Below are positions 1 to 64,000 of a stretch of DNA of 64,000 nucleotides, piece by piece. Origin of the DNA: Amycolatopsis solani (GTDB lineage: Bacteria > Actinomycetota > Actinomycetes > Mycobacteriales > Pseudonocardiaceae). Below the pieces are notes generated by a model. That model worked only from the letters and a program-made list of their open reading frames with translations, did not search any database and was not told the DNA's origin. Position numbers and translations under genes: made by a program. Location: contig NZ_JAWQJT010000003.1 of assembly GCF_033441515.1 (NCBI RefSeq), positions 62,001 to 126,000 on the forward strand, read 5' to 3'. Every line of letters begins with the position of its first letter. Position 1 is the first letter of the stretch.

Positions 1-1265
1 CCCGCTCGTTCGTCGAGCCGACGTCGCACGGCACCTCGCGCGAGTGGTACGCCACGCAGAACCTGGCCATCAGCCAGAAGATCGTGCCGCTCAACATCCC
101 GCCGACGACGTTCATGCGCGCCCCCGGCGAGGCACCCGGCTCGTTCGCGCTGGAAAGCGCGATCGACGAACTCGCCGTCGCGCTGGACATGGACCCGATC
201 GAGCTGCGCATCCGCAACAACTCGACCGCCCCGCCGGGCAACGACCTGCAGTGGTCGAGCAAGCACCTCGACGAGTGCTTCCGCATCGGCGCGCAGCGCT
301 TCGGCTGGGCGCACCGCCCGCCCGGCACGCGCACCGAAGGCGACTGGCTCGTCGGGATGGGCGTCGCCACCGCGATGTTCCCGGCGCTGCGCTTCCCGGC
401 CACGGTCGGCATCACGCTGCGGGCCGACGACACCGCCGACGTCGCCACCAGCGGCGCGGACCCGGGCACCGGCCTGCTGACCGTGCTTTCCCTGGTGGGC
501 GCGGAATCGCTGGACATCCCGGCCGACCGGATCACCCCGCGGCTCGGCGACTCGGCGCTCCCGCCGGGCGGCCTGTCCGGCGGCTCGACGGCGACGGCGA
601 GCGCGGGCACCGCGATCATGATCGCGGCGGGCAAGGCCATCGACGAGCTGGTGGCACTCGCCGCCGACCCCGGCGCGCCGTTCGAAGGCCACGAGGTCAC
701 CTACGCCGACGGCCGCGTGTTCGCGGACGGCCGCAGCATGACCTTCGGCGAGCTGCTGCGCGCCGTGGGCCGCGAGTCGCTCGACGTGACCGGTTCGTCG
801 GCACCGGGCGAGGAACTGACAAAGCATTCGTTCAGCTCGTGGGGCGCCCAGTTCTGCGAGGTCCGGGTGCACAAGTGGACGCGCGAAGCGCGCGTCTCGC
901 GACTGCTCGGCGTGTTCGACTCGGGCCGGATCATCAACGACAAGGCGGCCCGCAGCCAGATCATGGGCGGCATGATCTGGGGCGTCTCGGCCGCGCTGCA
1001 CGAGGGTCTCGAGATCGAGGCGAACGGCCGGCTCGCCAACGGCGACTTCGCGAGCTACCTGCTCCCGGTCAACGCCGACATCCCGGAGGTCGACGTCCAC
1101 TTCGTCGAGTACCCGGACACGCTGCACAACGCCGTCGGCGCCCGCGGCCTCGGCGAAATCGGCACGGTCGGCATGGCGGCGGCGGTGGCGAACGCCGTCT
1201 ACAACGCCACCGGCACCCGGGTCCGGCACATCCCCATCACCATCGAGGACCTCCTCGAAGGCTGA
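1..1265 (+). CDS. Xanthine dehydrogenase family molybdopterin-binding subunit, 3' part
   Basis: Only the C-terminal 420 residues are visible; the frame is open to base 1 and the start lies outside. The family is the large molybdenum-cofactor subunit of molybdenum hydroxylases (xanthine dehydrogenase/aldehyde oxidase/CO dehydrogenase). These hydroxylate aldehydes, purines or N-heterocycles using water. Evidence is the early RAPGEAPGSFALE segment with FALESAIDELA and DPIELRIRNN, and near the end ARGLGEIGTVGMAAAVANAV, where the Glu of GLGEIG matches the catalytic base region. The length is right for the second half of a roughly 700-770 residue subunit. FAD and 2Fe-2S partners would be expected upstream, outside the window. 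The substrate cannot be read. A strong hairpin follows the stop codon. Confidence 0.9.
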   Translation, partial: RSFVEPTSHGTSREWYATQNLAISQKIVPLNIPPTTFMRAPGEAPGSFALESAIDELAVALDMDPIELRIRNNSTAPPGNDLQWSSKHLDECFRIGAQRFGWAHRPPGTRTEGDWLVGMGVATAMFPALRFPATVGITLRADDTADVATSGADPGTGLLTVLSLVGAESLDIPADRITPRLGDSALPPGGLSGGSTATASAGTAIMIAAGKAIDELVALAADPGAPFEGHEVTYADGRVFADGRSMTFGELLRAVGRESLDVTGSSAPGEELTKHSFSSWGAQFCEVRVHKWTREARVSRLLGVFDSGRIINDKAARSQIMGGMIWGVSAALHEGLEIEANGRLANGDFASYLLPVNADIPEVDVHFVEYPDTLHNAVGARGLGEIGTVGMAAAVANAVYNATGTRVRHIPITIEDLLEG

Positions 1266-1268
1266 CCG

Positions 1269-1300
1269 CGGAGCGGGGCGCCCACCGGCGCCCCGCTCCG
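1269..1300 (+). terminator. Hairpin terminator after the molybdenum hydroxylase gene
   Basis: A perfect 14-bp inverted repeat (arms 1269-1282 and 1287-1300, loop cacc) begins 4 bases after the stop codon. There is no T run, as is common for high-GC actinobacterial terminators. The next gene is co-directional, 109 bp on, so the hairpin probably separates two transcription units. Confidence 0.75.
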
Positions 1301-1408
1301 CCGTTACCCATCCGCGACACCAGTGGGGACGATCGCCGATGACGGCGACCGGTCCACGGTCCTAGGCTGGCGGGCACTTCTCCGGTGTGCCACGAAGGGA
1401 TCCCCCGC

Positions 1409-2833
1409 ATGACCGACCCGGTCGTCCCCACCACTTCCGGCGCGGTTCGCGGTCAGGTCACCGCCGACGGCGTCGCGCTCTTCCGAGGCGTGCCGTACGC
1501 CGCCGCGCCCGAAGGCGACCTGCGCTTCGCCGAGCCCGTCCCCGCGCCGCCGTGGGAAGAGGTCCGTGACGCGAGAAGACCGGGGCCGACCGCGCCGCAG
1601 CGCAGACACGACGTCCCGGGCCTGGACCTGACGCCGCTCGCCGGCACCGGCTGGCGGCCGGGCCCGGAGTACCTGACGGTCGACGTGTGGACGCCGCAGC
1701 CGGGTGCCGCCGCGCTGCCGGTGCTGGTGTTCCTCCACGGGGGCACGTTCCTCGGCGGCACCGGCTCGGCCGCGGTCTACGACGGCACGGCGTTCGCCCG
1801 CGCGGGCGCGGTGCTGGTGACCGTGCAGTACCGGCTCGGCGTGGACGGTTTCCTGCCGCTGGACGGCGGAGCCACCAACCTCGGCCTGCGCGACCAGCTC
1901 GCCGCGCTGCGCTGGGTCCGGGAGAACATCGCCGGGTTCGGCGGCGACCCCGCCAACATCACCCTCTTCGGCGCGGCATCGGGCGCGGTGAGCGTCGCCT
2001 GCCTGCTCGGCTCGCCGCTCTCGCCGGGCCTCTTCCGGCGCGCGATCGTCCAAAGCGGACACCCCGACATGGTGCGCGACGGCGTCCAGGCGCGGCGGCT
2101 GGCCCGGGTGGTCGCCGACGAGCTGAAGGTCGAGCCGACCGCGGAAGCCTTCCGGAAGGTGTCGACCGAGCAGCTGCTCGACGCCCAGGACGCCGTCCTG
2201 CGCCCCGGCGGCGCACCCGACCTGCGCGACGCACTGGGCTTCGACCGCGGCTACGGCCTGAGCCCCTTCCTCCCGGTGATCGGCGACGACGTCCTCCCCC
2301 ACCACCCGGCCAAGGCGATCAAGGCGGGCGCGGGCCGCGACGTCGACCTGATCGCCGGCAGCTGCAGCGAGGAGATGCGCCTCTACCTGGTCCCGACCGG
2401 CGCACTGGAAGCGGTCACCGACGACCAGGCGATCGCATCACTGGCGGTGTCCCACCCGGACCCGGCGGGCGTCCTGCACGCGTACGGCCTCGGCGCCGAC
2501 GCCCCAGCCGGCGAGGTCCTCGTCGCGGCCCTAACGGACCTGGTCTTCCGCGACGGCGTCCGCAACCTGGCCGACAACCACACGGGCCGCACGTTCCGCT
2601 ACGAGTTCGAGTGGGGCTCGCCCTTGCTCGGCGGCGCCCTGGGCGCCTGCCACGGCCTCGAGCTGCCCTTCGTGTTCAACGCCCTCGCCGCAGCCCCCGG
2701 CGGCCTCCTCGGCGAGAACCCACCCCAGGAGCTGGCCACCGAACTGAACGCCGCCTGGCACCGCTTCGCGACGACGGGTTCGCCCGGCTGGCCGGAGTAC
2801 GCGGGCGAGGACACGGTGTTCCACACGTACTGA
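1409..2833 (+). CDS. Type-B carboxylesterase family protein with altered nucleophile elbow
   Basis: 474 residues, carboxylesterase/para-nitrobenzyl esterase family (alpha/beta hydrolase). Seen: the N-terminal VPYAAAPEGDLRFAEP block, the oxyanion-hole HGGTF, YRLGVDGF, and GFGGDPANITLFG, then the elbow. The acidic residue region is GSCSEEM and the histidine region is GACHGLELPFVF, both family-like. The odd point is the elbow. Families have G-E-S-A-G, but here the five residues are G188-A-A-S-G192, so the nucleophile position is Ala190 and a Ser sits one residue later. Hydrolytic activity is therefore uncertain. The start is ATG 1409, preceded by gaaggga; an upstream in-frame GTG at 1385 has no such site. 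No signal peptide, so probably cytoplasmic. Confidence 0.85.
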   Translation: MTDPVVPTTSGAVRGQVTADGVALFRGVPYAAAPEGDLRFAEPVPAPPWEEVRDARRPGPTAPQRRHDVPGLDLTPLAGTGWRPGPEYLTVDVWTPQPGAAALPVLVFLHGGTFLGGTGSAAVYDGTAFARAGAVLVTVQYRLGVDGFLPLDGGATNLGLRDQLAALRWVRENIAGFGGDPANITLFGAASGAVSVACLLGSPLSPGLFRRAIVQSGHPDMVRDGVQARRLARVVADELKVEPTAEAFRKVSTEQLLDAQDAVLRPGGAPDLRDALGFDRGYGLSPFLPVIGDDVLPHHPAKAIKAGAGRDVDLIAGSCSEEMRLYLVPTGALEAVTDDQAIASLAVSHPDPAGVLHAYGLGADAPAGEVLVAALTDLVFRDGVRNLADNHTGRTFRYEFEWGSPLLGGALGACHGLELPFVFNALAAAPGGLLGENPPQELATELNAAWHRFATTGSPGWPEYAGEDTVFHTY

Positions 2834-3338
2834 GGTCCCGACCGCCCGGCGCACCACGCGCGCCGGGCAACCGCGGCACCCCGGCTGCCGCCCCTCGCTC
2901 CACCACCGGCCCGCTCCCCTGCACCGGCCACTCGCCGGCCGCAACCGCCCCGCTGGCCGCCATCGGCCCGCTCGCCGCCACCCGCTCGCCGGCCAGCCGT
3001 CCGCGACCCCGCTCTCCGGGCCCAAGCCGCCCAACCCCGCGCCCCGCCACCGGCCCGCTCCCCCGCGCCGACCGACCACCGCACACCACTCGCCGGCCGC
3101 AAACCGCCCGGCCCCCGCGCCCCACCACCCGCCCGCCCCACTCGCGCGCGGCGAAGCCCGGCGCCGCCAAGCCGCCAACCACAAGCGCGGCTCCACTGGC
3201 GATCACACCCCCAAGGTCACGAACCCGTCGCGCCCCTTGCTCCACCGGGCTGGACTCCTGGCCGTTTCGGTTGACGGCTCCCCCGCCGCGCTGCCAGGCT
3301 CAGGCCCGCCCGGACGGCCGGATGAATGGGGACCACCG
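2834..3338. other. C-rich non-coding spacer with internal duplications
   Basis: 505 bp without a believable gene. The plus strand is very C-rich from about 2850 to 3190. Two blocks recur: ccaccggcccgctcccc at 2903-2919 and 3047-3063, and cactcgccggccgcaa at 2929-2944 and 3087-3102. Frames open here are low-complexity Arg/Gly/Pro translations with no family signature. The last 100 bp should hold the promoter of the downstream kinase gene, but I cannot place a hexamer pair with confidence. Confidence 0.6.
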
Positions 3339-4616
3339 ATGCCCGAGGCGGGCTCTGCCGCACCGCCGCGCGCGTTCGTCCGCACGTTGCTCCGCAGCGG
3401 CACACCCGCGGAGCCTGCCGAGCCCGCGGACGACAACGGCGACCTCACCGCGGTCGGGGACGCGACGCTCGCGCGTGCCTCGCGCTACTGGGTCCTCGTG
3501 CCGCTGGCCTACCGGATCGCGGCGTTCGTCAAGGTGTTCATCGGGTTCGCCGCCGCCAACGGCGGCCTCGGCCTCGGCCCGGTGCTGGGCGCGACCGTGT
3601 TCGCCGTGCTGGCCAACACCGCCGCCGCGGTCTGGGTGCTGCGGTCCGGTGGGCTGCGGGCCCGCATCACCACCCGCGCGCTCGGGCTGGACCTGGCCGT
3701 CGGCGTCCTGCTCAACTTCGTCGTGGCCATGACGGCGCCGCCCGCGGTGCAGCCGTTCGCGGTCGACGTGTCGTGGACCTGGCTGGTCGGCGCGGTCGCC
3801 ATGTGGGCGGGCACGTCCGGGCTGCCCGCCGCGCTGTGGCTGTTCGCCGCGGCCGTGCCGTTGCGCGCGGCGCTCACTGTGGCCGGCGGCCTCCCGCTGG
3901 ACCACCAGCTCGCCCTGACGCGGTCGATCGGCTGCCTGGTCGCGCTGGCGGTGGCGATCGTGCTCGCCGTCGCGATCCTCATCCTGCTCGGCGTCGGCAC
4001 CCGGTTCGCGGTGGACATCGGGCTGCGGCGCGGGCGCGAAGCCGAACGCCGCCGGACCCGGCGCATCATGCACGACAGCGTGCTGCAGACGCTCGAAGCG
4101 CTGGCCATTTCGGCGCCCGGCGACCAAGCGCACGCCGTCACGCGGCTGGCGGAACTCCGCTCGGTCGCCAAGGCGGAGGCGGCCGAGCTGCGCCGCAAGA
4201 TCACCGAGCCGCTGCCGACCGGCCCGACGCGCAGCTTCGCCGTCGAACTCGCCGACGTCGCCACCGAGCTGACCCGTGACGGCCTGCGCACGCAGCTCGT
4301 CGCCGCGGACTTCGCCGACGACCACAAGGTTTCCTCCGATCGCCGCACCGCGCTGGTCGAGGCGGTCCGGGAGGCGTTGCGCAACACCGTGAAGCACTCC
4401 GGGACCAAGCAGGTCGTTCTCCGCGTGGAGGAACGCGACGGCGGGATCGCGGTGGTCGCCCGCGACCAGGGCCGGGGCTTCGACGTCCACGACCGGCCGC
4501 CGGGCTTCGGCATCAGCCAGTCCATCGTGGCCCGGCTGGCCGAGGTCGGCGGGCACGGCACGGTGGACTCGCAGCCGGGCCGCGGCACCCGCGTCACGAT
4601 GTGGGTGCCGGGCTAG
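3339..4616 (+). CDS. Orphan membrane sensor histidine kinase (NarL-type)
   Basis: 425 residues. A variable N-terminus (about 1-45) is followed by a multi-helix membrane region (about 50-220) with hydrophobic runs such as VALAVAIVLAVAILILLGVG. A short linker leads to the dimerisation/phosphoacceptor segment RRIMHDSVLQTLEALA, whose His fits the HisKA_3 type. A C-terminal HATPase domain follows, with an EALRNTVKHSG N-box, DQGRGFD and GFGISQSIVARLAEVGG. Such kinases phosphorylate LuxR-type response regulators. None lies next to it, so it is an orphan here and its signal is unknown. The start is ATG 3339; in-frame upstream codons read into the C-rich spacer and are rejected. Confidence 0.88.
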   Translation: MPEAGSAAPPRAFVRTLLRSGTPAEPAEPADDNGDLTAVGDATLARASRYWVLVPLAYRIAAFVKVFIGFAAANGGLGLGPVLGATVFAVLANTAAAVWVLRSGGLRARITTRALGLDLAVGVLLNFVVAMTAPPAVQPFAVDVSWTWLVGAVAMWAGTSGLPAALWLFAAAVPLRAALTVAGGLPLDHQLALTRSIGCLVALAVAIVLAVAILILLGVGTRFAVDIGLRRGREAERRRTRRIMHDSVLQTLEALAISAPGDQAHAVTRLAELRSVAKAEAAELRRKITEPLPTGPTRSFAVELADVATELTRDGLRTQLVAADFADDHKVSSDRRTALVEAVREALRNTVKHSGTKQVVLRVEERDGGIAVVARDQGRGFDVHDRPPGFGISQSIVARLAEVGGHGTVDSQPGRGTRVTMWVPG

Positions 4617-4700
4617 GCAACGGTTCTGCGCTGCGGCACAAGACTCCCGCGACGGCCGGGGCGCACCATGCCCGGACAGTCCCTGCGGGAGGAGAAACCC

Positions 4701-6137
4701 ATGGCCGAGTCGGGCTCCCTGCGCCGCGACGCGCTGGGCACACCGGGCGTCGTCTTCCTCGTCCTCGCCGCCGTCGCGCCGCTCACCGGCATCGTCGTCA
4801 TCGCCTCGCTGGGCATCGCGCTCGGCAACGGCGGCGGCATGCCCGGCGCGTTCCTGCTCGCCGCGCTGATCCTGGTGCTCTTCGGCGTCGGCTACGCGCA
4901 GATGAGCAAAGTGGTCACCGGCGCCGGCGGCTTCTACGTCTACGTCACCAAAGGCCTCGGCCGCCCGCTGGGCCTGGTCGCCGCGCTCATCGCCCTGCTG
5001 GGCTACAACTGCTTCGTCGCCGGCGCGGTCGGGACGAGCGGCTTCTTCACGGCGAACGTCGTCGAGCAGGTTTTCGGCTGGCACACGCCGTGGCCGCTCT
5101 GGAGCCTCGCCTCCGCCCTCGCGGTGTTCGCGCTCGGCCGCCGCGGCGTCGACGTCAGCGCGAAGGTGCTCGGGGTTTCGCTCGTGCTCGAGGTGTCGAT
5201 CCTGCTCGTCCTGGACGTCGCGGTGGCCGTCCGGACCGGACTGGACGTCCACGCGTTCTCCCCCGGCGTGGTGTTCTCGGGCTCGATCGGGATCGCGTTC
5301 CTCTTCGCCTTCAACGCTTTCGTCGGCTTCGAGGCCACCGGGCTGTTCAGCGAGGAGGCACGCGACCCGCACCGGACGATCTCCCGCGCGACCTACACGG
5401 CGATCGTCCTGATCGGCGTGTTCGCCGCGGTCACGACGTGGGCGATCGTCAGCGCGACGAGCGTCGCGCAAGCCGGGCAGACGGCGCAGGACCACCTCGC
5501 CACCGGCGACCTCGTCTTCTCGATCAGCCGGACCTACCTGGGTTCGTTCCTCACCGACGTGATGATGCTGCTGCTGGTGGTCAGCCTGTTCGCGGCACTG
5601 CTGGCGCTGCACAACTCCGCGACGCGCTACCTGTTCGCGCTCGGCCGCGCCCGCGTGCTGCCCGCCGTCCTCGGCCGCACGAACGCGGCGAACGGGGCAC
5701 CGTACGTCGCCAGCGGGACGCAGATCGGGCTGGCGACGCTGATCGCCGCGGCGTACGCGCTGGCCGGCCTCGATCCCCTCGCCGACCTCACCGCCAGCAT
5801 GACCGGCATCGGCACCCTCGGCGTGATCGCCTTGCAGGCGCTGGCGGGGATCGCCGTCGTCGCGTTCTTCCGCAGGCGGCGCGACCCCCGCCTCTGGCGC
5901 ACGGCGATCGCGCCCGGGCTCGGCGGCCTCGGCCTGATCGCCGTGACGGCGCTGGCGATCGTCAACTTCCCCACGCTCGCCGGCTCCGAGGCCCCCGCGA
6001 TCGCCCTGCTGCCGTGGCTGCTCGCGGTGGCGGTGGCCGCCGGCCTCGCCCTCGCGGCGTGGCTGCGCAGCCGCCGTCCGGACGTCTACGCGGGCCTGGA
6101 CGAACTCGGCCTGGACACCGAACCCGCCCCGCGCTGA
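4701..6137 (+). CDS. APC family amino acid permease
   Basis: 478 residues with about 12 hydrophobic segments across the protein. The N-terminus GTPGVVFLVLAAVAPLTG is typical of the amino acid-polyamine-organocation family, as are FNAFVGFEATGLFSEEARDPHRTI and the later ALHNSATRYLFALGRARVLP. Its likely job is proton- or antiport-driven uptake of an amino acid or amine at the cytoplasmic membrane; the substrate cannot be read. The start is ATG 4701, because ggaggagaaa lies directly upstream; an in-frame ATG at 4668 lacks a site. It stands alone in its direction and ends just before a palindromic repeat that may terminate it. Confidence 0.92.
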   Translation: MAESGSLRRDALGTPGVVFLVLAAVAPLTGIVVIASLGIALGNGGGMPGAFLLAALILVLFGVGYAQMSKVVTGAGGFYVYVTKGLGRPLGLVAALIALLGYNCFVAGAVGTSGFFTANVVEQVFGWHTPWPLWSLASALAVFALGRRGVDVSAKVLGVSLVLEVSILLVLDVAVAVRTGLDVHAFSPGVVFSGSIGIAFLFAFNAFVGFEATGLFSEEARDPHRTISRATYTAIVLIGVFAAVTTWAIVSATSVAQAGQTAQDHLATGDLVFSISRTYLGSFLTDVMMLLLVVSLFAALLALHNSATRYLFALGRARVLPAVLGRTNAANGAPYVASGTQIGLATLIAAAYALAGLDPLADLTASMTGIGTLGVIALQALAGIAVVAFFRRRRDPRLWRTAIAPGLGGLGLIAVTALAIVNFPTLAGSEAPAIALLPWLLAVAVAAGLALAAWLRSRRPDVYAGLDELGLDTEPAPR

Positions 6138-6151
6138 CCCGGCCCCGACCA

Positions 6152-6230
6152 CCCCAATGTGGCGTTGGTTGCGTTCAACGCACCGAACGCCACATTGGGT
6201 GCGTCAGACGCACCGAACGCCACATTGGGG
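6152..6230. repeat. Palindromic intergenic repeat, one inverted and two direct copies
   Basis: Two adjacent 30-bp direct copies (6171-6200 and 6201-6230, 26 of 30 identical) share caccgaacgccacattggg. An inverted copy at 6152-6175 begins ccccaatgtggcgtt. The inverted copy pairs with the first direct copy to form a hairpin of about 24 bp, topped by gcgttcaacgc. The element sits exactly between two convergent genes. It looks like a REP-like dispersed element acting as a bidirectional terminator; whether it recurs in the genome cannot be judged here. Confidence 0.8.
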
Positions 6231-6234
6231 CGCT

Positions 6235-6591
6235 TCAGGCCGCGCGGCGGATGTCACGCTCGGCGGCCAGGCTGGCCCGGCAGGCGGCGGTCAGCCGGGT
6301 GGTGGCGGCGCTGCCGCCGTGCCCGCAGTGCGGGCAGGACATCACGACGGCCAGGGACAGCTCGTCCACCGCGACGCACAGTTCGGTCCGGCAGCCGCGG
6401 CACCAGCGGTGCCGGGTGACCGGGCTGACGTGGGCCGGCGAAGCGACGCACTGGTGGATCCACCGGCCGTGCACGTGGCAGGTCAGGCGGTCGTCGGGCG
6501 CCAGCAGGCCCATGTCCTCGGCGTCGTCTTCGGTGGCGAGCAGGACCGGCAGGCTGCGGACCCGGGTGGTGGGGCAGGTCGTGGTGGTCAT
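6235..6591 (-). CDS. Small Cys/His-rich hypothetical protein
   Basis: 118 residues, family not recognised. It has two Cys/His clusters, HRWCRGCRTELC and SCPHCGHGG, which together could bind one zinc ion, so it may be a zinc-ribbon protein. The N-terminus is low in charge with no signal peptide or membrane segment. The ATG is preceded on the minus strand by gaaagggga at good spacing, which supports real translation. It is convergent with the permease and upstream of nothing obvious on its strand. Confidence 0.6.
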   Translation of the reverse strand: MTTTTCPTTRVRSLPVLLATEDDAEDMGLLAPDDRLTCHVHGRWIHQCVASPAHVSPVTRHRWCRGCRTELCVAVDELSLAVVMSCPHCGHGGSAATTRLTAACRASLAAERDIRRAA

Positions 6592-6665
6592 CGTGGTCCC
6601 CTTTCGCTACCTGTGCGTCGAAGGGGACCGGCCGGATTCGACATCCGGCGAGCGCGGTCCGGCTG

Positions 6666-7343
6666 CTAACCGGGCACGCGGACCGCGACGAAGTCCGGCC
6701 GCTTCCGCAGGGCGAACCCGAGCGAAAGGTACAACCGGATCGCGGAGGTGTTGCTCGCGGCGGCGTGCATCATCGGCGTCTCGCCGCGTTCGCGGATCCC
6801 CGCCGCGACGGCGAGCACGAGCCGCGTCGCCAGGCCCTCCCCGCGGTGCGCCGGATCCGTGCAGACCGCGCTGATCTCGGTGTAGCCGGGCGGGTGCAGC
6901 CGCTCCCCGGCCATCGCGACCAGCGCGCCGCCCCGCCGGATCCCGAGGTACGTGCCGAGTTCGACGGTCCGCTTCCGGAACGGCCCCGGCTTCGTCCGCT
7001 CGACGAGGTCGAGCATCTCCGGCACGTCGGCGAGCCCCAGCCGCACAGCCTCCGGCTCCGGCGCGGCCGCGACCCCCTCGTCCACGAGCTGGACACCCGA
7101 GGTCAGGCCGATCACCTCCCAGCCGGACGGCGGCCGCTCGGCGGTCGCGGCGACCACGACGGTCTCCCCCGGTCCGGCGAGCTCGGCGACGTCCCGCCAG
7201 TCCTGCTCGCCGGGATCGTCGGGCAGCGCGAGGAAGGGAGCGACGTCCTCGGGGTAGCGCAGCACGCGGCCACGCCGTTCCGCGAAGTGGGCGTGCGGAC
7301 CGGTCAGCGACGCCCAAGCCGGGTTGTCGAGCGGAGAAGCCAT
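6666..7343 (-). CDS. GNAT family N-acetyltransferase
   Basis: 225 residues. The C-terminal half (about 110-225) is a GNAT fold: EISAVCTDPAHRGEGLATRLV is the acetyl-CoA pyrophosphate loop (R/Q-x-x-G-x-G/A variant HRGEGLA), followed by ETPMMHAAASNTSAIRLYLSLGF, the usual N-A-x-x-LY-x-x-LGF ending. The N-terminal half is variable and may be a substrate or second GNAT-like lobe. It would transfer acetyl groups to an amine; the acceptor is unknown. The start is the ATG at 7343 (MASPLDNP); the frame stays open upstream only over the divergent gene. Its promoter must lie in the 75 bp shared with the plus-strand gene at 7419. Confidence 0.85.
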   Translation of the reverse strand: MASPLDNPAWASLTGPHAHFAERRGRVLRYPEDVAPFLALPDDPGEQDWRDVAELAGPGETVVVAATAERPPSGWEVIGLTSGVQLVDEGVAAAPEPEAVRLGLADVPEMLDLVERTKPGPFRKRTVELGTYLGIRRGGALVAMAGERLHPPGYTEISAVCTDPAHRGEGLATRLVLAVAAGIRERGETPMMHAAASNTSAIRLYLSLGFALRKRPDFVAVRVPG

Positions 7344-7418
7344 GCCGCCAGGATCCCTGGACCGGCGCGCTCGACGGCACCGGTCCCACATCCTGAGCGC
7401 CGCCGGTAGGGTGCGCTC

Positions 7419-8054
7419 GTGGGTTCCCAGGTCCCGGTGTGGATACCGATCGTCGTCGCGCTGCTCGGCCTCGCCGGGGTGATCGCCACCCAGGTGCTCT
7501 CGGGCCGCCGCGAGACCAAGCGGATGACCGAGGAAGCCGCCCGCGAAGAACGCCGGTGGCAACGCGAGCGCGAAGCCCGCACCCACGAGGCCCGCGCCGG
7601 TGCCTACGCCGAGCTCCTCGGCGTCCTCGAAGCGTTCGACATGGTCCTGTACCGGTCGCTCCGGTCCCGTGAGCTGGGCAAACCCGTCGACGAGCACCAG
7701 GTCACCGAGCTGCGCGAGGTCCGGAGCGAAACCCAGCACGCGCTCGGCGCGGTCGCCCTGCACGCGCCGGAACCGATCCGGGAGCTCGTCAGCGAGGCGG
7801 TGCTGCCGCGGATGCGGCTGGCTTCCCGGCTGATGGACAGCGTGAACTCCGGCGAGGACGATCGCGCGCTCTGGACGGCGGGCCAGCGCGGGTACCGCCT
7901 GCTGCGCGCCAAGATGCGTCTCGACCTGGGGTTCGACGCGGAATCGATGGCCGCGATCGAGGCGATCGGCGCTCAGCCGACCGGGGTCAGCGGCTCGTCG
8001 GACAGCACCTCGGACCCGGCCGACACCACCAACCGGCCGCCACCCACCTCGTAG
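7419..8054 (+). CDS. Membrane-anchored coiled-coil protein, hypothetical
   Basis: 211 residues, not assigned to a family. One N-terminal membrane helix (about 7-28, VWIPIVVALLGLAGVIATQ) is followed by a very charged helical stretch rich in R, E and K (about 30-65) that could form a coiled coil, then a helical body. The tail is Ser/Thr/Pro-rich. The GTG start has a ggtaggg site. Its last 82 bases overlap the 3' end of the opposite-strand gene at 7973-8596, so the two mRNAs are complementary there. Similar small proteins are common hypotheticals in actinobacteria. Confidence 0.65.
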   Translation: MGSQVPVWIPIVVALLGLAGVIATQVLSGRRETKRMTEEAAREERRWQREREARTHEARAGAYAELLGVLEAFDMVLYRSLRSRELGKPVDEHQVTELREVRSETQHALGAVALHAPEPIRELVSEAVLPRMRLASRLMDSVNSGEDDRALWTAGQRGYRLLRAKMRLDLGFDAESMAAIEAIGAQPTGVSGSSDSTSDPADTTNRPPPTS

Positions 8055-8596
8055 CGGTAGGCGCCGTTGACCGCGACGAAGCCGTCGCCGGAGGCCTCGG
8101 CGGGCAGGACGATGTGGGTGTCGTCCGACGCCGTCTGCCCGCGGGCCTGGCCGTCGTAGAAGATCTTGCCGTCGGGCGTCCGGCAGATCGTGACCTGCGA
8201 CTTCACCGTCTGCCCGACGAGCAGCGCCGTCCCCTCGCCGCCGGGCAGGTACCGCGCGGCGTCACCGGGGCACGGCTTCCCCGCCGGCGTGGCCGAGGTG
8301 GTGGGTGTGGACGGCGTGACCGGCGGCGTGAGCGAGCCGGCGGTCGTGACCACGGTCTTGGTCGTGGGCAGCGCGGGCGTCGTGTACGCCGGGAACGGCC
8401 CGGACGCGGCCGGTTCGGGGTCCGGACGCCCGGTGAACAGCAGGACCCCGCCCACCGCGACGCCGGCGACGAGCATCAGGGTCAGCAGCACCCACAGCGC
8501 CCGCGCGCGGGCCCGGCCCGCGCACGTGCCGCACCGCCCGGCGGCGGGGTCGTTGACCGCACCGCACTGCGGGCACATCCACGGGGAACCGGCCAT
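7973..8596 (-). CDS. Zinc-ribbon membrane protein with Thr/Pro-rich linker
   Basis: 207 residues. The N-terminal zinc ribbon is CPQCGAVNDPAAGRCGTC (about 7-24), followed by one membrane helix (about 32-55), a long Thr/Pro/Ser-rich linker (about 60-110), and a small C-terminal domain of about 90 residues ending in LSDEPLTPVG. The arrangement suggests a cytoplasmic zinc ribbon and an extracellular domain held away from the membrane. The extracellular domain is not recognised. The ATG at 8596 is chosen because an aaggagg site lies upstream. It overlaps the convergent gene by 82 bp. Confidence 0.7.
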   Translation of the reverse strand: MAGSPWMCPQCGAVNDPAAGRCGTCAGRARARALWVLLTLMLVAGVAVGGVLLFTGRPDPEPAASGPFPAYTTPALPTTKTVVTTAGSLTPPVTPSTPTTSATPAGKPCPGDAARYLPGGEGTALLVGQTVKSQVTICRTPDGKIFYDGQARGQTASDDTHIVLPAEASGDGFVAVNGAYRYEVGGGRLVVSAGSEVLSDEPLTPVG

Positions 8597-8674
8597 CGGG
8601 CCTCCTTCGGCCCGGCGCTTCGCAAGCGCCGTCACCTCATCGTCACCGACGAGGGCGCCCGCTGCAACGGTCCG

Positions 8675-9091
8675 CTACGCCCCCTGGACGATGTTGACCA
8701 TCCAGGGAATGCCGAACTTGTCGACGAGCGCGCCGAATTCGTCGCCCCACATCTGCTTTTCGAACGGAACCGTCACGGTCGCGCCGTCGCTCAGCTGGTC
8801 CCAGTAGCCGCGCAGGTCGTCGGCGTCGTCGCCGCTGAGGCTGACCGTGATGTTCGTGCCCGGGTTGTACTCCATCCCGGCGGGGGTGTCGGACGCCATC
8901 AGCGTGAAGCCGTTGTCGGTCTCCAGCTGGGAGTGCATGATCTTGTCCGAGTCCGCCCCCTCGGGTGAACCGAATTCCCCGAACGTGTTCACCGTCAGGG
9001 TGCCGCCGAAGACGCTCTTGTAGAACTCCATCGCCTGCCGCGCGTCATCGCGGAAGCTCAGGTACGGGTTGAGACGAGAAGCCACGGCCAT
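8675..9091 (-). CDS. VOC family protein (PhnB-like)
   Basis: 138 residues, vicinal-oxygen-chelate fold of the PhnB/3-demethylubiquinone methyltransferase-like group. Signature segments are LNPYLSFRDDARQAMEFYKSVFGG at the start, then HSQLETDNGFTLMASD, and PFEKQMWGDEFGALVDKFGIPWMVN at the end. Members are often single-domain proteins of unknown substrate, sometimes annotated as glyoxalase-like. The ATG at 9091 is preceded by cagaaggag; an upstream in-frame ATG lacks a site. Confidence 0.88.
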   Translation of the reverse strand: MAVASRLNPYLSFRDDARQAMEFYKSVFGGTLTVNTFGEFGSPEGADSDKIMHSQLETDNGFTLMASDTPAGMEYNPGTNITVSLSGDDADDLRGYWDQLSDGATVTVPFEKQMWGDEFGALVDKFGIPWMVNIVQGA

Positions 9092-9169
9092 CTCCTTCTG
9101 GTCGGCAGAGAGCAGCATCCTCGCAGAAGGCCGGGGCCGCGCCAATCAGCGGATTTTCAGCGTCACCCG

Positions 9170-9727
9170 TCAGAGCACGAACCGGCGCTGGGCATCGGGT
9201 TCCAGCGGCAGCGCGCCGTGCAACGCGGCCCGCGCACGCAGCTCCAGCGCGCGGTCGAGGGGCCGGGTGCCCGGCACCGGCGCGGTGTGGAAAGTGCCGC
9301 GGTCGAACAGGTACACGAGCGCGAGCTTCCGGTCGAGGCGGCCGGTCTGCTCGCCGAACTCGACGGTCGCGAACCGCAGGCAGCCGCCGTATCCAGCGCG
9401 GGACAGCCGATCCGCGACGTCGACCAGGTCCGCGGTCAGCACGCGCAGGTCGCGGTTGCGGCGCCAGCACCGGACCGTCGACCGGCCGTTCAGGTCCTGG
9501 GTCACCAGCGGGTGCACCGGCAGCCGGGCCGACGTCGCGGCGAGCAGCTCCGCTTCGGTGCGGGCCAGCGCGTCCCCGTCCACTTTGAAGCCGACCGTGC
9601 CACCACCGGTGGGCGCGAGCCCGAGCGCGGCACGCATCCGCGGCGCCGCGGCGGCGAGGGTGTAGAGGGACTGCAGGTGCGGGCGGGAAGTCCAGCAGCG
9701 GACGAGCTTGCTGTCCAGCAGGGTCAC
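9170..9727 (-). CDS. Hypothetical protein behind a structured leader
   Basis: 185 residues if GTG 9727 is the start (MTLLDSKLVRCWTSRPHLQSLYTLA), which has agga nine bases upstream. An in-frame ATG at 9832 would add 35 residues of poor quality. The family is not recognised. The body contains one NRDLRVLTADLVDVADRLSRAG helical stretch and a YGGCLRFATVEFGE strand-like piece; there is no signal peptide or membrane segment. The upstream region holds two strong hairpins and may control expression. Confidence 0.55.
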   Translation of the reverse strand: MTLLDSKLVRCWTSRPHLQSLYTLAAAAPRMRAALGLAPTGGGTVGFKVDGDALARTEAELLAATSARLPVHPLVTQDLNGRSTVRCWRRNRDLRVLTADLVDVADRLSRAGYGGCLRFATVEFGEQTGRLDRKLALVYLFDRGTFHTAPVPGTRPLDRALELRARAALHGALPLEPDAQRRFVL

Positions 9728-9841
9728 GACGATGTGTCCTATCTCCGGTCGAGAAGACGCCGGACCGGGCGCACTGGCAATGTCCACAGTGGACGTCAGG
9801 CGCGGGGACACCGGGGTCGGAAAGGACAGCATGCGCCCCCT

Positions 9842-9960
9842 CCGCGTGGTTCCGGTCCGGAACCACGCGGTCACGCGGCGAACGGCAGCACTTCGCCGCC
9901 GAACGGTCACTCCGGGTCAGGTTCAGCCGATCAGCGGTACCCCTTTCACCTCACGCGACC
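9842..9960 (-). promoter_or_regulatory. Hairpin-rich leader between divergent genes
   Basis: A perfect 14-bp inverted repeat with a single-base centre lies at 9842-9870 (arm ccgcgtggttccgg), and an 8-bp repeat with a 9-base loop at 9875-9899 (arm gcggcgaa). Read on the minus strand, the upstream part contains ggctgaacctgacccgg. It could be a structured 5' leader of the minus-strand gene, or a terminator/attenuator. The whole 327-bp gap (9728-10054) otherwise holds only the MarR promoter region. Confidence 0.45.
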
Positions 9961-10012
9961 GAAGGGACGACGTTTTTCCGCCGACCCGGGAGCATCCACC
10001 CCAACCAGACAT

Positions 10013-10025
10013 TTAGCGTTGCTAA
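10013..10025. promoter_or_regulatory. Candidate MarR operator
   Basis: Inverted repeat ttagc-gtt-gctaa, 30 bp upstream of the MarR gene and in the only AT-rich stretch of the gap. MarR proteins bind short palindromes overlapping their own promoter, so autoregulation of the MarR-ABC operon is the simplest reading. Confidence 0.6.
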
Positions 10026-10054
10026 TAGATCTGAGTCAGAGCTACTTTGGCGGC

Positions 10055-10495
10055 ATGACCGAACTCGCCGACCGCCTGCTGGGCGCCGTCCAGGGGATCC
10101 GCCGCGTGGTGCGCCGCCGGGTGCGCGCCGAAGTACCCGGCTCCCCGCTGCCCGGCGCCCAGGTCGAGGTCCTGCGCGTGGTGGCCGACCACCCCGGCAT
10201 CGGCGTCGCCGCGGCCGCGCGCGCGCTGCACCTGGCGAACAACTCGGTCAGCACGCTGGTCAACCAGCTCGCCGACGCCGGGCTGCTGCGCCGCGAGCCC
10301 GACCCCGCCGACCGGCGCGCGGCCCGGCTGGAGATCACCGGCGCCGCGCGCGACCGGATGGCGTCGTGGCGGCGCGCCCGGACCGGCCTCGTCGCCGAAG
10401 CACTCGCCGCACTGTCCGAAGAGGACCGAGATGCCATCGAAAACGCTTTGCCGGCCTTGGAAAAACTCATGGGCGTCCTGAAGGAGCAACCATGA
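10055..10495 (+). CDS. MarR family transcriptional regulator
   Basis: 146 residues with the MarR winged helix: GAQVEVLRVVADHPGIGVAAAARALHLANNSVSTLVNQLADAGLLRREPDPADRRAARLEIT contains the recognition helix and the DRR wing signature. C-terminal and N-terminal helices form the dimer. MarR repressors usually respond to small phenolic or drug-like ligands and control exporters. That fits the next two genes, an ABC exporter translationally coupled through an ATGA overlap. The ATG at 10055 is in frame after the operator-like palindrome. Confidence 0.9.
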   Translation: MTELADRLLGAVQGIRRVVRRRVRAEVPGSPLPGAQVEVLRVVADHPGIGVAAAARALHLANNSVSTLVNQLADAGLLRREPDPADRRAARLEITGAARDRMASWRRARTGLVAEALAALSEEDRDAIENALPALEKLMGVLKEQP

Positions 10496-11295
10496 CCGAA
10501 CCCGCGGTGCGCTGCACCGGTGTGCGCCATTCGTTCGGCCCGACCCGCGCGGTGGACGGCGTCGACCTGGAGATCCGCGCGGGCGAGGTGTTCGGCCTGC
10601 TCGGCCCGAACGGCGCGGGCAAGACCACCACCCTCCGGATGATCACCACCCTGCTGCCGTCGGCGCCGGACCGGATCACGGTCTTCGGCGTCGACGTCGC
10701 CCGCCGCCGGATGGCCGTCCGGCGGCTGATCGGCTACGTCCCGCAGCAGCTGTCCGCCGACGGCGCGCTCACCGGCCGCGAGAACGTCGCTCTGTTCGCC
10801 CGCCTCTTCGACGTCCCCCGAGCGCGGCGCGCGCACCAGGCGCGGAGCGCGTTGGAGCTGGTCGGGCTGCAGGACGACGCCGACCGCACGGCCAAGACGT
10901 ACTCCGGCGGCATGATCCGCCGGCTCGAGCTGGCCCAGGCCCTGGTCAGCTCGCCACGGCTGCTGATCCTCGACGAGCCGACGATCGGCCTCGACCCGGT
11001 CGCCCGCTCGTCGGTGTGGGACCGGATCGCCGAGATCCGCGAAGCGACCGGCATGACCGTGCTCGTCACGACCCACTACATGGACGAAGCCGAGCAGTAC
11101 TGCGACCGCGTGGCGCTGATGCACGCCGGCCGGATCCGCGCGCTGGGCACGCCCGCCGAGCTGGAGGCGAGCCTCGGTCCGGAGTCCACTTTGGACGACG
11201 TGTTCCGCGCGGCGACCGGCAACCGCCTCGACAGCGACGAAGGAGGGATCCGCAGTGTCCGTGCCACTCGCCGCACCGCCCGCCGTCTCGGCTGA
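10492..11295 (+). CDS. ABC-2 exporter ATP-binding protein (DrrA-type)
   Basis: 267 residues. Walker A is GPNGAGKTT (about 41-49), the Q-loop region GYVPQQ, the signature YSGGM, Walker B LLILDEPT and the H-loop TTHYMDEAE. The layout and the C-terminal LGPESTLDDVFRAATG match DrrA-like daunorubicin-resistance ATPases. It powers the adjacent permease to export a hydrophobic compound or lipid; the substrate is unknown. Its start overlaps the MarR stop (ATGA), and its 3' end overlaps the permease start by 41 bp, so all three are co-translated. Confidence 0.93.
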   Translation: MTEPAVRCTGVRHSFGPTRAVDGVDLEIRAGEVFGLLGPNGAGKTTTLRMITTLLPSAPDRITVFGVDVARRRMAVRRLIGYVPQQLSADGALTGRENVALFARLFDVPRARRAHQARSALELVGLQDDADRTAKTYSGGMIRRLELAQALVSSPRLLILDEPTIGLDPVARSSVWDRIAEIREATGMTVLVTTHYMDEAEQYCDRVALMHAGRIRALGTPAELEASLGPESTLDDVFRAATGNRLDSDEGGIRSVRATRRTARRLG

Positions 11296-12076
11296 CCCGG
11301 GCCCGCTCGGCCGGCTGCGCGTGCTGGCCGCCCGCGTCGGCGCGATGTGCCTGGTGGAGCTGCAGAAGCTGCGCCGAGACCAGACCGAGCTGCTCACCCG
11401 CGCGATCCAGCCCGCGCTGTGGCTGCTCATCTTCGGGGAGACGTTCACGCGGCTGAAGGCGATCCCGACCGGCTCGACGCCGTACCTGGACTACCTCGCG
11501 CCGGGCATCCTCGCGCAGTCGGCGCTGTTCATCGCGATCTTCTACGGCATCCAGATAATCTGGGAGCGGGACGCGGGCGTGCTCGCCAAGCTCCTGGTGA
11601 CCCCGACCCCGCGCGCCGCGCTGGTCGCCGGGAAGGCGTTCGCGGCCGGGGTCCGCGCGCTCGTCCAGGCGCTGATGGTCCTGGTACTGGCCGCGATCCT
11701 GGGCGTCGGGCTGACCGCGAACCCGCTGAAGCTGCTCGCGATGGCCGTCGTCCTCGTGCTCGGGTCGGCGTTCTTCTGCTGCCTGTCCATCGTGATCGCC
11801 GGGATCGTGCTGTCCCGCGAACGGCTGATGGGGATCGGGCAGGCGATCACGATGCCGCTGTTCTTCGGCTCCAACGCGCTGTACCCGGTGGACCTGATGC
11901 CGCCGTGGCTGAAGGTGCTCAGCCACGTCAACCCGCTGAGCTACCAGGTCGACGCGCTGCGCGGCCTGCTGATCGGCACGCCGGCGCACCTCGGCCTCGA
12001 CTTCGGCGTGCTGGCCGGGGCGACGGCGGTGGCGATTTCGGTCGCTTCGGCACTGCTCGGCAGGTTGGCCCGGTGA
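11255..12076 (+). CDS. ABC-2 type permease (DrrB-type)
   Basis: 273 residues with six hydrophobic segments. The LVELQKLRRDQTELLTRAIQPALWLLIFGE start and the PLFFGSNALYPVDLMPPWLKVLSHVNPLSYQVDALR motif near residues 205-240 are diagnostic of the ABC-2 membrane family. It forms the translocation pore for the preceding ATPase. The GTG at 11255 has gaaggaggga upstream, inside the ATPase gene. Control by the upstream MarR protein is likely. Confidence 0.93.
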   Translation: MSVPLAAPPAVSADPGPLGRLRVLAARVGAMCLVELQKLRRDQTELLTRAIQPALWLLIFGETFTRLKAIPTGSTPYLDYLAPGILAQSALFIAIFYGIQIIWERDAGVLAKLLVTPTPRAALVAGKAFAAGVRALVQALMVLVLAAILGVGLTANPLKLLAMAVVLVLGSAFFCCLSIVIAGIVLSRERLMGIGQAITMPLFFGSNALYPVDLMPPWLKVLSHVNPLSYQVDALRGLLIGTPAHLGLDFGVLAGATAVAISVASALLGRLAR

Positions 12077-12112
12077 GGCCCATCTCTCACCGAACGGAAG
12101 CTTCATTCCCGG

Positions 12113-14227
12113 ATGGCTAATCTCGATTCCGTGAATGGTCGCCCTGGCGTGTTCTCTTTGGTCGGATTGTGCGTTCTCGCCGGAATCCTGGTGGCGGGCA
12201 CGGTGGCGCCCGCCGCCATCGGCGCCGGCCTGCTCTCGAATCAGGTGAGCGATTCGGTGGACGCCATTTCCGCCCAGCTCGCGGCGGCCGATCCCCCGCT
12301 CACCACGACCGTGACCGATCGCGACGGCACGCCGATCGCGACGCTCTACGCCCAGTACCGCCTCCCGGTCACCTCGGCCGGGATCGCGACGACCATGAAG
12401 GCCGCGATCATCGGGGTCGAGGACCGCCGCTTCTACACCGAAGGCGGCGTCGACCTGCAAGGAATGCTGCGCGCGGCGGTCAACGACAGCACCGGCGGCG
12501 CGCTGCAGGGCGCGTCGACGATCTCCCAGCAGTACGTCAAGAACTACCTGATCAACGTCGTCGACCGGACCGATCCGGTGGCCCAGCAGGCCGACCGCGA
12601 GGATTCGCTCGCCCGCAAGCTGCGGGAGGCGAAAATGGCCGTCCAGCTCAACGCCACGACGAGCAAGGACGACATTCTGGCCGATTACCTCAACGTGGTC
12701 GAATTCAGCGGAACCGTGTACGGGGTGGGTGCGGCGGCGAAAGCGTACTTCGGGACGACCGCGGACAAACTGACCGTGCCGCAGGCCGCGCTACTCGCCG
12801 GAATGGTGAACAACCCCAGCCTCTACAACCCGTACACGCACGCGGACAAGGCGCTCCAGCGCCGCAACCTCGTCATCGACGACATGGTCACCAACGGCTC
12901 CATCCCGGCGTCCTACGCGGCGACGGCGAAAGCGGCCCCGCTCGGGCTGCTGCCGGACGGGCCCGTGACGCCGTCCGGCACCTGCATGGGCGCGGCGCCG
13001 GACGCGGGGTTCTTCTGCGCCTACGCCGAAAGCTACCTGGCGCACGCGGGGTTCACCGCGGACCGGCTGGCCACCGGCGGGTACACGGTCAAGACCACCT
13101 TGGACCCGCGCGTCTCGCAGGTGACGAAGGACGCCGTCGACGCGAACGTGCCGACCACCCAGGACGGCGTGGCGAACACCTTCGCTGTCGTGCAGCCGGG
13201 TGCGGCCGGGCACCAGGTGCTCGCCATGGTCGCCAACCGGAACTACGGCACGGATCCGGCGCGCGGCGAGACGTCGACCGACATCGTGGCCGACGCGAGC
13301 AACGAGTTCGGCGCCGGTTCGTCGTTCAAGATCTTCACCTCGGCCGCGGCGCTCGTCACCGGCAAGGCGGGCCTGGACACGCCGCTGCCGAACCCGGACA
13401 GCCAGTGCTTCCCCGTGCCGGACGCGCATTCGTCGTGCTACACCGTCCACAACGACGGCCACTACGCCGATCCGATCAGCCTCGCCGACGGGCTGGCGAC
13501 GTCGCCGAACGTCGCGTTCGTCGGGCTGGAGAGCCAGGTCGGGATGCCGTCCGTGCTCGACATGGCGTACAAGCTGGGGCTGCGGAACACCCTCGCGACC
13601 AACGACGCCGGTGCGGCGCCGGACCCCTCGTCGAGCAATCCGCAGTACAGCGAGCCGCAGTCGAAGTACTTCCAGAACCTGCTGTCGTTCACCTTGGGCA
13701 ACAGCCCGGTGAGTCCGCTGGAGATGGCGAACGTGTCAGCGACCCTGATGAGTGGCGGCGTCTGGTGCCCACCGGACCCGATCCTGTCGGTGACCGACCG
13801 GAACGGCAACGCCGTGCCCGTGCCGCAGCAGGCGTGCGAGCAGGTCATCCCGACCGGTGTCGCGAACACGCTCGAAGCGGGACTGAGCCGGGACACGACG
13901 GACGGCACGTCGGCCCAGGCCGCCCACGCGGCCGGCTGGACCCGTCCCGACATCGGCAAGACGGGCACGACGCAGCAGAGCGAATCGGTCGCGTTCGTCG
14001 GCGGCGTCGACGGCTACGCGGTGTCGTCCATGGTCTTCGCCGACGGCTCGCACCCGCGCGAGATCTGCCCGGGCACCCCGGTGCACCTGGGCGACTGCGG
14101 CCACGGCGCGTTCGGCGGCACGGTCGCCGCCCCGCCGTACTTCCACGCGATGAGCCAATTGCTGGCCGGGGTCCCGGACCAGCCGATCCCCGGCCCGGAC
14201 CCGGCGTACCTGCAGGCGCGGGACTAA
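12113..14227 (+). CDS. Class A penicillin-binding protein
   Basis: 704 residues, bifunctional peptidoglycan synthase. One N-terminal membrane anchor (about 13-45) is followed by the glycosyltransferase GT51 domain, with VEDRRFYTEGGVDLQG (the catalytic Glu is present; the usual later His is Glu here) and GASTISQQYVKN. The transpeptidase domain has SSFK with the active serine at about 403, SPN in TSPNVAFVGLE, and KTG in IGKTGTT. It polymerises and crosslinks the cell wall outside the membrane. The start could also be GTG 12131 (MNGRPG), which is closer to homologue N-termini. It lies 36 bp after the exporter genes and may share their transcript. Confidence 0.93.
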   Translation: MANLDSVNGRPGVFSLVGLCVLAGILVAGTVAPAAIGAGLLSNQVSDSVDAISAQLAAADPPLTTTVTDRDGTPIATLYAQYRLPVTSAGIATTMKAAIIGVEDRRFYTEGGVDLQGMLRAAVNDSTGGALQGASTISQQYVKNYLINVVDRTDPVAQQADREDSLARKLREAKMAVQLNATTSKDDILADYLNVVEFSGTVYGVGAAAKAYFGTTADKLTVPQAALLAGMVNNPSLYNPYTHADKALQRRNLVIDDMVTNGSIPASYAATAKAAPLGLLPDGPVTPSGTCMGAAPDAGFFCAYAESYLAHAGFTADRLATGGYTVKTTLDPRVSQVTKDAVDANVPTTQDGVANTFAVVQPGAAGHQVLAMVANRNYGTDPARGETSTDIVADASNEFGAGSSFKIFTSAAALVTGKAGLDTPLPNPDSQCFPVPDAHSSCYTVHNDGHYADPISLADGLATSPNVAFVGLESQVGMPSVLDMAYKLGLRNTLATNDAGAAPDPSSSNPQYSEPQSKYFQNLLSFTLGNSPVSPLEMANVSATLMSGGVWCPPDPILSVTDRNGNAVPVPQQACEQVIPTGVANTLEAGLSRDTTDGTSAQAAHAAGWTRPDIGKTGTTQQSESVAFVGGVDGYAVSSMVFADGSHPREICPGTPVHLGDCGHGAFGGTVAAPPYFHAMSQLLAGVPDQPIPGPDPAYLQARD

Positions 14228-14649
14228 CGCGGTTCGAGGAAGACGAGCGGGATCTCGCGCTCGGTCTTCGTCTGGTACTGCGCGTAGTTCTTGAACTGCC
14301 CGGCGATCTTCGGCCACAGCTTGGCGCGCTCGTCGGCGTCGGCGACGCGGGCGTGCATCGGCCGCTTCGGCGCGCCCTTGACCGACACCTCGACCTCGGG
14401 ATGGTCGCGCAGGTTGAGGAACCACGCCGGGTGCGTGTCGTCCCCACCGCGCGACGCGACGACGACGAACGTGTCCCCGTCCTGGTGCGGCGAGGTCAGC
14501 AGCACCGACCGCGGCTGCCCGCTCTTGCGGCCGACGGTGGTCAGCTCCAGCACCGGCATGCCGGCCTGCCAGCCCACGCGGCCGCCGGTGATCTTGATCA
14601 GGCCGCGGTGCACGGCGTTCATCGTTTTCAGGACGCGGTCGCTCGGCAT
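14224..14649 (-). CDS. Deazaflavin (F420)-dependent nitroreductase family protein
   Basis: 141 residues, Ddn/FDOR family split-barrel. LELTTVGRKSGQPRSVLL and VVVASRGGDDTHPAWFLNLRDHPEVEV are the family's cofactor-binding motifs. Such enzymes use reduced F420 to reduce quinones or nitro compounds. Its stop overlaps the PBP stop by 4 bp on the opposite strand. Two LLM-class F420-type proteins also lie in the window, consistent with an F420-making actinobacterium. Confidence 0.9.
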   Translation of the reverse strand: MPSDRVLKTMNAVHRGLIKITGGRVGWQAGMPVLELTTVGRKSGQPRSVLLTSPHQDGDTFVVVASRGGDDTHPAWFLNLRDHPEVEVSVKGAPKRPMHARVADADERAKLWPKIAGQFKNYAQYQTKTEREIPLVFLEPR

Positions 14650-14802
14650 GAGCCCAATCTAGCCCCGCGCCCCCGCCGTCACCGTTCGGCCCCGATGTCC
14701 ACTTTGCCCGGTCCTGGTCCGGACCAGTTCCCGAAAACCGCCACGCCACGCGACACCGGTGTGCGAGGCTGCGGCGAACACGGAGTGAAAGAGAGAAGAC
14801 CG

Positions 14803-15273
14803 ATGCTGATCTGGGGCTGGCGAACACGGATCTACGTGCTGGCGATGACGACGTTCCTCTGCGGCCGCTGCGGCAACCCCGCCTCCCACGCGGTCCGCAA
14901 GGCGGTCACGAAGTTCACGCTGTTCTTCATCCCGCTCTTCCCGATCGGCGTCAAGTACACCGCGCAGTGCACCTTCTGCGGCATCGAGAACCGCATCCCG
15001 AAGGAGGACGCGGTCCGCCTTCAGGCGCAGGAGGAGCAGGGTCAGGCGCAGGCGCAGGCCGCGCCGGGCTACCCGCCGCACCCTTCCCAGCCGCAGCACC
15101 CCTCGCAGGGCTTCCCGGCGCCGGACGGCGGGCAGCAGGGCTTCCAGTCCCCGCACCCGTCCCAGCCCCAGGGTTTCCCGGCGCAGCAGGGCTTCCAGCC
15201 GCCGCACCCGTCCCAGCCGCAGGGCTTCCCGCAGCCGGGTCAGCCGGGCCAGTTCCCCCAGCAGGGCCAGTAA
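14803..15273 (+). CDS. Zinc-ribbon protein with Gln/Pro-rich repeat tail
   Basis: 156 residues. The first 75 residues hold a split zinc ribbon, CGRCGNPASH and CTFCGIENRIP, separated by a hydrophobic stretch (FTLFFIPLFPIGVKYTAQ). This matches the zinc_ribbon_15-type small proteins of actinobacteria. From about residue 80 the protein is low-complexity Gln/Pro/Phe, with HPSQPQGFP-type units repeated several times, likely disordered. The function is unknown. The ATG at 14803 follows a gagagaaga site. A hairpin terminator follows. Confidence 0.75.
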   Translation: MLIWGWRTRIYVLAMTTFLCGRCGNPASHAVRKAVTKFTLFFIPLFPIGVKYTAQCTFCGIENRIPKEDAVRLQAQEEQGQAQAQAAPGYPPHPSQPQHPSQGFPAPDGGQQGFQSPHPSQPQGFPAQQGFQPPHPSQPQGFPQPGQPGQFPQQGQ

Positions 15274-15282
15274 ACCCCGCGG

Positions 15283-15321
15283 GCGCTGACCCGAGCGCAC
15301 TTCCCGCACCCGGGTCAGCGC
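15283..15321. terminator. Bidirectional hairpin terminator
   Basis: Inverted repeat of 11 bp, gcgctgacccg (15283-15293) with cgggtcagcgc (15311-15321), and a 17-base loop. It lies between the ends of two convergent genes, so it can serve both strands. Confidence 0.65.
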
Positions 15322-15407
15322 ATCCGACTCGATCGGGCGAGCCGGCGCCCAGCTCCGCAGCCGTCTGATTCCCAACCGGGCCCACCAAGCCATCCCGGCG
15401 CCCACGC

Positions 15408-16019
15408 TTAAGCCCCAACCGGCGCAAACCCGGCAGCCCGCCGCGCAACCCGGGCCGCCATCGCCGCGAACCGCGCGTGAACCGCCCCGAGCAGCACCAC
15501 ATCCACCGCCGCCCGGCCCCCGTACGACCACTCCGGACCACCGGCCCACTCCCGCAACTCCCGCTCGCCCGCCGCAGCCGACGCGACGACGTCACCGAGC
15601 CCGCCACCATCCCCACCCCGGAGCGCCTCCCCCACCGCGCGAGCGGCCGCCACGGCCTGCGCCCCCAACCGGGCCACCGCGGGCCGGACCGGCGCCGGCA
15701 CGACTCCCCGCGCGTCCGCGACCTCCCGCGCAAGTCCACCCATCCGAGTGAGATCCCCGGCGACGCGGACGGCGGCGAGCACCGCCTTCACCTCCTCCTC
15801 CCGCGGCGCGTGCAGGGCCAGCAGCGCCCCCGCTTGGTCCTCGCACGCAGCCCCGAGCGCGGCCACCGCGGCGACCTCTTCGCGGGCACGTCCGCCCAGC
15901 GTGTGGTCACTTTCGAGCACCGAGCGCGTGGCCTCCTCGAGCGCGATCGCAACGAGCGCGCACAGGTCCGCCAGCCGGTGCGAGAGGGTGACCAGCTCCT
16001 TCTGAAACGCCGTCGGCAT
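15408..16019 (-). CDS. PhoU-like domain protein
   Basis: 203 residues, almost entirely helical. The N-terminus [38 protein letters not shown] and the following [26 protein letters not shown] resemble the two three-helix halves of PhoU, the negative regulator of phosphate uptake. The E-x-x-x-D metal-binding motifs are partly eroded in the second half (Ala/Gly/Arg-rich). It is not next to pst genes or a phoR-phoP pair, so a role in phosphate signalling is only inferred. It is divergent from the single-stranded DNA-binding protein gene. Confidence 0.75.
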
Positions 16020-16144
16020 GGCGGCAGGAAACCAGCCCGGCCGGGTTACGGCATCTCGTCGCCCGGCCCGGAATTGTCGGTCCCCCGTGCTCTCCTCGTC
16101 GGCGAGAGCGGTGCACCCCGCACCCGGAGCGGAAGGAGAACCCG

Positions 16145-16579
16145 ATGGCGGGCGAAACGATGGTCACGGTGATCGGCAACCTGACGGCGGACCCGGAACT
16201 GCGGTTCACCCCGGCCGGCGCGGCGGTCGCGAACTTCACGATCGCGTCCACCCCACGTCAGCTCGACCGCGAGTCCGGCGAATGGCGCGACGGCGACCCG
16301 ATGTTCCTGCGCTGCAGCGTGTGGCGCCAGTACGCGGAAAACGCGGCCGAGTCGCTCCTGCGCGGATCCCGCGTGATCGCCCACGGCCGCCTGAGACAGC
16401 GGTCGTACGACACCCCGGAAGGCGAGAAGCGGACGGTGACCGAGCTGGACGTCGACGAGCTCGGCCCGGCCCTGCGCTACGCCACGGCCAAGATCACCAA
16501 GCTCAGCCGCCCGACCGGCACCGAAGGGAGCAGCACCTGGACCCCGGAACGGGTGGGCGCGGAGGGGCCGCCGTTCTGA
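16145..16579 (+). CDS. ssb: Single-stranded DNA-binding protein, second copy
   Basis: 144 residues. The OB-fold is clear: [60 protein letters not shown], and [24 protein letters not shown]. The housekeeping actinobacterial SSB has a long glycine-rich tail ending in acidic DDxPF. Here the tail is short and ends GAEGPPF without the acidic tip, so interaction with other replication proteins is probably weak. This fits the paralogue type (SsbB-like), used in competence or sporulation in some actinobacteria. The gene is isolated from rpsF-rplI. The start has gcggaaggag upstream. Confidence 0.93.
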
Positions 16580-16762
16580 CCCCATCCGTTCCCGCCCGGC
16601 GTCCGAACGCCCGTTGACGGAGTTTCGACCCGAACTGGATCAGCGGCAGTGACGATGAAGGGGCGCTCAGGCCGGACCGAACCCGGGTGTGCTGTCGAAA
16701 TCCGTTCCACCGGTTCGACGCACAGGCAGGACGAGGCCGAACCACGAGCGGGAGGGACCGAG

Positions 16763-17053
16763 ATGAACGGGAACGAGACCACCGGATCACCGGAAGCACG
16801 CCCCGAGCTCAACCACCGGATGCGGGCGATGCTCAGAGCGATAGCCGCAGGACGGGCCCTGGTGTCCTGCAGCAGCGAACCGGACCTGTTCATCGACGGC
16901 CTCTCGTGCGGCGACCAGTTTTCCGCCCACGCACTGGCCCACCAAGGCCTGCTCCGCCCCTCCCGCCCCGGTCGCCCCGGCGAGCTGGTCCCGGCAATCC
17001 TGACGACGGCGGGCCAAGCCGTCCTTACCGAGCAGCACCGCCCGGCCGCCTGA
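16763..17053 (+). CDS. Small hypothetical protein
   Basis: 96 residues, not recognised. The N-terminus is acidic and polar (MNGNETTGSPEARPE), followed by a helical RMRAMLRAIAAGRALVSCSSEPDLFIDG and a possible winged-helix-like end (HQGLLRPSRP...LTTAGQAVL). The pattern loosely resembles small helix-turn-helix-like proteins whose LT-x-x-G ending is common in actinobacteria. The ATG follows gggagggaccgag, a convincing ribosome site. An upstream in-frame ATG (16649) is less likely. Confidence 0.6.
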   Translation: MNGNETTGSPEARPELNHRMRAMLRAIAAGRALVSCSSEPDLFIDGLSCGDQFSAHALAHQGLLRPSRPGRPGELVPAILTTAGQAVLTEQHRPAA

Positions 17054-17303
17054 GCGCGAACGGGCCGATGTTTGACAACTCCAGAAAGCAATCCCCGAGC
17101 GGCGCCTCCACCCCGACGCGGCTGGCTCCGGCGGGCCCAACCACCACGCCCCGGCCTCGCCCAGCCACCCGGCGGCCGGCGCTCACCCGGGCCCGGCCAC
17201 CACGCCCCGGCCTCAGCCCCGAAGCCGGCCCGCCACCCACCCGGCCGACCAGCGCCCCGGTCCCCAGGCCCCACCACCCCCCATCGCGACTACCGTGGCG
17301 GCC
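17054..17303. repeat. C-rich spacer with an 18-bp direct repeat
   Basis: Non-coding gap of 250 bp. The 18-mer ccaccacgccccggcctc occurs at 17141-17158 and again at 17197-17214. The plus strand is strongly C-biased, like the 2834-3338 spacer. No promoter could be placed. Confidence 0.6.
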
Positions 17304-18299
17304 ATGAGCAACACCGAGGCCACCCCGGCCGAGCTCGCCTGCGCCGACCGGCCGACGGCCACCGATCCCGACCGCCCCGCCGTCGAGATCCTCACCCCGC
17401 GCGAAGTCCCCCTCGGCGGCCCCCGCGCCATCCGCGTCCGGCGCACCCTCCCCCAGCGCTCCCGCTCCCTCATCGGAGCCTGGTGCTTCGCCGACCACTA
17501 CGGCCCCGACGAAGTCAGCAAGATGGACGTCGCCCCGCACCCGCACACCGGCCTCCAGACGGTGAGCTGGCTCTTCGAAGGCGAAATCGAGCACCGCGAC
17601 AGCCTCGGCACGCACGCGATGGTCCGCCCCGGCGAGCTCAACCTGATGACGAGCGGCCACGGCATCTGCCACTCGGAAGTCTCGACAGAGGCCACGAAAA
17701 CCCTCCACGGCGTCCAGCTCTGGGTGGCGCTGCCCGAGCGCCACCGCCACACCGCCCGCGCCTTCGACCACTACGTGCCCTCGGTGAACCGGATCGAAGG
17801 CGCCGAGATCCGGGTGTTCCTCGGTTCGCTGGCCGGGCGCACGTCCCCGATCCCGACGTTCACCCCGCTGCTCGGCGCGGAGCTCGTCCTGGGCCCGGAC
17901 GCCCACATGTCCCTCGGCGTCGACCCCCGCTTCGAGCACGGCGTCCTCGTCGACACCGGCGACGTCGACGTGGCCGGCACCCGCGTCCGCGCGGCCGAGC
18001 TGGGGTACGTGGGCACCGGCGTGCACACCTTGACCCTGAGCAACCGCGGCACCGCCCCCGCCCGGTTCCTCCTGCTCGGCGGCACGCCGTTCGAGGAAGA
18101 AATCCTCATGTGGTGGAACTTCGTCGGCCGCACCCACGAAGAGATCGCGGCCTTCCGCGAGGCGTGGGAGGCCGGGTCCGACCAGTTCGGCAGCGTCACG
18201 GGCTACCCGGGCGAGCGGCTGCCCGCACCGGCACTGCCCGCGGTCCGCATCAAGCCGCGCCGCAACCCGGCGTCAGGCCAGGAAACCGCCCACGGCTGA
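17304..18299 (+). CDS. Pirin family protein
   Basis: 331 residues, bicupin fold. The N-terminal cupin holds the metal-binding HPHTGLQTVSWLFEGEIEHRDS pattern (the two His and later HRD/Glu) and GELNLMTSGHGICHSEVS. The C-terminal pirin domain has LLLGGTPFEEEILMWWNFVGRTHEEI, also typical. Pirins are iron-binding and include quercetin dioxygenase-like enzymes; some bind regulators. The start is ATG 17304. It is convergent with the alpha/beta hydrolase (18273), overlapping it by 27 bp. Confidence 0.93.
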   Translation: MSNTEATPAELACADRPTATDPDRPAVEILTPREVPLGGPRAIRVRRTLPQRSRSLIGAWCFADHYGPDEVSKMDVAPHPHTGLQTVSWLFEGEIEHRDSLGTHAMVRPGELNLMTSGHGICHSEVSTEATKTLHGVQLWVALPERHRHTARAFDHYVPSVNRIEGAEIRVFLGSLAGRTSPIPTFTPLLGAELVLGPDAHMSLGVDPRFEHGVLVDTGDVDVAGTRVRAAELGYVGTGVHTLTLSNRGTAPARFLLLGGTPFEEEILMWWNFVGRTHEEIAAFREAWEAGSDQFGSVTGYPGERLPAPALPAVRIKPRRNPASGQETAHG

Positions 18300-19124
18300 G
18301 CCGAACGCGGCCGCGTCGTCCAGCCACGGGTAGTGCCCGGCACCGGGCACCACCACGACCCGGCCACGCGGAAACAACGCGGCGAAATCGGCGGCGACAG
18401 CCGGGCTGACGATCCAGTCCAGTTCGCCGGCCAGCACCAGCACCTCGGCGGAGACCTCGCCGAGCGCGGCCCGGGTCAGCGGCGGCTCGAAGGCGCCGGG
18501 CGCGTTGTAGAGCCGCGCGGCCGAACCGTTGCGCTGCCCGGCTTCGGTGGCCTGGTGCCGCTGGGCCGCGTCGTCCCAGCGGCCGTAGTACATCGGGGCG
18601 AAGCTGGCCCAGTCGGCGCGGGTCGCCGTCCGGGCGGCGATGGACTCGTAGGCGGCGGCCGCGGCCTCGAACCACGGCGCGCCGGCCCGCCGTGCCATGA
18701 TCCGCCGCCGTTCGGCGACCGGCAGCTCGAGGCCGACGGCCCGCGGGCTCGGCGTGATCAGCGCGAGCCGGCGCAGGCGCTCCGGGTACCGCTCGGCGTA
18801 CCGCACGGCCAGGCTCGCCCCGGCCGAGTGCCCGAGCAGGTCGAACCGGTCGAGGCCGAGGTGCTTGCGCAGTGCCTCGACGTCCTCGACCTGGCGGTCG
18901 CACCGGTAGGTACCCGGGTCCACCGGCTCCGCGGAGTCACCGGTGCCCCGCAGGTCCAGCACCGCGATACGCCGGTATGCGGTCAGCCCGCCGAGGTCCC
19001 CGAGGTAGGCGCCGGCCCGCATCGGCCCGCCGGGCAGGCACACCACCGGCGGCTCGGCACCGGAGCCGGAAAGGTGGACGACGAGCCCGGTCCCGTCCGG
19101 CGCGGAGAAATCCCGCGAAGCCAT
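18273..19124 (-). CDS. Alpha/beta hydrolase (proline iminopeptidase-like)
   Basis: 283 residues. The oxyanion region is PGGPMRAGAYLGDL, then LDLRGTGDSAEP, the nucleophile elbow GHSAGASLAVRYAERYPERL (Ser in GHSAG), the acid at AGELDWIVSP, and the final His in VPGAGHYPWLDD. The DLRGTGDS motif is typical of the proline iminopeptidase/tricorn-associated S33 group. The real substrate may be a small ester, lactone or peptide. The start overlaps the GntR stop (TGATG), so the two are translated together. The likely partner is the divergent ThDP enzyme. Confidence 0.88.
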   Translation of the reverse strand: MASRDFSAPDGTGLVVHLSGSGAEPPVVCLPGGPMRAGAYLGDLGGLTAYRRIAVLDLRGTGDSAEPVDPGTYRCDRQVEDVEALRKHLGLDRFDLLGHSAGASLAVRYAERYPERLRRLALITPSPRAVGLELPVAERRRIMARRAGAPWFEAAAAAYESIAARTATRADWASFAPMYYGRWDDAAQRHQATEAGQRNGSAARLYNAPGAFEPPLTRAALGEVSAEVLVLAGELDWIVSPAVAADFAALFPRGRVVVVPGAGHYPWLDDAAAFGSAVGGFLA

Positions 19125-19786
19125 CACCGGGTCCGGGCGAGGTAGGCCTCGAGCGTCGCCAGCCGGTGGTCGCGCGCGAACCGCTCGACCTCGTCCGGCC
19201 CGGCCCCGCTCTCGATCAGCGCGAGCAGCCGGTCGTGCTCCTCGACGGACTCCGGCGCCCGTCCCGGCACGGAGGCGAACGTGCTGTCGCGGACGGCGGC
19301 GAGCCGGGTCCAGCAGCGCCGCACCAGGTCGACCAGGTTGGGGTTGGGGCAGGCGCCGAACAGCACCTCGTGGAACTCGGCGTTCAGCGCGGTGAACGCC
19401 AGCGGGTCGAACTCGGCCAGGCTGCGGCGCATCCGGTCGTTGAGCGCGCGGGCCCGCGCCAGCGCGTCCGGGGTGAGCAGCGGTGCGGCGAGGCCGGTGG
19501 CGGCGCCCTCGACGATCGCGACCGTCTGCATCGCGTGCTGGTAGGCGACGGGGTCGATGGCGGTCACGCGGGCGCCGACGTTCCGCTCGAACTGGATCAG
19601 CTCCTCGGCCTCGAGGCGGCGCAGGGCCTCGCGGACGGGGACCGCGCTGACGTCGAGTTCCCGGCCGATCTGGTCGAGCACCAGCCGGTAGCCCGGGCCG
19701 TAGCTCCCGTCCAGGATCCTGGCTTTGATCGCCTCGTAGGCCAGCTGGGACTTCGTGACCGGTCTTCCCGAGGACGCGCTGATCAT
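19124..19786 (-). CDS. GntR family regulator, FadR subfamily
   Basis: 220 residues. The N-terminal winged helix has YEAIKARILDGSYGPGYRLVLDQIGRELDVSAVPVREALRRLEAEELIQ. The C-terminal FCD ligand domain has DPLAFTALNAEFHEVLFGACPNPNLVDLVRRCW and EEHDRLLALIESG, holding the His/Asp metal-binding pattern usual for FCD. Such regulators sense small carboxylates. The gene is only 14 bp from the divergent ThDP enzyme, so one operator can serve both. There is no ribosome site before the ATG, and a tatatt hexamer lies 9 bases upstream, suggesting a leaderless message. Confidence 0.92.
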   Translation of the reverse strand: MISASSGRPVTKSQLAYEAIKARILDGSYGPGYRLVLDQIGRELDVSAVPVREALRRLEAEELIQFERNVGARVTAIDPVAYQHAMQTVAIVEGAATGLAAPLLTPDALARARALNDRMRRSLAEFDPLAFTALNAEFHEVLFGACPNPNLVDLVRRCWTRLAAVRDSTFASVPGRAPESVEEHDRLLALIESGAGPDEVERFARDHRLATLEAYLARTR

Positions 19787-19800
19787 GTAGGAAACAATAT
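19787..19800. promoter_or_regulatory. 14-bp divergent control gap between GntR and ThDP enzyme
   Basis: The gap (gtaggaaacaatat) is the entire space between two start codons. On the plus strand aggaa serves as ribosome site for the ThDP enzyme. On the minus strand tatatt works as a -10 for a leaderless GntR mRNA. The plus-strand promoter must lie inside the GntR gene, so GntR binding there would control both. Confidence 0.5.
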
Positions 19801-21435
19801 ATGGTCTCCCCTGCGTCCCCGGCCCCGACCGCGGCCGACCTGATCGTCGACGGGCTGCGGGCCCACGGCGTGGACACCGTCTTCGGGCTGCCCGGCGTGC
19901 AGACCTACGACCTGTTCGACAGCCTCGCCCGCACGCGCGGCGAGATCCGGGTGATCGGTGCCCGGCACGAGCAGACCGTGGCCTACATGGCCTTCGGGTA
20001 CGCCCAGGCGGCCGGCCGGACGGGTGTCTGCACCGTGGTGCCGGGCCCGGGTGTCCTCAACGCGTCGGCCGCGCTGCTCTCGGCGCACGGGGCGAGTGCG
20101 CCGGTGCTGTGCCTGACGAGCGAGATCCCGCGCGCGTACCTCGGCCGCGGGCTCGGGCACCTGCACGAGATGCCCGACCAGCTGGCGACCCTGCGCACGC
20201 TGACGAAGTGGTCGGCGCTGGTCGAGCACCCGTCCGGGATCCCGGACGCGCTGGCGACCGCGTTCCGGGAAGCGGCGGGCGGGCGGCCGCGGCCGGTTTC
20301 GCTGGCGGTGCCGTGGGACGTGCTGGGCATGCGCGCCCCGGCGGAGGCTGCCGGCCCGCTGCCGCTCCCCCGCCCGGCGGTCGACCCGGTCGCCGTGGAG
20401 CAGGCCGCCAAGCTGCTGGCCGGGGCGAAGCACCCGATGATCATGGTGGGCAGTGGCGCCCGGCACGCGGCCCCCGAAGTCCGGGCGCTGGCCGAGCGGC
20501 TGCAGGCACCGGTGGTCGCGTTCCGCGGCGGGCGCGGGATCGTGGGCGACGACCACCCGCTCGGCTTCACCTGCGCCGCCGGCTTCGAACGGTGGGCCGA
20601 GACGGACGTCGTGGTCGGCATCGGGTCGAGGATGGAGCTGTCCTGGTTCCGCTGGCCGGACAAGCCCGCGGGCCTGAAGACGATCCTGCTCGACATCGAC
20701 CCGAGGCAGGCGACCCGGCTCGAAGCGGACGTCGCGATCGTCGCCGACGCGGCCGACGCCACGGCCGCCCTCACCGCGACCGCCGGTCCACAACGGACAG
20801 ACCGGACGGCGGAGTTCACCGCGCTGAAGGCCGCCGCGGCGGAGCGCTTCACCGACGTCGGGCCGGAACTGGAGTACCTGCGGGCGATCCGCGACGTCCT
20901 CCCCCGCGACGGCTTCTTCGTCGAGGAGATCTGCCAGGCCGGCTTCGCGTCCTACTTCGGGTTCGAGGTCTACGCGCCCCGCACCTTCATCACCTGCGGC
21001 CACCAGGGCACGCTCGGGTTCGGCTACCCGACGGCGCTGGGCGTGCAGGCGGCGTTCCCCGGCCGCCCGGTGGTCTCGGTGGCCGGCGACGGCGGCTTCA
21101 TGTTCGCGGCTCAGGAACTCGCCACCGCCGTCCAATATGGACTCAACGTGGTCGCGGTGGTGTTCGACAACGGCTACTACGGCAACGTCCACCTCGACCA
21201 GGAGCGCCTGTTCGAGGGCCGCGCCCTGGGCGGCCGGCTGCGCAACCCGGACTTCGCCCGGCTCGCCGAGACCTTCGGCGCGCTCGGCCTGACCGCGCGC
21301 ACCCCGGACGACCTGCGCGGCGCGCTGGACAAGGCGTTCGCCTCGGGACGGCCGGCGCTGGTGCACGTGCCGTGCGAACTGGGCACCGGCGCGTCGCCGT
21401 GGAAGTACCTGATGCCGAAGTCGGACCGCAGCTAG
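19801..21435 (+). CDS. Thiamine pyrophosphate enzyme, acetolactate synthase-like
   Basis: 544 residues with the three domains of the AHAS/benzoylformate decarboxylase superfamily. The N-terminal domain has DTVFGLPGVQTYDLFDSL and the ThDP-activating Glu in GARHEQTVAYMAFGYAQ. The middle domain carries MIMVGSGARHAAPEVRALAERL. The C-terminal ThDP site is GDGGFMFAAQEL followed by FDNGYYGNVH (GDG-x(n)-N). The tail KYLMPKSDRS is short. It decarboxylates a 2-oxo acid or makes a carboligation product. It lacks the regulatory partner subunit of true acetolactate synthase, and a catabolic role controlled by the divergent GntR is likely. It ends in a 4-bp overlap (ctag) with the convergent decarboxylase. 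Confidence 0.9.
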   Translation: MVSPASPAPTAADLIVDGLRAHGVDTVFGLPGVQTYDLFDSLARTRGEIRVIGARHEQTVAYMAFGYAQAAGRTGVCTVVPGPGVLNASAALLSAHGASAPVLCLTSEIPRAYLGRGLGHLHEMPDQLATLRTLTKWSALVEHPSGIPDALATAFREAAGGRPRPVSLAVPWDVLGMRAPAEAAGPLPLPRPAVDPVAVEQAAKLLAGAKHPMIMVGSGARHAAPEVRALAERLQAPVVAFRGGRGIVGDDHPLGFTCAAGFERWAETDVVVGIGSRMELSWFRWPDKPAGLKTILLDIDPRQATRLEADVAIVADAADATAALTATAGPQRTDRTAEFTALKAAAAERFTDVGPELEYLRAIRDVLPRDGFFVEEICQAGFASYFGFEVYAPRTFITCGHQGTLGFGYPTALGVQAAFPGRPVVSVAGDGGFMFAAQELATAVQYGLNVVAVVFDNGYYGNVHLDQERLFEGRALGGRLRNPDFARLAETFGALGLTARTPDDLRGALDKAFASGRPALVHVPCELGTGASPWKYLMPKSDRS

Positions 21436-22817
21436 CCGGCGGCCACGCGCTCCAGCGCGGCGAAGACCCGCTCGACGTCGGCCGGTGTGGTCCGCCAGTT
21501 GCTGAACGCGGCGCGCAGTGCCGGGTGGCCGTCGTGGACGGTCGGGGTGAGGAAGGTGGTCCCGTCCTCGGCGATGGCGCGGACGAGGGCGTCGACGCGG
21601 TCTTGGGTGCCGTCCCCTGCCGGGGCGAAGCAGACGACGTTGAGCCGCACCGGCGCGAGCAGCTGCCAGCGCGGCGAACCGTCGATCCGCGCGCCGAGGT
21701 CGCGCGCCAGCGAGACGCAGCGCTCGACGATCTCGCGGTGCCCGTCGCGGCCGTAGGCGGTGAGCGAGAACCACGCCGGGAGCGCGCGCAGCCGCCGCGA
21801 GTTCTCCGGTGTCAGGTGCAGGAAGTCCGGCGTCTCGCCGATTTCGCCGAGGTAGGCGGCGTTGTTGGCGAACACCCGCAGCTGCAGGTCGCGTCGGCGG
21901 GTGAACTGGACGGCCGAGTCGTAGGGCACGTTGAGCCACTTGTGCAGGTCGACGACGACCGAGTCGGCCTGCTCGAGGCCCGCGGTCAGCGCCGCGTGGT
22001 CCGGCGCCAGCGCGGCGAACCCGCCGAACGCGGCATCGACGTGCAGCCAGAAGTCGTACCGCCCCTTGAGCGCGGCGATCGCGCGCAGTTCGTCGAAGTC
22101 GACGGTGTTGACGGTCCCCGCGTTGGCGACGACGACGGCCGGCCCGTCGAGCGTCTCTAGCGCGTCGGCGAGCTTCCCGACGTCGACGGCTTCCCGCCCG
22201 GGCAGCACGGGCACCTTCCGCAACGCCGAGCGTCCCATCCCGAGGACCGACAACGCCTTGAGCACACTCGAGTGCGGCGCCCCGGACAGCACGGTCACCG
22301 GCCCGAGCGCGGCGGCGCCGTCCTCCGAAACGGTGACCCCCGCCCGCTCGCCGAGCCACTCACGGGCGATGGCGAGCCCGGTGACCGTCGACATGGTGGC
22401 CCCGGTGACGAACGCCCCGGAGAACTCCGGCCCCAGCCCGAAGAGCTCGGCCAGCCAGCCGACGGTCTCGCGTTCGAGGTCCTGCGCCGAGGAGTCTATC
22501 CCGCTGGCGGGGTTCTGGTCGTGTGCCGAGGTGAGCCAGTCCCCGGCGAGCGCCGCGGGCGTCGCCCCACCGGTGACGAACCCGAGGTACCGCGGCCCGG
22601 CGCTGGCCGCGAACCCGGGTTCCCACCGCCGCGAGAACTCCTCGAACGCACCCCGCGCCCCCACCCCACCCACCGGCAGCGGCGCGGGCGCGGCGGCCAC
22701 CGGCGGCACGGCGGCCGCCCGCTCCCCCACCCCGGCCAGCGCACCGGCGGCGAGCTTGCTCGCGGCGTCGAGCAGATCGGGCAGCGCGTCCAGGTCTTCG
22801 GCCAGCCTCGGGTACAT
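21432..22817 (-). CDS. PLP-dependent group II decarboxylase
   Basis: 461 residues, aspartate/glutamate/aromatic amino acid decarboxylase family (fold type I). The lysine motif VVVDLHKWLNVPYDSAV binds PLP; HVDAAFGGFAAL gives the cofactor Asp, and TGGATPAALAGDWLTSAHDQNPAS and SGIDSSAQDLERETVGWLAELFGL are the substrate-side motifs. It probably turns an aromatic or small L-amino acid into an amine and CO2. The ATG at 22817 begins MYPRLAEDLDALPDLLD. Its terminal 4 bases are shared with the ThDP gene stop. Confidence 0.92.
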   Translation of the reverse strand: MYPRLAEDLDALPDLLDAASKLAAGALAGVGERAAAVPPVAAAPAPLPVGGVGARGAFEEFSRRWEPGFAASAGPRYLGFVTGGATPAALAGDWLTSAHDQNPASGIDSSAQDLERETVGWLAELFGLGPEFSGAFVTGATMSTVTGLAIAREWLGERAGVTVSEDGAAALGPVTVLSGAPHSSVLKALSVLGMGRSALRKVPVLPGREAVDVGKLADALETLDGPAVVVANAGTVNTVDFDELRAIAALKGRYDFWLHVDAAFGGFAALAPDHAALTAGLEQADSVVVDLHKWLNVPYDSAVQFTRRRDLQLRVFANNAAYLGEIGETPDFLHLTPENSRRLRALPAWFSLTAYGRDGHREIVERCVSLARDLGARIDGSPRWQLLAPVRLNVVCFAPAGDGTQDRVDALVRAIAEDGTTFLTPTVHDGHPALRAAFSNWRTTPADVERVFAALERVAAG

Positions 22818-22906
22818 GCGCCCGACGCTAGGCCGCAGCCCCACGGCTGTCGCGGGCCAATCCCCCGAAACTGGCCCGCTCGACGGCCGAAACGACTCAG
22901 CGCCCG

Positions 22907-23821
22907 CTACGACGCCTGACGTCCCCTAACCCGCCGGACGCGGCTCTCGGCCGGGTCGAACGTCACCCGGCGCAGGGGGCCCGTCAGCAGCAGGACCACC
23001 GCCATCGCCGACAGCGCGGCCAGCACCATCGCGGCGACGAACTGCGCCGCGCCCGACGTCGCCGTCGCCAGCACCGCGTACCCGACCAGCACCAGGGCCA
23101 CCGGCGCGAACAGGCCCGACAGCACCGGCAGCAGCGGGACCCGGTCACCGTCGGGGCGGCGGGCGGACGCCACCGCCGCCCCGGCGCAGGTGACCGCGGC
23201 GACCAGGAGGCAGGCGCCGACGGTGTCGCTCAGGCGGTGCCAGCCCAGTGCCACGGCCGCGGCCGAGACCCAGGCGACGCCGATGCCGCCGACTGCCAAT
23301 GTCGGCAAGCGGAAGCGGCGGGGCAGGACGATCGCGAGCGCCACCAGCATGGCCATCGCCGCGCTGGCGTGCCCGCTCGGGAAGCTGTTGTGGCTCGCGA
23401 CGCCGAACCGGTCGCCGGTGGTGGGGCGGTCGAGGACGTACAGCTTGAGCAGCTGCGCCACCACCAGCGGCGCCGCCAGCAGGGCCAGGGCCGTCACGCC
23501 CAGTGCCAGCCGGCGGCGCAGGAGGGCGATCACCACGATCAGCAGCGCGATGCCGCCGAGGACGACCACCTGGTCCGTCTGCCGGAGCGGCTGGGCCCAC
23601 TCGACGACGTGGGCCGCGGACTGGGCGCTGCGGACGACGCCGTTCTCGACGCCGCGGCCGGCCTCGGTGCGGACGAACAGCAGGTAGGCCGCGACGAAGG
23701 CGAAGGCGAACCCGGCCGCGCTCGCGGCGAGCACGGTGGTGCGGGACACGGCCCGCGTCACGAGCGCGTGGCGGCCGGCCGGCCGGTTGACGGGGCGTAC
23801 CTCGGAACTGATCACTGCCAT
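22907..23821 (-). CDS. PAP2 family membrane phosphatase
   Basis: 304 residues with several membrane helices. The phosphatase motifs are K-x5-RP (KLYVLDRP), SFPSGHAS, and the third motif in GWHRLSDTVG. The usual roles are dephosphorylation of lipid phosphates or undecaprenyl diphosphate at the outer face. The N-terminal 30 residues are cytoplasmic and basic. The ATG at 23821 follows a weak ggggac. It is divergent from the response regulator at 23932 by 110 bp, so they may share regulation. Confidence 0.9.
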   Translation of the reverse strand: MAVISSEVRPVNRPAGRHALVTRAVSRTTVLAASAAGFAFAFVAAYLLFVRTEAGRGVENGVVRSAQSAAHVVEWAQPLRQTDQVVVLGGIALLIVVIALLRRRLALGVTALALLAAPLVVAQLLKLYVLDRPTTGDRFGVASHNSFPSGHASAAMAMLVALAIVLPRRFRLPTLAVGGIGVAWVSAAAVALGWHRLSDTVGACLLVAAVTCAGAAVASARRPDGDRVPLLPVLSGLFAPVALVLVGYAVLATATSGAAQFVAAMVLAALSAMAVVLLLTGPLRRVTFDPAESRVRRVRGRQAS

Positions 23822-23931
23822 GTCCCCGAGTCTGGATCCGGCGTTTCGAGATCCCGTCAGCGTGATGTCATGGTTTTGCTACAAGATCGGCCCGGGTCGC
23901 CACGACGTGCGGTTTTCCGAATAATGGCGCC

Positions 23932-24621
23932 GTGGCCGAGGTACTGGTGGTGGAAGACGACGCGGCGGTGCGGGAAGGACTGCAACTCGCCCTGCGCCGG
24001 CAGGGACACGGGGTGCGCACCGCGGAATCGGGCGAACTCGGGATCGAGGCGCTCGTGCAGCACCGGCCCGACATCGTGGTGCTCGACCTGATGCTGCCGG
24101 GCATGGACGGCTTCGAAACGTGCCGCCGGATGCGGGCGTCCGGCCCGGTCCCGATCATCATGCTCACCGCGCGCAGCGACGACTTCGACATCGTGGCCGG
24201 GCTCGAAGCGGGCGCCGACGACTACGTGGCCAAGCCGGTCGAGCCGCGCGTGCTGGACGCGCGGATCCGCGCGGTGCTGCGGCGGGCGGTCGCCGAACGG
24301 CCGGGCGAGGCGCCGCAGCCGGACGAGCGCCACGGGGACCTCGTGATCGACCGGGCCGCGCTCGAAGTCACCAAGCGCGGTGCGGCGGTGTCGCTGACCC
24401 CGACCGAGCTGAAGCTGCTGCTGGAGCTCTCGCGCACGCCGGGTCAGGTGTACAGCCGCCGTCAGATCCTCTCCGCGGTGTGGGACCACGACTACCTCGG
24501 GGACTCCCGGCTCGTCGACGCCTGCGTGCAGCGGCTGCGCGCCAAGATCGAGGACGTGCCGGCGAAGCCGGAGTACGTGCAGACCGTCCGGGGGTTCGGC
24601 TACCGGTTCGGCCGCTCGTGA
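23932..24621 (+). CDS. Response regulator, OmpR/PhoB family
   Basis: 229 residues. Receiver domain: VVEDDAA at the start, the phosphoacceptor Asp52 in VVLDLMLPGMDG, the Thr in IIMLTARSDD, and the Lys in DYVAKPVEPRVL. The C-terminal winged helix has SLTPTELKLLLELSRTPGQVYSRRQIL and VQTVRGFGYRFG. It activates genes on phosphorylation by the kinase next door, coupled by a GTGA overlap. The order regulator-kinase-lipoprotein resembles MtrAB-LpqB and CseBC-type systems; the sequence does not decide which. The start is GTG 23932. Confidence 0.93.
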   Translation: MAEVLVVEDDAAVREGLQLALRRQGHGVRTAESGELGIEALVQHRPDIVVLDLMLPGMDGFETCRRMRASGPVPIIMLTARSDDFDIVAGLEAGADDYVAKPVEPRVLDARIRAVLRRAVAERPGEAPQPDERHGDLVIDRAALEVTKRGAAVSLTPTELKLLLELSRTPGQVYSRRQILSAVWDHDYLGDSRLVDACVQRLRAKIEDVPAKPEYVQTVRGFGYRFGRS

Positions 24622-26027
24622 GCCGGGTCCGCTCGTGGCTCACCGGGCTGCGGTTCCGGCTGGTCGCCGCGTTCGCGGTGATCATGATCCTCGGCGCCAC
24701 CGCCGCGGCCGGGGCGAGCTACGTCTCCGCGCGCACCGCCATCCTCGGCGGCATCCAGGACCAGACGATGCTGAAGCTGCGCGACCAGATCACGGCCTAC
24801 CTGCCGACCGTGTCGCTGCCGCCGACGCAGGGCACCCTCGACGCCTTCGCCACGGCGCTGAAGTCCAGCGGCGCCGTCGTCGTCTACCACGACATGCGCG
24901 CGACGTCGGGAATCGACTACGACAGCGTGCCCGCCGAGCTGCGCCAGGCGGTGGCGCACAGCACGAACATCCAGTTCCAGCGGGTCGACATGCAGGGCTA
25001 CCCGATGTTCTTCGTCGGGATCCCGGTGCAGACCGGGCGCAACGGCGGCCAGCCGAGCGGGCTCGAGGTGTACGCGGCGGTCTCGCTCACCCAGCAGCAG
25101 GAGGCGATCGACGACCTGGCCACCAAGGCGTGGACCTACTCCGTGCTGATCTTGCCGGTCGCGGTGGCGGTGGCCCTGCTCGCGGCGCGCCAGGTGCTGC
25201 GGCCGGTGCGCGCGCTCAACACCGCGGCCAGCCAGCTCGGCCGGGGGCGGCTGGACGTGCGGCTGCGCGCCACCGGTTCCGACGAGCTGGCCCAGCTGGT
25301 CACGACGTTCAACAACACGGCGGCGGAGCTCCAGCGCACGGTCGGCACGCTGCAGACGATGGAAGCGGACGCACGCCGGTTCGTCGCCGACGTCTCACAC
25401 GAGCTGCGCACGCCGCTGGCCGCGATGAACGCGGTCACCGACGTCCTCGACGAGGACGCCGGCCAGCTGCCGGCCGACACCGCGGTCGCGGCGCGGCTGG
25501 TGTCGGCGGAGACCAAGCGGCTGACGCGGCTGGTGCAGGACCTGATCGAGATCTCGCGGTTCGACGCCGGGCGCGCGGAACTGCGGCGCGAACAGCTGGA
25601 CGTCGCTTCGGCGATCGCCGACAGCCTCGCCGCGCGCGGCTGGGAAGCCGGCGACGACCTGGTCACCGAACTCCCGGCCGGCCTCGTCGCCTCGCTCGAC
25701 CGGCGGCGGCTCGACATCGTCGTGGCGAACCTGGTCGGCAACGCGATGCGGCACGGCGCGCCGCCGGTGGAAGTGGTCCTGCGGGCCGAGGACGGTGACG
25801 TCGTGCTGACCGTCACCGACCACGGCCCTGGCATCCCGGAGCAGGTCCTGCCCGCCGTGTTCGACCGGTTCACCAAGGCCGACACGGCCCGTGCGCGGTC
25901 CGAGGGCAGCGGGCTCGGGCTGTCCATCGCCCGCGAAAACGCGCGGCTGCACGGCGGCGACATCACCGCGGCCAACACCGGTTCCGGCGCCCGGTTCGAG
26001 CTGCGGCTGCCCCGGGAGGCGTGGTGA
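24618..26027 (+). CDS. Sensor histidine kinase
   Basis: 469 residues. N-terminal membrane helix (about 11-35), an extracellular sensor region (about 40-160), a second helix (about 170-195), then HAMP (RQVLRPVRALNTAASQLGRGRLDVRL). HisKA holds the phosphoacceptor His in FVADVSHELRTPLAAM. The HATPase domain carries NLVGNAMRHG, DHGPGIP and GSGLGLSIARENARLHGG. The partner is the preceding response regulator. The GTG start overlaps that gene's stop. The sensor domain is not recognised; the following GerMN lipoprotein probably modulates it. Confidence 0.93.
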   Translation: MSRVRSWLTGLRFRLVAAFAVIMILGATAAAGASYVSARTAILGGIQDQTMLKLRDQITAYLPTVSLPPTQGTLDAFATALKSSGAVVVYHDMRATSGIDYDSVPAELRQAVAHSTNIQFQRVDMQGYPMFFVGIPVQTGRNGGQPSGLEVYAAVSLTQQQEAIDDLATKAWTYSVLILPVAVAVALLAARQVLRPVRALNTAASQLGRGRLDVRLRATGSDELAQLVTTFNNTAAELQRTVGTLQTMEADARRFVADVSHELRTPLAAMNAVTDVLDEDAGQLPADTAVAARLVSAETKRLTRLVQDLIEISRFDAGRAELRREQLDVASAIADSLAARGWEAGDDLVTELPAGLVASLDRRRLDIVVANLVGNAMRHGAPPVEVVLRAEDGDVVLTVTDHGPGIPEQVLPAVFDRFTKADTARARSEGSGLGLSIARENARLHGGDITAANTGSGARFELRLPREAW

Positions 26028-26512
26028 AGAAGGTCCTCGTCCTGGCGGTCCTGCTGCTGGTGAGCGCGTGCGGGGTGAAGCCGACGTCGGTGGTCGGCGC
26101 CGGGCCGGCGCCGACCCTGCGGAACCCGGAGGGCAGCGCGCGCGGCGCCGAGGTGATCCTCTACTTCGTCCTCGACGGGCGGCTCACCCCGGTGACGCGT
26201 CCGATCACCAGCTCGGTGGGCGTCAACACGACGCTGTCGCTGCTGCTGAACGGACCGTCCTACGCCGAGGCGGCCGACGGCTACACGACGATGCTGCCGC
26301 CGGCCGGCGGGGAGATCGGGCTGGCCCCCGACCCGCCGCCGACGATCACGCTGCCGCTCCCGGTCGGGCAGCTCACCCCGATCGCGATCAACCAGCTGGT
26401 CTGCACGACCTTCGCGGCGCTGGCCGCGCAGAACCGGTACATCATCGAGAACACGATCACGATCGCCGGCACCGACACGAAGCTGCCCTCGCAGACCTGC
26501 CAGGCGTTCTGA
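26024..26512 (+). CDS. Lipoprotein with GerMN-like domain
   Basis: 162 residues from GTG 26024, overlapping the kinase stop; a GTG directly before it (26021) is an alternative, but gggagg spacing favours 26024. A lipobox is clear (LLLVSACG, Cys at about 17), so the mature protein is lipid-anchored outside the membrane. The body begins RGAEVILYFVLDGRLTPVTRPI and includes VNTTLSLLLNGPSYAEAADGYTTMLPP, the pattern of GerMN domains found in LpqB. It likely attaches to the cell wall or kinase to tune signalling. It is the last gene of the three-gene operon. Confidence 0.85.
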   Translation: MKKVLVLAVLLLVSACGVKPTSVVGAGPAPTLRNPEGSARGAEVILYFVLDGRLTPVTRPITSSVGVNTTLSLLLNGPSYAEAADGYTTMLPPAGGEIGLAPDPPPTITLPLPVGQLTPIAINQLVCTTFAALAAQNRYIIENTITIAGTDTKLPSQTCQAF

Positions 26513-26523
26513 CCGCCGGCGCG

Positions 26524-27114
26524 TCAGCCGGGGTACGGCCGGGCCGCCCTGGCTTCGGTCAGCGAGCGGGCCCACCACCCCAGCTGGTGCAGCATCGCCT
26601 TCGCCGCGACGCCCGCCGCTTCGTCGGTCGGCACGCCGTCCGGGCCGAAGCGGGTGTGGGCGCCGTGGAAGCTGACCGTCTCGCGGATCGTCACGGCGTG
26701 GAGCTCGGCGAAGACCGCGCGCAGGTGCTCGACCGCGCGCAGCCCGCCCGAAATCCCGCCGTAGGACACGAACGCGACCGGCTTCGCCCGCCACTCGTCG
26801 CGGTGCCAGTCGATCGCGTTCTTGAGCGCAGCCGGGTAGCTGTGGTTGTACTCCGGGGTCACCACCACGAACGCGTCCGCCGCCTCGAGCCGCGGGGTCA
26901 CCTTCCTGATCTCGGCCACCACCGTCGGCGACGGCGCCGCCCCGAACGCGGGCATCGCCAGCGGCAGGTCGGGCTCGGCCAGGTCGACGACGTCGACTTC
27001 GAAACCGCCGGTCTCCCCCGCGACGCCGGCCAGCCAGGCGGCCACCACCGGGCCGAACCGTCCTTCCCGGACACTTCCCACGATCACCGCGACCCGCACG
27101 GGTGCTTCGGACAC
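26524..27114 (-). CDS. NADPH-dependent FMN reductase
   Basis: 196 residues, flavodoxin-like FMN_red family. VAVIVGSVREGRFGP is the FMN phosphate loop, and VVVTPEYNHSYPAALKNAIDW and FVSYGGISGGLRAVEHLR are the family FMN contacts. It reduces flavins, quinones or azo/chromate-like oxidants with NADPH. It is transcribed from the SoxR-type promoter and divergent from the SoxR gene, so it is most likely a SoxR target in defence against redox-cycling compounds. The GTG at 27114 has aaggagg at good spacing. Confidence 0.92.
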   Translation of the reverse strand: MSEAPVRVAVIVGSVREGRFGPVVAAWLAGVAGETGGFEVDVVDLAEPDLPLAMPAFGAAPSPTVVAEIRKVTPRLEAADAFVVVTPEYNHSYPAALKNAIDWHRDEWRAKPVAFVSYGGISGGLRAVEHLRAVFAELHAVTIRETVSFHGAHTRFGPDGVPTDEAAGVAAKAMLHQLGWWARSLTEARAARPYPG

Positions 27115-27156
27115 GCTTTCCTCCTTGCCACTGCGGCGTTGTCGCCGTCCGGGCCA

Positions 27157-27186
27157 GGATGGGACTTCAAGCTCGCTTGAAGTCAA
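27157..27186 (-). promoter_or_regulatory. SoxR-type promoter with 19-bp spacer
   Basis: A 20-bp perfect palindrome acttcaagctcgcttgaagt (27164-27183) lies between a -35 ttgact (27181-27186, minus strand) and a -10-like catcct (27157-27162). The spacer is 19 bp, the overlong type that MerR-family activators twist into activity. It drives the FMN reductase and lies 22 bp upstream of soxR. Confidence 0.85.
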
Positions 27187-27204
27187 GCGCTCGGCTGTGG
27201 TTGC

Positions 27205-27684
27205 ATGGCCGGCATGGTGAACGCGACGCTGCCCGACTTGACGGTCGGCGAACTTTCCCGGCGCAGCGGGGTACCCGCGTCGGCGCTGCGGTTCTACGAA
27301 GACGAAGGACTGATCCGCAGCCGCCGCACCGCCGGGAACCAGCGGCGGTACTGCCGGGACGCCCTGCGGCGGGTGACGTTCATCCGGATGTCGCAGCGGG
27401 TCGGCATGCCGCTGTCCACGATCCGCGAGGTGCTGGCCCTGCTGCCCGACGACCGCACGCCCACGCGGGCCGACTGGGCGCGGATTTCGCAGTGCTGGCG
27501 CGAAGACCTGAACGCGCGGATCCGCCAGATGGAACAGCTGCGCGACGACCTGACCGACTGCATCGGCTGCGGCTGCATGTCACTGGCCAAGTGCCGGCTG
27601 GCCAACCCGGGCGACCGGCTCGGCGCCGACGGCCCGGGGCCGCAGCGCCTCGCCGATCACCGCGCGGAGGGTTACGAGGACTGA
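27205..27684 (+). CDS. soxR: Redox-sensitive transcriptional activator SoxR
   Basis: 159 residues, MerR family. The N-terminal helix-turn-helix is LTVGELSRRSGVPASALRFYEDEGLIRSRRTAGNQRRY. The diagnostic [2Fe-2S] motif is C119-IG-C122-G-C124-MSLAK-C130. Oxidation of the cluster by redox-active compounds turns on its targets. In actinobacteria SoxR answers to redox-active metabolites rather than superoxide. The start is ATG 27205, or possibly ATG 27214; there is no strong ribosome site for either. Confidence 0.95.
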   Translation: MAGMVNATLPDLTVGELSRRSGVPASALRFYEDEGLIRSRRTAGNQRRYCRDALRRVTFIRMSQRVGMPLSTIREVLALLPDDRTPTRADWARISQCWREDLNARIRQMEQLRDDLTDCIGCGCMSLAKCRLANPGDRLGADGPGPQRLADHRAEGYED

Positions 27685-27691
27685 CCTTCGT

Positions 27692-28201
27692 TCACCGGCG
27701 TTCCAGCAGGCCGCGCAGGAACATGGCCTGGCCGGCGTGCTGGATGTCGTCGTCGAGGACGCTGATCAGGCGCACGCCCAGCGTCACCGGCGGGTCCCAG
27801 GCCTCGTCGACGACCCGGTCGAGGTCGCTGCCTTCGAGCCCCTGGACGTACCGGACGGTCTGCTCGTGCACGGCGTCGTAGTAGCCGGTGAGCAGGTCCG
27901 GCTTGTCGACGCGGACCGCCTCGACGTCCTCGGGGCGGTGGCCGTAGCCGGTGTCGCCCGCCGGGAACGGGAGGCCGAAGCGCGTCAGCCAGTCCTGGCC
28001 GATCCACACCTGCTCCGTGCCCGCCACGTCCGCGACGTGGTCGTCCTGGACCCGGGTCAGGTGCCACACCAGCCAGGCGATCGAGTTGGCCTCGTCGTCC
28101 AGCCGGGCCCGGAGCTGCTCGGCGGTGAGTCCTTCCACCGCGGCGTGCACCGTGCCCTGGACCCGGCTGAACCCGTCGACGAGCAGATCGGCCACGTTCA
28201 T
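27692..28201 (-). CDS. DinB superfamily protein
   Basis: 169 residues, four-helix bundle of the DinB_2/DUF664 group. The metal-binding histidines are visible in WLVWHLTRVQDDHVAD and in DDDIQHAGQAMFLRG near the C-terminus. Members include mycothiol- or bacillithiol-dependent transferases and many of unknown role. The ATG at 28201 is used because gggaggcag precedes it. It is convergent with soxR (7 bp apart). Confidence 0.87.
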   Translation of the reverse strand: MNVADLLVDGFSRVQGTVHAAVEGLTAEQLRARLDDEANSIAWLVWHLTRVQDDHVADVAGTEQVWIGQDWLTRFGLPFPAGDTGYGHRPEDVEAVRVDKPDLLTGYYDAVHEQTVRYVQGLEGSDLDRVVDEAWDPPVTLGVRLISVLDDDIQHAGQAMFLRGLLERR

Positions 28202-28274
28202 TCGGCTGCCTCCCGTTGCTGACGCCGTTCCCCGGCGTGCGTACCCGATCATGCCCGCCGGGAAACGGTTCCCG

Positions 28275-28814
28275 CTAGCGCGGCAGCAGCTGGTCGAAGA
28301 ACGAGCGGTAGCGCCGCAGCGCGATCCGGAGCTCCTCGGTGGCCGGTTCGCCCTGCTGCCACTGGCCTTCCAGGTCGCTCTTGTGCTCGGCGAACGTGGT
28401 GGCCAGCGCGCTGATCACGGCGGCCACCAGTTCGTCGGCCTCCCGCACGGCCTGCTTCGGGTCGTCGACGAAGCCGGTCTGGACGTTCTGCCAGCGGTCG
28501 CGGAAGCCGGTGACCTTCTCCTCGTCGATCAACGGCGGCGTTTCGACGTCGCCGCCCGAGCCGGCGGACGCGGTCTGCTCGGCCGGAGCGGCGGTGCCGG
28601 AGCCCGCGGACGCCAGGTCGGCGGTGCTCAGGCCGTGGTCCGGCCCGGTGCCCGGCTCGCGGAATTCGGCGTGCTCGCGATCGGCGGCCCCGGTGTCCTC
28701 ACGGGACGAGTCCTCACGGGACAGGTCGTCGCGGGACAGCTCATCCCGGGACAGGTCGTCGCGGCCGAGGTCGTCGTCCCGGTCGGCGTCGTGTCGCGTC
28801 AGGTGCTCGGTCAT
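28275..28814 (-). CDS. Acidic repeat protein, paralogue of the upstream gene
   Basis: 179 residues, not recognised. Residues about 10-40 are a charged pentapeptide repeat, roughly SRDDL (RDDLSRDELSRDDLSREDSS), written in the DNA as a tandem 15-bp repeat near 28690-28770. The middle is Ser/Ala/Gly-rich. The C-terminal 80 residues (FRDRWQNVQTGFVDDPKQAV...LRIALRRYRSFFDQLL) match the C-terminal module of the gene just upstream. No membrane segment. It starts 2 bp after its neighbour's stop, so the pair is coupled. The role is unknown; it looks like a cytoplasmic partner. Confidence 0.7.
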   Translation of the reverse strand: MTEHLTRHDADRDDDLGRDDLSRDELSRDDLSREDSSREDTGAADREHAEFREPGTGPDHGLSTADLASAGSGTAAPAEQTASAGSGGDVETPPLIDEEKVTGFRDRWQNVQTGFVDDPKQAVREADELVAAVISALATTFAEHKSDLEGQWQQGEPATEELRIALRRYRSFFDQLLPR

Positions 28815-28816
28815 GG

Positions 28817-29476
28817 TCAGCGTCCTCCGTTCCACTCGGTCCGCGGCTGCGCGGACGCCCGGTGCTCGTGCTGGTCGGCGTCACGACGGTCGTCGTGCTC
28901 GTGACCGTTGCGGCGGTCGTGGTGCTCGCCGTCGTGGTGGTCTTCGTCGGCGCCGTCGGTCAGCAGGTCCTCGAACACGGTCCGGTAGCGGACCATCGCG
29001 TCGCGCAGGTCCTCAGTGGACGCTCCGTCACGCTTCTGCTGCGTGGTGTGCGCGGCGCGGTAGTGCTCCAGGGTCTTGGCGTGGCGCACCGAAAGGTCGG
29101 ACAGCTGCTGCTCGTACCCCTCGGTCGGGTAGCCGCGTTCGGCCATCAGCGCGACGAGGAGCCGGTCCGCCTCGGCAACCGCGGCGGGCGGCTGGTCGAC
29201 GAACTTTTCCTGTACCTGCGCCCATTCCCGGGCATAGCGCTCCCGGGCCGAGGCCGACAGCGGGCGGATGTCGAGCTCCTTGTGCCGGCGCTCGCGCTCG
29301 GCGAGTTCTCGTTGCGCGGCACGCGGGTTGTCGCTTTCCTCCACGGCCCGGTCGTATTCCGGGCCGAACCGCTGCTGTAGCCGTTTTCGCTGCATCTCTT
29401 GCGTCACAAGCCAGATCACGGCGCCGAGCACCGCGAGGGCCACGACGACGATCACGACGATCAGCCAGGTGGGCAT
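28817..29476 (-). CDS. Membrane-anchored protein with the same C-terminal module
   Basis: 219 residues, not recognised. One N-terminal helix (about 4-27, LIVVIVVVALAVLGAVIWLV) with a cytoplasmic body. The body is charged, and residues about 83-175 hold the module WAQVQEKFVDQPPAAVAEADRLLVAL...DLRDAMVRYRTVFEDLL, shared with the downstream gene. The last 45 residues are His/Asp/Arg-rich (DHHDGEHHDRRNGHEHDDRR) and might bind metal. The ATG at 29476 has gaaggag 7 bp upstream; a GTG directly before it is unlikely. Possibly a membrane adaptor for the soluble paralogue. Confidence 0.72.
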   Translation of the reverse strand: MPTWLIVVIVVVALAVLGAVIWLVTQEMQRKRLQQRFGPEYDRAVEESDNPRAAQRELAERERRHKELDIRPLSASARERYAREWAQVQEKFVDQPPAAVAEADRLLVALMAERGYPTEGYEQQLSDLSVRHAKTLEHYRAAHTTQQKRDGASTEDLRDAMVRYRTVFEDLLTDGADEDHHDGEHHDRRNGHEHDDRRDADQHEHRASAQPRTEWNGGR

Positions 29477-29597
29477 CACACAACTCCTTCATGGATGTCG
29501 CCCCCGATGGGCCCTGTGTGCCCGAAACCCGGTTGCCGAAAACCACTGCGGCGCCGGATTCGGCCGACCGGCCGCGCCGGTGCCGCCGGATGCCACT

Positions 29598-29657
29598 GTA
29601 ACGACGATAACAACCTGGGACTAGCGCCGTTAACGCAGCGGTGCTATCGTCGATAAC
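29598..29657. promoter_or_regulatory. Palindrome cluster upstream of the SDR operon
   Basis: Three related elements: gtaacgacgataac (29598-29611), cgttaacg (29628-29635) and tatcgtcgata (29645-29655, a perfect 11-bp palindrome). They sit just upstream of the SDR operon. They look like binding sites for a TetR- or GntR-type repressor, but none is encoded next to it. Confidence 0.5.
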
Positions 29658-29700
29658 AGAACGACGGAAGCAGCGTTACCCACCCAGGAGGAACGTCCCG

Positions 29701-30444
29701 ATGAGCACCACCACCGAACCCCGCGTCGCGATCGTCACCGGCGGCTCCCGCGGCATCGGCCGCCAGGTCGCCGAGCGGCTGGCCGCCGACGGCATGGCCG
29801 TCGTCGTCAACTACGCCGGCAACGAGAAGGAGGCCGCGGCCGCCGTCGACGCCATCACCGAGCGCGGCGGGCAGGCCATCGCCGTCCGGGCCGACGTCGC
29901 CGAACCCGCCCAGGTCGCGGAGCTGTTCGACACCGCGGAGCGCACCTACGGCGGCGTGGACGTCGTCGCGCACCTGGCCGGCGTCATGAACCCGCCGACG
30001 CCGATCGCGGACATCGACTTCGACGTCCTCGACCGGGTGCACCGCACCAACATCCGCGGCACGTTCGCGGTGGCGCAGCAGGCCGCGAAGCGGGTGCGTG
30101 ACGGCGGCGCCGTGATCACCACCTCGACGTCCGTGCTCGGCCTGAACCTGCCCGGCTACGGCGTCTACAACGCGACCAAGGGCGCGGTCGAGGCGATCAC
30201 CATGATCCTGGCCCGCGAGCTGCGCGGCCGCGACATCACCGTCAACACGGTGGCCCCCGGCCCGACCGCGACCGCGCTGTTCCTCGACGGCAAGGACGAG
30301 GAGACGGTCGAGCGGATGGCCAAGCAGCCGCCGCTGGAGCGGCTCGGCCGGCCCGAAGACATCGCGGAGGTCGTCGCGTTCCTGGCCGGCCCGGCCCGCT
30401 GGGTCAACGGCCAGGTGCTGCGCGCCAACGGCGGAATCGTCTGA
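29701..30444 (+). CDS. Short-chain dehydrogenase/reductase
   Basis: 247 residues. The Rossmann motif TGGSRGIG (about 14-21), the NAG-like HLAG, catalytic Ser in ITTSTSVLG, and YNATK (Y-x-x-x-K) mark a classical SDR. The C-terminal PARWVNGQVLRANGGI is typical. Probably NADPH-dependent reduction of a ketone or quinone; the substrate cannot be told. The ATG at 29701 has ggaggaacg upstream. The next gene is another SDR 14 bp away, an operon under the upstream palindromes. Confidence 0.92.
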   Translation: MSTTTEPRVAIVTGGSRGIGRQVAERLAADGMAVVVNYAGNEKEAAAAVDAITERGGQAIAVRADVAEPAQVAELFDTAERTYGGVDVVAHLAGVMNPPTPIADIDFDVLDRVHRTNIRGTFAVAQQAAKRVRDGGAVITTSTSVLGLNLPGYGVYNATKGAVEAITMILARELRGRDITVNTVAPGPTATALFLDGKDEETVERMAKQPPLERLGRPEDIAEVVAFLAGPARWVNGQVLRANGGIV

Positions 30445-30458
30445 GGAGGAGGACAACC

Positions 30459-31346
30459 GTGATCATCGTCGTCACCGGCGCCTCCAGCGGGATCGGCGCC
30501 CTCTCCGCCCGGGCGCTGGCCCGCGCCGGGCACACCGTCTACGCGGGCATGCGCGACCCCGGCGGCCGCAACGCGCCGCAGGTCGAAGCCGCCGCCGCGG
30601 CCGCCCGCGAACACGGCGTCGACCTGCGCACCGTCGAACTGGACGTGGCGAGCCAGGAATCGGCCGACGCGGCCATCGCGGCGATCGTCGCCGAGCACGG
30701 CCGGCTGGACGTCGTCGTGCACAACGCCGGGCACATGGCGCTCGGCCCGGCCGAGGCCTTCACGCCGGAGCAGCTCGCCGAGCTCTACGACACCAACGCG
30801 ATCGGCACCCAGCGCGTCAACCGCGCGGCCCTGCCGCACCTGCGCGCCCAGCGGGACGGGCTGCTGGTGTGGGTGTCGAGCAGCAGCGTCCGCGGCGGCA
30901 CCCCGCCCTACCTCGCGCCGTACTTCGCGGCGAAGGCGGCGATGGACAGCCTCGCGGTCAGCTACGCCGCGGAGGTCGCCCGCTTCGGCATCGACACCAC
31001 CATCGTGGTGCCGGGCGCCTTCACCGCGGGCACGAACCACTTCCCGCACGCGGGCCACCCGGCCGACGAAGCCGTCGAAGCGGCTTACGAAGAGCGCTAC
31101 GCCGGTCTGAACGAGCACGTCGGGCGGAAGCTCGCCGAGATCACCCCGCCCGGCGCGGACGTCGCGAAGGTGGCCGAAGAGCTGGCACGCGTGGTGGACC
31201 TGCCCAAGGGGCGGCGGCCGTTCCGGGTGCACGTCGACCCGGCCGACGACGGCGGCCGGCTGGTCGCCGAGGTCGGCGACCGGATCCGGCGGGAGTTCCT
31301 GAGGCGGATCGGCCTCGCCGACCTGCTCAGCCCGTCGACCGCGTGA
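30459..31346 (+). CDS. SDR family oxidoreductase
   Basis: 295 residues, classical SDR with a C-terminal extension. TGASSGIG, HNAGH, the Ser in VSSSSVRGG and Y-x-x-x-K (YFAAK) are in order. The extension of about 50 residues after the fold resembles that of larger actinobacterial SDRs. The GTG start at 30459 has gaggagg. Its 3' end overlaps the DUF6314 gene by 20 bp. With its neighbour it may form a two-step reduction of the same substrate. Confidence 0.9.
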   Translation: MIIVVTGASSGIGALSARALARAGHTVYAGMRDPGGRNAPQVEAAAAAAREHGVDLRTVELDVASQESADAAIAAIVAEHGRLDVVVHNAGHMALGPAEAFTPEQLAELYDTNAIGTQRVNRAALPHLRAQRDGLLVWVSSSSVRGGTPPYLAPYFAAKAAMDSLAVSYAAEVARFGIDTTIVVPGAFTAGTNHFPHAGHPADEAVEAAYEERYAGLNEHVGRKLAEITPPGADVAKVAEELARVVDLPKGRRPFRVHVDPADDGGRLVAEVGDRIRREFLRRIGLADLLSPSTA

Positions 31347-31764
31347 ACCGGGTGACGATCAGGTGGTCCTTCGCCGGGCCGCGGACCGCCCACTCCTGCC
31401 GCCAGCGCCGCGCGTCGAGCACCTGGTAGCTCCCGCGGTAGAGGTCGGCGCGGCAGGGGTGGTCGGTGGCCCAGTGCCCGGCGCGCAGGTCGAGCTCGTG
31501 GAAGAAGCCGCCGTGGTCGAAGTGGACGTCGGCCCGGCCGGGCGCGGTGGGCCGGTAGCGCAGGGTGCGCGTGACCGGGCCGGTGTAAGTGCCGAGGCGC
31601 ATCTCGCCTGCCTCGCGGTAGACGAGGTCGCCGTCCTCTTCGGTGAACGTCGCGGTGCCGGTCACCTCCCCCGCGACCTCGCCGCCGGCGGTGAGGATTT
31701 CGCGGTCGAGCCGCCACGCCCCGGCGAAATGCGCGGCGAGATCGGGAACCGGCCAGTACTCCAC
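31327..31764 (-). CDS. DUF6314 family protein
   Basis: 145 residues, beta-rich lipocalin-like family. [11 protein letters not shown] at the start, [19 protein letters not shown], and the [14 protein letters not shown]...[18 protein letters not shown] end fit this actinobacterial and plant family of unknown function. Its 3' end overlaps the SDR by 20 bp. The ATG at 31764 begins MEYWPVPDL. Confidence 0.75.
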
Positions 31765-31819
31765 GCGCCCAGTCTGCCACCCCGCGGTGGGGCGGACCGG
31801 AACTGTCGGACCCCCGCTC

Positions 31820-31825
31820 TATAGT
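31820..31825 (+). promoter_or_regulatory. -10 element tatagt of a leaderless recQ message
   Basis: tatagt lies 7 bases before the GTG at 31833, which has no ribosome site. A transcript starting 6-7 bases after a -10 would begin at the GTG. No clear -35 is seen, which is common in actinobacterial promoters. Confidence 0.5.
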
Positions 31826-31832
31826 CGGCCGG

Positions 31833-33668
31833 GTGGCAGAGACCGACCTCGCACCCGCGTCCGACGCGCTGGAGACCCTCCGGCGCGTGTTCGGCTACGA
31901 CAGCTTCCGCGGCGACCAGGCGGCGATCGTCGAGCACGTGATCGCCGGCGGCGACGCGCTCGTGCTGATGCCCACCGGCGGCGGGAAATCCCTGTGCTAC
32001 CAGATTCCCGCGCTCGTGCGCCCGGGCGTCGGCGTGGTGATCTCCCCGCTGATCGCGCTGATGCAGGACCAGGTCGACGCGCTGCGCAACGCCGGCGTCC
32101 GCGCCGGGTTCCTCAACTCCACCCAGGACTACGCGGCCCGCCAAGAGGTCGAGTCGGCGTTCGTGAGCGGCGAGCTCGACCTGCTCTACCTGGCGCCGGA
32201 ACGGCTTTCGGTCGAATCCACCGTGCGGCTGCTCGACCGCGGCAAGATTTCGCTGTTCGCGATCGACGAAGCGCACTGCGTCGCCCAGTGGGGCCACGAC
32301 TTCCGGCCCGACTACCTCCAGCTCTCCGCGCTGCACGAACGCTGGCCGGAGGTGCCGCGGATCGCGCTGACGGCGACCGCTACCGAGGCCACGCACCAGG
32401 AGATCGCGACCCGGCTGAACCTGGACGAGGCCCGCCACTTCGTCGCGAGCTTCGACCGGCCGAACATCCAGTACCGGATCGTCGGGAAGAACTCGCCGCA
32501 GCGGCAGCTGCTCGAACTGCTGCGCACCGAACACCAGGGCGACGCCGGGATCGTCTACTGCCTGTCCCGGAACTCGGTCGAGAAGACCGCGGAATTCCTG
32601 GTGCAGAACGGGATTCCGGCGGTGCCGTACCACGCGGGCCTCGACGCGCGCACGAGGGCGAAGCACCAGTCGCGGTTCCTGCGCGAGGACGGGCTGATCG
32701 TGGTCGCGACGATCGCGTTCGGCATGGGCATCGACAAACCGGACGTCCGGTTCGTCGCGCACCTCGACCTGCCGAAGTCGGTCGAGGGCTACTACCAGGA
32801 AACTGGGCGCGCGGGCCGCGACGGCCTGCCCTCGACCGCGTGGCTCGCCTACGGGCTGCAGGACGTCGTGCAGCAGCGCAAGATGATCGACACGTCCGAG
32901 GGCGACGAGGCGCACCGCCGCCGGCTGGGCGCGCACCTGAACGCGATGCTCGCGCTGTGCGAGACGGTGGAGTGCCGCCGGGTGCAGGTCCTCAACTACT
33001 TCGGGCAGCAGGCCGCGCCGTGCGGCAACTGCGACACGTGCCTGAACCCGCCGGAGAAGTGGGACGGGACGATCGCGGCGCAGAAACTGCTGTCGACGGT
33101 CGTGCGGCTGCGCAACGAGCGGCGGCAGAAGTTCGGCGCCGGTCAGGTCATCGACATCCTGCTCGGCAAGTCCACGCCGAAGGTCACGCAGTTCCAGCAC
33201 GACACGCTCAAGACGTTCGGCATCGGCACCGAGCTGCGCGAGCCGGACTGGCGGGCGGTCGTGCGCCAGCTGCTGGCCCAGGGCCTGCTCGCGGTCGAAG
33301 GCGACTACGGCTCGCTCGTGCTCACCGAAGCCAGTGCCGAAGTGCTGGGCGGCGACCGCCAGGTCATGCTCCGCCGCGAGCCCGAGCGCGCGGCGGCGGC
33401 GAAGGCCCGCGGCACGCGGAAAGCCACCCCCGCGGCGGACATGCCCGCGGAGGCGGCTCCGGTGTTCGAGCGCCTGCGTGCCTGGCGGGCCGGCGTCGCG
33501 AAAGAGCAGGGCGTGCCCGCGTACGTCGTCTTCCACGACGCGACCCTGCGCCAGATCGCCACGCAGCGGCCGTCTTCGCTGGCCGAGCTGGGCACGGTCA
33601 GCGGGGTCGGCGAGAACAAGCTCGCCAAGTACGGCGCCGGCGTCCTCGAGGCACTCGTGGCGGACTGA
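31833..33668 (+). CDS. recQ: ATP-dependent DNA helicase RecQ
   Basis: 611 residues, full-length RecQ. Walker A in [16 protein letters not shown] box as [23 protein letters not shown], the later [11 protein letters not shown] and GRAGRDGL. The zinc-binding CGNCDTC sits in the RQC region (about 395-405), and the HRDC domain ends the protein ([16 protein letters not shown]). It unwinds forks and recombination intermediates. The GTG start probably has a leaderless message. The stop lies one base from the stop of the opposite gene, in a GC-rich hairpin. Confidence 0.97.
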
Positions 33669-33669
33669 C

Positions 33670-33891
33670 CTAGCGGGCGGCCGGCCCCGGCCGCCCGTCC
33701 GGCCCGGTCACGGAGTTGACCTTGCGGACCGCGCCGGCGATCTGCTCGTGGTACTTGCCCTTGGTCTTGTCGTCGACGAACTTGGCCGCCTTGCCGACAG
33801 CCCCGTTCACCTTTTCGGGGTTCTTCTTGGCGTAAGCGCGGGCGGCGCCGGCCGCGCCGGCCAGCACGGTGAGCTTGCGCAGGAAAGCCAT
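33670..33891 (-). CDS. MT0933/Rv0909-like antitoxin family protein
   Basis: 73 residues. The KVNGAVGKAAKFVDDKTKGKYHEQIAGAVRKV body matches the small antitoxin family named after M. tuberculosis MT0933/Rv0909. No toxin gene is adjacent: the neighbours are recQ and an adenosine deaminase. So it is a lone member, possibly a stray antitoxin or a protein with another role. The start has gagggagacg upstream. Confidence 0.7.
   Translation of the reverse strand: MAFLRKLTVLAGAAGAARAYAKKNPEKVNGAVGKAAKFVDDKTKGKYHEQIAGAVRKVNSVTGPDGRPGPAAR
33675..33696. terminator. GC hairpin at the convergent recQ/antitoxin end
   Basis: Inverted repeat gggcggccgg/ccggccgccc around 33675-33696. It overlaps the last codons of the antitoxin gene and follows the recQ stop. 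A short stem with a tiny loop, usable on both strands. Confidence 0.45.
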
Positions 33892-34019
33892 GGTCGTCTC
33901 CCTCGTCGGTGTGCGGTCATCCTGACAACGCGGACGAACCACCCACAGGTTCCCCGTGTGACGATGGCCAAACAAAATTGCCGCGCGAGCGGCACCCGGC
34001 GGCCTCTAAGGTCGGGCTC

Positions 34020-34985
34020 ATGCGCGACCTGGCGGCCCTGCCGAAGGCCCACCTGCACGTCCACCTGGAAAGCACGATCCGGCCGGGCACGCTCCGCGAG
34101 CTCGGCGAGGCCAACGGCATCGCCGTCCCGGCCGAACCACCGGAGTTCGACGGTTTTCGCGCGTTCGCCGACTACAACGCACTCATCCGGGCCTGTCTCC
34201 AGCGGCCAGGGGACTTCGAGCGCATCGCCCGCGAGTACTGCGAAGACGAGCTCGCCCAAGGCACCCGCTACGCCGAAGTCACGTTCACCGCGGCCTCGCA
34301 CGGGGAACGGCTGGGCGACCTCGAAATGCCCCTGGAATCCGTCCTCAGAGGACTGTCCGGACTCGAAACCCGGCTCGTGCTCGACCACTCCCGGCGCCGC
34401 TCGGTCGAACGCGCCGAACGCACCCTCGACCTCGCACTGAAGTACGACGAAGTCTTCGCGATCGGCATGGCGGGCGAAGAAAAACACTCGCTGCAACCGT
34501 TCGCCACGCTCTTCGAGAAGGCACAGGCGGCCGGGATCCGCCTGCTGCACCACACCGGCGAGGACGCCGGGCCGGACAGCATCCGCGAAGCACTCGAAGT
34601 GGGCCGGACCGAACGGCTCGGGCACGGCATCCGCGTCCTCGACGACCCGTCGCTCGTCGCCGAGGTGCGCGAGCGGGGCCTGGCGCTGGAGGTGTGCCCG
34701 TCGTCGAACGTGACGCTGGGACTGGTGCCGTCACTGCCCGAGCACCCGCTCCCCCGGCTCCTCGACGCCGGGCTGACGGTCACGCTCAACACGGACGTCC
34801 CGTCGGTGACCGGCGCGGAGCTCGCGGCGGAGTACGCCCGCGTCCGCGACGCCTTCGGCTACGACGACGCGACGATGGCGGACTTCGCGCGGGCGAGTGT
34901 CACGGCGTCCTTCGCCCCCGAAGCGACGAAGCAGCGGCTCCTCGCGGACATCGACGACTGGCTCACACCGGCAGCAGGCGCGTGA
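34020..34985 (+). CDS. Adenosine deaminase family protein with an altered active site
   Basis: 321 residues, amidohydrolase TIM barrel. The zinc HxH is in KAHLHVHLES (H13, H15), then GEDAG (HHTGEDAG), GHGIR (ERLGHGIR) and TLNTDVPS. The typical family has DDP at the last site; the first Asp (259) is kept, but the second, which contacts the purine in known adenosine deaminases, is Val260. The usual HAGE reads HTGE. The substrate may be a different aminopurine or nucleoside. The ATG is at 34020 with aagg 8 bp upstream. It overlaps the VWA gene by 23 bp on the other strand. Confidence 0.82.
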   Translation: MRDLAALPKAHLHVHLESTIRPGTLRELGEANGIAVPAEPPEFDGFRAFADYNALIRACLQRPGDFERIAREYCEDELAQGTRYAEVTFTAASHGERLGDLEMPLESVLRGLSGLETRLVLDHSRRRSVERAERTLDLALKYDEVFAIGMAGEEKHSLQPFATLFEKAQAAGIRLLHHTGEDAGPDSIREALEVGRTERLGHGIRVLDDPSLVAEVRERGLALEVCPSSNVTLGLVPSLPEHPLPRLLDAGLTVTLNTDVPSVTGAELAAEYARVRDAFGYDDATMADFARASVTASFAPEATKQRLLADIDDWLTPAAGA

Positions 34986-36327
34986 CCAGCGTGCCGAGCT
35001 GCTGCACCGTGCGGCACTCGTGCATCTCGACGACGTCGGCGTACTCCAGCGCCGCCGAGTCGCCGGTCGACCACAGCGACCGGCGTTCCGGGTTCAGCCA
35101 GTGGACGTGGCGGGCGCGGGACTTGATCGCGCGCACCGCGTCGAGGTTGGGGTCGCCGCCGTTGGTGCGGGCGTCGCCGAGGATCAGCACCGACGTGCGC
35201 GGGCCGACGGCGTCCAGCCAGTTCTCGGTGAACTGGCGCAGGGAGCCGCCGTAGTCGCTGTGGCCGTCCCATCGGACCAGCGCCGCTTCGGCCAGCATGC
35301 GCGCGCCGAGGTGCTCGGGGTCGGCGGTGCCGGTGGTGACCAGGTGGGTGACCTCGTCGGCGCTGTCGACGAAGGCGAACACGCGGATCTTGCTGAACTG
35401 GTCGCGCAGCGCCTGCACCAGCAGCATGGTGAAGTTCGCGAACCCGGCCACCGACCCGGACAGGTCGCACAGCAGCACGATTTCCGGCCGCCCGGGCCGC
35501 CGGTGGCGGTAGGCCGGGCGCAGCGGGACGCCGCCGGTGGACAGCGACCGCCGCAGCGTGCGGCGCAGGTCGATCTGCCCGCGCGTGGTGCGCTTGCGGC
35601 GGGCGGCCAGGCGCGTCGCCAGCTTGCGGGACAGCGGCTGGATCGTCCGGCGCAGCTCGGCGAGCTGGTTCCGGCTCGCGATGAGGAAGTCGACGCGGTC
35701 GGGTGCCGGGGCGATGGCGTGCTTGGCGACGCGTTCGCGGCCGCGGACCTCGGCCGCGCGGCGGCGCGCTTCGGTGCGGACCCGCCCGCGGAACCCCTCG
35801 ACGCGGCGGCGGATCTCGTCGCGGTCGAGCCGGTCGGTGAACTCGCCGCGCGCGCCCCCGCCGCGGACCGCGGCCAGCACGCGGGCGATCAGCGTCTGCG
35901 GCTGGAGCCGCTCCAGGGTCTGGTGCGCCGAAAAGCCGCCGCCGGGGCCGGAGGACGAGCCGTACTGGCCGAGCATGTCGACGGCGAGCCCGGCCAGCTG
36001 GGCCAGCGCCTGCTCGTCGCCGTCGGCGAGGGCGGCGGCCAGTTCCTCCCGCAGCTCTTCGAGCGTGGACGGCTCTTCGCGGGCCCGTTCCGGCGCGCCG
36101 ATCCCGGCCGGGAAGTACAGGTCGAAGGCGGCGTCGAAGACCGCGCGCTGGCCGCCGCGGCGGACGAGCGCGGCAGCCAGGCCTTCGCGGACGAGCGAGC
36201 GGTCGTCGAAGCCGAGCACCTCCAGCGCGGCCGCGGCGTCGACCGTCTCGGCGGGACCCGCCGGGATGCCCTGGGCCCGCAGTGCCTTGACGAACGACGC
36301 GAGCCGCTCCGGCACGCCGCCGGTCAC
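34963..36327 (-). CDS. VWA-containing CoxE-like protein
   Basis: 454 residues. The N-terminal part is a helical region of unknown type (about 1-240). The C-terminal VWA domain has the MIDAS motif DLSGSVAGF (D-x-S-x-S), and HSDYGGSLRQFTENW and ILGDARTNGGD as later metal-site parts. It matches the CoxE/MoxR-associated VWA family, which works with MoxR ATPases in enzyme maturation or protein remodelling. The GTG start overlaps the MoxR stop (GTGA). It fits a chaperone pair whose client is unknown; molybdenum hydroxylases lie 4 kb away. Confidence 0.88.
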   Translation of the reverse strand: MTGGVPERLASFVKALRAQGIPAGPAETVDAAAALEVLGFDDRSLVREGLAAALVRRGGQRAVFDAAFDLYFPAGIGAPERAREEPSTLEELREELAAALADGDEQALAQLAGLAVDMLGQYGSSSGPGGGFSAHQTLERLQPQTLIARVLAAVRGGGARGEFTDRLDRDEIRRRVEGFRGRVRTEARRRAAEVRGRERVAKHAIAPAPDRVDFLIASRNQLAELRRTIQPLSRKLATRLAARRKRTTRGQIDLRRTLRRSLSTGGVPLRPAYRHRRPGRPEIVLLCDLSGSVAGFANFTMLLVQALRDQFSKIRVFAFVDSADEVTHLVTTGTADPEHLGARMLAEAALVRWDGHSDYGGSLRQFTENWLDAVGPRTSVLILGDARTNGGDPNLDAVRAIKSRARHVHWLNPERRSLWSTGDSAALEYADVVEMHECRTVQQLGTLVTRLLPV

Positions 36328-37205
36328 GACGCGTCCAGGACCTGTTCGAGCTGCAGCCCGGCGCCGGCCTTGGCGATGTCGTCCTGGTGCTTGAGCACGA
36401 CGCCGAGGCTCTCCCGCACGACCCGCTCGTCCAGCGTCGACGCACCGAGGGCGAGCAGCGTGCGCGCCCAGTCGATGGTCTCCGCGACCGACGGCAGCTT
36501 CCGCAGGTCCATCGCGCGCAGGGCGGCGATCACCCGGACGACGGAATCCGCGAGCGCGGCGTCGATGCCCGGGACCTTGAGCCGGACGATCTCGCGTTCC
36601 AGCTCCTCGTCGGGGAAGTCGATGTGCAGGAACAGGCACCGTCGGCGCAGCGCTTCGGACAGCTCACGCGTCGCGTTCGAGGTCAGGACGGCGAACGGCG
36701 GACGCGTCGCGGTGATCGTGCCGAGCTCCGGGACGGTGACCTGGAAGTCGCCGAGCACCTCCAGCAGCAGGCCCTCGACCTCCATGTCGGCCTTGTCGGT
36801 CTCGTCGATGAGCAGCACGGTCGGCTCGTCGGACGAGATCGCGGTGAGCAGCGGGCGCCGGAGCAGGAACTCCTCGCCGAAGATGTCGGTGCGGGCGTCT
36901 TCCCACGTTTCGTCGCGGCCGGCGGTGATCCGGAGCAGCTGCTTCGCGTGGTTCCACTCGTACAGCGCGCGAGCCTCGTCGATGCCCTCGTAGCACTGCA
37001 GGCGCACGAGCCGCGACCCGCTGACCTGCGCGACGGCCTTGGCGAGCTCGGTCTTGCCGACCCCGGCCGGGCCTTCGACCAGCAGCGGCTTGCCGAGCCG
37101 GTCGGCGAGGAACACCGTCGTCGCGACCGCCGTGGAGGCCAGGTAGCCGGCCTCGGCCAGCTTGGCCGACACGTCGTCGACGGAGGTGAAGAATCCGGTG
37201 CCCAC
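36324..37205 (-). CDS. MoxR family AAA ATPase
   Basis: 293 residues. Walker A is EGPAGVGKTELAKAV, Walker B LLIDETDKAD, followed by sensor 1 TSNATRELSEALRRRCLFLHIDFP (arginine finger area). The MoxR family acts with VWA proteins to remodel or activate metalloenzymes. The start is the second of two adjacent GTG codons (37205), six bases after aggagg; the first (37208) is too close. The partner VWA gene follows directly. Confidence 0.92.
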   Translation of the reverse strand: MGTGFFTSVDDVSAKLAEAGYLASTAVATTVFLADRLGKPLLVEGPAGVGKTELAKAVAQVSGSRLVRLQCYEGIDEARALYEWNHAKQLLRITAGRDETWEDARTDIFGEEFLLRRPLLTAISSDEPTVLLIDETDKADMEVEGLLLEVLGDFQVTVPELGTITATRPPFAVLTSNATRELSEALRRRCLFLHIDFPDEELEREIVRLKVPGIDAALADSVVRVIAALRAMDLRKLPSVAETIDWARTLLALGASTLDERVVRESLGVVLKHQDDIAKAGAGLQLEQVLDAS

Positions 37206-37268
37206 CACGTGCCTCCTAAGCGGTCGCTCACCCGGAGGGTACCCGATCGACGGGCTAGCATCGGCCGC

Positions 37269-38297
37269 GTGACCTACCTTGCGGCATCCGGCCGATACGA
37301 CTCGATCCCTTACCGGCGCTGCGGGCGTTCCGGGCTGAAGCTGCCGGCGATCTCGCTCGGGCTGTGGCACAACTTCGGGCACGACCGCCCGCTGCAGACC
37401 CAGCGCGACATCACCCGCCGCGCCTTCGACCTCGGCATCACCCACTTCGACCTGGCGAACAACTACGGCCCGCCCTACGGCTCGGCGGAGGAGAACTTCG
37501 GGCGGCTGCTGGCCACCGACTTCAAGCCCTACCGCGACGAGCTGGTGATCTCGACCAAGGCCGGCTACGACATGTGGCCCGGCCCGTACGGCGAGTGGGG
37601 CTCCCGCAAGTACCTGCTGTCCTCCTTGGACCAGTCGCTCGGGCGGCTGGGCCTGGACTACGTCGACATCTTCTACTCCCACCGCTTCGACCCCGAGACG
37701 CCGCTGGAAGAGACGGTCGGGGCGCTCGACCGCGCCGTCCGCGCCGGGAAAGCGCTCTACGTCGGGATCTCGTCGTACAACTCGGAGCGGACCGCCGAAG
37801 CGGCGCGCCTGCTGCGGGAGCTGGGCACGCCGCTGCTGATCCACCAGCCGTCGTACTCGATGCTCAACCGCTGGATCGAGGAGGACGGGCTGCTCGACAC
37901 CCTGGAGGAGGTGGGCGCGGGCTGCATCGCGTTCTCGCCGCTCGCGCAGGGCCTGCTGACCGACAAGTACCTCAAGGGCGTCCCGGCGGACTCGCGGGCC
38001 GCGCAGGGCAAGTCGCTCAACCCGGACACCCTGGACGAGAACCGGCTGAACCGCGTCCGCGCGCTGAACGACATCGCGGAACGGCGCGGCCAGTCGCTGG
38101 CGCAGCTGGCGCTGGCGTGGACGCTGCGCGACCACCGGGTGACCTCGGCGCTCATCGGCGCGAGCAGCGTCAAGCAGCTCGAGGACAACGTCGGCGCGCT
38201 CGGCAACCTCGACTTCTCGCCGGAAGAACTGACCGAAATCGACGGCCACGCGACCGACGCGGACATCAACCTGTGGAAGCGGTCCTCGGACGACTAA
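37269..38297 (+). CDS. Aldo/keto reductase (YghZ-like)
   Basis: 342 residues, (beta/alpha)8 barrel. The start YRRCGRSGLKLPAISLGLWHNFGHD is typical of the glyceraldehyde-3-phosphate reductase/KCNAB branch. The catalytic tetrad regions are FDLANNYGPPYGSAEENFG (Asp, Tyr), STKAGYDMWPG (Lys) and FYSHRFDP (His). SALIGASSVKQLEDNV at the end is the NADPH phosphate-binding motif. It reduces an aldehyde or detoxifies reactive carbonyls. GTG at 37269. It is divergent from the MoxR gene. The downstream TetR may regulate its own region rather than this gene. Confidence 0.92.
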   Translation: MTYLAASGRYDSIPYRRCGRSGLKLPAISLGLWHNFGHDRPLQTQRDITRRAFDLGITHFDLANNYGPPYGSAEENFGRLLATDFKPYRDELVISTKAGYDMWPGPYGEWGSRKYLLSSLDQSLGRLGLDYVDIFYSHRFDPETPLEETVGALDRAVRAGKALYVGISSYNSERTAEAARLLRELGTPLLIHQPSYSMLNRWIEEDGLLDTLEEVGAGCIAFSPLAQGLLTDKYLKGVPADSRAAQGKSLNPDTLDENRLNRVRALNDIAERRGQSLAQLALAWTLRDHRVTSALIGASSVKQLEDNVGALGNLDFSPEELTEIDGHATDADINLWKRSSDD

Positions 38298-38302
38298 TTC
38301 GT

Positions 38303-38332
38303 TTGACCGGATTTCGTATTTGGTCATACGAT
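38303..38332 (+). promoter_or_regulatory. TetR promoter and operator-like palindromes
   Basis: -35 ttgacc (38303-38308), 18-bp spacer, -10 tacgat (38327-38332). The GTG begins 6 bases after the -10, so the message may be leaderless. Within it, cgtat-ttggtc-atacg (38315-38330) and tgacc...ggtca (38304-38325) are inverted repeats, likely bound by the TetR itself. Confidence 0.55.
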
Positions 38333-38338
38333 GGCGGC

Positions 38339-38998
38339 GTGCCTCCTGCCGAAGACCGGACCGAACGCGCCGAGCGGATCCTCGACGCGGCCGCCGAGCT
38401 GCTCCTGCGCGCCGGGTACCGGCGCACGACCGTCGAAGACGTCGCCGAGCGCGCCGGTGTCGGCAAGGGGACCGTCTACCTGCACTGGAAGAACCGCGAG
38501 GACCTGTTCCTCGCGGTTCTCCTCCGCGAGTCCGTCCGGAGCCTGGAAGACCTCGTGACGGCGCTCGAAGCCGACCCGCTCGCGGTCGGGCTCTCGCGGC
38601 TCACCGAGGTCCAGTACGCCCATGTCATGGGCCGGCCGCTGCTGCGCGCCGGGTACGCCGACGACGCCGGCACGCTCGGGAAGCTGCTCCCGAAGCTGCA
38701 CGCCAAGCTCGACCCGCGGCACGACGAGGCGTTCGTCGACTACCTCGAGCTGCTGGCCGCGAACGACCTGCTGCGCACGGACCGGCCGGCGCGCGAGCTC
38801 GCCGTCGCCTACCAGGCCGTGCTGCACGGCTTCCTGCTCGCCGGGCACCCGCCGGCGCTGATCGCCGACACCGTCGCGCACGCCTTCGAACCGGCCGCGC
38901 TCTCGACGAGGCAGCTGCGCGCGGTCGCGCCGCGGGTGCTCGAGCTGTTCACCGAATCCGTCGCGCTCGACCGCAAGCAGCTCGAGCGCGCGTACTGA
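38339..38998 (+). CDS. TetR family transcriptional regulator
   Basis: 219 residues. The N-terminal helix-turn-helix is ERILDAAAELLLRAGYRRTTVEDVAERAGVGKGTVYLHWKNREDLF. The C-terminal ligand domain is helical and not identifiable. It stands 17 bp before the LLM flavoprotein gene, which is probably its target as an operon, and its own promoter holds a palindrome. The start is GTG 38339, leaderless. Confidence 0.9.
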   Translation: MPPAEDRTERAERILDAAAELLLRAGYRRTTVEDVAERAGVGKGTVYLHWKNREDLFLAVLLRESVRSLEDLVTALEADPLAVGLSRLTEVQYAHVMGRPLLRAGYADDAGTLGKLLPKLHAKLDPRHDEAFVDYLELLAANDLLRTDRPARELAVAYQAVLHGFLLAGHPPALIADTVAHAFEPAALSTRQLRAVAPRVLELFTESVALDRKQLERAY

Positions 38999-39014
38999 AC
39001 CCCTGGGAGGACTC

Positions 39015-39884
39015 GTGCGCACCGGAATCCTGATCGACGAGCTCGGCGTCGGCTTCGACGCCATGGCCGCTCAAGCCCGCGAAGCGGCGAAGCTGGGCTA
39101 CACCACGCTCTGGCTGGCGCAACGCGGCGGCTGGGACGCGCTCACGGCACTGCCCGCACTCGGCGCGGCGGCCCCCGGGATCGAACTGGGCACCTGCGTC
39201 GTGCCGACCTACCCCCGCCACCCGATCACCATGGCCGCGCAGGCGCTGACCGCGCAGGCGGCCACCGGGGTGCCGGTCCACCTCGGGGTCGGGCTGAGCC
39301 ACAAGTTCATCGTCGAAGGCGAGTTCGGGTACTCCTACGACCGCCCGCTGCGGCACCTGCGCGAATACCTGGAAGCGCTGAACCCGTTGCTGCGCGGCGA
39401 AAAGGCGGACGTCCACGGCAAAACGCTGACGGCCGCCGGCGGCTTGACCACCCCGGGCGCCTCCCGGCCCGCCGTCCTGGTGGGCTCGGTGAGCCCGAAG
39501 TCGACGCGCCTGGCCGGCGAACTCGCCGACGGCGTGATCACGACCTGGGCCGGCCCGCGGGCGACCGGCGAGTTCGTGGTGCCTGCCCTCGGGAAACCCT
39601 CCCGCGTGGTGTCCGGCCAGCTGATCTGCGTGACGTCCGAAGTGGACGAACGCCGGAAGTGGGTCGAAGAGACCTACGGCGCCGCGGCGGGCGTCCCGGC
39701 GTACCGCGCCGTCCTGGACCGCGGCGGCTACGCCCGGGTGTCGGACACCGCGCTCGTCGGCGACGAGGAAACCGTGCGCCGCCAGGTGGACTCCCTCGAA
39801 GCCGCGGGCGCGACGGAACTGCTGGTGATGCCGTTCGGCTCACCGGCGGAGCAGGCCCGCACCCGCGAACTGCTGGCGGCGTGA
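39015..39884 (+). CDS. LLM class F420-dependent oxidoreductase
   Basis: 289 residues, TIM-barrel luciferase-like monooxygenase family. The start MRTGILIDELGVGFDAMAAQAREAAKLGYTTLWLAQRGGW and VPVHLGVGLSHKFIVEG, together with SPKSTRLAGELADGVITTW and the ending ATELLVMPFG, fit the F420-type TIGR03564 group. It is likely redox-active on a small molecule under TetR control. GTG with tgggagg upstream. Confidence 0.9.
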   Translation: MRTGILIDELGVGFDAMAAQAREAAKLGYTTLWLAQRGGWDALTALPALGAAAPGIELGTCVVPTYPRHPITMAAQALTAQAATGVPVHLGVGLSHKFIVEGEFGYSYDRPLRHLREYLEALNPLLRGEKADVHGKTLTAAGGLTTPGASRPAVLVGSVSPKSTRLAGELADGVITTWAGPRATGEFVVPALGKPSRVVSGQLICVTSEVDERRKWVEETYGAAAGVPAYRAVLDRGGYARVSDTALVGDEETVRRQVDSLEAAGATELLVMPFGSPAEQARTRELLAA

Positions 39885-39890
39885 ACCGGC

Positions 39891-41114
39891 TCAGCGCGGC
39901 GCCGGCAGGTGGGTCGCCTCCGGGAACAGGTTCAGCGCCCGCAGGGCCGCGCCCAGCTCCGCGATGTCCGCGGGGTTCGTCAGCGAGCGGCCGAGTTCCT
40001 CCGTGATCCGCTTCAAGCGGTGCCGGATCGTGTTGGGGTGGCAGAACATCCGCTCCGACGTCAGTTTCGTCGAGCCCTGGCAGTCGAACCACGCGCGCAG
40101 CGTCAGCAGCAGCACGTTCCGGTCGTCGCCCGGGAGGTCCAGCACCGGCTGGAGGACGTGGTGGGCCAGCTGCACCGACGCCTCCGGGGAGCTGGCCACC
40201 AGCCCGGCCAGCGGCGACTCGGTGAACTGGACCAGGCCCGGCGTGCCCGGCGTCATGCTGGACAGCGCGACGCGGGCCAGGTGCAGCGCGCGGGCGGTGT
40301 TGCCGAGGCCGGTGAACACCGGGCTGATGCCCACCCGGCCGACCGGGTGGGCGTGCACCAGGTCCACGACCGCCTTGGACGCGGCCGGGTCGCGGAGGGA
40401 CACGACGCCCACCTGCAGGTCCGGCGTCAGCCGCCAGGCCGACGCGTGGTGCAGCGCGCGCAGCCGGGCCTCGATCTGGGGCAGCGGTTCCTGGCCGAGG
40501 CGCGGGGTTTCCGCCGCGACGACGACGAACGTGCCGTCCAGCGACAGCTCGAGCACGCGGGCGATGTCCCACAGCGTGCCCTCGGTCGCGCTGCCGCCCG
40601 CGAACAGCGCCTCGACCAGCGCCGAGCGCCGGTTCTGGTGCGCCACCAGCACTTCCGCCGTCGTGTCGCGGTAGGACGTCGTGAGGGCTTCGGCGAGGTC
40701 GTCGATGAGCGCCCAGATCGCCGTCGTCGCGGCGACCAGCCCGGCCAGGTCCTGTTCGCCCGCGGTCAGTTCCACGAACCGGTGCCACACCTCGGTCAGC
40801 CCGATCCGGTAGGCCCGCAGCAGTTCCGGCAGCGGCGCGCCCTGCAGCGCCCGGGCCCGGGCGGTCGCGTGGGCCTGGGCCAGGTCCGGGCCGTCCGAGC
40901 CGCGCAGCGTGCGCATCACGTGTTCGAGGTTGGCGCGCACCGACGCGCGCAGCTCGGCGTGCGTGACGAACCGGGCGTCGGCGTAGACCGGCATCTCGGT
41001 GCGGATCTGCCGCACGGTGGTCTCGATGAGCTCGGGCAGCTTCCGCTCGACGTCGGCGGCGAGGACGGCGACCCGCGGGGCCAGCCCGTCGGACAGCAAG
41101 GCCTGGTAGTGCAT
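39891..41114 (-). CDS. PucR family transcriptional regulator
   Basis: 407 residues. A helical N-terminal region (about 1-150), a central GGDEF-like/CdaR region, and the C-terminal PucR helix-turn-helix: TLRAWFDCQGSTKLTSERMFCHPNTIRHRLKRITEELGRSL. PucR activators control purine or nitrogen-compound catabolism. The gene is directly downstream of the two-subunit molybdenum oxidoreductase and on the same strand, with a hairpin in between, so it may regulate those genes. The ATG at 41114 has ccggagggcacc; an upstream ATG (41162) has no site. Confidence 0.88.
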   Translation of the reverse strand: MHYQALLSDGLAPRVAVLAADVERKLPELIETTVRQIRTEMPVYADARFVTHAELRASVRANLEHVMRTLRGSDGPDLAQAHATARARALQGAPLPELLRAYRIGLTEVWHRFVELTAGEQDLAGLVAATTAIWALIDDLAEALTTSYRDTTAEVLVAHQNRRSALVEALFAGGSATEGTLWDIARVLELSLDGTFVVVAAETPRLGQEPLPQIEARLRALHHASAWRLTPDLQVGVVSLRDPAASKAVVDLVHAHPVGRVGISPVFTGLGNTARALHLARVALSSMTPGTPGLVQFTESPLAGLVASSPEASVQLAHHVLQPVLDLPGDDRNVLLLTLRAWFDCQGSTKLTSERMFCHPNTIRHRLKRITEELGRSLTNPADIAELGAALRALNLFPEATHLPAPR

Positions 41115-41214
41115 GGTGCCCTCCGGTCCCCCGACCTCCTCGTCGAGGCCTGAGAACCGCATCTAACCCGAAAGCACCACCCACGACCGGGTGAACTTTC
41201 TACAGGACCCGCGA

Positions 41215-41245
41215 ATGCGGAGGTTCTTCTGTAGAACCTCCGCAT
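41215..41245 (-). terminator. Hairpin terminator of the molybdenum oxidoreductase operon
   Basis: Perfect 13-bp stem (41215-41227 with 41233-41245, loop tctgt), beginning just after the stop codon of the [2Fe-2S] subunit gene on the minus strand. It separates that operon from the PucR gene and lies in the PucR promoter region. Confidence 0.75.
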
Positions 41246-41250
41246 CCGCG

Positions 41251-41709
41251 TCAGGCCATTTTGGCGGCCGCGCTCTTGATCGCCTCCCGGATCCGGAAGT
41301 AGGTGCCGCACCGGCACACGTTCTGGATGGCGTCGATGTCGGCGTCCGTCGGGTTCTTCGTCTTCTTCAGCAGCGCCACGGCCGCCATGATCTGACCCGG
41401 CTGGCAGTACCCGCACTGGGCGACGTCCTGCTCCAGCCAGGCTTCCTGGACCGGGTGCAGCTCTTCGCCGTCGGCCAGGCCCTCGATCGTCGTGACCTCC
41501 TTGCCGGCGCAGTCCGAGACCGGCGTGACGCAGGGGTTGAACGCCTCGCCGTCGAGGTGGCTGGTGCAGGCCTTGCAGACGTTGATGCCGCAGCCGTACT
41601 TCGGCCCGCGGACCTTGAGCTTGTCGCGCAGCGCCCACAGCATCGGCAGGTCGGCCGGCGCGTCGACGGTGACGGTCTTCCCGTTCACCACGAAGGTGTA
41701 GTTGGGCAT
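41251..41709 (-). CDS. (2Fe-2S)-binding subunit of a molybdenum oxidoreductase
   Basis: 152 residues. The plant-type ferredoxin domain carries CGINVCKACTSHLDGEAFNPC (first cluster) and the helical domain CGYCQPGQIM with CRCGTYFRIREAI (second cluster). This is the small electron-transfer subunit of IorA/XdhC type. The usual PGQ and C-R-C-G motifs are intact. The gene lies 8 bp after the large subunit gene. The ATG has tgaggagaacc. No medium FAD subunit is present, so electrons go elsewhere, for example to a cytochrome or quinone. Confidence 0.93.
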   Translation of the reverse strand: MPNYTFVVNGKTVTVDAPADLPMLWALRDKLKVRGPKYGCGINVCKACTSHLDGEAFNPCVTPVSDCAGKEVTTIEGLADGEELHPVQEAWLEQDVAQCGYCQPGQIMAAVALLKKTKNPTDADIDAIQNVCRCGTYFRIREAIKSAAAKMA

Positions 41710-41717
41710 GGTTCTCC

Positions 41718-43964
41718 TCAGCGCGGGAACGGGTCGAAGTCGACGGGGAAGGTGATGGGGAAGCTGCGGGGCTTGATCCCGGTCGCCCGGGCGTAGGCGT
41801 TGGCGATCGCGCCGACCGGGGCGGGCAGGCCGAGTTCGCCGGCGCCACCGATGTCGTCGCCGGTCGCCGGCATGACGTGCACCTGGACGTCCATCGGCGA
41901 GTTCTTCTGGCGCGCGTAGTGGAACTGCGAGTAGCTGCCCTCCAGCGGCAGGCCCTTGTCGATGTGCAGGCCGGCGGTGAGCGTCGTCGAGATCGCGTCG
42001 GTCAGGCCGCCGAGCATCTGCGCCTGGATCCCCCGCGGGTTCACCGGCTTGCCGACGTCGACCGCGATGGTCGCCTTGGTGACGCGCGGGTGCTTCGGGT
42101 CGCGCGCGTCCAGCTCGACCAGGCAAGCGGTGAAGGACTTGTACTCGCCGTGCACCGCGATGCCCTGCGCGAACCCGGCGGGCATCTTCTTGCCCCACTC
42201 GCCGAGCTCCGCGACCTTGTCCAGCACCGCGCGCTGGCGCTCTTCCTTGATGAACTCGCGGCGGAAGGCCACCGGGTCCTTGCCGAGCTTCTTCGCGATC
42301 TCGTCGACCATGATCTCTTCGGCGCCGCGGGTGTTCGCCGAGTAGACCGACCGCCACGCCGAGGTGTGGAACTTCAGCGGAACCTCGTTGAGCAGCTGCG
42401 TGGTGACGCCGAAGTTGTACGGCGACTTGATCGTCAGCAGGAACACCGTCTGCGCGAAGCTCAGGTTCCCGCCGACGGGCAGCTTCGCCGCGAACGCGGT
42501 GAGGATCTCGCCGAGGCCGTGGCTCCAGTCGGTCTCGACGCTGGCGACGCGGTGCTCGAACGTCAGCACCTGCCCGAGCGCGAAGGTGGCGCGGATCCGG
42601 TGGTAACTCGCCGCGCGCGCCCGGCCGTGGCGCATGTCGTCGATCCGGCTCCACATCAGGCGCACGGGCTTCTTCATCGCCTTCGAGATGTGCGCGGCTT
42701 CGAGGGCGGCGTCGAAGAAGAGCCGCCGCCCGAACGACCCGCCGCCCTGCTGGACGTGCACGGTGACCTTGTTCTCCGGCAGCCCCAGCTCCTGGGCGAT
42801 GGTCTGCTTGGCCACGATCGGCGACTTCAGCCCGGCCCAGATGGTCGCGCTGTCCTCGCGGACGTCGGCGACCGCGGAGTTCGACTCCATCGGCGCGTGG
42901 CTGGCGAAGGCGAAGTCGAATTCGCCGTCGACGTACTGGGTCAGCAGCGGCGGCACCACGAACGGCAGCGCGGCCCCGCGCAGCTTCTTCTTGATGCTCT
43001 CGTTGTCCTCACCGTCCACCGTGCCCGGACCCCAGGTGACGTCGAGGGCGTTCTTGCCGTCGAGGGCCTGGCCGAACGTCTCGGCCATCACCGCGACACC
43101 GGTGGGCACGACGGCGATGTCGATGATCCCCGGCATCGCCCGGACGGCGGCCTCGTTGTTGACCTTCTCCACGGTGCCGTTGATCGACGGCGGGCGCCGC
43201 ACCATCACCGGGTTCGCGCCGGGGACGTCGAGGTCGAGCGTGTAGACCTGCCGGCCGGTGACCATCGCGCGGGCGTCCTTGCGCGAGGTCGGCGTCCCGA
43301 CGAGCGTGTGCGCCGATTCCGCCTTCGGCGCGATGGCGCCGGTGGCGAGGTCCGTGCGCGACGCCGGTCCGGCGAGGACGCCGTAGCCGGCGCTGCGGCC
43401 GTCGGGCGCCCACACCGCACCGTCGCGAGTGGACAGCCGGGACGCGCCGGTCCCCCACTTCGCCGCGGCCGCGGCCACCATCCGGGCGCGCGCGGTCGCC
43501 GCGGTGGCGCGGACCGGGTCGTAGAGCGAGCGCATCGTGTTGGAGCCGCCGGTGAGCTGGTTGAACAGCAGCTCGGTGCGGGCGTCGGACAGCACGACGT
43601 CGACGCGGTCGAGCGGCAGGTCCAGCTCCTCGGCGACGAGCATCGCGGTCGCCGTCGTGATGCCCTGCCCGACTTCGGCGCGGGGCAGCTGCAGCCGCGC
43701 CCGCCCGTCGGAGGTCATCTCGAGCACGAGCATGCCGGCGGTCGGCACGCACGACAGCGTCAGCACGTCACCGAGGTCGAGGATCTCCGCGGGCTGCGGC
43801 AAGGTCGGGACGACGGCTTCCGCGGTCGCCGGGGCCACCGCGTCCGCGGTCAGCTTGGTGGCGATGGTGAGCGTCGGCGCGGCGACCAGGTAGGTCAGGA
43901 AGCGGCGGCGGCCGACCCGCCCTGGGTCGGCGCGGTCAGCGGGTTCGGTGGTGGGACTGGCCAT
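41718..43964 (-). CDS. Tat-exported molybdopterin-binding subunit (IorB-like)
   Basis: 748 residues. A twin-arginine signal, GRRRFLTYLVAAPTLTIATK (about 17-36), followed by the molybdenum hydroxylase fold. RAEVGQGITTATAMLVAEELDLPLDRV, GGGSFGRRLFFDAALEAAHISKAM and the GGAGELGLPAPVGAIANAYA (catalytic Glu) motifs fit the isoquinoline 1-oxidoreductase/aldehyde oxidase branch. The export signal places it outside the membrane with the small subunit. The ATG at 43964 follows aagggattcccg. The substrate is unknown; an aldehyde or N-heterocycle is plausible. Confidence 0.92.
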   Translation of the reverse strand: MASPTTEPADRADPGRVGRRRFLTYLVAAPTLTIATKLTADAVAPATAEAVVPTLPQPAEILDLGDVLTLSCVPTAGMLVLEMTSDGRARLQLPRAEVGQGITTATAMLVAEELDLPLDRVDVVLSDARTELLFNQLTGGSNTMRSLYDPVRATAATARARMVAAAAAKWGTGASRLSTRDGAVWAPDGRSAGYGVLAGPASRTDLATGAIAPKAESAHTLVGTPTSRKDARAMVTGRQVYTLDLDVPGANPVMVRRPPSINGTVEKVNNEAAVRAMPGIIDIAVVPTGVAVMAETFGQALDGKNALDVTWGPGTVDGEDNESIKKKLRGAALPFVVPPLLTQYVDGEFDFAFASHAPMESNSAVADVREDSATIWAGLKSPIVAKQTIAQELGLPENKVTVHVQQGGGSFGRRLFFDAALEAAHISKAMKKPVRLMWSRIDDMRHGRARAASYHRIRATFALGQVLTFEHRVASVETDWSHGLGEILTAFAAKLPVGGNLSFAQTVFLLTIKSPYNFGVTTQLLNEVPLKFHTSAWRSVYSANTRGAEEIMVDEIAKKLGKDPVAFRREFIKEERQRAVLDKVAELGEWGKKMPAGFAQGIAVHGEYKSFTACLVELDARDPKHPRVTKATIAVDVGKPVNPRGIQAQMLGGLTDAISTTLTAGLHIDKGLPLEGSYSQFHYARQKNSPMDVQVHVMPATGDDIGGAGELGLPAPVGAIANAYARATGIKPRSFPITFPVDFDPFPR

Positions 43965-44128
43965 CGGGAATCCCTTGCAGCGTGGTGGCGGGGTGCGCGT
44001 CACGCTAAGCAGGCGTTGTCAGGCCGTCAACGCGGAGTAGTCGGGTTCGCCCATTCCTGTGACGAGATGACAGTGGAAGCCGCCGAATGTGTGCGCCGCC
44101 ACAGTGCCGGACGGCCCAGCGGACTGGT

Positions 44129-44674
44129 TCAGCCGGCGTCCGAGCCGCGTTCGCGGCGGGCTTCCAGCAGGTCGTCGCGGGCGCGCGCGACGCGCGAGCG
44201 GACGGTGCCGACCGGCACGCCGCAGACGTCGGCGGCCTCGGCGTAGGACAGCCCGAGCACCTGGGTCAGCACGAGCACCTCGCGCCGGTCCGGGTCGAGC
44301 CCGTCGAGCAGCACGCCGAGCTCGACGAGGTCCTCGAACCCGGCCGCGGCGCGCCCCTGGTCGACCGGGGCGTCCCAGTCGATCTTCGGCCGGGCGGAGG
44401 CGGCCCGGATCTGGTCGACGACCACCCGGCGCGCGATGGCCAGCAGCCAGGTCCGCGACGACGAGCGGCCGGCGAAGCGGCGGAGGCTGCCGAAGGCGCG
44501 GAGGTAGGTTTCCTGCGTCAGGTCGTCGGCGGCGGCCGCGTCGGTGAGGTGCGCGAGGAAGCGCCAGACGTCGGCCTGGGTCGCGCGGACCCACTCCTCC
44601 AGCGCGCGCCGGTCACCCCGGCCGGCGACCATCGCCAGAGCCGTGACGCGTTCGTCGTCCTCACCGCGGGTCAT
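44129..44674 (-). CDS. ECF sigma factor (SigC-like)
   Basis: 181 residues. Region 2 includes [17 protein letters not shown] and [15 protein letters not shown]; region 4 is [37 protein letters not shown]. It is divergent from a zf-HC2 protein by 58 bp, which may hold its anti-sigma function. The ATG has no ribosome site, and a tacgtt hexamer lies 7 bases upstream on the minus strand, suggesting a leaderless message. Confidence 0.92.
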
Positions 44675-44732
44675 GGTGCGGAACGTAGCAGTAACCGGGA
44701 ACTTTGTGACCCCGCCGCCCGACTAGTGGACC

Positions 44733-45422
44733 ATGAGGTGCGAGGACTGCCGAAAAGCGCTGTCGGCCCGGCTGGACGGCGAGGCCGAGCCGGTGTCGCC
44801 GGACGAGCACCTGGCGACCTGCGCGGCCTGCCAGGAGTGGTTCGCCGGCGCGGAACGGCTGCGGCGCGCGCTGCTGCTGCGCCCCGCTCCCCCGGTCCCG
44901 GACCTCACCGCGGCGATCCTCGAGCGCACGCCGGCGCCGTCCGGCGAGGGCTGGGGGCTGCGGATCGCGCTGGCCGTGGTCGCGATCGCCCAGCTCGGCC
45001 TGGCGTTCGCCCAGCTGCTCGGCACGGCGGGCGGGCACGGCGGCATCCACTTCGACCACGAAAGCGGCGCGTGGAACCTGGCGGTGGGCATCGGCCTGCT
45101 GGCGGCGGTCCTGCGCCCGAAGACCGCGGCCGGCCAGCTGCCGCTGCTGACCGGCTTCGTCGGGGTGCTGCTGGTGCTCTCGGCGGGCGACTTGGCGGCG
45201 GGCACGGTGACGCTGTCCCGGCTGGCGACGCACGTGCTGGTGGTGCTGGGCCTGGCGCTGCTGTACGCGGTCCACCGCGGTCACCGCGACCGCGGCACCC
45301 CGATCCCGGCCGCGACCGGCGGGGACCGGACGACCGCCGGGTCCACTGTGGACGCCCCGGTGGCGAAGCGGCCGCGTCCCCGCGGGTTCCGGCGCCAGGC
45401 CCACGGCCGCCACGCGGCCTGA
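44733..45422 (+). CDS. zf-HC2 membrane protein, possible anti-sigma factor
   Basis: 229 residues. An N-terminal zinc-binding anti-sigma-like segment, CEDCRKALSARLDGEAEP, with HLATCAACQEW (H-x3-C-x2-C), followed by several hydrophobic helices (about 75-180) and a basic tail. Divergent from the ECF sigma gene, so a regulatory pair is the natural reading. Whether it inhibits that sigma is inferred only. A TCCACTGTGGA palindrome lies in its coding region at 45342. Confidence 0.85.
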   Translation: MRCEDCRKALSARLDGEAEPVSPDEHLATCAACQEWFAGAERLRRALLLRPAPPVPDLTAAILERTPAPSGEGWGLRIALAVVAIAQLGLAFAQLLGTAGGHGGIHFDHESGAWNLAVGIGLLAAVLRPKTAAGQLPLLTGFVGVLLVLSAGDLAAGTVTLSRLATHVLVVLGLALLYAVHRGHRDRGTPIPAATGGDRTTAGSTVDAPVAKRPRPRGFRRQAHGRHAA

Positions 45423-45452
45423 CGCCAGGCGGTATAGGTCGTTATACGCGGG

Positions 45453-46193
45453 TCAGGCGAACTTCGTCTTCGGGCGCTCCTGCCGCACCCCGTCGACGTA
45501 GACGTCCACCTTCTCGTCGAGGAACGCCACGAGGCCGGCGGTCCGGATGCTCTCCGGCAGCGGCGTCGGGTAGCTCCACGCGAGGTCGGCGTGCCCGGCG
45601 ACGTCGAAGTGGTCCGCCGCGCCCTTGTACGGGCAGTGCGTCACCGTGTCGATCTTCTCGAGCAGGTCCATCCGGACGTCGACGCGGGGCAGGTAGTAGC
45701 GGACCGGCAGCCCGGTCTCGAACAGCAGGTGCGGCCGGACGCTGTCGGCGACCGTGACGCCGTCCACCTCGATCCGGACGTGGCGCGAGCTCGGCAGGAC
45801 GTCGACGCGCACGCCGGGGTCGCGCGGGTGCGTGAAGATCTGCTCGTCCTCTTCGAACCAGTCGAAGGAGGCGAAGTCGAAGCGGACGTGGTCCCGGAGC
45901 TCCTCGATGGGCGAATCCGGGTGTTCCAGCGCGCCGTCCACCGCCTCGGCCCGGCCGACCTTTATCGTCGACAGAACACCATCTCCCCGGCTCGGCGAGT
46001 GCGTCGTCCGGCCGGAAGGGGTGAGAACGCCGCTCACGACGTCCGCGCGCGGGAAATAGTACGTGGGGTAGTACGGGACTTCCCACACCAGAAGGGGGTG
46101 CACGGTGTCCGCGACGAGTTCCCCGCCGAGGAACACCCGTACCCGCTTCGCGCCTTGTGCCACGCGGACCCGGCCGCGTACCGGAGTGCTCAT
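45453..46193 (-). CDS. DUF427 protein with two domains
   Basis: 246 residues with two tandem DUF427 (NTP_transf_9-type) units. The first is VRVFLGGELVADTVHPLLVWEVPYYPTYYFPRADV; the second VRIEVDGVTVADSVRPHLLFETGLPVRYYLPRVDV, with later CPYKGAADHFDV. The function of this small beta-rich family is unknown. It is convergent with the zf-HC2 gene (30 bp between them). Confidence 0.88.
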   Translation of the reverse strand: MSTPVRGRVRVAQGAKRVRVFLGGELVADTVHPLLVWEVPYYPTYYFPRADVVSGVLTPSGRTTHSPSRGDGVLSTIKVGRAEAVDGALEHPDSPIEELRDHVRFDFASFDWFEEDEQIFTHPRDPGVRVDVLPSSRHVRIEVDGVTVADSVRPHLLFETGLPVRYYLPRVDVRMDLLEKIDTVTHCPYKGAADHFDVAGHADLAWSYPTPLPESIRTAGLVAFLDEKVDVYVDGVRQERPKTKFA

Positions 46194-46290
46194 GCCCCGG
46201 TCAACGGGTCCCGGATCGGACGTATTCCGGAAAAACCGGGTTGCGGGCGGCTAGCGTGGCGGGGAATACGAAGACGAAAGGCGGGCACGG

Positions 46291-47487
46291 GTGACCGGCG
46301 TAGGAGCTCCAACGGTCGGGACCCCCGCCGGGATGCGCAAGATCAACCAGCGGGCGGTGCTCGACCTGCTGCGCCGCAGCGGGCCGGCGACCCGGCCGCA
46401 GGTCGCGAAGGACACCGGGCTGTCGAAGCCGACGGTCAGCCAGGCGCTGCTGGCGCTCGAGGCCGCGGGGCTGGCGCGCCCGACGGGGCAGACGTCGACC
46501 GGGACCGGCCGCTCGGCCGTGCTGTACGAGGCCGACCCCACGGCGGGGTACGTCCTGGGCGTCGACATCGGCCGCGAGCACCTCCGGGTCGCGGTGTCCG
46601 ACCTCGGGCGCGTGCTGGTGGCGCGCCGCGACGAGCGCAACACGGCACGGTCCGGGGCGGCGCTGGTGACCGCGGTCGGGAAGATCGCCGCCGACGCCGT
46701 CGCCGAGGCGGGCCTGACGGCGGCCGACATCGTTGTCCGCGTGGTCGGCTCCCCCGGTGTCGCCGATCCGGAAAAGCGCTGCTTCCGGCACGCGCCGAAC
46801 CTGCCGGGCTGGGGCCGGGCCGGGCTGATCGACGACCTCGAGGCCGTGCTGGGCCCGGACCTGATGGTCGAAAACGACGCGAACCTGACCGCGGTCGGCG
46901 AGTGGGAAAGCGGCGCCGCACGCGGCGCGTCGGTGTTCGGCTGCATCACGATCGGCACCGGCGTCGGCATGGGCATGATGGTCGACGGCCGCGTCTTCCG
47001 CGGCGCGACCGGCGCGGCGGGCGAGATCGGCTACCTCCCGTACGGCCGCACGCGCGCGGCGGAGGAGCCGACGAGCCCGCCCGCGCGTGGCCACCTCGAA
47101 GAGGCGACGGCGGCGCAGTCGGTGGTCCGCGGCGCCCGCGAACTCGGCCTCGGCACGGCGAAATCGGCCCGCGAGGTCTTCCGCCTGGCCCGCGAAGGCG
47201 ACGAACTCGCCCGCCGCGCGGTGGAAACGGAGGCCGACCGCCTGGCCTACACGGTCGCCTCGGTGGCCGCGGTGATCGACCCGGAACTGATCGTCCTGGG
47301 CGGCGGCATGGGCACGGCGGCGGACCTGCTGCTGGAACCGATCGACCGCGCCCTGCGCGCGTTCACGCCGCTGGTCCCGAAGGTGGTCCAGGGCGAACTG
47401 GGCGAGGACGCGGTCCTGACCGGCGCGATCAGCGTGGGCCTGCGGGCGGCGGAAGGCCTGGTCTTCGACCGCCGAGTGGGCGCCTGA
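46291..47487 (+). CDS. ROK family protein, probably a transcriptional regulator
   Basis: 398 residues. The N-terminal MarR-like helix-turn-helix (MRKINQRAVLDLLRRSGPATRPQVAKDTGLSKPTVSQAL) precedes the ROK sugar-kinase fold, with VLGVDIGREHLRVAV and FGCITIGTGVGMGMMVDG. The usual GEIGH followed by the C-x-C-G-x-x-G-C-x-E zinc motif is absent: it reads GEIGYLPYGRTR and goes straight on. So it is unlikely to bind zinc or phosphorylate sugars like classical members. It could sense a sugar or sugar phosphate. The GTG start at 46291 is used; an internal ATG (MRKINQ) is possible. Confidence 0.88.
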   Translation: MTGVGAPTVGTPAGMRKINQRAVLDLLRRSGPATRPQVAKDTGLSKPTVSQALLALEAAGLARPTGQTSTGTGRSAVLYEADPTAGYVLGVDIGREHLRVAVSDLGRVLVARRDERNTARSGAALVTAVGKIAADAVAEAGLTAADIVVRVVGSPGVADPEKRCFRHAPNLPGWGRAGLIDDLEAVLGPDLMVENDANLTAVGEWESGAARGASVFGCITIGTGVGMGMMVDGRVFRGATGAAGEIGYLPYGRTRAAEEPTSPPARGHLEEATAAQSVVRGARELGLGTAKSAREVFRLAREGDELARRAVETEADRLAYTVASVAAVIDPELIVLGGGMGTAADLLLEPIDRALRAFTPLVPKVVQGELGEDAVLTGAISVGLRAAEGLVFDRRVGA

Positions 47488-47541
47488 GTTTTACCCGCGA
47501 CGTAATCGACGGGCGCTCCGCCGGTGAGCAGGATCGGCGGC

Positions 47542-47859
47542 ATGACCCGAACGAACCGCGAGATCGTCGCCGACTGCTTCGAGAACCTGTTCCTGCGCAA
47601 GGACTTCGACGCCGCGAAGGCCGTGCTGCACCCCGGCTTCGTCACCCACAGCCCCGGGCTGCCCTCCGGCCGCGACGCCTTCGCGGACGCCGTGAAGAAC
47701 TCCCCGCTCGCGGACGCGGCCGCGGAGATCCGGCACGTGGTCGCCGAGGACGACCTCGTCGTCGTGCACCTGCACGTGGCGGGCACCGCCGTCGTCGACA
47801 TCCTGCGCGTCGAGGACGGCCTGCTCGTCGAGCACTGGGACGTGAAGCAGCCGCTCTAG
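47542..47859 (+). CDS. SnoaL/NTF2-like protein
   Basis: 105 residues, a cone-shaped alpha+beta fold. IVADCFENLFLRKDFDAAKAVLHPGFVTHSPGLPSGRDAFADAV and the ending DILRVEDGLLVEHWDVKQPL are typical of SnoaL-like polyketide-cyclase-like proteins. The substrate is unknown. The start is ATG 47542; an earlier in-frame codon at 47524 is less likely. It overlaps the thioesterase gene by 4 bp on the other strand. Confidence 0.85.
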   Translation: MTRTNREIVADCFENLFLRKDFDAAKAVLHPGFVTHSPGLPSGRDAFADAVKNSPLADAAAEIRHVVAEDDLVVVHLHVAGTAVVDILRVEDGLLVEHWDVKQPL

Positions 47860-48362
47860 CGGGTGATCACGCAGGTTCCCGACGCCGTCGCCAGCAGCTT
47901 GCCGGCGGCGTCGCGGATCTCCCCCTCGGCGAACGCGATCCGCGAGCCCTCCTTCACCACCCGGCCGGTCGCCCGGATCTCGCCGCGGCCCGCGTGGATC
48001 GCGCGCAGGTAGTTCACCTTCAGCTCCACCGACGCGTAGCCGACGCCCGCCGGCAACGTCGTGTGCACCGCGCAGCCGACCACCGAGTCGAGCATCGTGG
48101 CCGCCACGCCGCCGTGGACCATGCCGATCGGGTTGTACATCGACTCGTCCGGTTCGGCGACCGCTTCGACGTCGCCGTGCTCGATGCGCTCCCAGCGGAG
48201 CCCGAAGTGGGCGGCGATCGGCGGGCCCGGGATGCGGCCGTCCTTGATGGCCGTCAGGTACTCCAGGCCGGACATCGTGGCGCCGAGCCGGGCGGTCGGC
48301 AGCGGGTCCTGCCAGGTGATGGTCTTCGAGCGGGTCTCCGCTTCGGCGGCCACGTCGGTCAT
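47856..48362 (-). CDS. Hotdog-fold acyl-CoA thioesterase (PaaI-type)
   Basis: 168 residues. The hotdog motif NPIGMVHGGVAATMLDSVVGCAVHTTL with the conserved His, and a catalytic-side DSVVG, fit the PaaI/YbgC-like 4HBT family. It hydrolyses an acyl-CoA, perhaps aromatic. The 22-bp palindrome immediately upstream of the ATG (48375-48396) suggests tight control by a repressor. Confidence 0.88.
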   Translation of the reverse strand: MTDVAAEAETRSKTITWQDPLPTARLGATMSGLEYLTAIKDGRIPGPPIAAHFGLRWERIEHGDVEAVAEPDESMYNPIGMVHGGVAATMLDSVVGCAVHTTLPAGVGYASVELKVNYLRAIHAGRGEIRATGRVVKEGSRIAFAEGEIRDAAGKLLATASGTCVITR

Positions 48363-48374
48363 CTCGGGCTCCTC

Positions 48375-48396
48375 GATTATGACAAGTGTCTTAATC
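48375..48396. promoter_or_regulatory. 22-bp palindrome upstream of the thioesterase
   Basis: Arms gatta-gaca and tgtc-taatc (one mismatch) around 48375-48396 form a 22-bp dyad, 13 bp upstream of the thioesterase ATG and 91 bp upstream of the ArsR-like gene. A symmetric repressor site of TetR or ArsR type is likely. Confidence 0.55.
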
Positions 48397-48486
48397 GCAG
48401 CTTCGCCCGGCGCCGGGACGACGTCAAGCGCGGCGTGACCCAGGCCACCGGTGGTCCGCCCGGGGCGCGGGTGGAATCATCCGGGG

Positions 48487-48846
48487 GTGAGCACCGACCG
48501 CAAGCCGATCGACCCGGAACGCGTCTCCGCGGCGGTCGACGGGCTCGGCGACCGCGCCGTCATCGACGAATGGGCCCGGCGCTTCTCCGTGGTCGCCGAC
48601 CCGTCGCGGCTGGCGCTGCTGGTCTCCATCCACTACGCCCGCGAGATCAGCGTCACCGACCTCGCCGCCGCCACCGGCATGACCGACACGGCTGTGTCGC
48701 AGGCCCTGCGGCTGCTGCGGGCCCACGGCCTCGTCACGCCGCAGCGCACCGGGCGGGTCGTGCGCTACCGGCTCGCCGACGCGACCGTGCACGAACTCAT
48801 CCACCACGTGCGGCCACACCCCGCACCCGAGGGCGAGGACCGGTAG
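48487..48846 (+). CDS. ArsR-type winged-helix regulator
   Basis: 119 residues, DNA-binding fold ADPSRLALLVSIHYAREISVTDLAAATGMTDTAVSQALRLLRAHGLVTPQRTGRVVRYRLAD. No Cys metal sites (the typical ELCVCDL motif is absent), so it is a metal-independent member. It ends in a His-rich tail (HELIHHVRPHPAP). The GTG at 48487 is chosen. It may bind the adjacent palindrome. Confidence 0.87.
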   Translation: MSTDRKPIDPERVSAAVDGLGDRAVIDEWARRFSVVADPSRLALLVSIHYAREISVTDLAAATGMTDTAVSQALRLLRAHGLVTPQRTGRVVRYRLADATVHELIHHVRPHPAPEGEDR

Positions 48847-48855
48847 CGTGCGGGC

Positions 48856-49587
48856 ATGACGGGATTGCCGGAAGCCATCACCGCCTGCCTGTTCGACCTC
48901 GACGGAGTGCTGACCGGGACGGCGATTCTCCACCGCGAAGCGTGGAAGCGAACATTCGACGAATTCCTCCGCGCCCGCGACGGCGCCGGCTTCGCCGAGT
49001 TCACCGACCACGACTACGCGGCCTTTGTGGACGGCCGCCCGCGCGCCGACGGCGTGCGGGAGTTCCTGCGGTCGCGCCACATCGAGCTGCCCGAGGGCAC
49101 GCCGGACGACCCGCCGGACGCCCCCACCGTGAACGGCATCGGCAACCGCAAGAACGAGCTGGTCCTGAAGATCATCGAGGAGCGCGGCGTCAGCCCCTAC
49201 CCCGGCTCGGTGCGCTACCTCGAAGCGGTCAAGGCCGCCGGGCTGCGGATCGCCGTCGTGACGTCCTCGGCCAACGGCGCCAAGGTTCTCGACGCCGCCG
49301 GCCTGAGCAAGTACGTCGAGGCCCGCATCGACGGCATCGTCCTGCGCGAGCGGAACCTCAAGGGCAAGCCCGCGCCCGATTCGTTCCTGGCCGGCGCCGA
49401 GGCGCTCGGCGTCGAGCCCTCGCACGCGGCCGTCTTCGAGGACGCCCAATCCGGCGTCCAGGCCGGGAAAGCCGGCGGGTTCGGGTACGTGGTGGGCGTG
49501 AACCGGGCCGACCAGGCCGCCGAGCTGAAGGCCCACGGGGCCGACATCGTCGTCGACGACCTCGCCGAACTGCTGGAGGACCGATGA
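48856..49587 (+). CDS. Beta-phosphoglucomutase family HAD protein
   Basis: 243 residues. The nucleophile motif is FDLDGVLTGT, followed by VVTSSANGAKVLDAAGL and KPAPDSFLAGAEALGV, then FEDAQSGVQAG, typical HAD motifs I-IV. Beta-PGM converts beta-glucose 1-phosphate to glucose 6-phosphate, the step after phosphorolysis of trehalose or maltose by GH65. The next gene overlaps it (ATGA) and is exactly such a GH65. The pair resembles Rv3400-Rv3401 of M. tuberculosis; Rv2006 (OtsB1) carries the two halves fused. Confidence 0.93.
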   Translation: MTGLPEAITACLFDLDGVLTGTAILHREAWKRTFDEFLRARDGAGFAEFTDHDYAAFVDGRPRADGVREFLRSRHIELPEGTPDDPPDAPTVNGIGNRKNELVLKIIEERGVSPYPGSVRYLEAVKAAGLRIAVVTSSANGAKVLDAAGLSKYVEARIDGIVLRERNLKGKPAPDSFLAGAEALGVEPSHAAVFEDAQSGVQAGKAGGFGYVVGVNRADQAAELKAHGADIVVDDLAELLEDR

Positions 49588-51986
49588 CCGACGAACCCCG
49601 CGGCTACGAGTGCTCCCCGTGGGAGCTGCGCTGGCGCGGCATGGACGTGGACGCCCTGCAGCGCACCGAATCGGCGTTCGCGGTGTCGAACGGGCACATC
49701 GGGCTGCGCGGCACCCTCGAGGAGGCCGAGCCGCGCGGGCTGCCCGGCACCTACCTCAACGGGTTCTACGAGCAGCACGAACTCCCCTACGCCGAAGCGG
49801 GCTACGGCTACCCCGAAGAGGGCCAGACCGTCGTCAACGTGACCGACGGCAAGATCATCCGGCTGCTCGTCGAGGACGAGCCGCTGGACATGCGTTACGG
49901 CACCGCGACCGCGCACGACCGCGTGCTCGACTTCCGCAAGGGCACGCTGAGCCGGTCCACGGAGTGGTCGTCGCCGACCGGGCGGCGGGTCCGCGTGCGC
50001 ACCGAACGGCTGGTGTCGTTCACCCAGCGCGCGATCGCCGCGATCCGGTACGAGGTCGAGCCGCTCGACGAGGACCTGCAGCTGGTCGTGCAGTCGGACC
50101 TGCTGGCCAACGAGCCGATCGAGTCCGACACCAGCGACCCGCGGGTGGCCGCCGCGCTGAACTCGCCGCTGGTCGGCGAGTTCCACCGCGCGTCCGACTA
50201 CAACGCCGTGCTGGTGCACCAGACCCGCCGGTCGGGGCTGCGGATGGCCGCGGCGATGGACCACAAGATCGAGGTGGACGACGGGATCCGCGCCCGCATC
50301 CACTCCGAGGAGGACCTCGCGCGGCTGACCGTCGCGGTCGACGTGCCGAAGGGCGGGCGGCTGCGGATCACCAAGTTCCTCGCCTACGGCTGGTCCGCGC
50401 AGCGCTCGGTGCCCGCGCTGCGGTCCCAGGTCGAGGCGGCGCTGGCGGGCGCGCGCCAGACCGGCTGGAAGGGCCTGGTCACCGAGCAGCGCCAGTTCCT
50501 CGACGACTTCTGGGCCACCTCCGACATCGAGATCGACGGCGATCCCGAGCTGCAGCAAGCCGTCCGCTTCGCGCTGTTCCACCTCCTGCAGGCCGGGGCG
50601 CGCGGCGAAAGCCGCGCGATCGCGGGCAAGGGCCTGACCGGCCCCGGCTACGACGGGCACGCCTTCTGGGACACCGAATCGTTCGTCCTGCCGGTGCTCA
50701 CCTACACGATGCCGGACGCGGCGCGCGACGCGCTGCGGTGGCGGCATTCCACAATGGACAAAGCGCGGGAACGCGCGCACCAGCTGGGGTTGCGCGGCGC
50801 GGCGTTCCCGTGGCGCTCGATCAACGGCGCCGAATGCTCGGCGTACTGGCCGGCCGGCACGGCGGCGTTCCACGTCAGCGCGGACATCGCCGACGCGGTG
50901 CTGCGCTACCTCAACGCGACCGGCGACGAGGAGTTCGAGCGCGACTACGGCACCGAGCTGCTGCTGGAAACCGCGCGGCTGTGGGCGTCGCTGGGCCACC
51001 ACGACCGGCACGGGACGTTCCGCATCGACGGCGTCACCGGGCCGGACGAGTACTCGGCGGTGGCGGACAACAACGTCTACACGAACCTGATGGCGCGCCG
51101 GAACCTGCTGGCGGCGGCGGAATCCTGCGAGCGGCACCGGGACGTCGCCGCGCACTTCGGCGTCGACACCGTCGAACTGGACTCGTGGCGCGCGGCCGCG
51201 GCGGCGATGTACCTGCCCTACGACGCCGAACTCGGCGTGCACCCGCAGTCGGAGGGGTTCCTCGAGCACGACGAGTGGGACTACGAGAACACCGATCCGG
51301 CGCACTACCCGCTGCTGCTGCACTACCCGTACTTCGACCTGTACCGCAAGCAGGTCGTGAAGCAGGCGGACCTGGTGCTGGCGCTGCACCTGTGCGGTGA
51401 TTCGTTCAGCCTCGAGGAGAAGGCCCGCAACTTCGCCTACTACGAAGCGAGGACCGTGCGGGACTCCTCGCTGTCGGCGGGCACGCAGGCCGTCGTCGCG
51501 GCCGAGGTCGGGCACCTGCAGCTGGCCTACGACTACCTCGCCGAAGCCGCGCTGACCGACCTGCACGACGTGCACAACAACGTCCGCAACGGCCTGCACA
51601 TGGCGTCGCTCGCCGGGGCGTGGCAGGGCGCTGTGGCCGGGTTCGGCGGGCTGCGCGACCACGGCGGGACGCTGGCGTTCTCCCCGCGACTGCCGGAGCA
51701 GCTGGGCCGGCTCACCTTCCGCCTGATGTTCCGCGGCACGCGGTTCCAGGTCGAGATCGACCCCGACCAGGTCACCTACCACGTGCTCGACGGCGAGCCG
51801 CTGGAAGTGCTGCACCACGGCGAGCGCATCACGCTCACCCCGGAGCCGCAGCGGTTCGCGATCCCGAAGATCGACGCGGGCGACCCGCCGAAGCAGCCCC
51901 CGGGCCGCGCTCCGATGCGGCGTGACTCGGAAAAGGTGCGTCAGTACGCGGAACCCAGCAACCCCATTACTCCGGAAGGTCGCTGA
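49584..51986 (+). CDS. GH65 family disaccharide phosphorylase or hydrolase
   Basis: 800 residues, full length. The N-terminal beta-sandwich (YECSPWELRWRGMDVDALQRTESAFAVSNGHIGLRG) is followed by the (alpha/alpha)6 barrel, with the catalytic Glu in DGVTGPDEYSAVADNNVYTN (about 480-500), and the C-terminal beta domain. It acts on trehalose, maltose or kojibiose. A beta-PGM partner argues for phosphorolysis; some actinobacterial members act as hydrolases (trehalases). It overlaps the upstream gene by ATGA. The last 20 bp overlap the small acidic gene on the other strand. Confidence 0.93.
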   Translation: MTDEPRGYECSPWELRWRGMDVDALQRTESAFAVSNGHIGLRGTLEEAEPRGLPGTYLNGFYEQHELPYAEAGYGYPEEGQTVVNVTDGKIIRLLVEDEPLDMRYGTATAHDRVLDFRKGTLSRSTEWSSPTGRRVRVRTERLVSFTQRAIAAIRYEVEPLDEDLQLVVQSDLLANEPIESDTSDPRVAAALNSPLVGEFHRASDYNAVLVHQTRRSGLRMAAAMDHKIEVDDGIRARIHSEEDLARLTVAVDVPKGGRLRITKFLAYGWSAQRSVPALRSQVEAALAGARQTGWKGLVTEQRQFLDDFWATSDIEIDGDPELQQAVRFALFHLLQAGARGESRAIAGKGLTGPGYDGHAFWDTESFVLPVLTYTMPDAARDALRWRHSTMDKARERAHQLGLRGAAFPWRSINGAECSAYWPAGTAAFHVSADIADAVLRYLNATGDEEFERDYGTELLLETARLWASLGHHDRHGTFRIDGVTGPDEYSAVADNNVYTNLMARRNLLAAAESCERHRDVAAHFGVDTVELDSWRAAAAAMYLPYDAELGVHPQSEGFLEHDEWDYENTDPAHYPLLLHYPYFDLYRKQVVKQADLVLALHLCGDSFSLEEKARNFAYYEARTVRDSSLSAGTQAVVAAEVGHLQLAYDYLAEAALTDLHDVHNNVRNGLHMASLAGAWQGAVAGFGGLRDHGGTLAFSPRLPEQLGRLTFRLMFRGTRFQVEIDPDQVTYHVLDGEPLEVLHHGERITLTPEPQRFAIPKIDAGDPPKQPPGRAPMRRDSEKVRQYAEPSNPITPEGR

Positions 51987-52149
51987 GGACGTCCCTCCCG
52001 GGCGGGGCCGGAACGTCTTCGGTCCCGCCCGGGTTCACATCCGGGTCGGGCGCGGTCGGCACGTCGTGCGTGAGGCTGCCCGGCGTCGGGAGCTTCGGGA
52101 GCTCTTCGTCTTCGTCGTCACGGCCGTGGATGCGCTGCTGTTCGCTCAT
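51967..52149 (-). CDS. Small acidic hypothetical protein
   Basis: 60 residues, strongly acidic and Pro/Asp-rich (DEDEELPKLPTPGSL). No domain is recognised; it is likely disordered. Its 3' end overlaps the GH65 gene by 20 bp, and it lies 41 bp downstream of the Ppx/GppA gene on the same strand. Weak ribosome site. The call rests on its codon use and compact length only. Confidence 0.45.
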   Translation of the reverse strand: MSEQQRIHGRDDEDEELPKLPTPGSLTHDVPTAPDPDVNPGGTEDVPAPPGRDVLSDLPE

Positions 52150-52190
52150 GGTTTCCGGGATACCCGGTTTTCCCGGTCCCGGCCAGGGGT

Positions 52191-53144
52191 TCAAGCCGCC
52201 TGGGTGCCCGCGGCGGCCTTCGCCTTGTCCTGCAGGGTGAGCAGCAGGCCGTCTCGGGTGGACCACGGGCAGATCGCGACCTTGCCGCCCGAGACCGTCA
52301 GCAGCGCCTCCGCCACGATCGCGCCGGCCAGCGCCTGGTGGGCCCGGCTGCGCGAGATGCCCGGCAGCTCGGCCCGCTTCGACGGCGGGAGCGCGGCGAG
52401 CCGCGGGATCCACGCGCGCAGGTCGTCGAGCCGCAGTTCCCGGCACTTCCCGGGCCGGGCGCCGGACAGGCGGGCGAGCTGCTGCAGCACCTTCGAGCAG
52501 CCGACGACCCGCGGATCGACGACGTCGGCCGCGCCGAGCGTGGTGGTCACGATGTCGAGCGCGTGCGTGCGCAGCGCCTTGACCTGCCTTTTCGACACGC
52601 GCTCGGTGGGTAGCCAGTCCCGCGTCATCGACCGGGCGCCCAGCGGCAGCGACCGCGCGAACGAGGCCTGCTGGCCGCAGCCGGCGGCCAGCTCGACGGT
52701 GCCGCCGCCGATGTCGAGCACCAGCAGCGGCCCGGCGTCCGCGCCGTACCAGCGCCGGGCGGCCAGGTAGGCGAGCCCGGCCTCGGCCGGCCCGGACAGG
52801 AACCGCAGCTCGACGCCGGTTTCGCCGGCCACGTGCTGGACGACCTCGGCGGAGTTGGCCGCGTCGCGGATCGACGACGTCGCGAGCGGGTAGACGCCGC
52901 GGACACCGTGGCGGTAGGCCGTGCTCATGCCCGCCGCGACGGCGGCGGTGACGGCAGCCACGCCGCGATCGGTGAGCCGGCCGCGGCCGTCGAGCTCGCG
53001 GTCGAGGCGCAGCCGCGTCTGGTGGTTGAGCACCGGCTCTCGCGGGGACCCGTCGACGGGCACCACCACGAGGCGGGCACTGAACGAACCGACGTCCAGC
53101 ACGCCCACCGCGGGCTCTTCGATTCTTCGCACGACTCGGCGCAC
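52191..53144 (-). CDS. Ppx/GppA phosphatase family protein
   Basis: 317 residues, actin-like ASKHA fold. VGVLDVGSFSARLVVVPVDG is the phosphate-1 loop, ATSSIRDAANSAEVV, and LLVLDIGGGTVELAAG is the second phosphate loop. Such proteins hydrolyse polyphosphate or pppGpp. Actinobacteria have two Ppx/GppA copies. The GTG at 53144 is uncertain; another GTG at 53132 is possible. Confidence 0.9.
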   Translation of the reverse strand: MRRVVRRIEEPAVGVLDVGSFSARLVVVPVDGSPREPVLNHQTRLRLDRELDGRGRLTDRGVAAVTAAVAAGMSTAYRHGVRGVYPLATSSIRDAANSAEVVQHVAGETGVELRFLSGPAEAGLAYLAARRWYGADAGPLLVLDIGGGTVELAAGCGQQASFARSLPLGARSMTRDWLPTERVSKRQVKALRTHALDIVTTTLGAADVVDPRVVGCSKVLQQLARLSGARPGKCRELRLDDLRAWIPRLAALPPSKRAELPGISRSRAHQALAGAIVAEALLTVSGGKVAICPWSTRDGLLLTLQDKAKAAAGTQAA

Positions 53145-53376
53145 CTCACTTCTACCTTGCTGAATATCCCCAGCGGGCCTGGTCGAAACCAGTAATGATG
53201 TCGGATCTCACGACGTACCGCCGGGTGATTAACGGGATTACCCCCTCTGGCGGTGCCTTTTTGCCGCGAAGGTCACAGCGCGATAACCCGAACGAGTGAA
53301 TTGGACACGTTTTGGTAACGCCGAGGGGCGGTGCTGCGATCACCCGGGCATCAGCACCGGTGTGGAGCAGGGAAAA
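53145..53376. other. Spacer with weak promoter signals
   Basis: 232-bp gap between the divergent Ppx/GppA and sortase-like genes. It contains more AT than average (attaacgggattaccccc and gtgaattggacacgttttgg) and is likely the control region for both, but I can assign no specific site. Confidence 0.4.
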
Positions 53377-53973
53377 GTGACTGAACGGCCCGAGCGGAGA
53401 TCCGAGTTCGCCCGGCCGGCCGCGGCCGTGCTCGCGGTCGTGGCCGGGCTCGGGTGCGTGCTGCTGGGCGTGACCACGGTACTCGCCCCGGCCACGACGG
53501 TCCCTCCGGGAGCGTCGGCCTCGCTCCCGGGCACCGGCGCCCCGCCGGCGTCGGTGCGGATCCCCGATCTGGGCCTGGAGCGCGACCACGTGATGGCGCT
53601 GGGTCACGTCGGCGGCCGCCGCGAGCAGCCGGGAACGGCGCCCGGGGTGGGCTGGTTCGCGGACGGCCCGGTCCCGGGAGCGCCCGGGGTCGCGGTGCTG
53701 TCCGGCCATGCCGGCTTCGGCTACTCGGCCGGGGCGTTCGCCCGCCTGTCGACGCTTCGCCCGGGCGCTCCCATCACGATCCGCGACGACGACGGGCGGG
53801 AGTACCGCTTCGTCGTCCGGCGCACGACGCTGTTCCCGTCGAACGCGCCGGACAGCACGCTGGTGGCGCCGGAGGGCGCGGGCCCGCAGCTGCGGTTGAT
53901 CACCAGCGACGGAACGTTCGACGGCGCGGGTTTCAGCGGCGCACGGGTGGCCGTCTACGCGACGCTCGCCTGA
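53377..53973 (+). CDS. Class F sortase-like protein lacking the catalytic Cys
   Basis: 198 residues. An N-terminal membrane helix (about 15-37, AVLAVVAGLGCVLLGVTTVLA) precedes a class F sortase fold. The catalytic His is in LSGHAGFGYSAGAF (H111) and the late Arg (about 190) is in SGARVAVYA. At the catalytic Cys position the motif reads LITSDGTFDG: Ser177 replaces Cys, and the nearby G-G-P is DGT. Sortases cleave and attach surface proteins; this one may be inactive or work as a Ser variant. The GTG has gagcaggga upstream; an in-frame GTG at 53362 is too far. Confidence 0.85.
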   Translation: MTERPERRSEFARPAAAVLAVVAGLGCVLLGVTTVLAPATTVPPGASASLPGTGAPPASVRIPDLGLERDHVMALGHVGGRREQPGTAPGVGWFADGPVPGAPGVAVLSGHAGFGYSAGAFARLSTLRPGAPITIRDDDGREYRFVVRRTTLFPSNAPDSTLVAPEGAGPQLRLITSDGTFDGAGFSGARVAVYATLA

Positions 53974-53986
53974 CGAGGGTTCCGAT

Positions 53987-55027
<1,041 letters not shown>

Positions 55028-55044
55028 GTCCACCTCCGTTGCTG

Positions 55045-55058
55045 AGCAAGCGCTTAGC
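55045..55058. promoter_or_regulatory. Palindrome aagcgctt-type upstream of the LLM gene
   Basis: agcaagcgcttagc at 55045-55058, with an inner aagcgctt dyad. It resembles TetR operators of lipid and steroid regulators (AAGCGCTT cores). It lies 18 bp upstream of the LLM ATG. Confidence 0.5.
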
Positions 55059-55123
55059 CGGATCCTAAGGGGAACGGGCGTTTCGCGTGCGGGCGATGTG
55101 CGCCCCGCCACTCGACCGCGGAG

Positions 55124-56056
55124 TCAGCGGCCCGACAGGGTGCGGACCACCAGTTCCGCCGATGCGCCCGCGCCCAGGGTCGTGCCCGCGTAGCGGACGT
55201 CCGCCGCCAGCGTGCCCGTCGGCTCGGCGCGGACCGTCAGCCAGACCGTGACCATCAGGAGCCAGCGGACGATCAGGTAGCCGAACAGCAGCAGGCCGAC
55301 CAGGGTGCCGAAGGCCGCGACCGCTGGGGAGCGGCCCAGCAGGTGCAGGTACAGGCCGCCGGCCTGCTGGATCGCGCCGAGGCCGACCGCGGCGGCGCCG
55401 GCCGGGCGGAGGGTTGTGCGCAGGGGCAGGGGGCGGCGGGGGAGGCGGGCCAGGCACCAGGTGATGACCAGCCAGTTCGCCGCCAGGCCGAGCAGCAGGG
55501 AGCCCGCGACCAGCACGAAGTGCGCGAACCCGCCGTCGAGGCCAGCCAGCCGGAGCAGGCCCGCGCCCGCCGCGCCGGTCAGTGAGGCCAGGCCGAACGA
55601 GACCGCCGCCGCGAGGCCGATGCCGATGAGCACCAGGACGTCGGTGACGATGCCGCGCAGCAGTGGGCGCGGGGTGCGTTCCTGGCCGAGCATCGCGGTG
55701 ACGGCGTCGCGGACGTTGCTGATCCAGCTCCAGCCCGAGTACGCGGCGACGGCGAGCGCGAGCAGCCCGATCCGGCCGCGCTCGCCGACGACGGTGTGCA
55801 CGACGTTCGTGGCCTGGCCCGCGAGTTCGGGCGGCAGCGAGCCGTCGATGACGCGGTCGAGTTCGGCGCCGAGGATCCGGTCGCCGGCCAGCACGAACCC
55901 GGCCACCGAGACCGCGACCATGATCAGCGGGACCAGCGCGAGCAGGCTGAAGAACGTCACCGCGGCGGCGTAGTGGTCGCCGTCGCGCTCCCGGTACCGG
56001 GCCAGCGTCGCCCCGGCTCGCCGGAATCCCCTCTTCACCGCTCCACGCACCACCAC
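55124..56056 (-). CDS. YihY/BrkB family membrane protein
   Basis: 310 residues with about six membrane helices. The family core is GDHYAAAVTFFSLLALVPLIMVAVSVAGFVLAG and later AAYSGWSWISNVRDAVTAML. Function unknown in most; often linked with envelope stress or export. The GTG at 56056 is selected (AGAGGG site). It lies 65 bp downstream of the fumarylacetoacetase gene on the same strand. Confidence 0.88.
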   Translation of the reverse strand: MVVRGAVKRGFRRAGATLARYRERDGDHYAAAVTFFSLLALVPLIMVAVSVAGFVLAGDRILGAELDRVIDGSLPPELAGQATNVVHTVVGERGRIGLLALAVAAYSGWSWISNVRDAVTAMLGQERTPRPLLRGIVTDVLVLIGIGLAAAVSFGLASLTGAAGAGLLRLAGLDGGFAHFVLVAGSLLLGLAANWLVITWCLARLPRRPLPLRTTLRPAGAAAVGLGAIQQAGGLYLHLLGRSPAVAAFGTLVGLLLFGYLIVRWLLMVTVWLTVRAEPTGTLAADVRYAGTTLGAGASAELVVRTLSGR

Positions 56057-56121
56057 ACCGACCCTCTCATCCGCACGTGTCCTCCGCAGTCCGGACACGG
56101 CGGGCGCCGGATCGTCACGCG

Positions 56122-57327
<1,206 letters not shown>

Positions 57328-57676
57328 GGTCGCTCCTCGATGCGGACAGTCCGCGCGGCCGGGCGGCCGGGCGTCGGGTGGTGGGAACGGGGTGCGGCAC
57401 CTGAGCGGGGTACGGCACCCGGGCGCGGTCCGGCACCTGAGCGGGGTACGGCACTCGGGCGGGGTTCGGCACTCGCGCAGGGCGCGGCACCCGGACGGGG
57501 TGCGGTGCCCGGGCGAGGAGGGGCGCCGGGGGCGCCCGGCACCGCTGTCACGCCCGGCGAGGAGGGCGCCCCGCCGCAAGTGGCGGGCCCCACCTGCGCA
57601 AGCGTGGCCCGCGCCGGTACGTGGGTGGCGGCGGCCGGCACCGCCGCCCGTCGGTTTGCGGGGTGCGGGGGTGTGC
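57328..57676. other. 349-bp gap with tandem repeat, between fahA and the DUF885 gene
   Basis: No gene is believable here. The first half holds an 18-bp tandem repeat (listed separately). The second half is GC-rich with several short inverted repeats (for example gggcgcc/ggcgccc near 57525-57535). The fahA promoter must be in it, on the minus strand. The long open minus-strand frame across it is caused by the repeat's periodicity. Confidence 0.6.
57391..57516. repeat. 18-bp tandem repeat, seven units
   Basis: Seven consecutive units of 18 bp with consensus ggtacggcacctgggcgg: units start at 57391, 57409, 57427, 57445, 57463, 57481 and 57499. Unit differences lie mostly at base 4 and in the second half. 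A degenerate eighth may precede at 57373. The period is a multiple of 3, so open frames stay open through it, but no protein is supported. Confidence 0.85.
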
Positions 57677-60600
57677 TCACTCGCCGCCTTCCGTGCCTCG
57701 CGTCGCCACCCAGTCGGCCACCACCGTTGCCAGGACCGGCAGGGGCAGGGTTCCGCTGCCCAGGACCGTGTCGTGGAACTCGCGGATGTCGAAGCGGTCG
57801 CCCAGTGCCTGCTCCGCTTCGGTGCGCAGGCGCTCGATCTCCAGGCGGCCCACCATGTAGCTGAGGGCCTGGCCCGGGTGACCGGCGTAGCGGTCGATCT
57901 CCGCTTCGATCTCGATCGGTGCCATCGGGGTGTTGTCCCGCAGGAAGTCCACCGCGCGCTGACGGCTCCAGCCCAGTGCGTGCAGGCCCGTGTCCACCAC
58001 CAGGCGGGCCGCGCGCATCGAATCCTGGGTCAGGAGGCCGAAGCGCGAGACGTCGTCGGAGTACAGGCCCATCTCGTCGGCCAGGCGCTCGGCGTACAGG
58101 CCCCAGCCTTCGACGTAGGCGTTGAAGATGCAGATCCGCCGCAGCAGCGGCACCCCGGTCAGCTGCTGTGCGAGCGTCAGCTGGAAGTGGTGCCCCGGCA
58201 CGGCTTCGTGGAACGCGACCGACTCGCTCAGCGTCCGCTGCCGCTGGTCCGCCTCGTTCGTGTTGGCGTAGTAGGTGCCCGGGCGCGAGCCGTCCAGTGA
58301 CGGGTCGATGTAGTACGCGATCGAGCCGCTTTCGGCCTCGGCCGGGGGTACCGGCGCGACCTCGCAGCGCTGCTCCGGGACGCGCAGGAACCATTGCGGC
58401 GCCACGGCTTCCGCACGGGCGATCGTCTGCCGGGCCGACTCCAGCAGCTCCTCCCCGTCGCGCCAGCGCAACGCCGGGTCGGTGCGGATCCGCTCGAAGA
58501 TCTCGGCGAGTTCGGTGGTGCCGAACACCTTCTCGCCCAGCTCGCGGTACTCCCCCGCCAGCCGGTCGATGATCGCCAGCCCGGTTTCGTGCAGCTCCTG
58601 CGCCGTGCGCTCGGTCGTCGTCTCCGCGCGGATCAGGGCGGCGTACCGCTCCGGGCCGCCCGGGAGGTCGCCGAGGCCCGGGGACGTCTCCGGCCGCGCG
58701 ACCGGGACGACCTCGCCGGTCAGAAAGTCGCGGTACCGCGTGTACGCGGGACGCACCACTTCGGCGAGCAAGCGGTCACGCTCGGCCTCGAGCCCGTGGA
58801 CCGGGACCTTCAGCGGGTCGTCGTCCGGGGCGCCGAGGTAGCGCTCGACGTACCCGATGCCGATGCGCGCCAGGAACTCCGGCGGCGTCAGGCCCTCGGC
58901 GAGCGCCGCCCGCTGCCGCTCGATCAGCTGGTCCAGGTACGTGCCGATGGCCTCGAGCCGGCTCAGGTAGCCGCGGGCCTTGGGCTCGTCGTCGAGCACC
59001 GTCTGCGGCAGCTCCACCAGCAGCATCAGCGCCGGGGCGGCCAGGCCGTCGCTCACCGCGATGTCCGCCCGGCCGGAGGCGAGCAGATCGAGTTCGGTGC
59101 GTGCCTGCCAGATCACCACGTCGCGGGTGACGCGGTCGGCCGGGGCCAGCGCCGCCGCGTCGAGCGCTTCGGCCCGCGCGACGATCCCGGCGAGCCCGGC
59201 GCGGTACCGCTCGGCCGCCTCGGCGGTCTGGTCGGCGAGCTTGTCGTGCGCGCCCGGCAGGCCGTAGAGCGACGGGATCAGCGGCTGCGCCTCGAACATC
59301 AGCGCCACGCACTCGTCGGCGAGCCGGTCGGGCGTGTCCGCGTACCCGGCCACCCAGTCCGCGACGACGCCGGCCAGCACCGGCAGCGGGAGCGTGCCGC
59401 TGCCGAGCACGACGTCGTGGAACTCGCGGATGTCGAACCGCTCCCCCAGCGCCTGCTCGGCTTCGGCCCGCAGCCGCTGGATCTCCAGGCGCCCCACCAT
59501 GTACCCGAGGGCCTGGGCCGGGTTGGCGGCGTACCGGTCGATCTCCGCTTCGATCTCCAGCCGCGCCATCGGCGTGTGCTCGACGAGGTAGTCGACCGCC
59601 TGCTGCCGGCTCCACCCGAGCGCGTGCAGCCCGGTGTCGACCACCAGCCGGCCGGCCCGCATCGAGTCCTGCGTCAGCATGCCCAGCCGCGAGACGTCGT
59701 CGGAGTACAGGCCCATCTCGTCGGCCAGCCGCTCGGCGTAGAGCCCCCAGCCCTCGGCGTACGCGTTCACGTGCGCGATCCGGCGCAGCAGCGGCACGCC
59801 GGTGAGGCCCTGCGCGAGGCACTGCTGGAAGTGGTGCCCCGGCACGGCTTCGTGGAACGCGACCGCCTCGCTGGTGAACCGCGGCCGCTTCTCGGCCTCG
59901 TGGGTGTTCGCGTAGTAGACACCCGGGCGCGTCCCGTCGAGCGACGGCTGGAGGTAATACGCGATCGTGCCGCTGGTCGCCTCCGCTTCGGGCACCGGCG
60001 CGACCTCGCACTCCTGCTCGGGAATCCGCGAGAACCATTGCGGCGCAACGGCTTCCGCCCGCGTGATGGCGGCCCGGGCGCCGGCCAGCAGCTCCTCGCC
60101 GTCACGCCAGCGCAGCGCCGGATCGGTGCGGATCCGGTCGAAGATCTCGCTGAGCTCGGTGGTGCCGAAGATCTTCGCGCCCAGCTCGCGGTACTCCCCC
60201 GCGAGCTTTTCGATCAGCACCAGGCCGGTCTCGTGCAGCTCTTGCGCGGTGCGCTCGGTGGTCGTTTCGACGCGGATCAGCGCCGCGTACCGCTCCGGGC
60301 CGCCCGGCAGGTCGCCGATGCCCGGGGACGTCTCCGGCCGCGCGACCGGCGCGACCTCGCCGGCCAGGAACGCGCGGTAGCGCTGGTACGCCGGGTGCAC
60401 GACGTCGGCGAGCAGCCGGTCGCGCTCGGCCTCGAAGCCTTCGAGCGCGTACGGCGGTGTGACCCGCAGCGGGTCGCTCTCCGGCGCGGCGAGGTAGCGG
60501 TCCACGTAGCCGATGCCGATGCGCACCAGGAACTCCGCCGGCACCAGCCCTTCGGCCACGGCGGCGCGCTGCCGGGTGATCAGGGCGTCGAGGTAGTCGC

Positions 60601-63600
60601 CGACGCCGGCGAGCCGGCTCAGGTAGCCGCGGACCTTCGGTTCGTCGTCCAGCACCGTCTGCGGCAGGTAGAGCAGCAGCTGCAGCGCGGGCGCGCCGAG
60701 GCCGTCGCTGACCGCGATGTCGCCGCGGCGCGAGTCGATCTCGTCGATTTCGGTGCGGGCCTGGGAAAGCACGACCTCGCGGGTGACCCGCTCGGCGGCC
60801 GGCAGCCCCGCCGGGTCGAGCGCCTCGGCCCGGGCGGCGATCGCCGCGTACCCGGCCCGGAAGCGGTCTTCGGCGGCCGGGTCCGGCAGCTTGCCGTGGT
60901 CGCCGGGCAGCCCGAACACCGACGGGTAGAGCGGCTGCCGCTCGAAGTTGAGCGCCACCAGCTCGTCGGCCAGCCGATCGGGCGTGTTGCCCTGCCCGGC
61001 CACCCAGTCGGTGACCACCTTGGCCAGCGCGGACAGCGGCAGCATGCCGTGGCCCAGCACGACGTCGTGGAAGCCGCAGATGTCGAACCGCTCCCCCAGC
61101 GCCTCCTCGGCTTCCGCCCGCAGGCGCTGGATCTCCAGGCGCCCCACCATGTACCCGAGCGCCTGCGCCGGCCAGGCGACGTACCGGTCGATCTCCGCCT
61201 CGATTTCCAGCTGCGCCATCGGCGTGTGCTCGACCAGGAAGTCAATCGCCTGCTGCCGGCTCCAGCCCAGCGCGTGCAGGCCGGTGTCGACGACCAGCCG
61301 GCCGGCCCGCATCGAGTCCTGCGTCAGCATTCCGAAGCGCGAGACGTCGTCGGAGTACAGGCCCATCTCGTCGGCCAGCCGCTCGGCGTAGAGCCCCCAG
61401 CCCTCGGCGTAGGCGTTGAACATGCCGACCCGCCGCAGCAGCGGCAGGTCACGCAGTTCCTGGGCCAGGCTGAGCTGGAAGTGGTGGCCCGGCACAGCTT
61501 CGTGGAACGCGATGGCCTCGCTGGTGAACCGCGGCCGCTTGTCCGCTTCGTGGGTGTTCGCGTAGTAGGTGCCCGGCCGCGTGCCGTCGAGCGACGGCGG
61601 GAGGTAGTACGCGATCGTGCCGCTCGCCGCGTCGGCCTCGGGGACCGGCGCGACCTCGCACTTTTCCGACGGCAGGTGCGAGAACCACCGCGGGGCGACG
61701 GCTTCCGCACGGGCGATCGCGTCCCGCGCCGCGGCCAGCAGCTCGTCGCCGTCGCGCCAGCGCAGGGCGGGATCGGTGCGCAGCCGTTCGAAGATCTCGG
61801 CGAGGTCGGTGGTGCCGAACACCTTCTCGCCGAGTTCGCGGTACTCGGCCCCGAGCTTTTCGATCAGCGCCAGCCCGGTCTCGTGCAGTTCCTGCGCGGT
61901 GCGCTCGGTGGTCGTCTCCGCGCGGATCAGCGCGGCGTACCGCTCCGGCCCGCCCGGGACGTGCCCGATCCCGGGCGCGGTGTCGGGCCGCCCGGCGGGC
62001 TCGACCTCCGCGCGCAGGAAGTCGCGGTAGCGCGCGTACGCCGGGTGGACGACCTCCGCGAGCAACCGGTCGCGCTCGGCTTCGAAGCCTTCGACGGCCG
62101 CGGTCGTGCCCACCTTGAGCGGATCCCGCTCCGGCGCGGCGAGGTAGCGGTCCAGGTACTCGGCGCCGACGCGCGCGAGGTACGCGGGCGGCACGAGCCC
62201 GTCGGCGAGGCTCTCGCGCTGCCGCTCGGCCAGCGTCTCCAGGAACGACTCGATCCCGGCGAGCCGGGCCAGGTAGCCGCGTGCCTTCTTCTCGTCGTCC
62301 AGCTTGTAGTACGGCAGGTACATCAGCAGTTCGAGCGCGGGCGCGGTGAGCCCGTCGCTGACCGCGATGTCGGTCGTGCGCGCGCCCAGCCTGTCGGCCT
62401 CGACCTCGGCGGCGGCGATGACGACCTCGCGCGTGACGGCTTCTTCCGCGGACAGGCCGTCGGACGGCAGCGCCCGCGCGCGGGCCGCGAGCCCGGTGTA
62501 GGAGGCCCGGAAGCGGTCCTTCGCGGCGCGGCTCTGGTCGGCGAGGCGGTCGTGGCCGCCGGGCAGCCCGAGTACCGACGGGCTCAGTGGCTCCTGCTCG
62601 AACTGCAGCTCGACGAGCTCGCCCGCCAGTCCGCCGACGGTGTCGCCGTGCCCGGCCACCCACTCGTCGACGACCGAGGCGAGCACCGACAGCGGCAGCG
62701 GGCCGCCGGCCAGGACGAGGTCGTGGAACGCCCGGACGTCGAACCGCGAGCCGAGCCGTTCGGTGGCGCGAGTGCGGTTCCGCTGGATCTCCAGCCGCCC
62801 CACCATGTACGACAGCGCCTGGCCCGGCCAAGCGATGTAGCGGTCGACCTCGGACTCGATCTCGGGGCGCGCCTCCGGCGTGTGCGCCAGCAGGTAGTCG
62901 ACGGCCTGCTGCCGGCTCCAGCCCAGCGCGTGCAGCCCGGTGTCGACGACCAGCCGTCCCGCCCGCAGCGAGTCGCCGGCCAGCATGCCGAGCCGGGCGA
63001 TGTCGTCGGAGTAGAGCCCCATCTCCTCCGCGAGGCGCTCGCTGTAGAGCCCCCAGCCCTCGATGTAGGCGGTGAAGCCGCCGATGCGGCGCAGCAGCGG
63101 CAGCTCGGTGAGCCCTTGGGCGATGCTGAGCTGGAAGTGGTGCCCCGGCACGGCTTCGTGGAACGCGGTCGTCTCGGCCATGTGCCGGAGCCGCTCGGTG
63201 GCCTCGTGGGTGTTCGCGAAGTAGATGCCGGGCCGGGAGCCGTCGGTGGCCGGGCGCAGGTAGTACGCCGCGGGCGCGCCGGGCGCGACCTCCGCCGGGA
63301 CCGCTTCGACCGTGCACTGCTGTTCGGGGATGCGGCCGAACCACTTCGGCGCTTCGGCGGCCGCCCGCGCGACGGCCGTGCGGGCGGTGTCCAGCAGGTC
63401 GTCGGCGCTGCCCCAGCGCAGCGCCGGGTCGGTGCGCAGGCGCTCGAAGATCTCGCCGAGGTCGTCGGTGCCGAACACCCGCTGCCCCAGCTCGCGGTAC
63501 TCGGCGGCGAGCGAGTCGATGACGTCGAGCCCGATCCGGTGCAGTTCCTCGGGCGTGTGCTGCGTGGTCGTGTGCATCCGCGCCAGGCGCCCGTACGTCT

Positions 63601-64000
63601 CGTCGCCACCCGGCAGCCACGACAGGCCGGGCCGGTCTTCGGGCCGCCCGTGCGGCTTCACCTCGTCGGCCAGGAACGCGCGGTACTCCGCGAAGGCCGG
63701 GCGCACGACGTCGGCGAGCAGCTCGTCCCGCCGTCGCTCGAAGTCCTCGTCCGGCGCCGGCTGGCGGCGCAGCGGGTCGGTCGCCGGGTCGGCGAGGTAG
63801 CGGTCGAGGTGGGCGACCGCGGCGTCGACCAGGTGGGCCACCGGGACCAGGCCGTCGGCGATGCCCTCGGCGTGCCGCCGGGCGGACTGGCGGAGGAACT
63901 CCGGGATGGCGGCGAGCCGCCCGAGCTGCGCCTCCGCGGCCTCGCCCGCGGTCACGGTCGTCATCGGCAGCACCATCAGCAGCCCGGCCGCGGGCCCGAT
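57677..64000 (-). CDS. Giant tetra-domain DUF885 protein, 5' end outside the window
   Basis: At least 2107 residues in one continuous frame that stays open to the window edge. The upstream sequence aligns with the start of the other units, so the true start is outside. Four DUF885 units of about 548-552 residues follow in tandem. Each carries FHEAVPGHHFQ (metallopeptidase-like HExxPGHH, near visible residues 281, 833, 1383 and 1931) and a later EGW motif (NAYAEGWGLYAERLADEMG-type). Other shared blocks are DIAVSDGL...APAL, TERTAQELHETGL and MVGRLEIQR. DUF885 is normally a single-unit protein of about 550-600 residues, related to zinc metallopeptidases; the substrate is unknown. No signal peptide can be judged, as the N-terminus is missing. 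Confidence 0.92.
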   Translation of the reverse strand: MGPAAGLLMVLPMTTVTAGEAAEAQLGRLAAIPEFLRQSARRHAEGIADGLVPVAHLVDAAVAHLDRYLADPATDPLRRQPAPDEDFERRRDELLADVVRPAFAEYRAFLADEVKPHGRPEDRPGLSWLPGGDETYGRLARMHTTTQHTPEELHRIGLDVIDSLAAEYRELGQRVFGTDDLGEIFERLRTDPALRWGSADDLLDTARTAVARAAAEAPKWFGRIPEQQCTVEAVPAEVAPGAPAAYYLRPATDGSRPGIYFANTHEATERLRHMAETTAFHEAVPGHHFQLSIAQGLTELPLLRRIGGFTAYIEGWGLYSERLAEEMGLYSDDIARLGMLAGDSLRAGRLVVDTGLHALGWSRQQAVDYLLAHTPEARPEIESEVDRYIAWPGQALSYMVGRLEIQRNRTRATERLGSRFDVRAFHDLVLAGGPLPLSVLASVVDEWVAGHGDTVGGLAGELVELQFEQEPLSPSVLGLPGGHDRLADQSRAAKDRFRASYTGLAARARALPSDGLSAEEAVTREVVIAAAEVEADRLGARTTDIAVSDGLTAPALELLMYLPYYKLDDEKKARGYLARLAGIESFLETLAERQRESLADGLVPPAYLARVGAEYLDRYLAAPERDPLKVGTTAAVEGFEAERDRLLAEVVHPAYARYRDFLRAEVEPAGRPDTAPGIGHVPGGPERYAALIRAETTTERTAQELHETGLALIEKLGAEYRELGEKVFGTTDLAEIFERLRTDPALRWRDGDELLAAARDAIARAEAVAPRWFSHLPSEKCEVAPVPEADAASGTIAYYLPPSLDGTRPGTYYANTHEADKRPRFTSEAIAFHEAVPGHHFQLSLAQELRDLPLLRRVGMFNAYAEGWGLYAERLADEMGLYSDDVSRFGMLTQDSMRAGRLVVDTGLHALGWSRQQAIDFLVEHTPMAQLEIEAEIDRYVAWPAQALGYMVGRLEIQRLRAEAEEALGERFDICGFHDVVLGHGMLPLSALAKVVTDWVAGQGNTPDRLADELVALNFERQPLYPSVFGLPGDHGKLPDPAAEDRFRAGYAAIAARAEALDPAGLPAAERVTREVVLSQARTEIDEIDSRRGDIAVSDGLGAPALQLLLYLPQTVLDDEPKVRGYLSRLAGVGDYLDALITRQRAAVAEGLVPAEFLVRIGIGYVDRYLAAPESDPLRVTPPYALEGFEAERDRLLADVVHPAYQRYRAFLAGEVAPVARPETSPGIGDLPGGPERYAALIRVETTTERTAQELHETGLVLIEKLAGEYRELGAKIFGTTELSEIFDRIRTDPALRWRDGEELLAGARAAITRAEAVAPQWFSRIPEQECEVAPVPEAEATSGTIAYYLQPSLDGTRPGVYYANTHEAEKRPRFTSEAVAFHEAVPGHHFQQCLAQGLTGVPLLRRIAHVNAYAEGWGLYAERLADEMGLYSDDVSRLGMLTQDSMRAGRLVVDTGLHALGWSRQQAVDYLVEHTPMARLEIEAEIDRYAANPAQALGYMVGRLEIQRLRAEAEQALGERFDIREFHDVVLGSGTLPLPVLAGVVADWVAGYADTPDRLADECVALMFEAQPLIPSLYGLPGAHDKLADQTAEAAERYRAGLAGIVARAEALDAAALAPADRVTRDVVIWQARTELDLLASGRADIAVSDGLAAPALMLLVELPQTVLDDEPKARGYLSRLEAIGTYLDQLIERQRAALAEGLTPPEFLARIGIGYVERYLGAPDDDPLKVPVHGLEAERDRLLAEVVRPAYTRYRDFLTGEVVPVARPETSPGLGDLPGGPERYAALIRAETTTERTAQELHETGLAIIDRLAGEYRELGEKVFGTTELAEIFERIRTDPALRWRDGEELLESARQTIARAEAVAPQWFLRVPEQRCEVAPVPPAEAESGSIAYYIDPSLDGSRPGTYYANTNEADQRQRTLSESVAFHEAVPGHHFQLTLAQQLTGVPLLRRICIFNAYVEGWGLYAERLADEMGLYSDDVSRFGLLTQDSMRAARLVVDTGLHALGWSRQRAVDFLRDNTPMAPIEIEAEIDRYAGHPGQALSYMVGRLEIERLRTEAEQALGDRFDIREFHDTVLGSGTLPLPVLATVVADWVATRGTEGGE
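57677..64000 (-). repeat. Four in-frame 1.65-kb tandem repeats (DUF885 units)
   Basis: Anchor ctggaagtgg (in HHFQ) is found at 58181, 59825, 61475 and 63131. Spacings are 1644, 1650 and 1656 bp, all multiples of three. Unit borders (after a DWVAG motif) lie near 59352, 61003 and 62659. Units 2, 3 and 4 look more alike to each other than to unit 1, suggesting stepwise duplication or local gene conversion. The units have diverged enough to be real and not an assembly artefact. Confidence 0.85.

Follow-up and report, generated by a model that had tools for sequence, protein, structure and literature searches.

Why would a bacterium link four copies of one predicted enzyme domain into a single protein, and how could such a chain have come about? 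The question is raised by a gene at the end of the 64,000-nucleotide stretch of Amycolatopsis solani DNA analysed here (the window). On the minus strand the frame at positions 57677-64000 is stop-free throughout, and its start ATG is found on contig C3 at the equivalent of window position 64300, 300 bp past the window end. Once these 300 bases are added, the giant protein (P0001) is a single unbroken frame of 2207 aa, of which the window holds residues 101-2207 and the stop. The original prediction of one frame of more than 2100 codons is thus borne out, with this extension as a correction. Judged by P0001, the closest relatives are Amycolatopsis sp. SID8362 and A. eburnea (94%). The host genome carries two further DUF885 genes, both single-unit.

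A Pfam search of the full protein, upstream bases included, gives four full matches to PF05960 (DUF885; 2046 bits in total against a cut-off of 32.4) and no other family above cut-off. A chance match is excluded since each unit alone scores 507-525 bits (E-values of 2.5e-151 to 6.2e-157). According to domain bounds and unit trees, unit 1 is of type A (62657-64000; residues 1-548, the first 100 lying outside the window) and is followed on the same minus strand by three units of type B: unit 2 or B2 (61001-62650; residues 551-1100), unit 3 or B3 (59351-60991; residues 1104-1650) and unit 4 or B4 (57707-59344; residues 1653-2198). Linkers of only 2-3 residues separate them. Each unit carries HEAVPGHH, at residues 381-388 (63137-63160), 933-940 (61481-61504), 1483-1490 (59831-59854) and 2031-2038 (58187-58210), and EGW, which begins 33 residues past the start of HEAVPGHH (residues 414-416, 966-968, 1516-1518 and 2064-2066). 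The motif spacing of 552, 550 and 548 aa matches the predicted periods of 1656, 1650 and 1644 bp, and the predicted HExxPGHH and EGW pair is present in 4/4 units. The metal motif has the spacing HEx4HH in all four, which differs from the HExxH of the MA(E) gluzincins.

The architecture recurs in the genus. A unit-4 match at E <= 1e-158 was found in all of the 80 Amycolatopsis genomes surveyed, neighbouring genes being checked in part of them: four matches in 19 genomes, three in 11, two in 46 and one in 4. The 19 four-match genomes have unbroken four-unit frames of 2220-2404 codons, and five of the four-unit genomes are single-contig (G264, G036, G039, G273, G024). A frameshift or collapsed assembly was rejected as unlikely, as the frame is continuous, with no frameshift splitting the gene, and so many genomes of the genus (19/80) encode the unbroken protein. 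Eight of the three-match genomes have fused genes by frame length (1662-2036); in another (G276) a four-unit gene has a frame broken in its assembly, and G281 and G032 each carry three separate adjacent genes. The two-match genomes comprise 10 separate pairs and 36 cases counted as fused, of which 27 were opened (including G052, a two-unit gene with a broken frame in the assembly) and 9 judged from frame length alone. As for the one-match genomes, G265 has a further frame-broken unit, the unit of G010 lies at a contig end, and G055 and G043 have one unit. The predicted variation in unit number therefore holds between species, with separate genes in some and fusions of 2, 3 or 4 units in others.

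Among 7988 candidates scored in a protein collection, 48 passed E <= 1e-30 within the chosen length range. They include 17 four-unit matches (P0002-P0018), 14 named Amycolatopsis and 3 with a JGI family name only, so that all organism-named four-unit matches belong to this genus. One of them, P0015 (2135 aa), has an N-terminus that begins inside unit 1. None of the 48 has more than four units; the longest is 2215 aa, and the filter allowed about 3860 aa. No fusion was found in the long frames opened from elsewhere in the family or order (L167, L177, L206, L207, L208, L216), with one DUF885 unit each. Single-unit proteins do broadly predominate, as predicted, although DUF885 fusions of two units also occur outside Amycolatopsis. 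The 32 examples of our sample (P0069-P0101 except P0098) keep both motifs in each unit, have two units rather than four, share 32-41% identity with the Amycolatopsis two-unit protein, and most of their N-termini resemble export signals on reading. Their origin is apparently separate from that of the Amycolatopsis fusion.

How the chain arose was followed with two unit trees, one of 132 rows and one of 100 rows with a mixture model and more genomes; both are quick searches with SH-aLRT support only and some long branches flagged. The trees set unit 1 (type A) apart from every later unit of fused proteins (type B), and this split is already present in genera with A and B side by side as separate genes, such as Thermocrispum. 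In the separate-gene loci the second start codon overlaps the first stop by 4 bp in 23/27 junctions (24 loci), and in 20 of the 21 junctions assigned to the A/B locus. This count leaves out L168, L169, L171 and L197; the same 4-bp start/stop overlap is seen in L035 and L038, which are additional to the 27. All 27 fused A units form one group in the 132-row tree (support 99). In the 100-row tree, however, the separate-gene lineages G278 and G281/G032 are placed within the fused group or next to it, G281/G032 next to one fused lineage (support 89); fusion may accordingly have happened once, with later splits, or more than once. The B2, B3 and B4 units of four-unit proteins each form a cross-species clade (support 100, 99 and 100, 132-row tree). 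Three-unit proteins have the form A-B2-B4, for example in A. pretoriensis, or A-B2-B3, in P0033 (132-row tree) and in G029 and G280 (100-row tree). B was duplicated on its own in G281/G032 (support 99, 100-row tree). The same probably applies to P0037 and P0038, because both of their later units sit on the B2 side, without resolution, in both trees. As far as sequence comparison goes, these data show an old duplication giving adjacent genes A and B, a fusion to A-B and an amplification of B to A-B2-B3-B4, the three-unit forms having one B unit missing.

All four units of the chain appear to be maintained. Values of dN/dS range from 0.127 to 0.332 over 28 comparisons (7 species pairs and 4 units; Nei-Gojobori), which shows, as judged from codon changes, that purifying selection acts on each of the four units. 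HE..PGHH and EGW are present in 200/200 full-length units extracted from the loci, a set in which some genomes are represented more than once and other loci contribute outgroup units. Pieces of less than 500 residues in one locus batch were dropped from it, and with them the broken G276, G052 and G265 units. In 53 proteins (P0001-P0035, P0037, P0038, P0050-P0065) both motifs occur in 160 of 161 expected units, the lone exception being unit 1 of P0057 (HEAVPGHP). Outside Amycolatopsis, the second unit of P0040 lacks EGW. Pseudo-units can be ruled out for the units seen, given that none of the 200 lacks a motif and that dN/dS is low for each unit. The prediction of four intact metallopeptidase-like sites per chain is supported.

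The strongest alternative to the reading favoured below is gene dosage: the units would be functionally alike, amplification would simply raise the amount of one enzyme, and fusion would be a neutral side effect of duplicating a gene whose stop and start codons overlap. The catalytic residues tabulated are identical in A and B, and the two types show just 9 fixed differences; the core segments, which account for 21% of the model, contain 2 of these. This is no enrichment, and an attempt to derive specificity from these positions was dropped. Fixed differences among B2, B3 and B4 number 26, with 4 in the core. Unit number also rises and falls among relatives, as dosage would allow. However, identity between A and B is just 49-60% in compared pairs, the two have formed separate clades since the gene-pair stage, and purifying selection continues to act on every unit. 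The unit-to-unit identities point the same way. Within P0001 unit 1 shares 57, 57 and 55% identity with units 2, 3 and 4, and the later units share 75% (2-3), 70% (2-4) and 78% (3-4), a range of 55-78%; orthologous units of compared four-unit species are closer (83-96%), so the units have not been strongly homogenised. We regard dosage as a doubtful explanation.

What each unit might do was approached through its fold. An AlphaFold2 model of unit 4 (window 57701-59326; mean pLDDT 95.3, pTM 0.93) matches the three solved DUF885 structures (PDB 3o0y, 3iuk, 3u24). After these, its fold neighbours are M32 carboxypeptidases, MATCAP, M3 oligopeptidases and ACE (M2). Enzymes of the M2, M3 and M32 families act on short peptides. 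The host genome has one M3 match and no M32 match. The excerpts consulted state that SCOP places M2, M3 and M32 in one family, the M2 and M32 representatives being exopeptidases (PMC4580569), and that MATCAP trims chain ends (PMC10499314). The original prediction had proposed long or repeated substrates; this finds no support in a unit fold resembling M32, M3 and M2 peptidases and MATCAP, and the modelled fold argues against long folded substrates.

Because the HE helix of the model stops at residue 374 and the next helix starts at 379, leaving a break at 375-378, the HEx4HH motif resembles a zincin helix with an interruption at AVPG and can be seen as a lengthened HExxxH. The latter motif is reported for MATCAP and DPP III in the part of PMC10499314 consulted. 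Across 55 DUF885 units drawn from several phyla, H373, E374, P377, G378, H379 and E406-W408 (unit-4 model numbering) are invariant and H380 is nearly so, suggesting that the first histidine of the HH pair, H379, is a metal ligand. The invariant E406 of EGW lies on a helix spanning 402-418 and is a putative third ligand. H379, with H373, and E406 would then hold the metal and E374 would act as the general base. An excerpt of the ZincSight report (PMC12572635) gives a predicted zinc site of two His and one Glu in a DUF885-labelled protein, with the motif written as HExxH.

DUF885 is mentioned without a function in the parts of PMC8478523 and PMC11479980 consulted. Pfam still describes the family as of unknown function, which leaves room for a hydrolase acting on another amide or ester substrate, and fusions of DUF885 to an amidase (P0137, PF01425) and to an alpha/beta hydrolase (P0041) are in line with it. 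Nevertheless, 6 of the 10 fusions noticed carry S9 peptidase domains (P0043-P0046, P0048, P0049), in keeping with a function in degrading peptides, and the proteins of similar fold are peptidases, making a non-peptidase activity improbable.

The reading we favour, with a probability of roughly 0.6, is that of an oligo- or carboxypeptidase of the cytoplasm that depends on a metal, probably zinc, and has four complete and independently folded clamshell DUF885 units per chain. A cytoplasmic location is suggested by the N-terminus, where no signal peptide is evident on reading. Like enzymes of the M32, M2/M3 and MATCAP types, each unit would act by trimming short peptides or the free ends of chains. 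Types A and B may differ in substrate preference like the two domains of somatic ACE, and fusion would set the ratio of partners that were already co-translated, at 1:1 for A:B and later at 1:3. Such an enzyme would probably serve in turning over peptides and supplying amino acids. A model of the two-unit A. jejuensis protein (mean pLDDT 86.8, pTM 0.70) does not fix the placing of the units relative to each other, and nearly all of the 50 matches listed for it span one unit. A more elaborate version, which we advance only tentatively and consider rather unlikely, is a four-site metallopeptidase chain, derived from a translationally coupled A+B pair by fusion and multiplication of B, with A:B fixed at 1:3, in which every site works, the units have different peptide preferences and peptides are handed from site to site, the genus preserving the 1+1, 2, 3 and 4 stages.

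A repeated chain that builds a rod, ring or shell around its active sites in the manner of a self-compartmentalising protease, the shell-like particle of the original prediction, is very improbable, and nothing found supports a shell. The short linkers would give a stiff string of domains and the pTM of the two-unit model would allow some fixed packing between units, but no assembly signal came to light, unit number varies from 1 to 4 among close relatives, and a shell would probably be redundant because units resembling M2, M3 and M32 enzymes would already exclude large substrates.

One known parallel to a four-unit peptidase is somatic ACE, an exported M2 enzyme with two units and HExxH motifs. 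It has two units (7q3y, 9clx) against four here, and the likeness comes without an established sequence relationship. It would lie in the tandem arrangement of same-family domains, here four, with residues intact and under purifying selection and with activity predicted. By this analogy the predicted enzyme is best read as working like a four-headed somatic ACE. Carboxypeptidase D, with three M14 domains of a different fold, is likewise a multi-domain exopeptidase chain. Its third domain is inactive in the fly homologue according to the part of PMC4980332 consulted, whereas all four units of the Amycolatopsis protein look intact. The tubulin carboxypeptidases MATCAP/TMCP are single-unit, with HExxxH and tubulin substrates, in contrast to HEx4HH and four units here. 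The solved DUF885 proteins also have one unit per chain, and two of them (3o0y, 3u24) are titled putative lipoproteins, whereas the Amycolatopsis protein has no evident export signal. DUF885, two-unit forms elsewhere and tandem peptidases are thus known already, and this is no new kind of system. Four-unit proteins themselves are common in one Amycolatopsis clade, the 19/80 genomes above, but no tandem DUF885 protein appeared in titles or abstract openings listed for the DUF885/PF05960 literature, and the literature on tandem metallopeptidases yielded nothing useful.

The genomic surroundings were also compared. Upstream lies a divergent gene with an AsnC-type HTH domain (PF13404), found beside the locus in 69/80 loci and divergent in 69/69; of the 11 others, 2 were judged contig ends and 9 other loci. 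An RluA-type pseudouridine synthase and a class-V aminotransferase are also found upstream, and downstream are a fumarylacetoacetase (TIGR01266), a BrkB-family gene, a luciferase-like monooxygenase and a Ppx/GppA-type gene, whose presence near the DUF885 gene varies among relatives. The fumarylacetoacetase is not adjacent to the DUF885 gene in many of the two-unit loci tested and in any of the separate-gene ones; a functional operon with it was dropped, and it was not used to assign function, because it is not a constant partner. The AsnC-type neighbour is constant but too weakly characterised to serve as proof of amino-acid control. From this comparison of neighbours across relatives, the locus seems to be a fixed place in the chromosome, not a mobile element or natural-product cluster.

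The interest of the family lies in the series of steps with active sites kept. Somatic ACE and carboxypeptidase D are examples of peptidases with several sites per chain, which in our view are usually met as finished products only. Here one genus holds coupled separate genes as well as two-, three- and four-unit fusions, with the motifs kept in nearly all units seen. The Amycolatopsis series is a ready set for testing the value of extra active sites per chain, and a good case for giving DUF885 a biochemical role.

The DUF885 gene (minus strand; 57677-64000 is its part inside the window) is bordered upstream by a divergent gene with an AsnC-type HTH (14337-15416 of locus L007, from the equivalent of window position 64336 on, outside the window). 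Its product carries the HTH at the N-terminus, followed by a Pro-rich stretch; Pfam gave no match for the C-terminal part of the protein. This gene adjoins the DUF885 locus in 69 of the 80 loci. On the other side, the longest fumarylacetoacetase frame contains in its N-terminal portion an 18/36-bp tandem repeat (57388-57515; about seven 18-bp copies with 77% match), situated between the DUF885 gene and the segment that encodes the fumarylacetoacetase domain itself. Very long open frames are commonplace in high-GC DNA. Two occur on the plus strand of the window, one of 1869 aa antisense to the DUF885 gene (58394-64000) and one of 2131 aa at 45591-51986.

Two records are named Amycolatopsis kentuckyensis (locus L022 and protein P0029), with four units in one and three in the other. 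The three-unit record clusters with A. pretoriensis. The discrepancy in unit number may reflect mislabelling or a genuine difference between strains. A MAG labelled Klebsiella pneumoniae (L040) carries a one-unit DUF885 gene with 42% identity to this family and is possibly a mislabelled bin.

Among the proteins found by searching, 32 with two DUF885 units form a group (P0069-P0101 except P0098); they are 1157-1215 aa long, apart from one partial member of 927 aa (P0084, named Steroidobacteraceae). The HExxPGHH and EGW motifs are present in both units of all 32, and most N-termini are export-like. Other proteins combine DUF885 with an alpha/beta hydrolase (P0041), an S9 peptidase domain (P0043-P0046, P0048 and P0049), a part annotated as WD40-type (P0047) or an amidase (P0137). 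Rows of three separate neighbouring DUF885 genes are found at loci L174 (genome G066), L190 (G281) and L191 (G032). Stop and start codons overlap by 4 bp in L190 and L191; in L174 the A of the ATG is also the final base of the stop codon.
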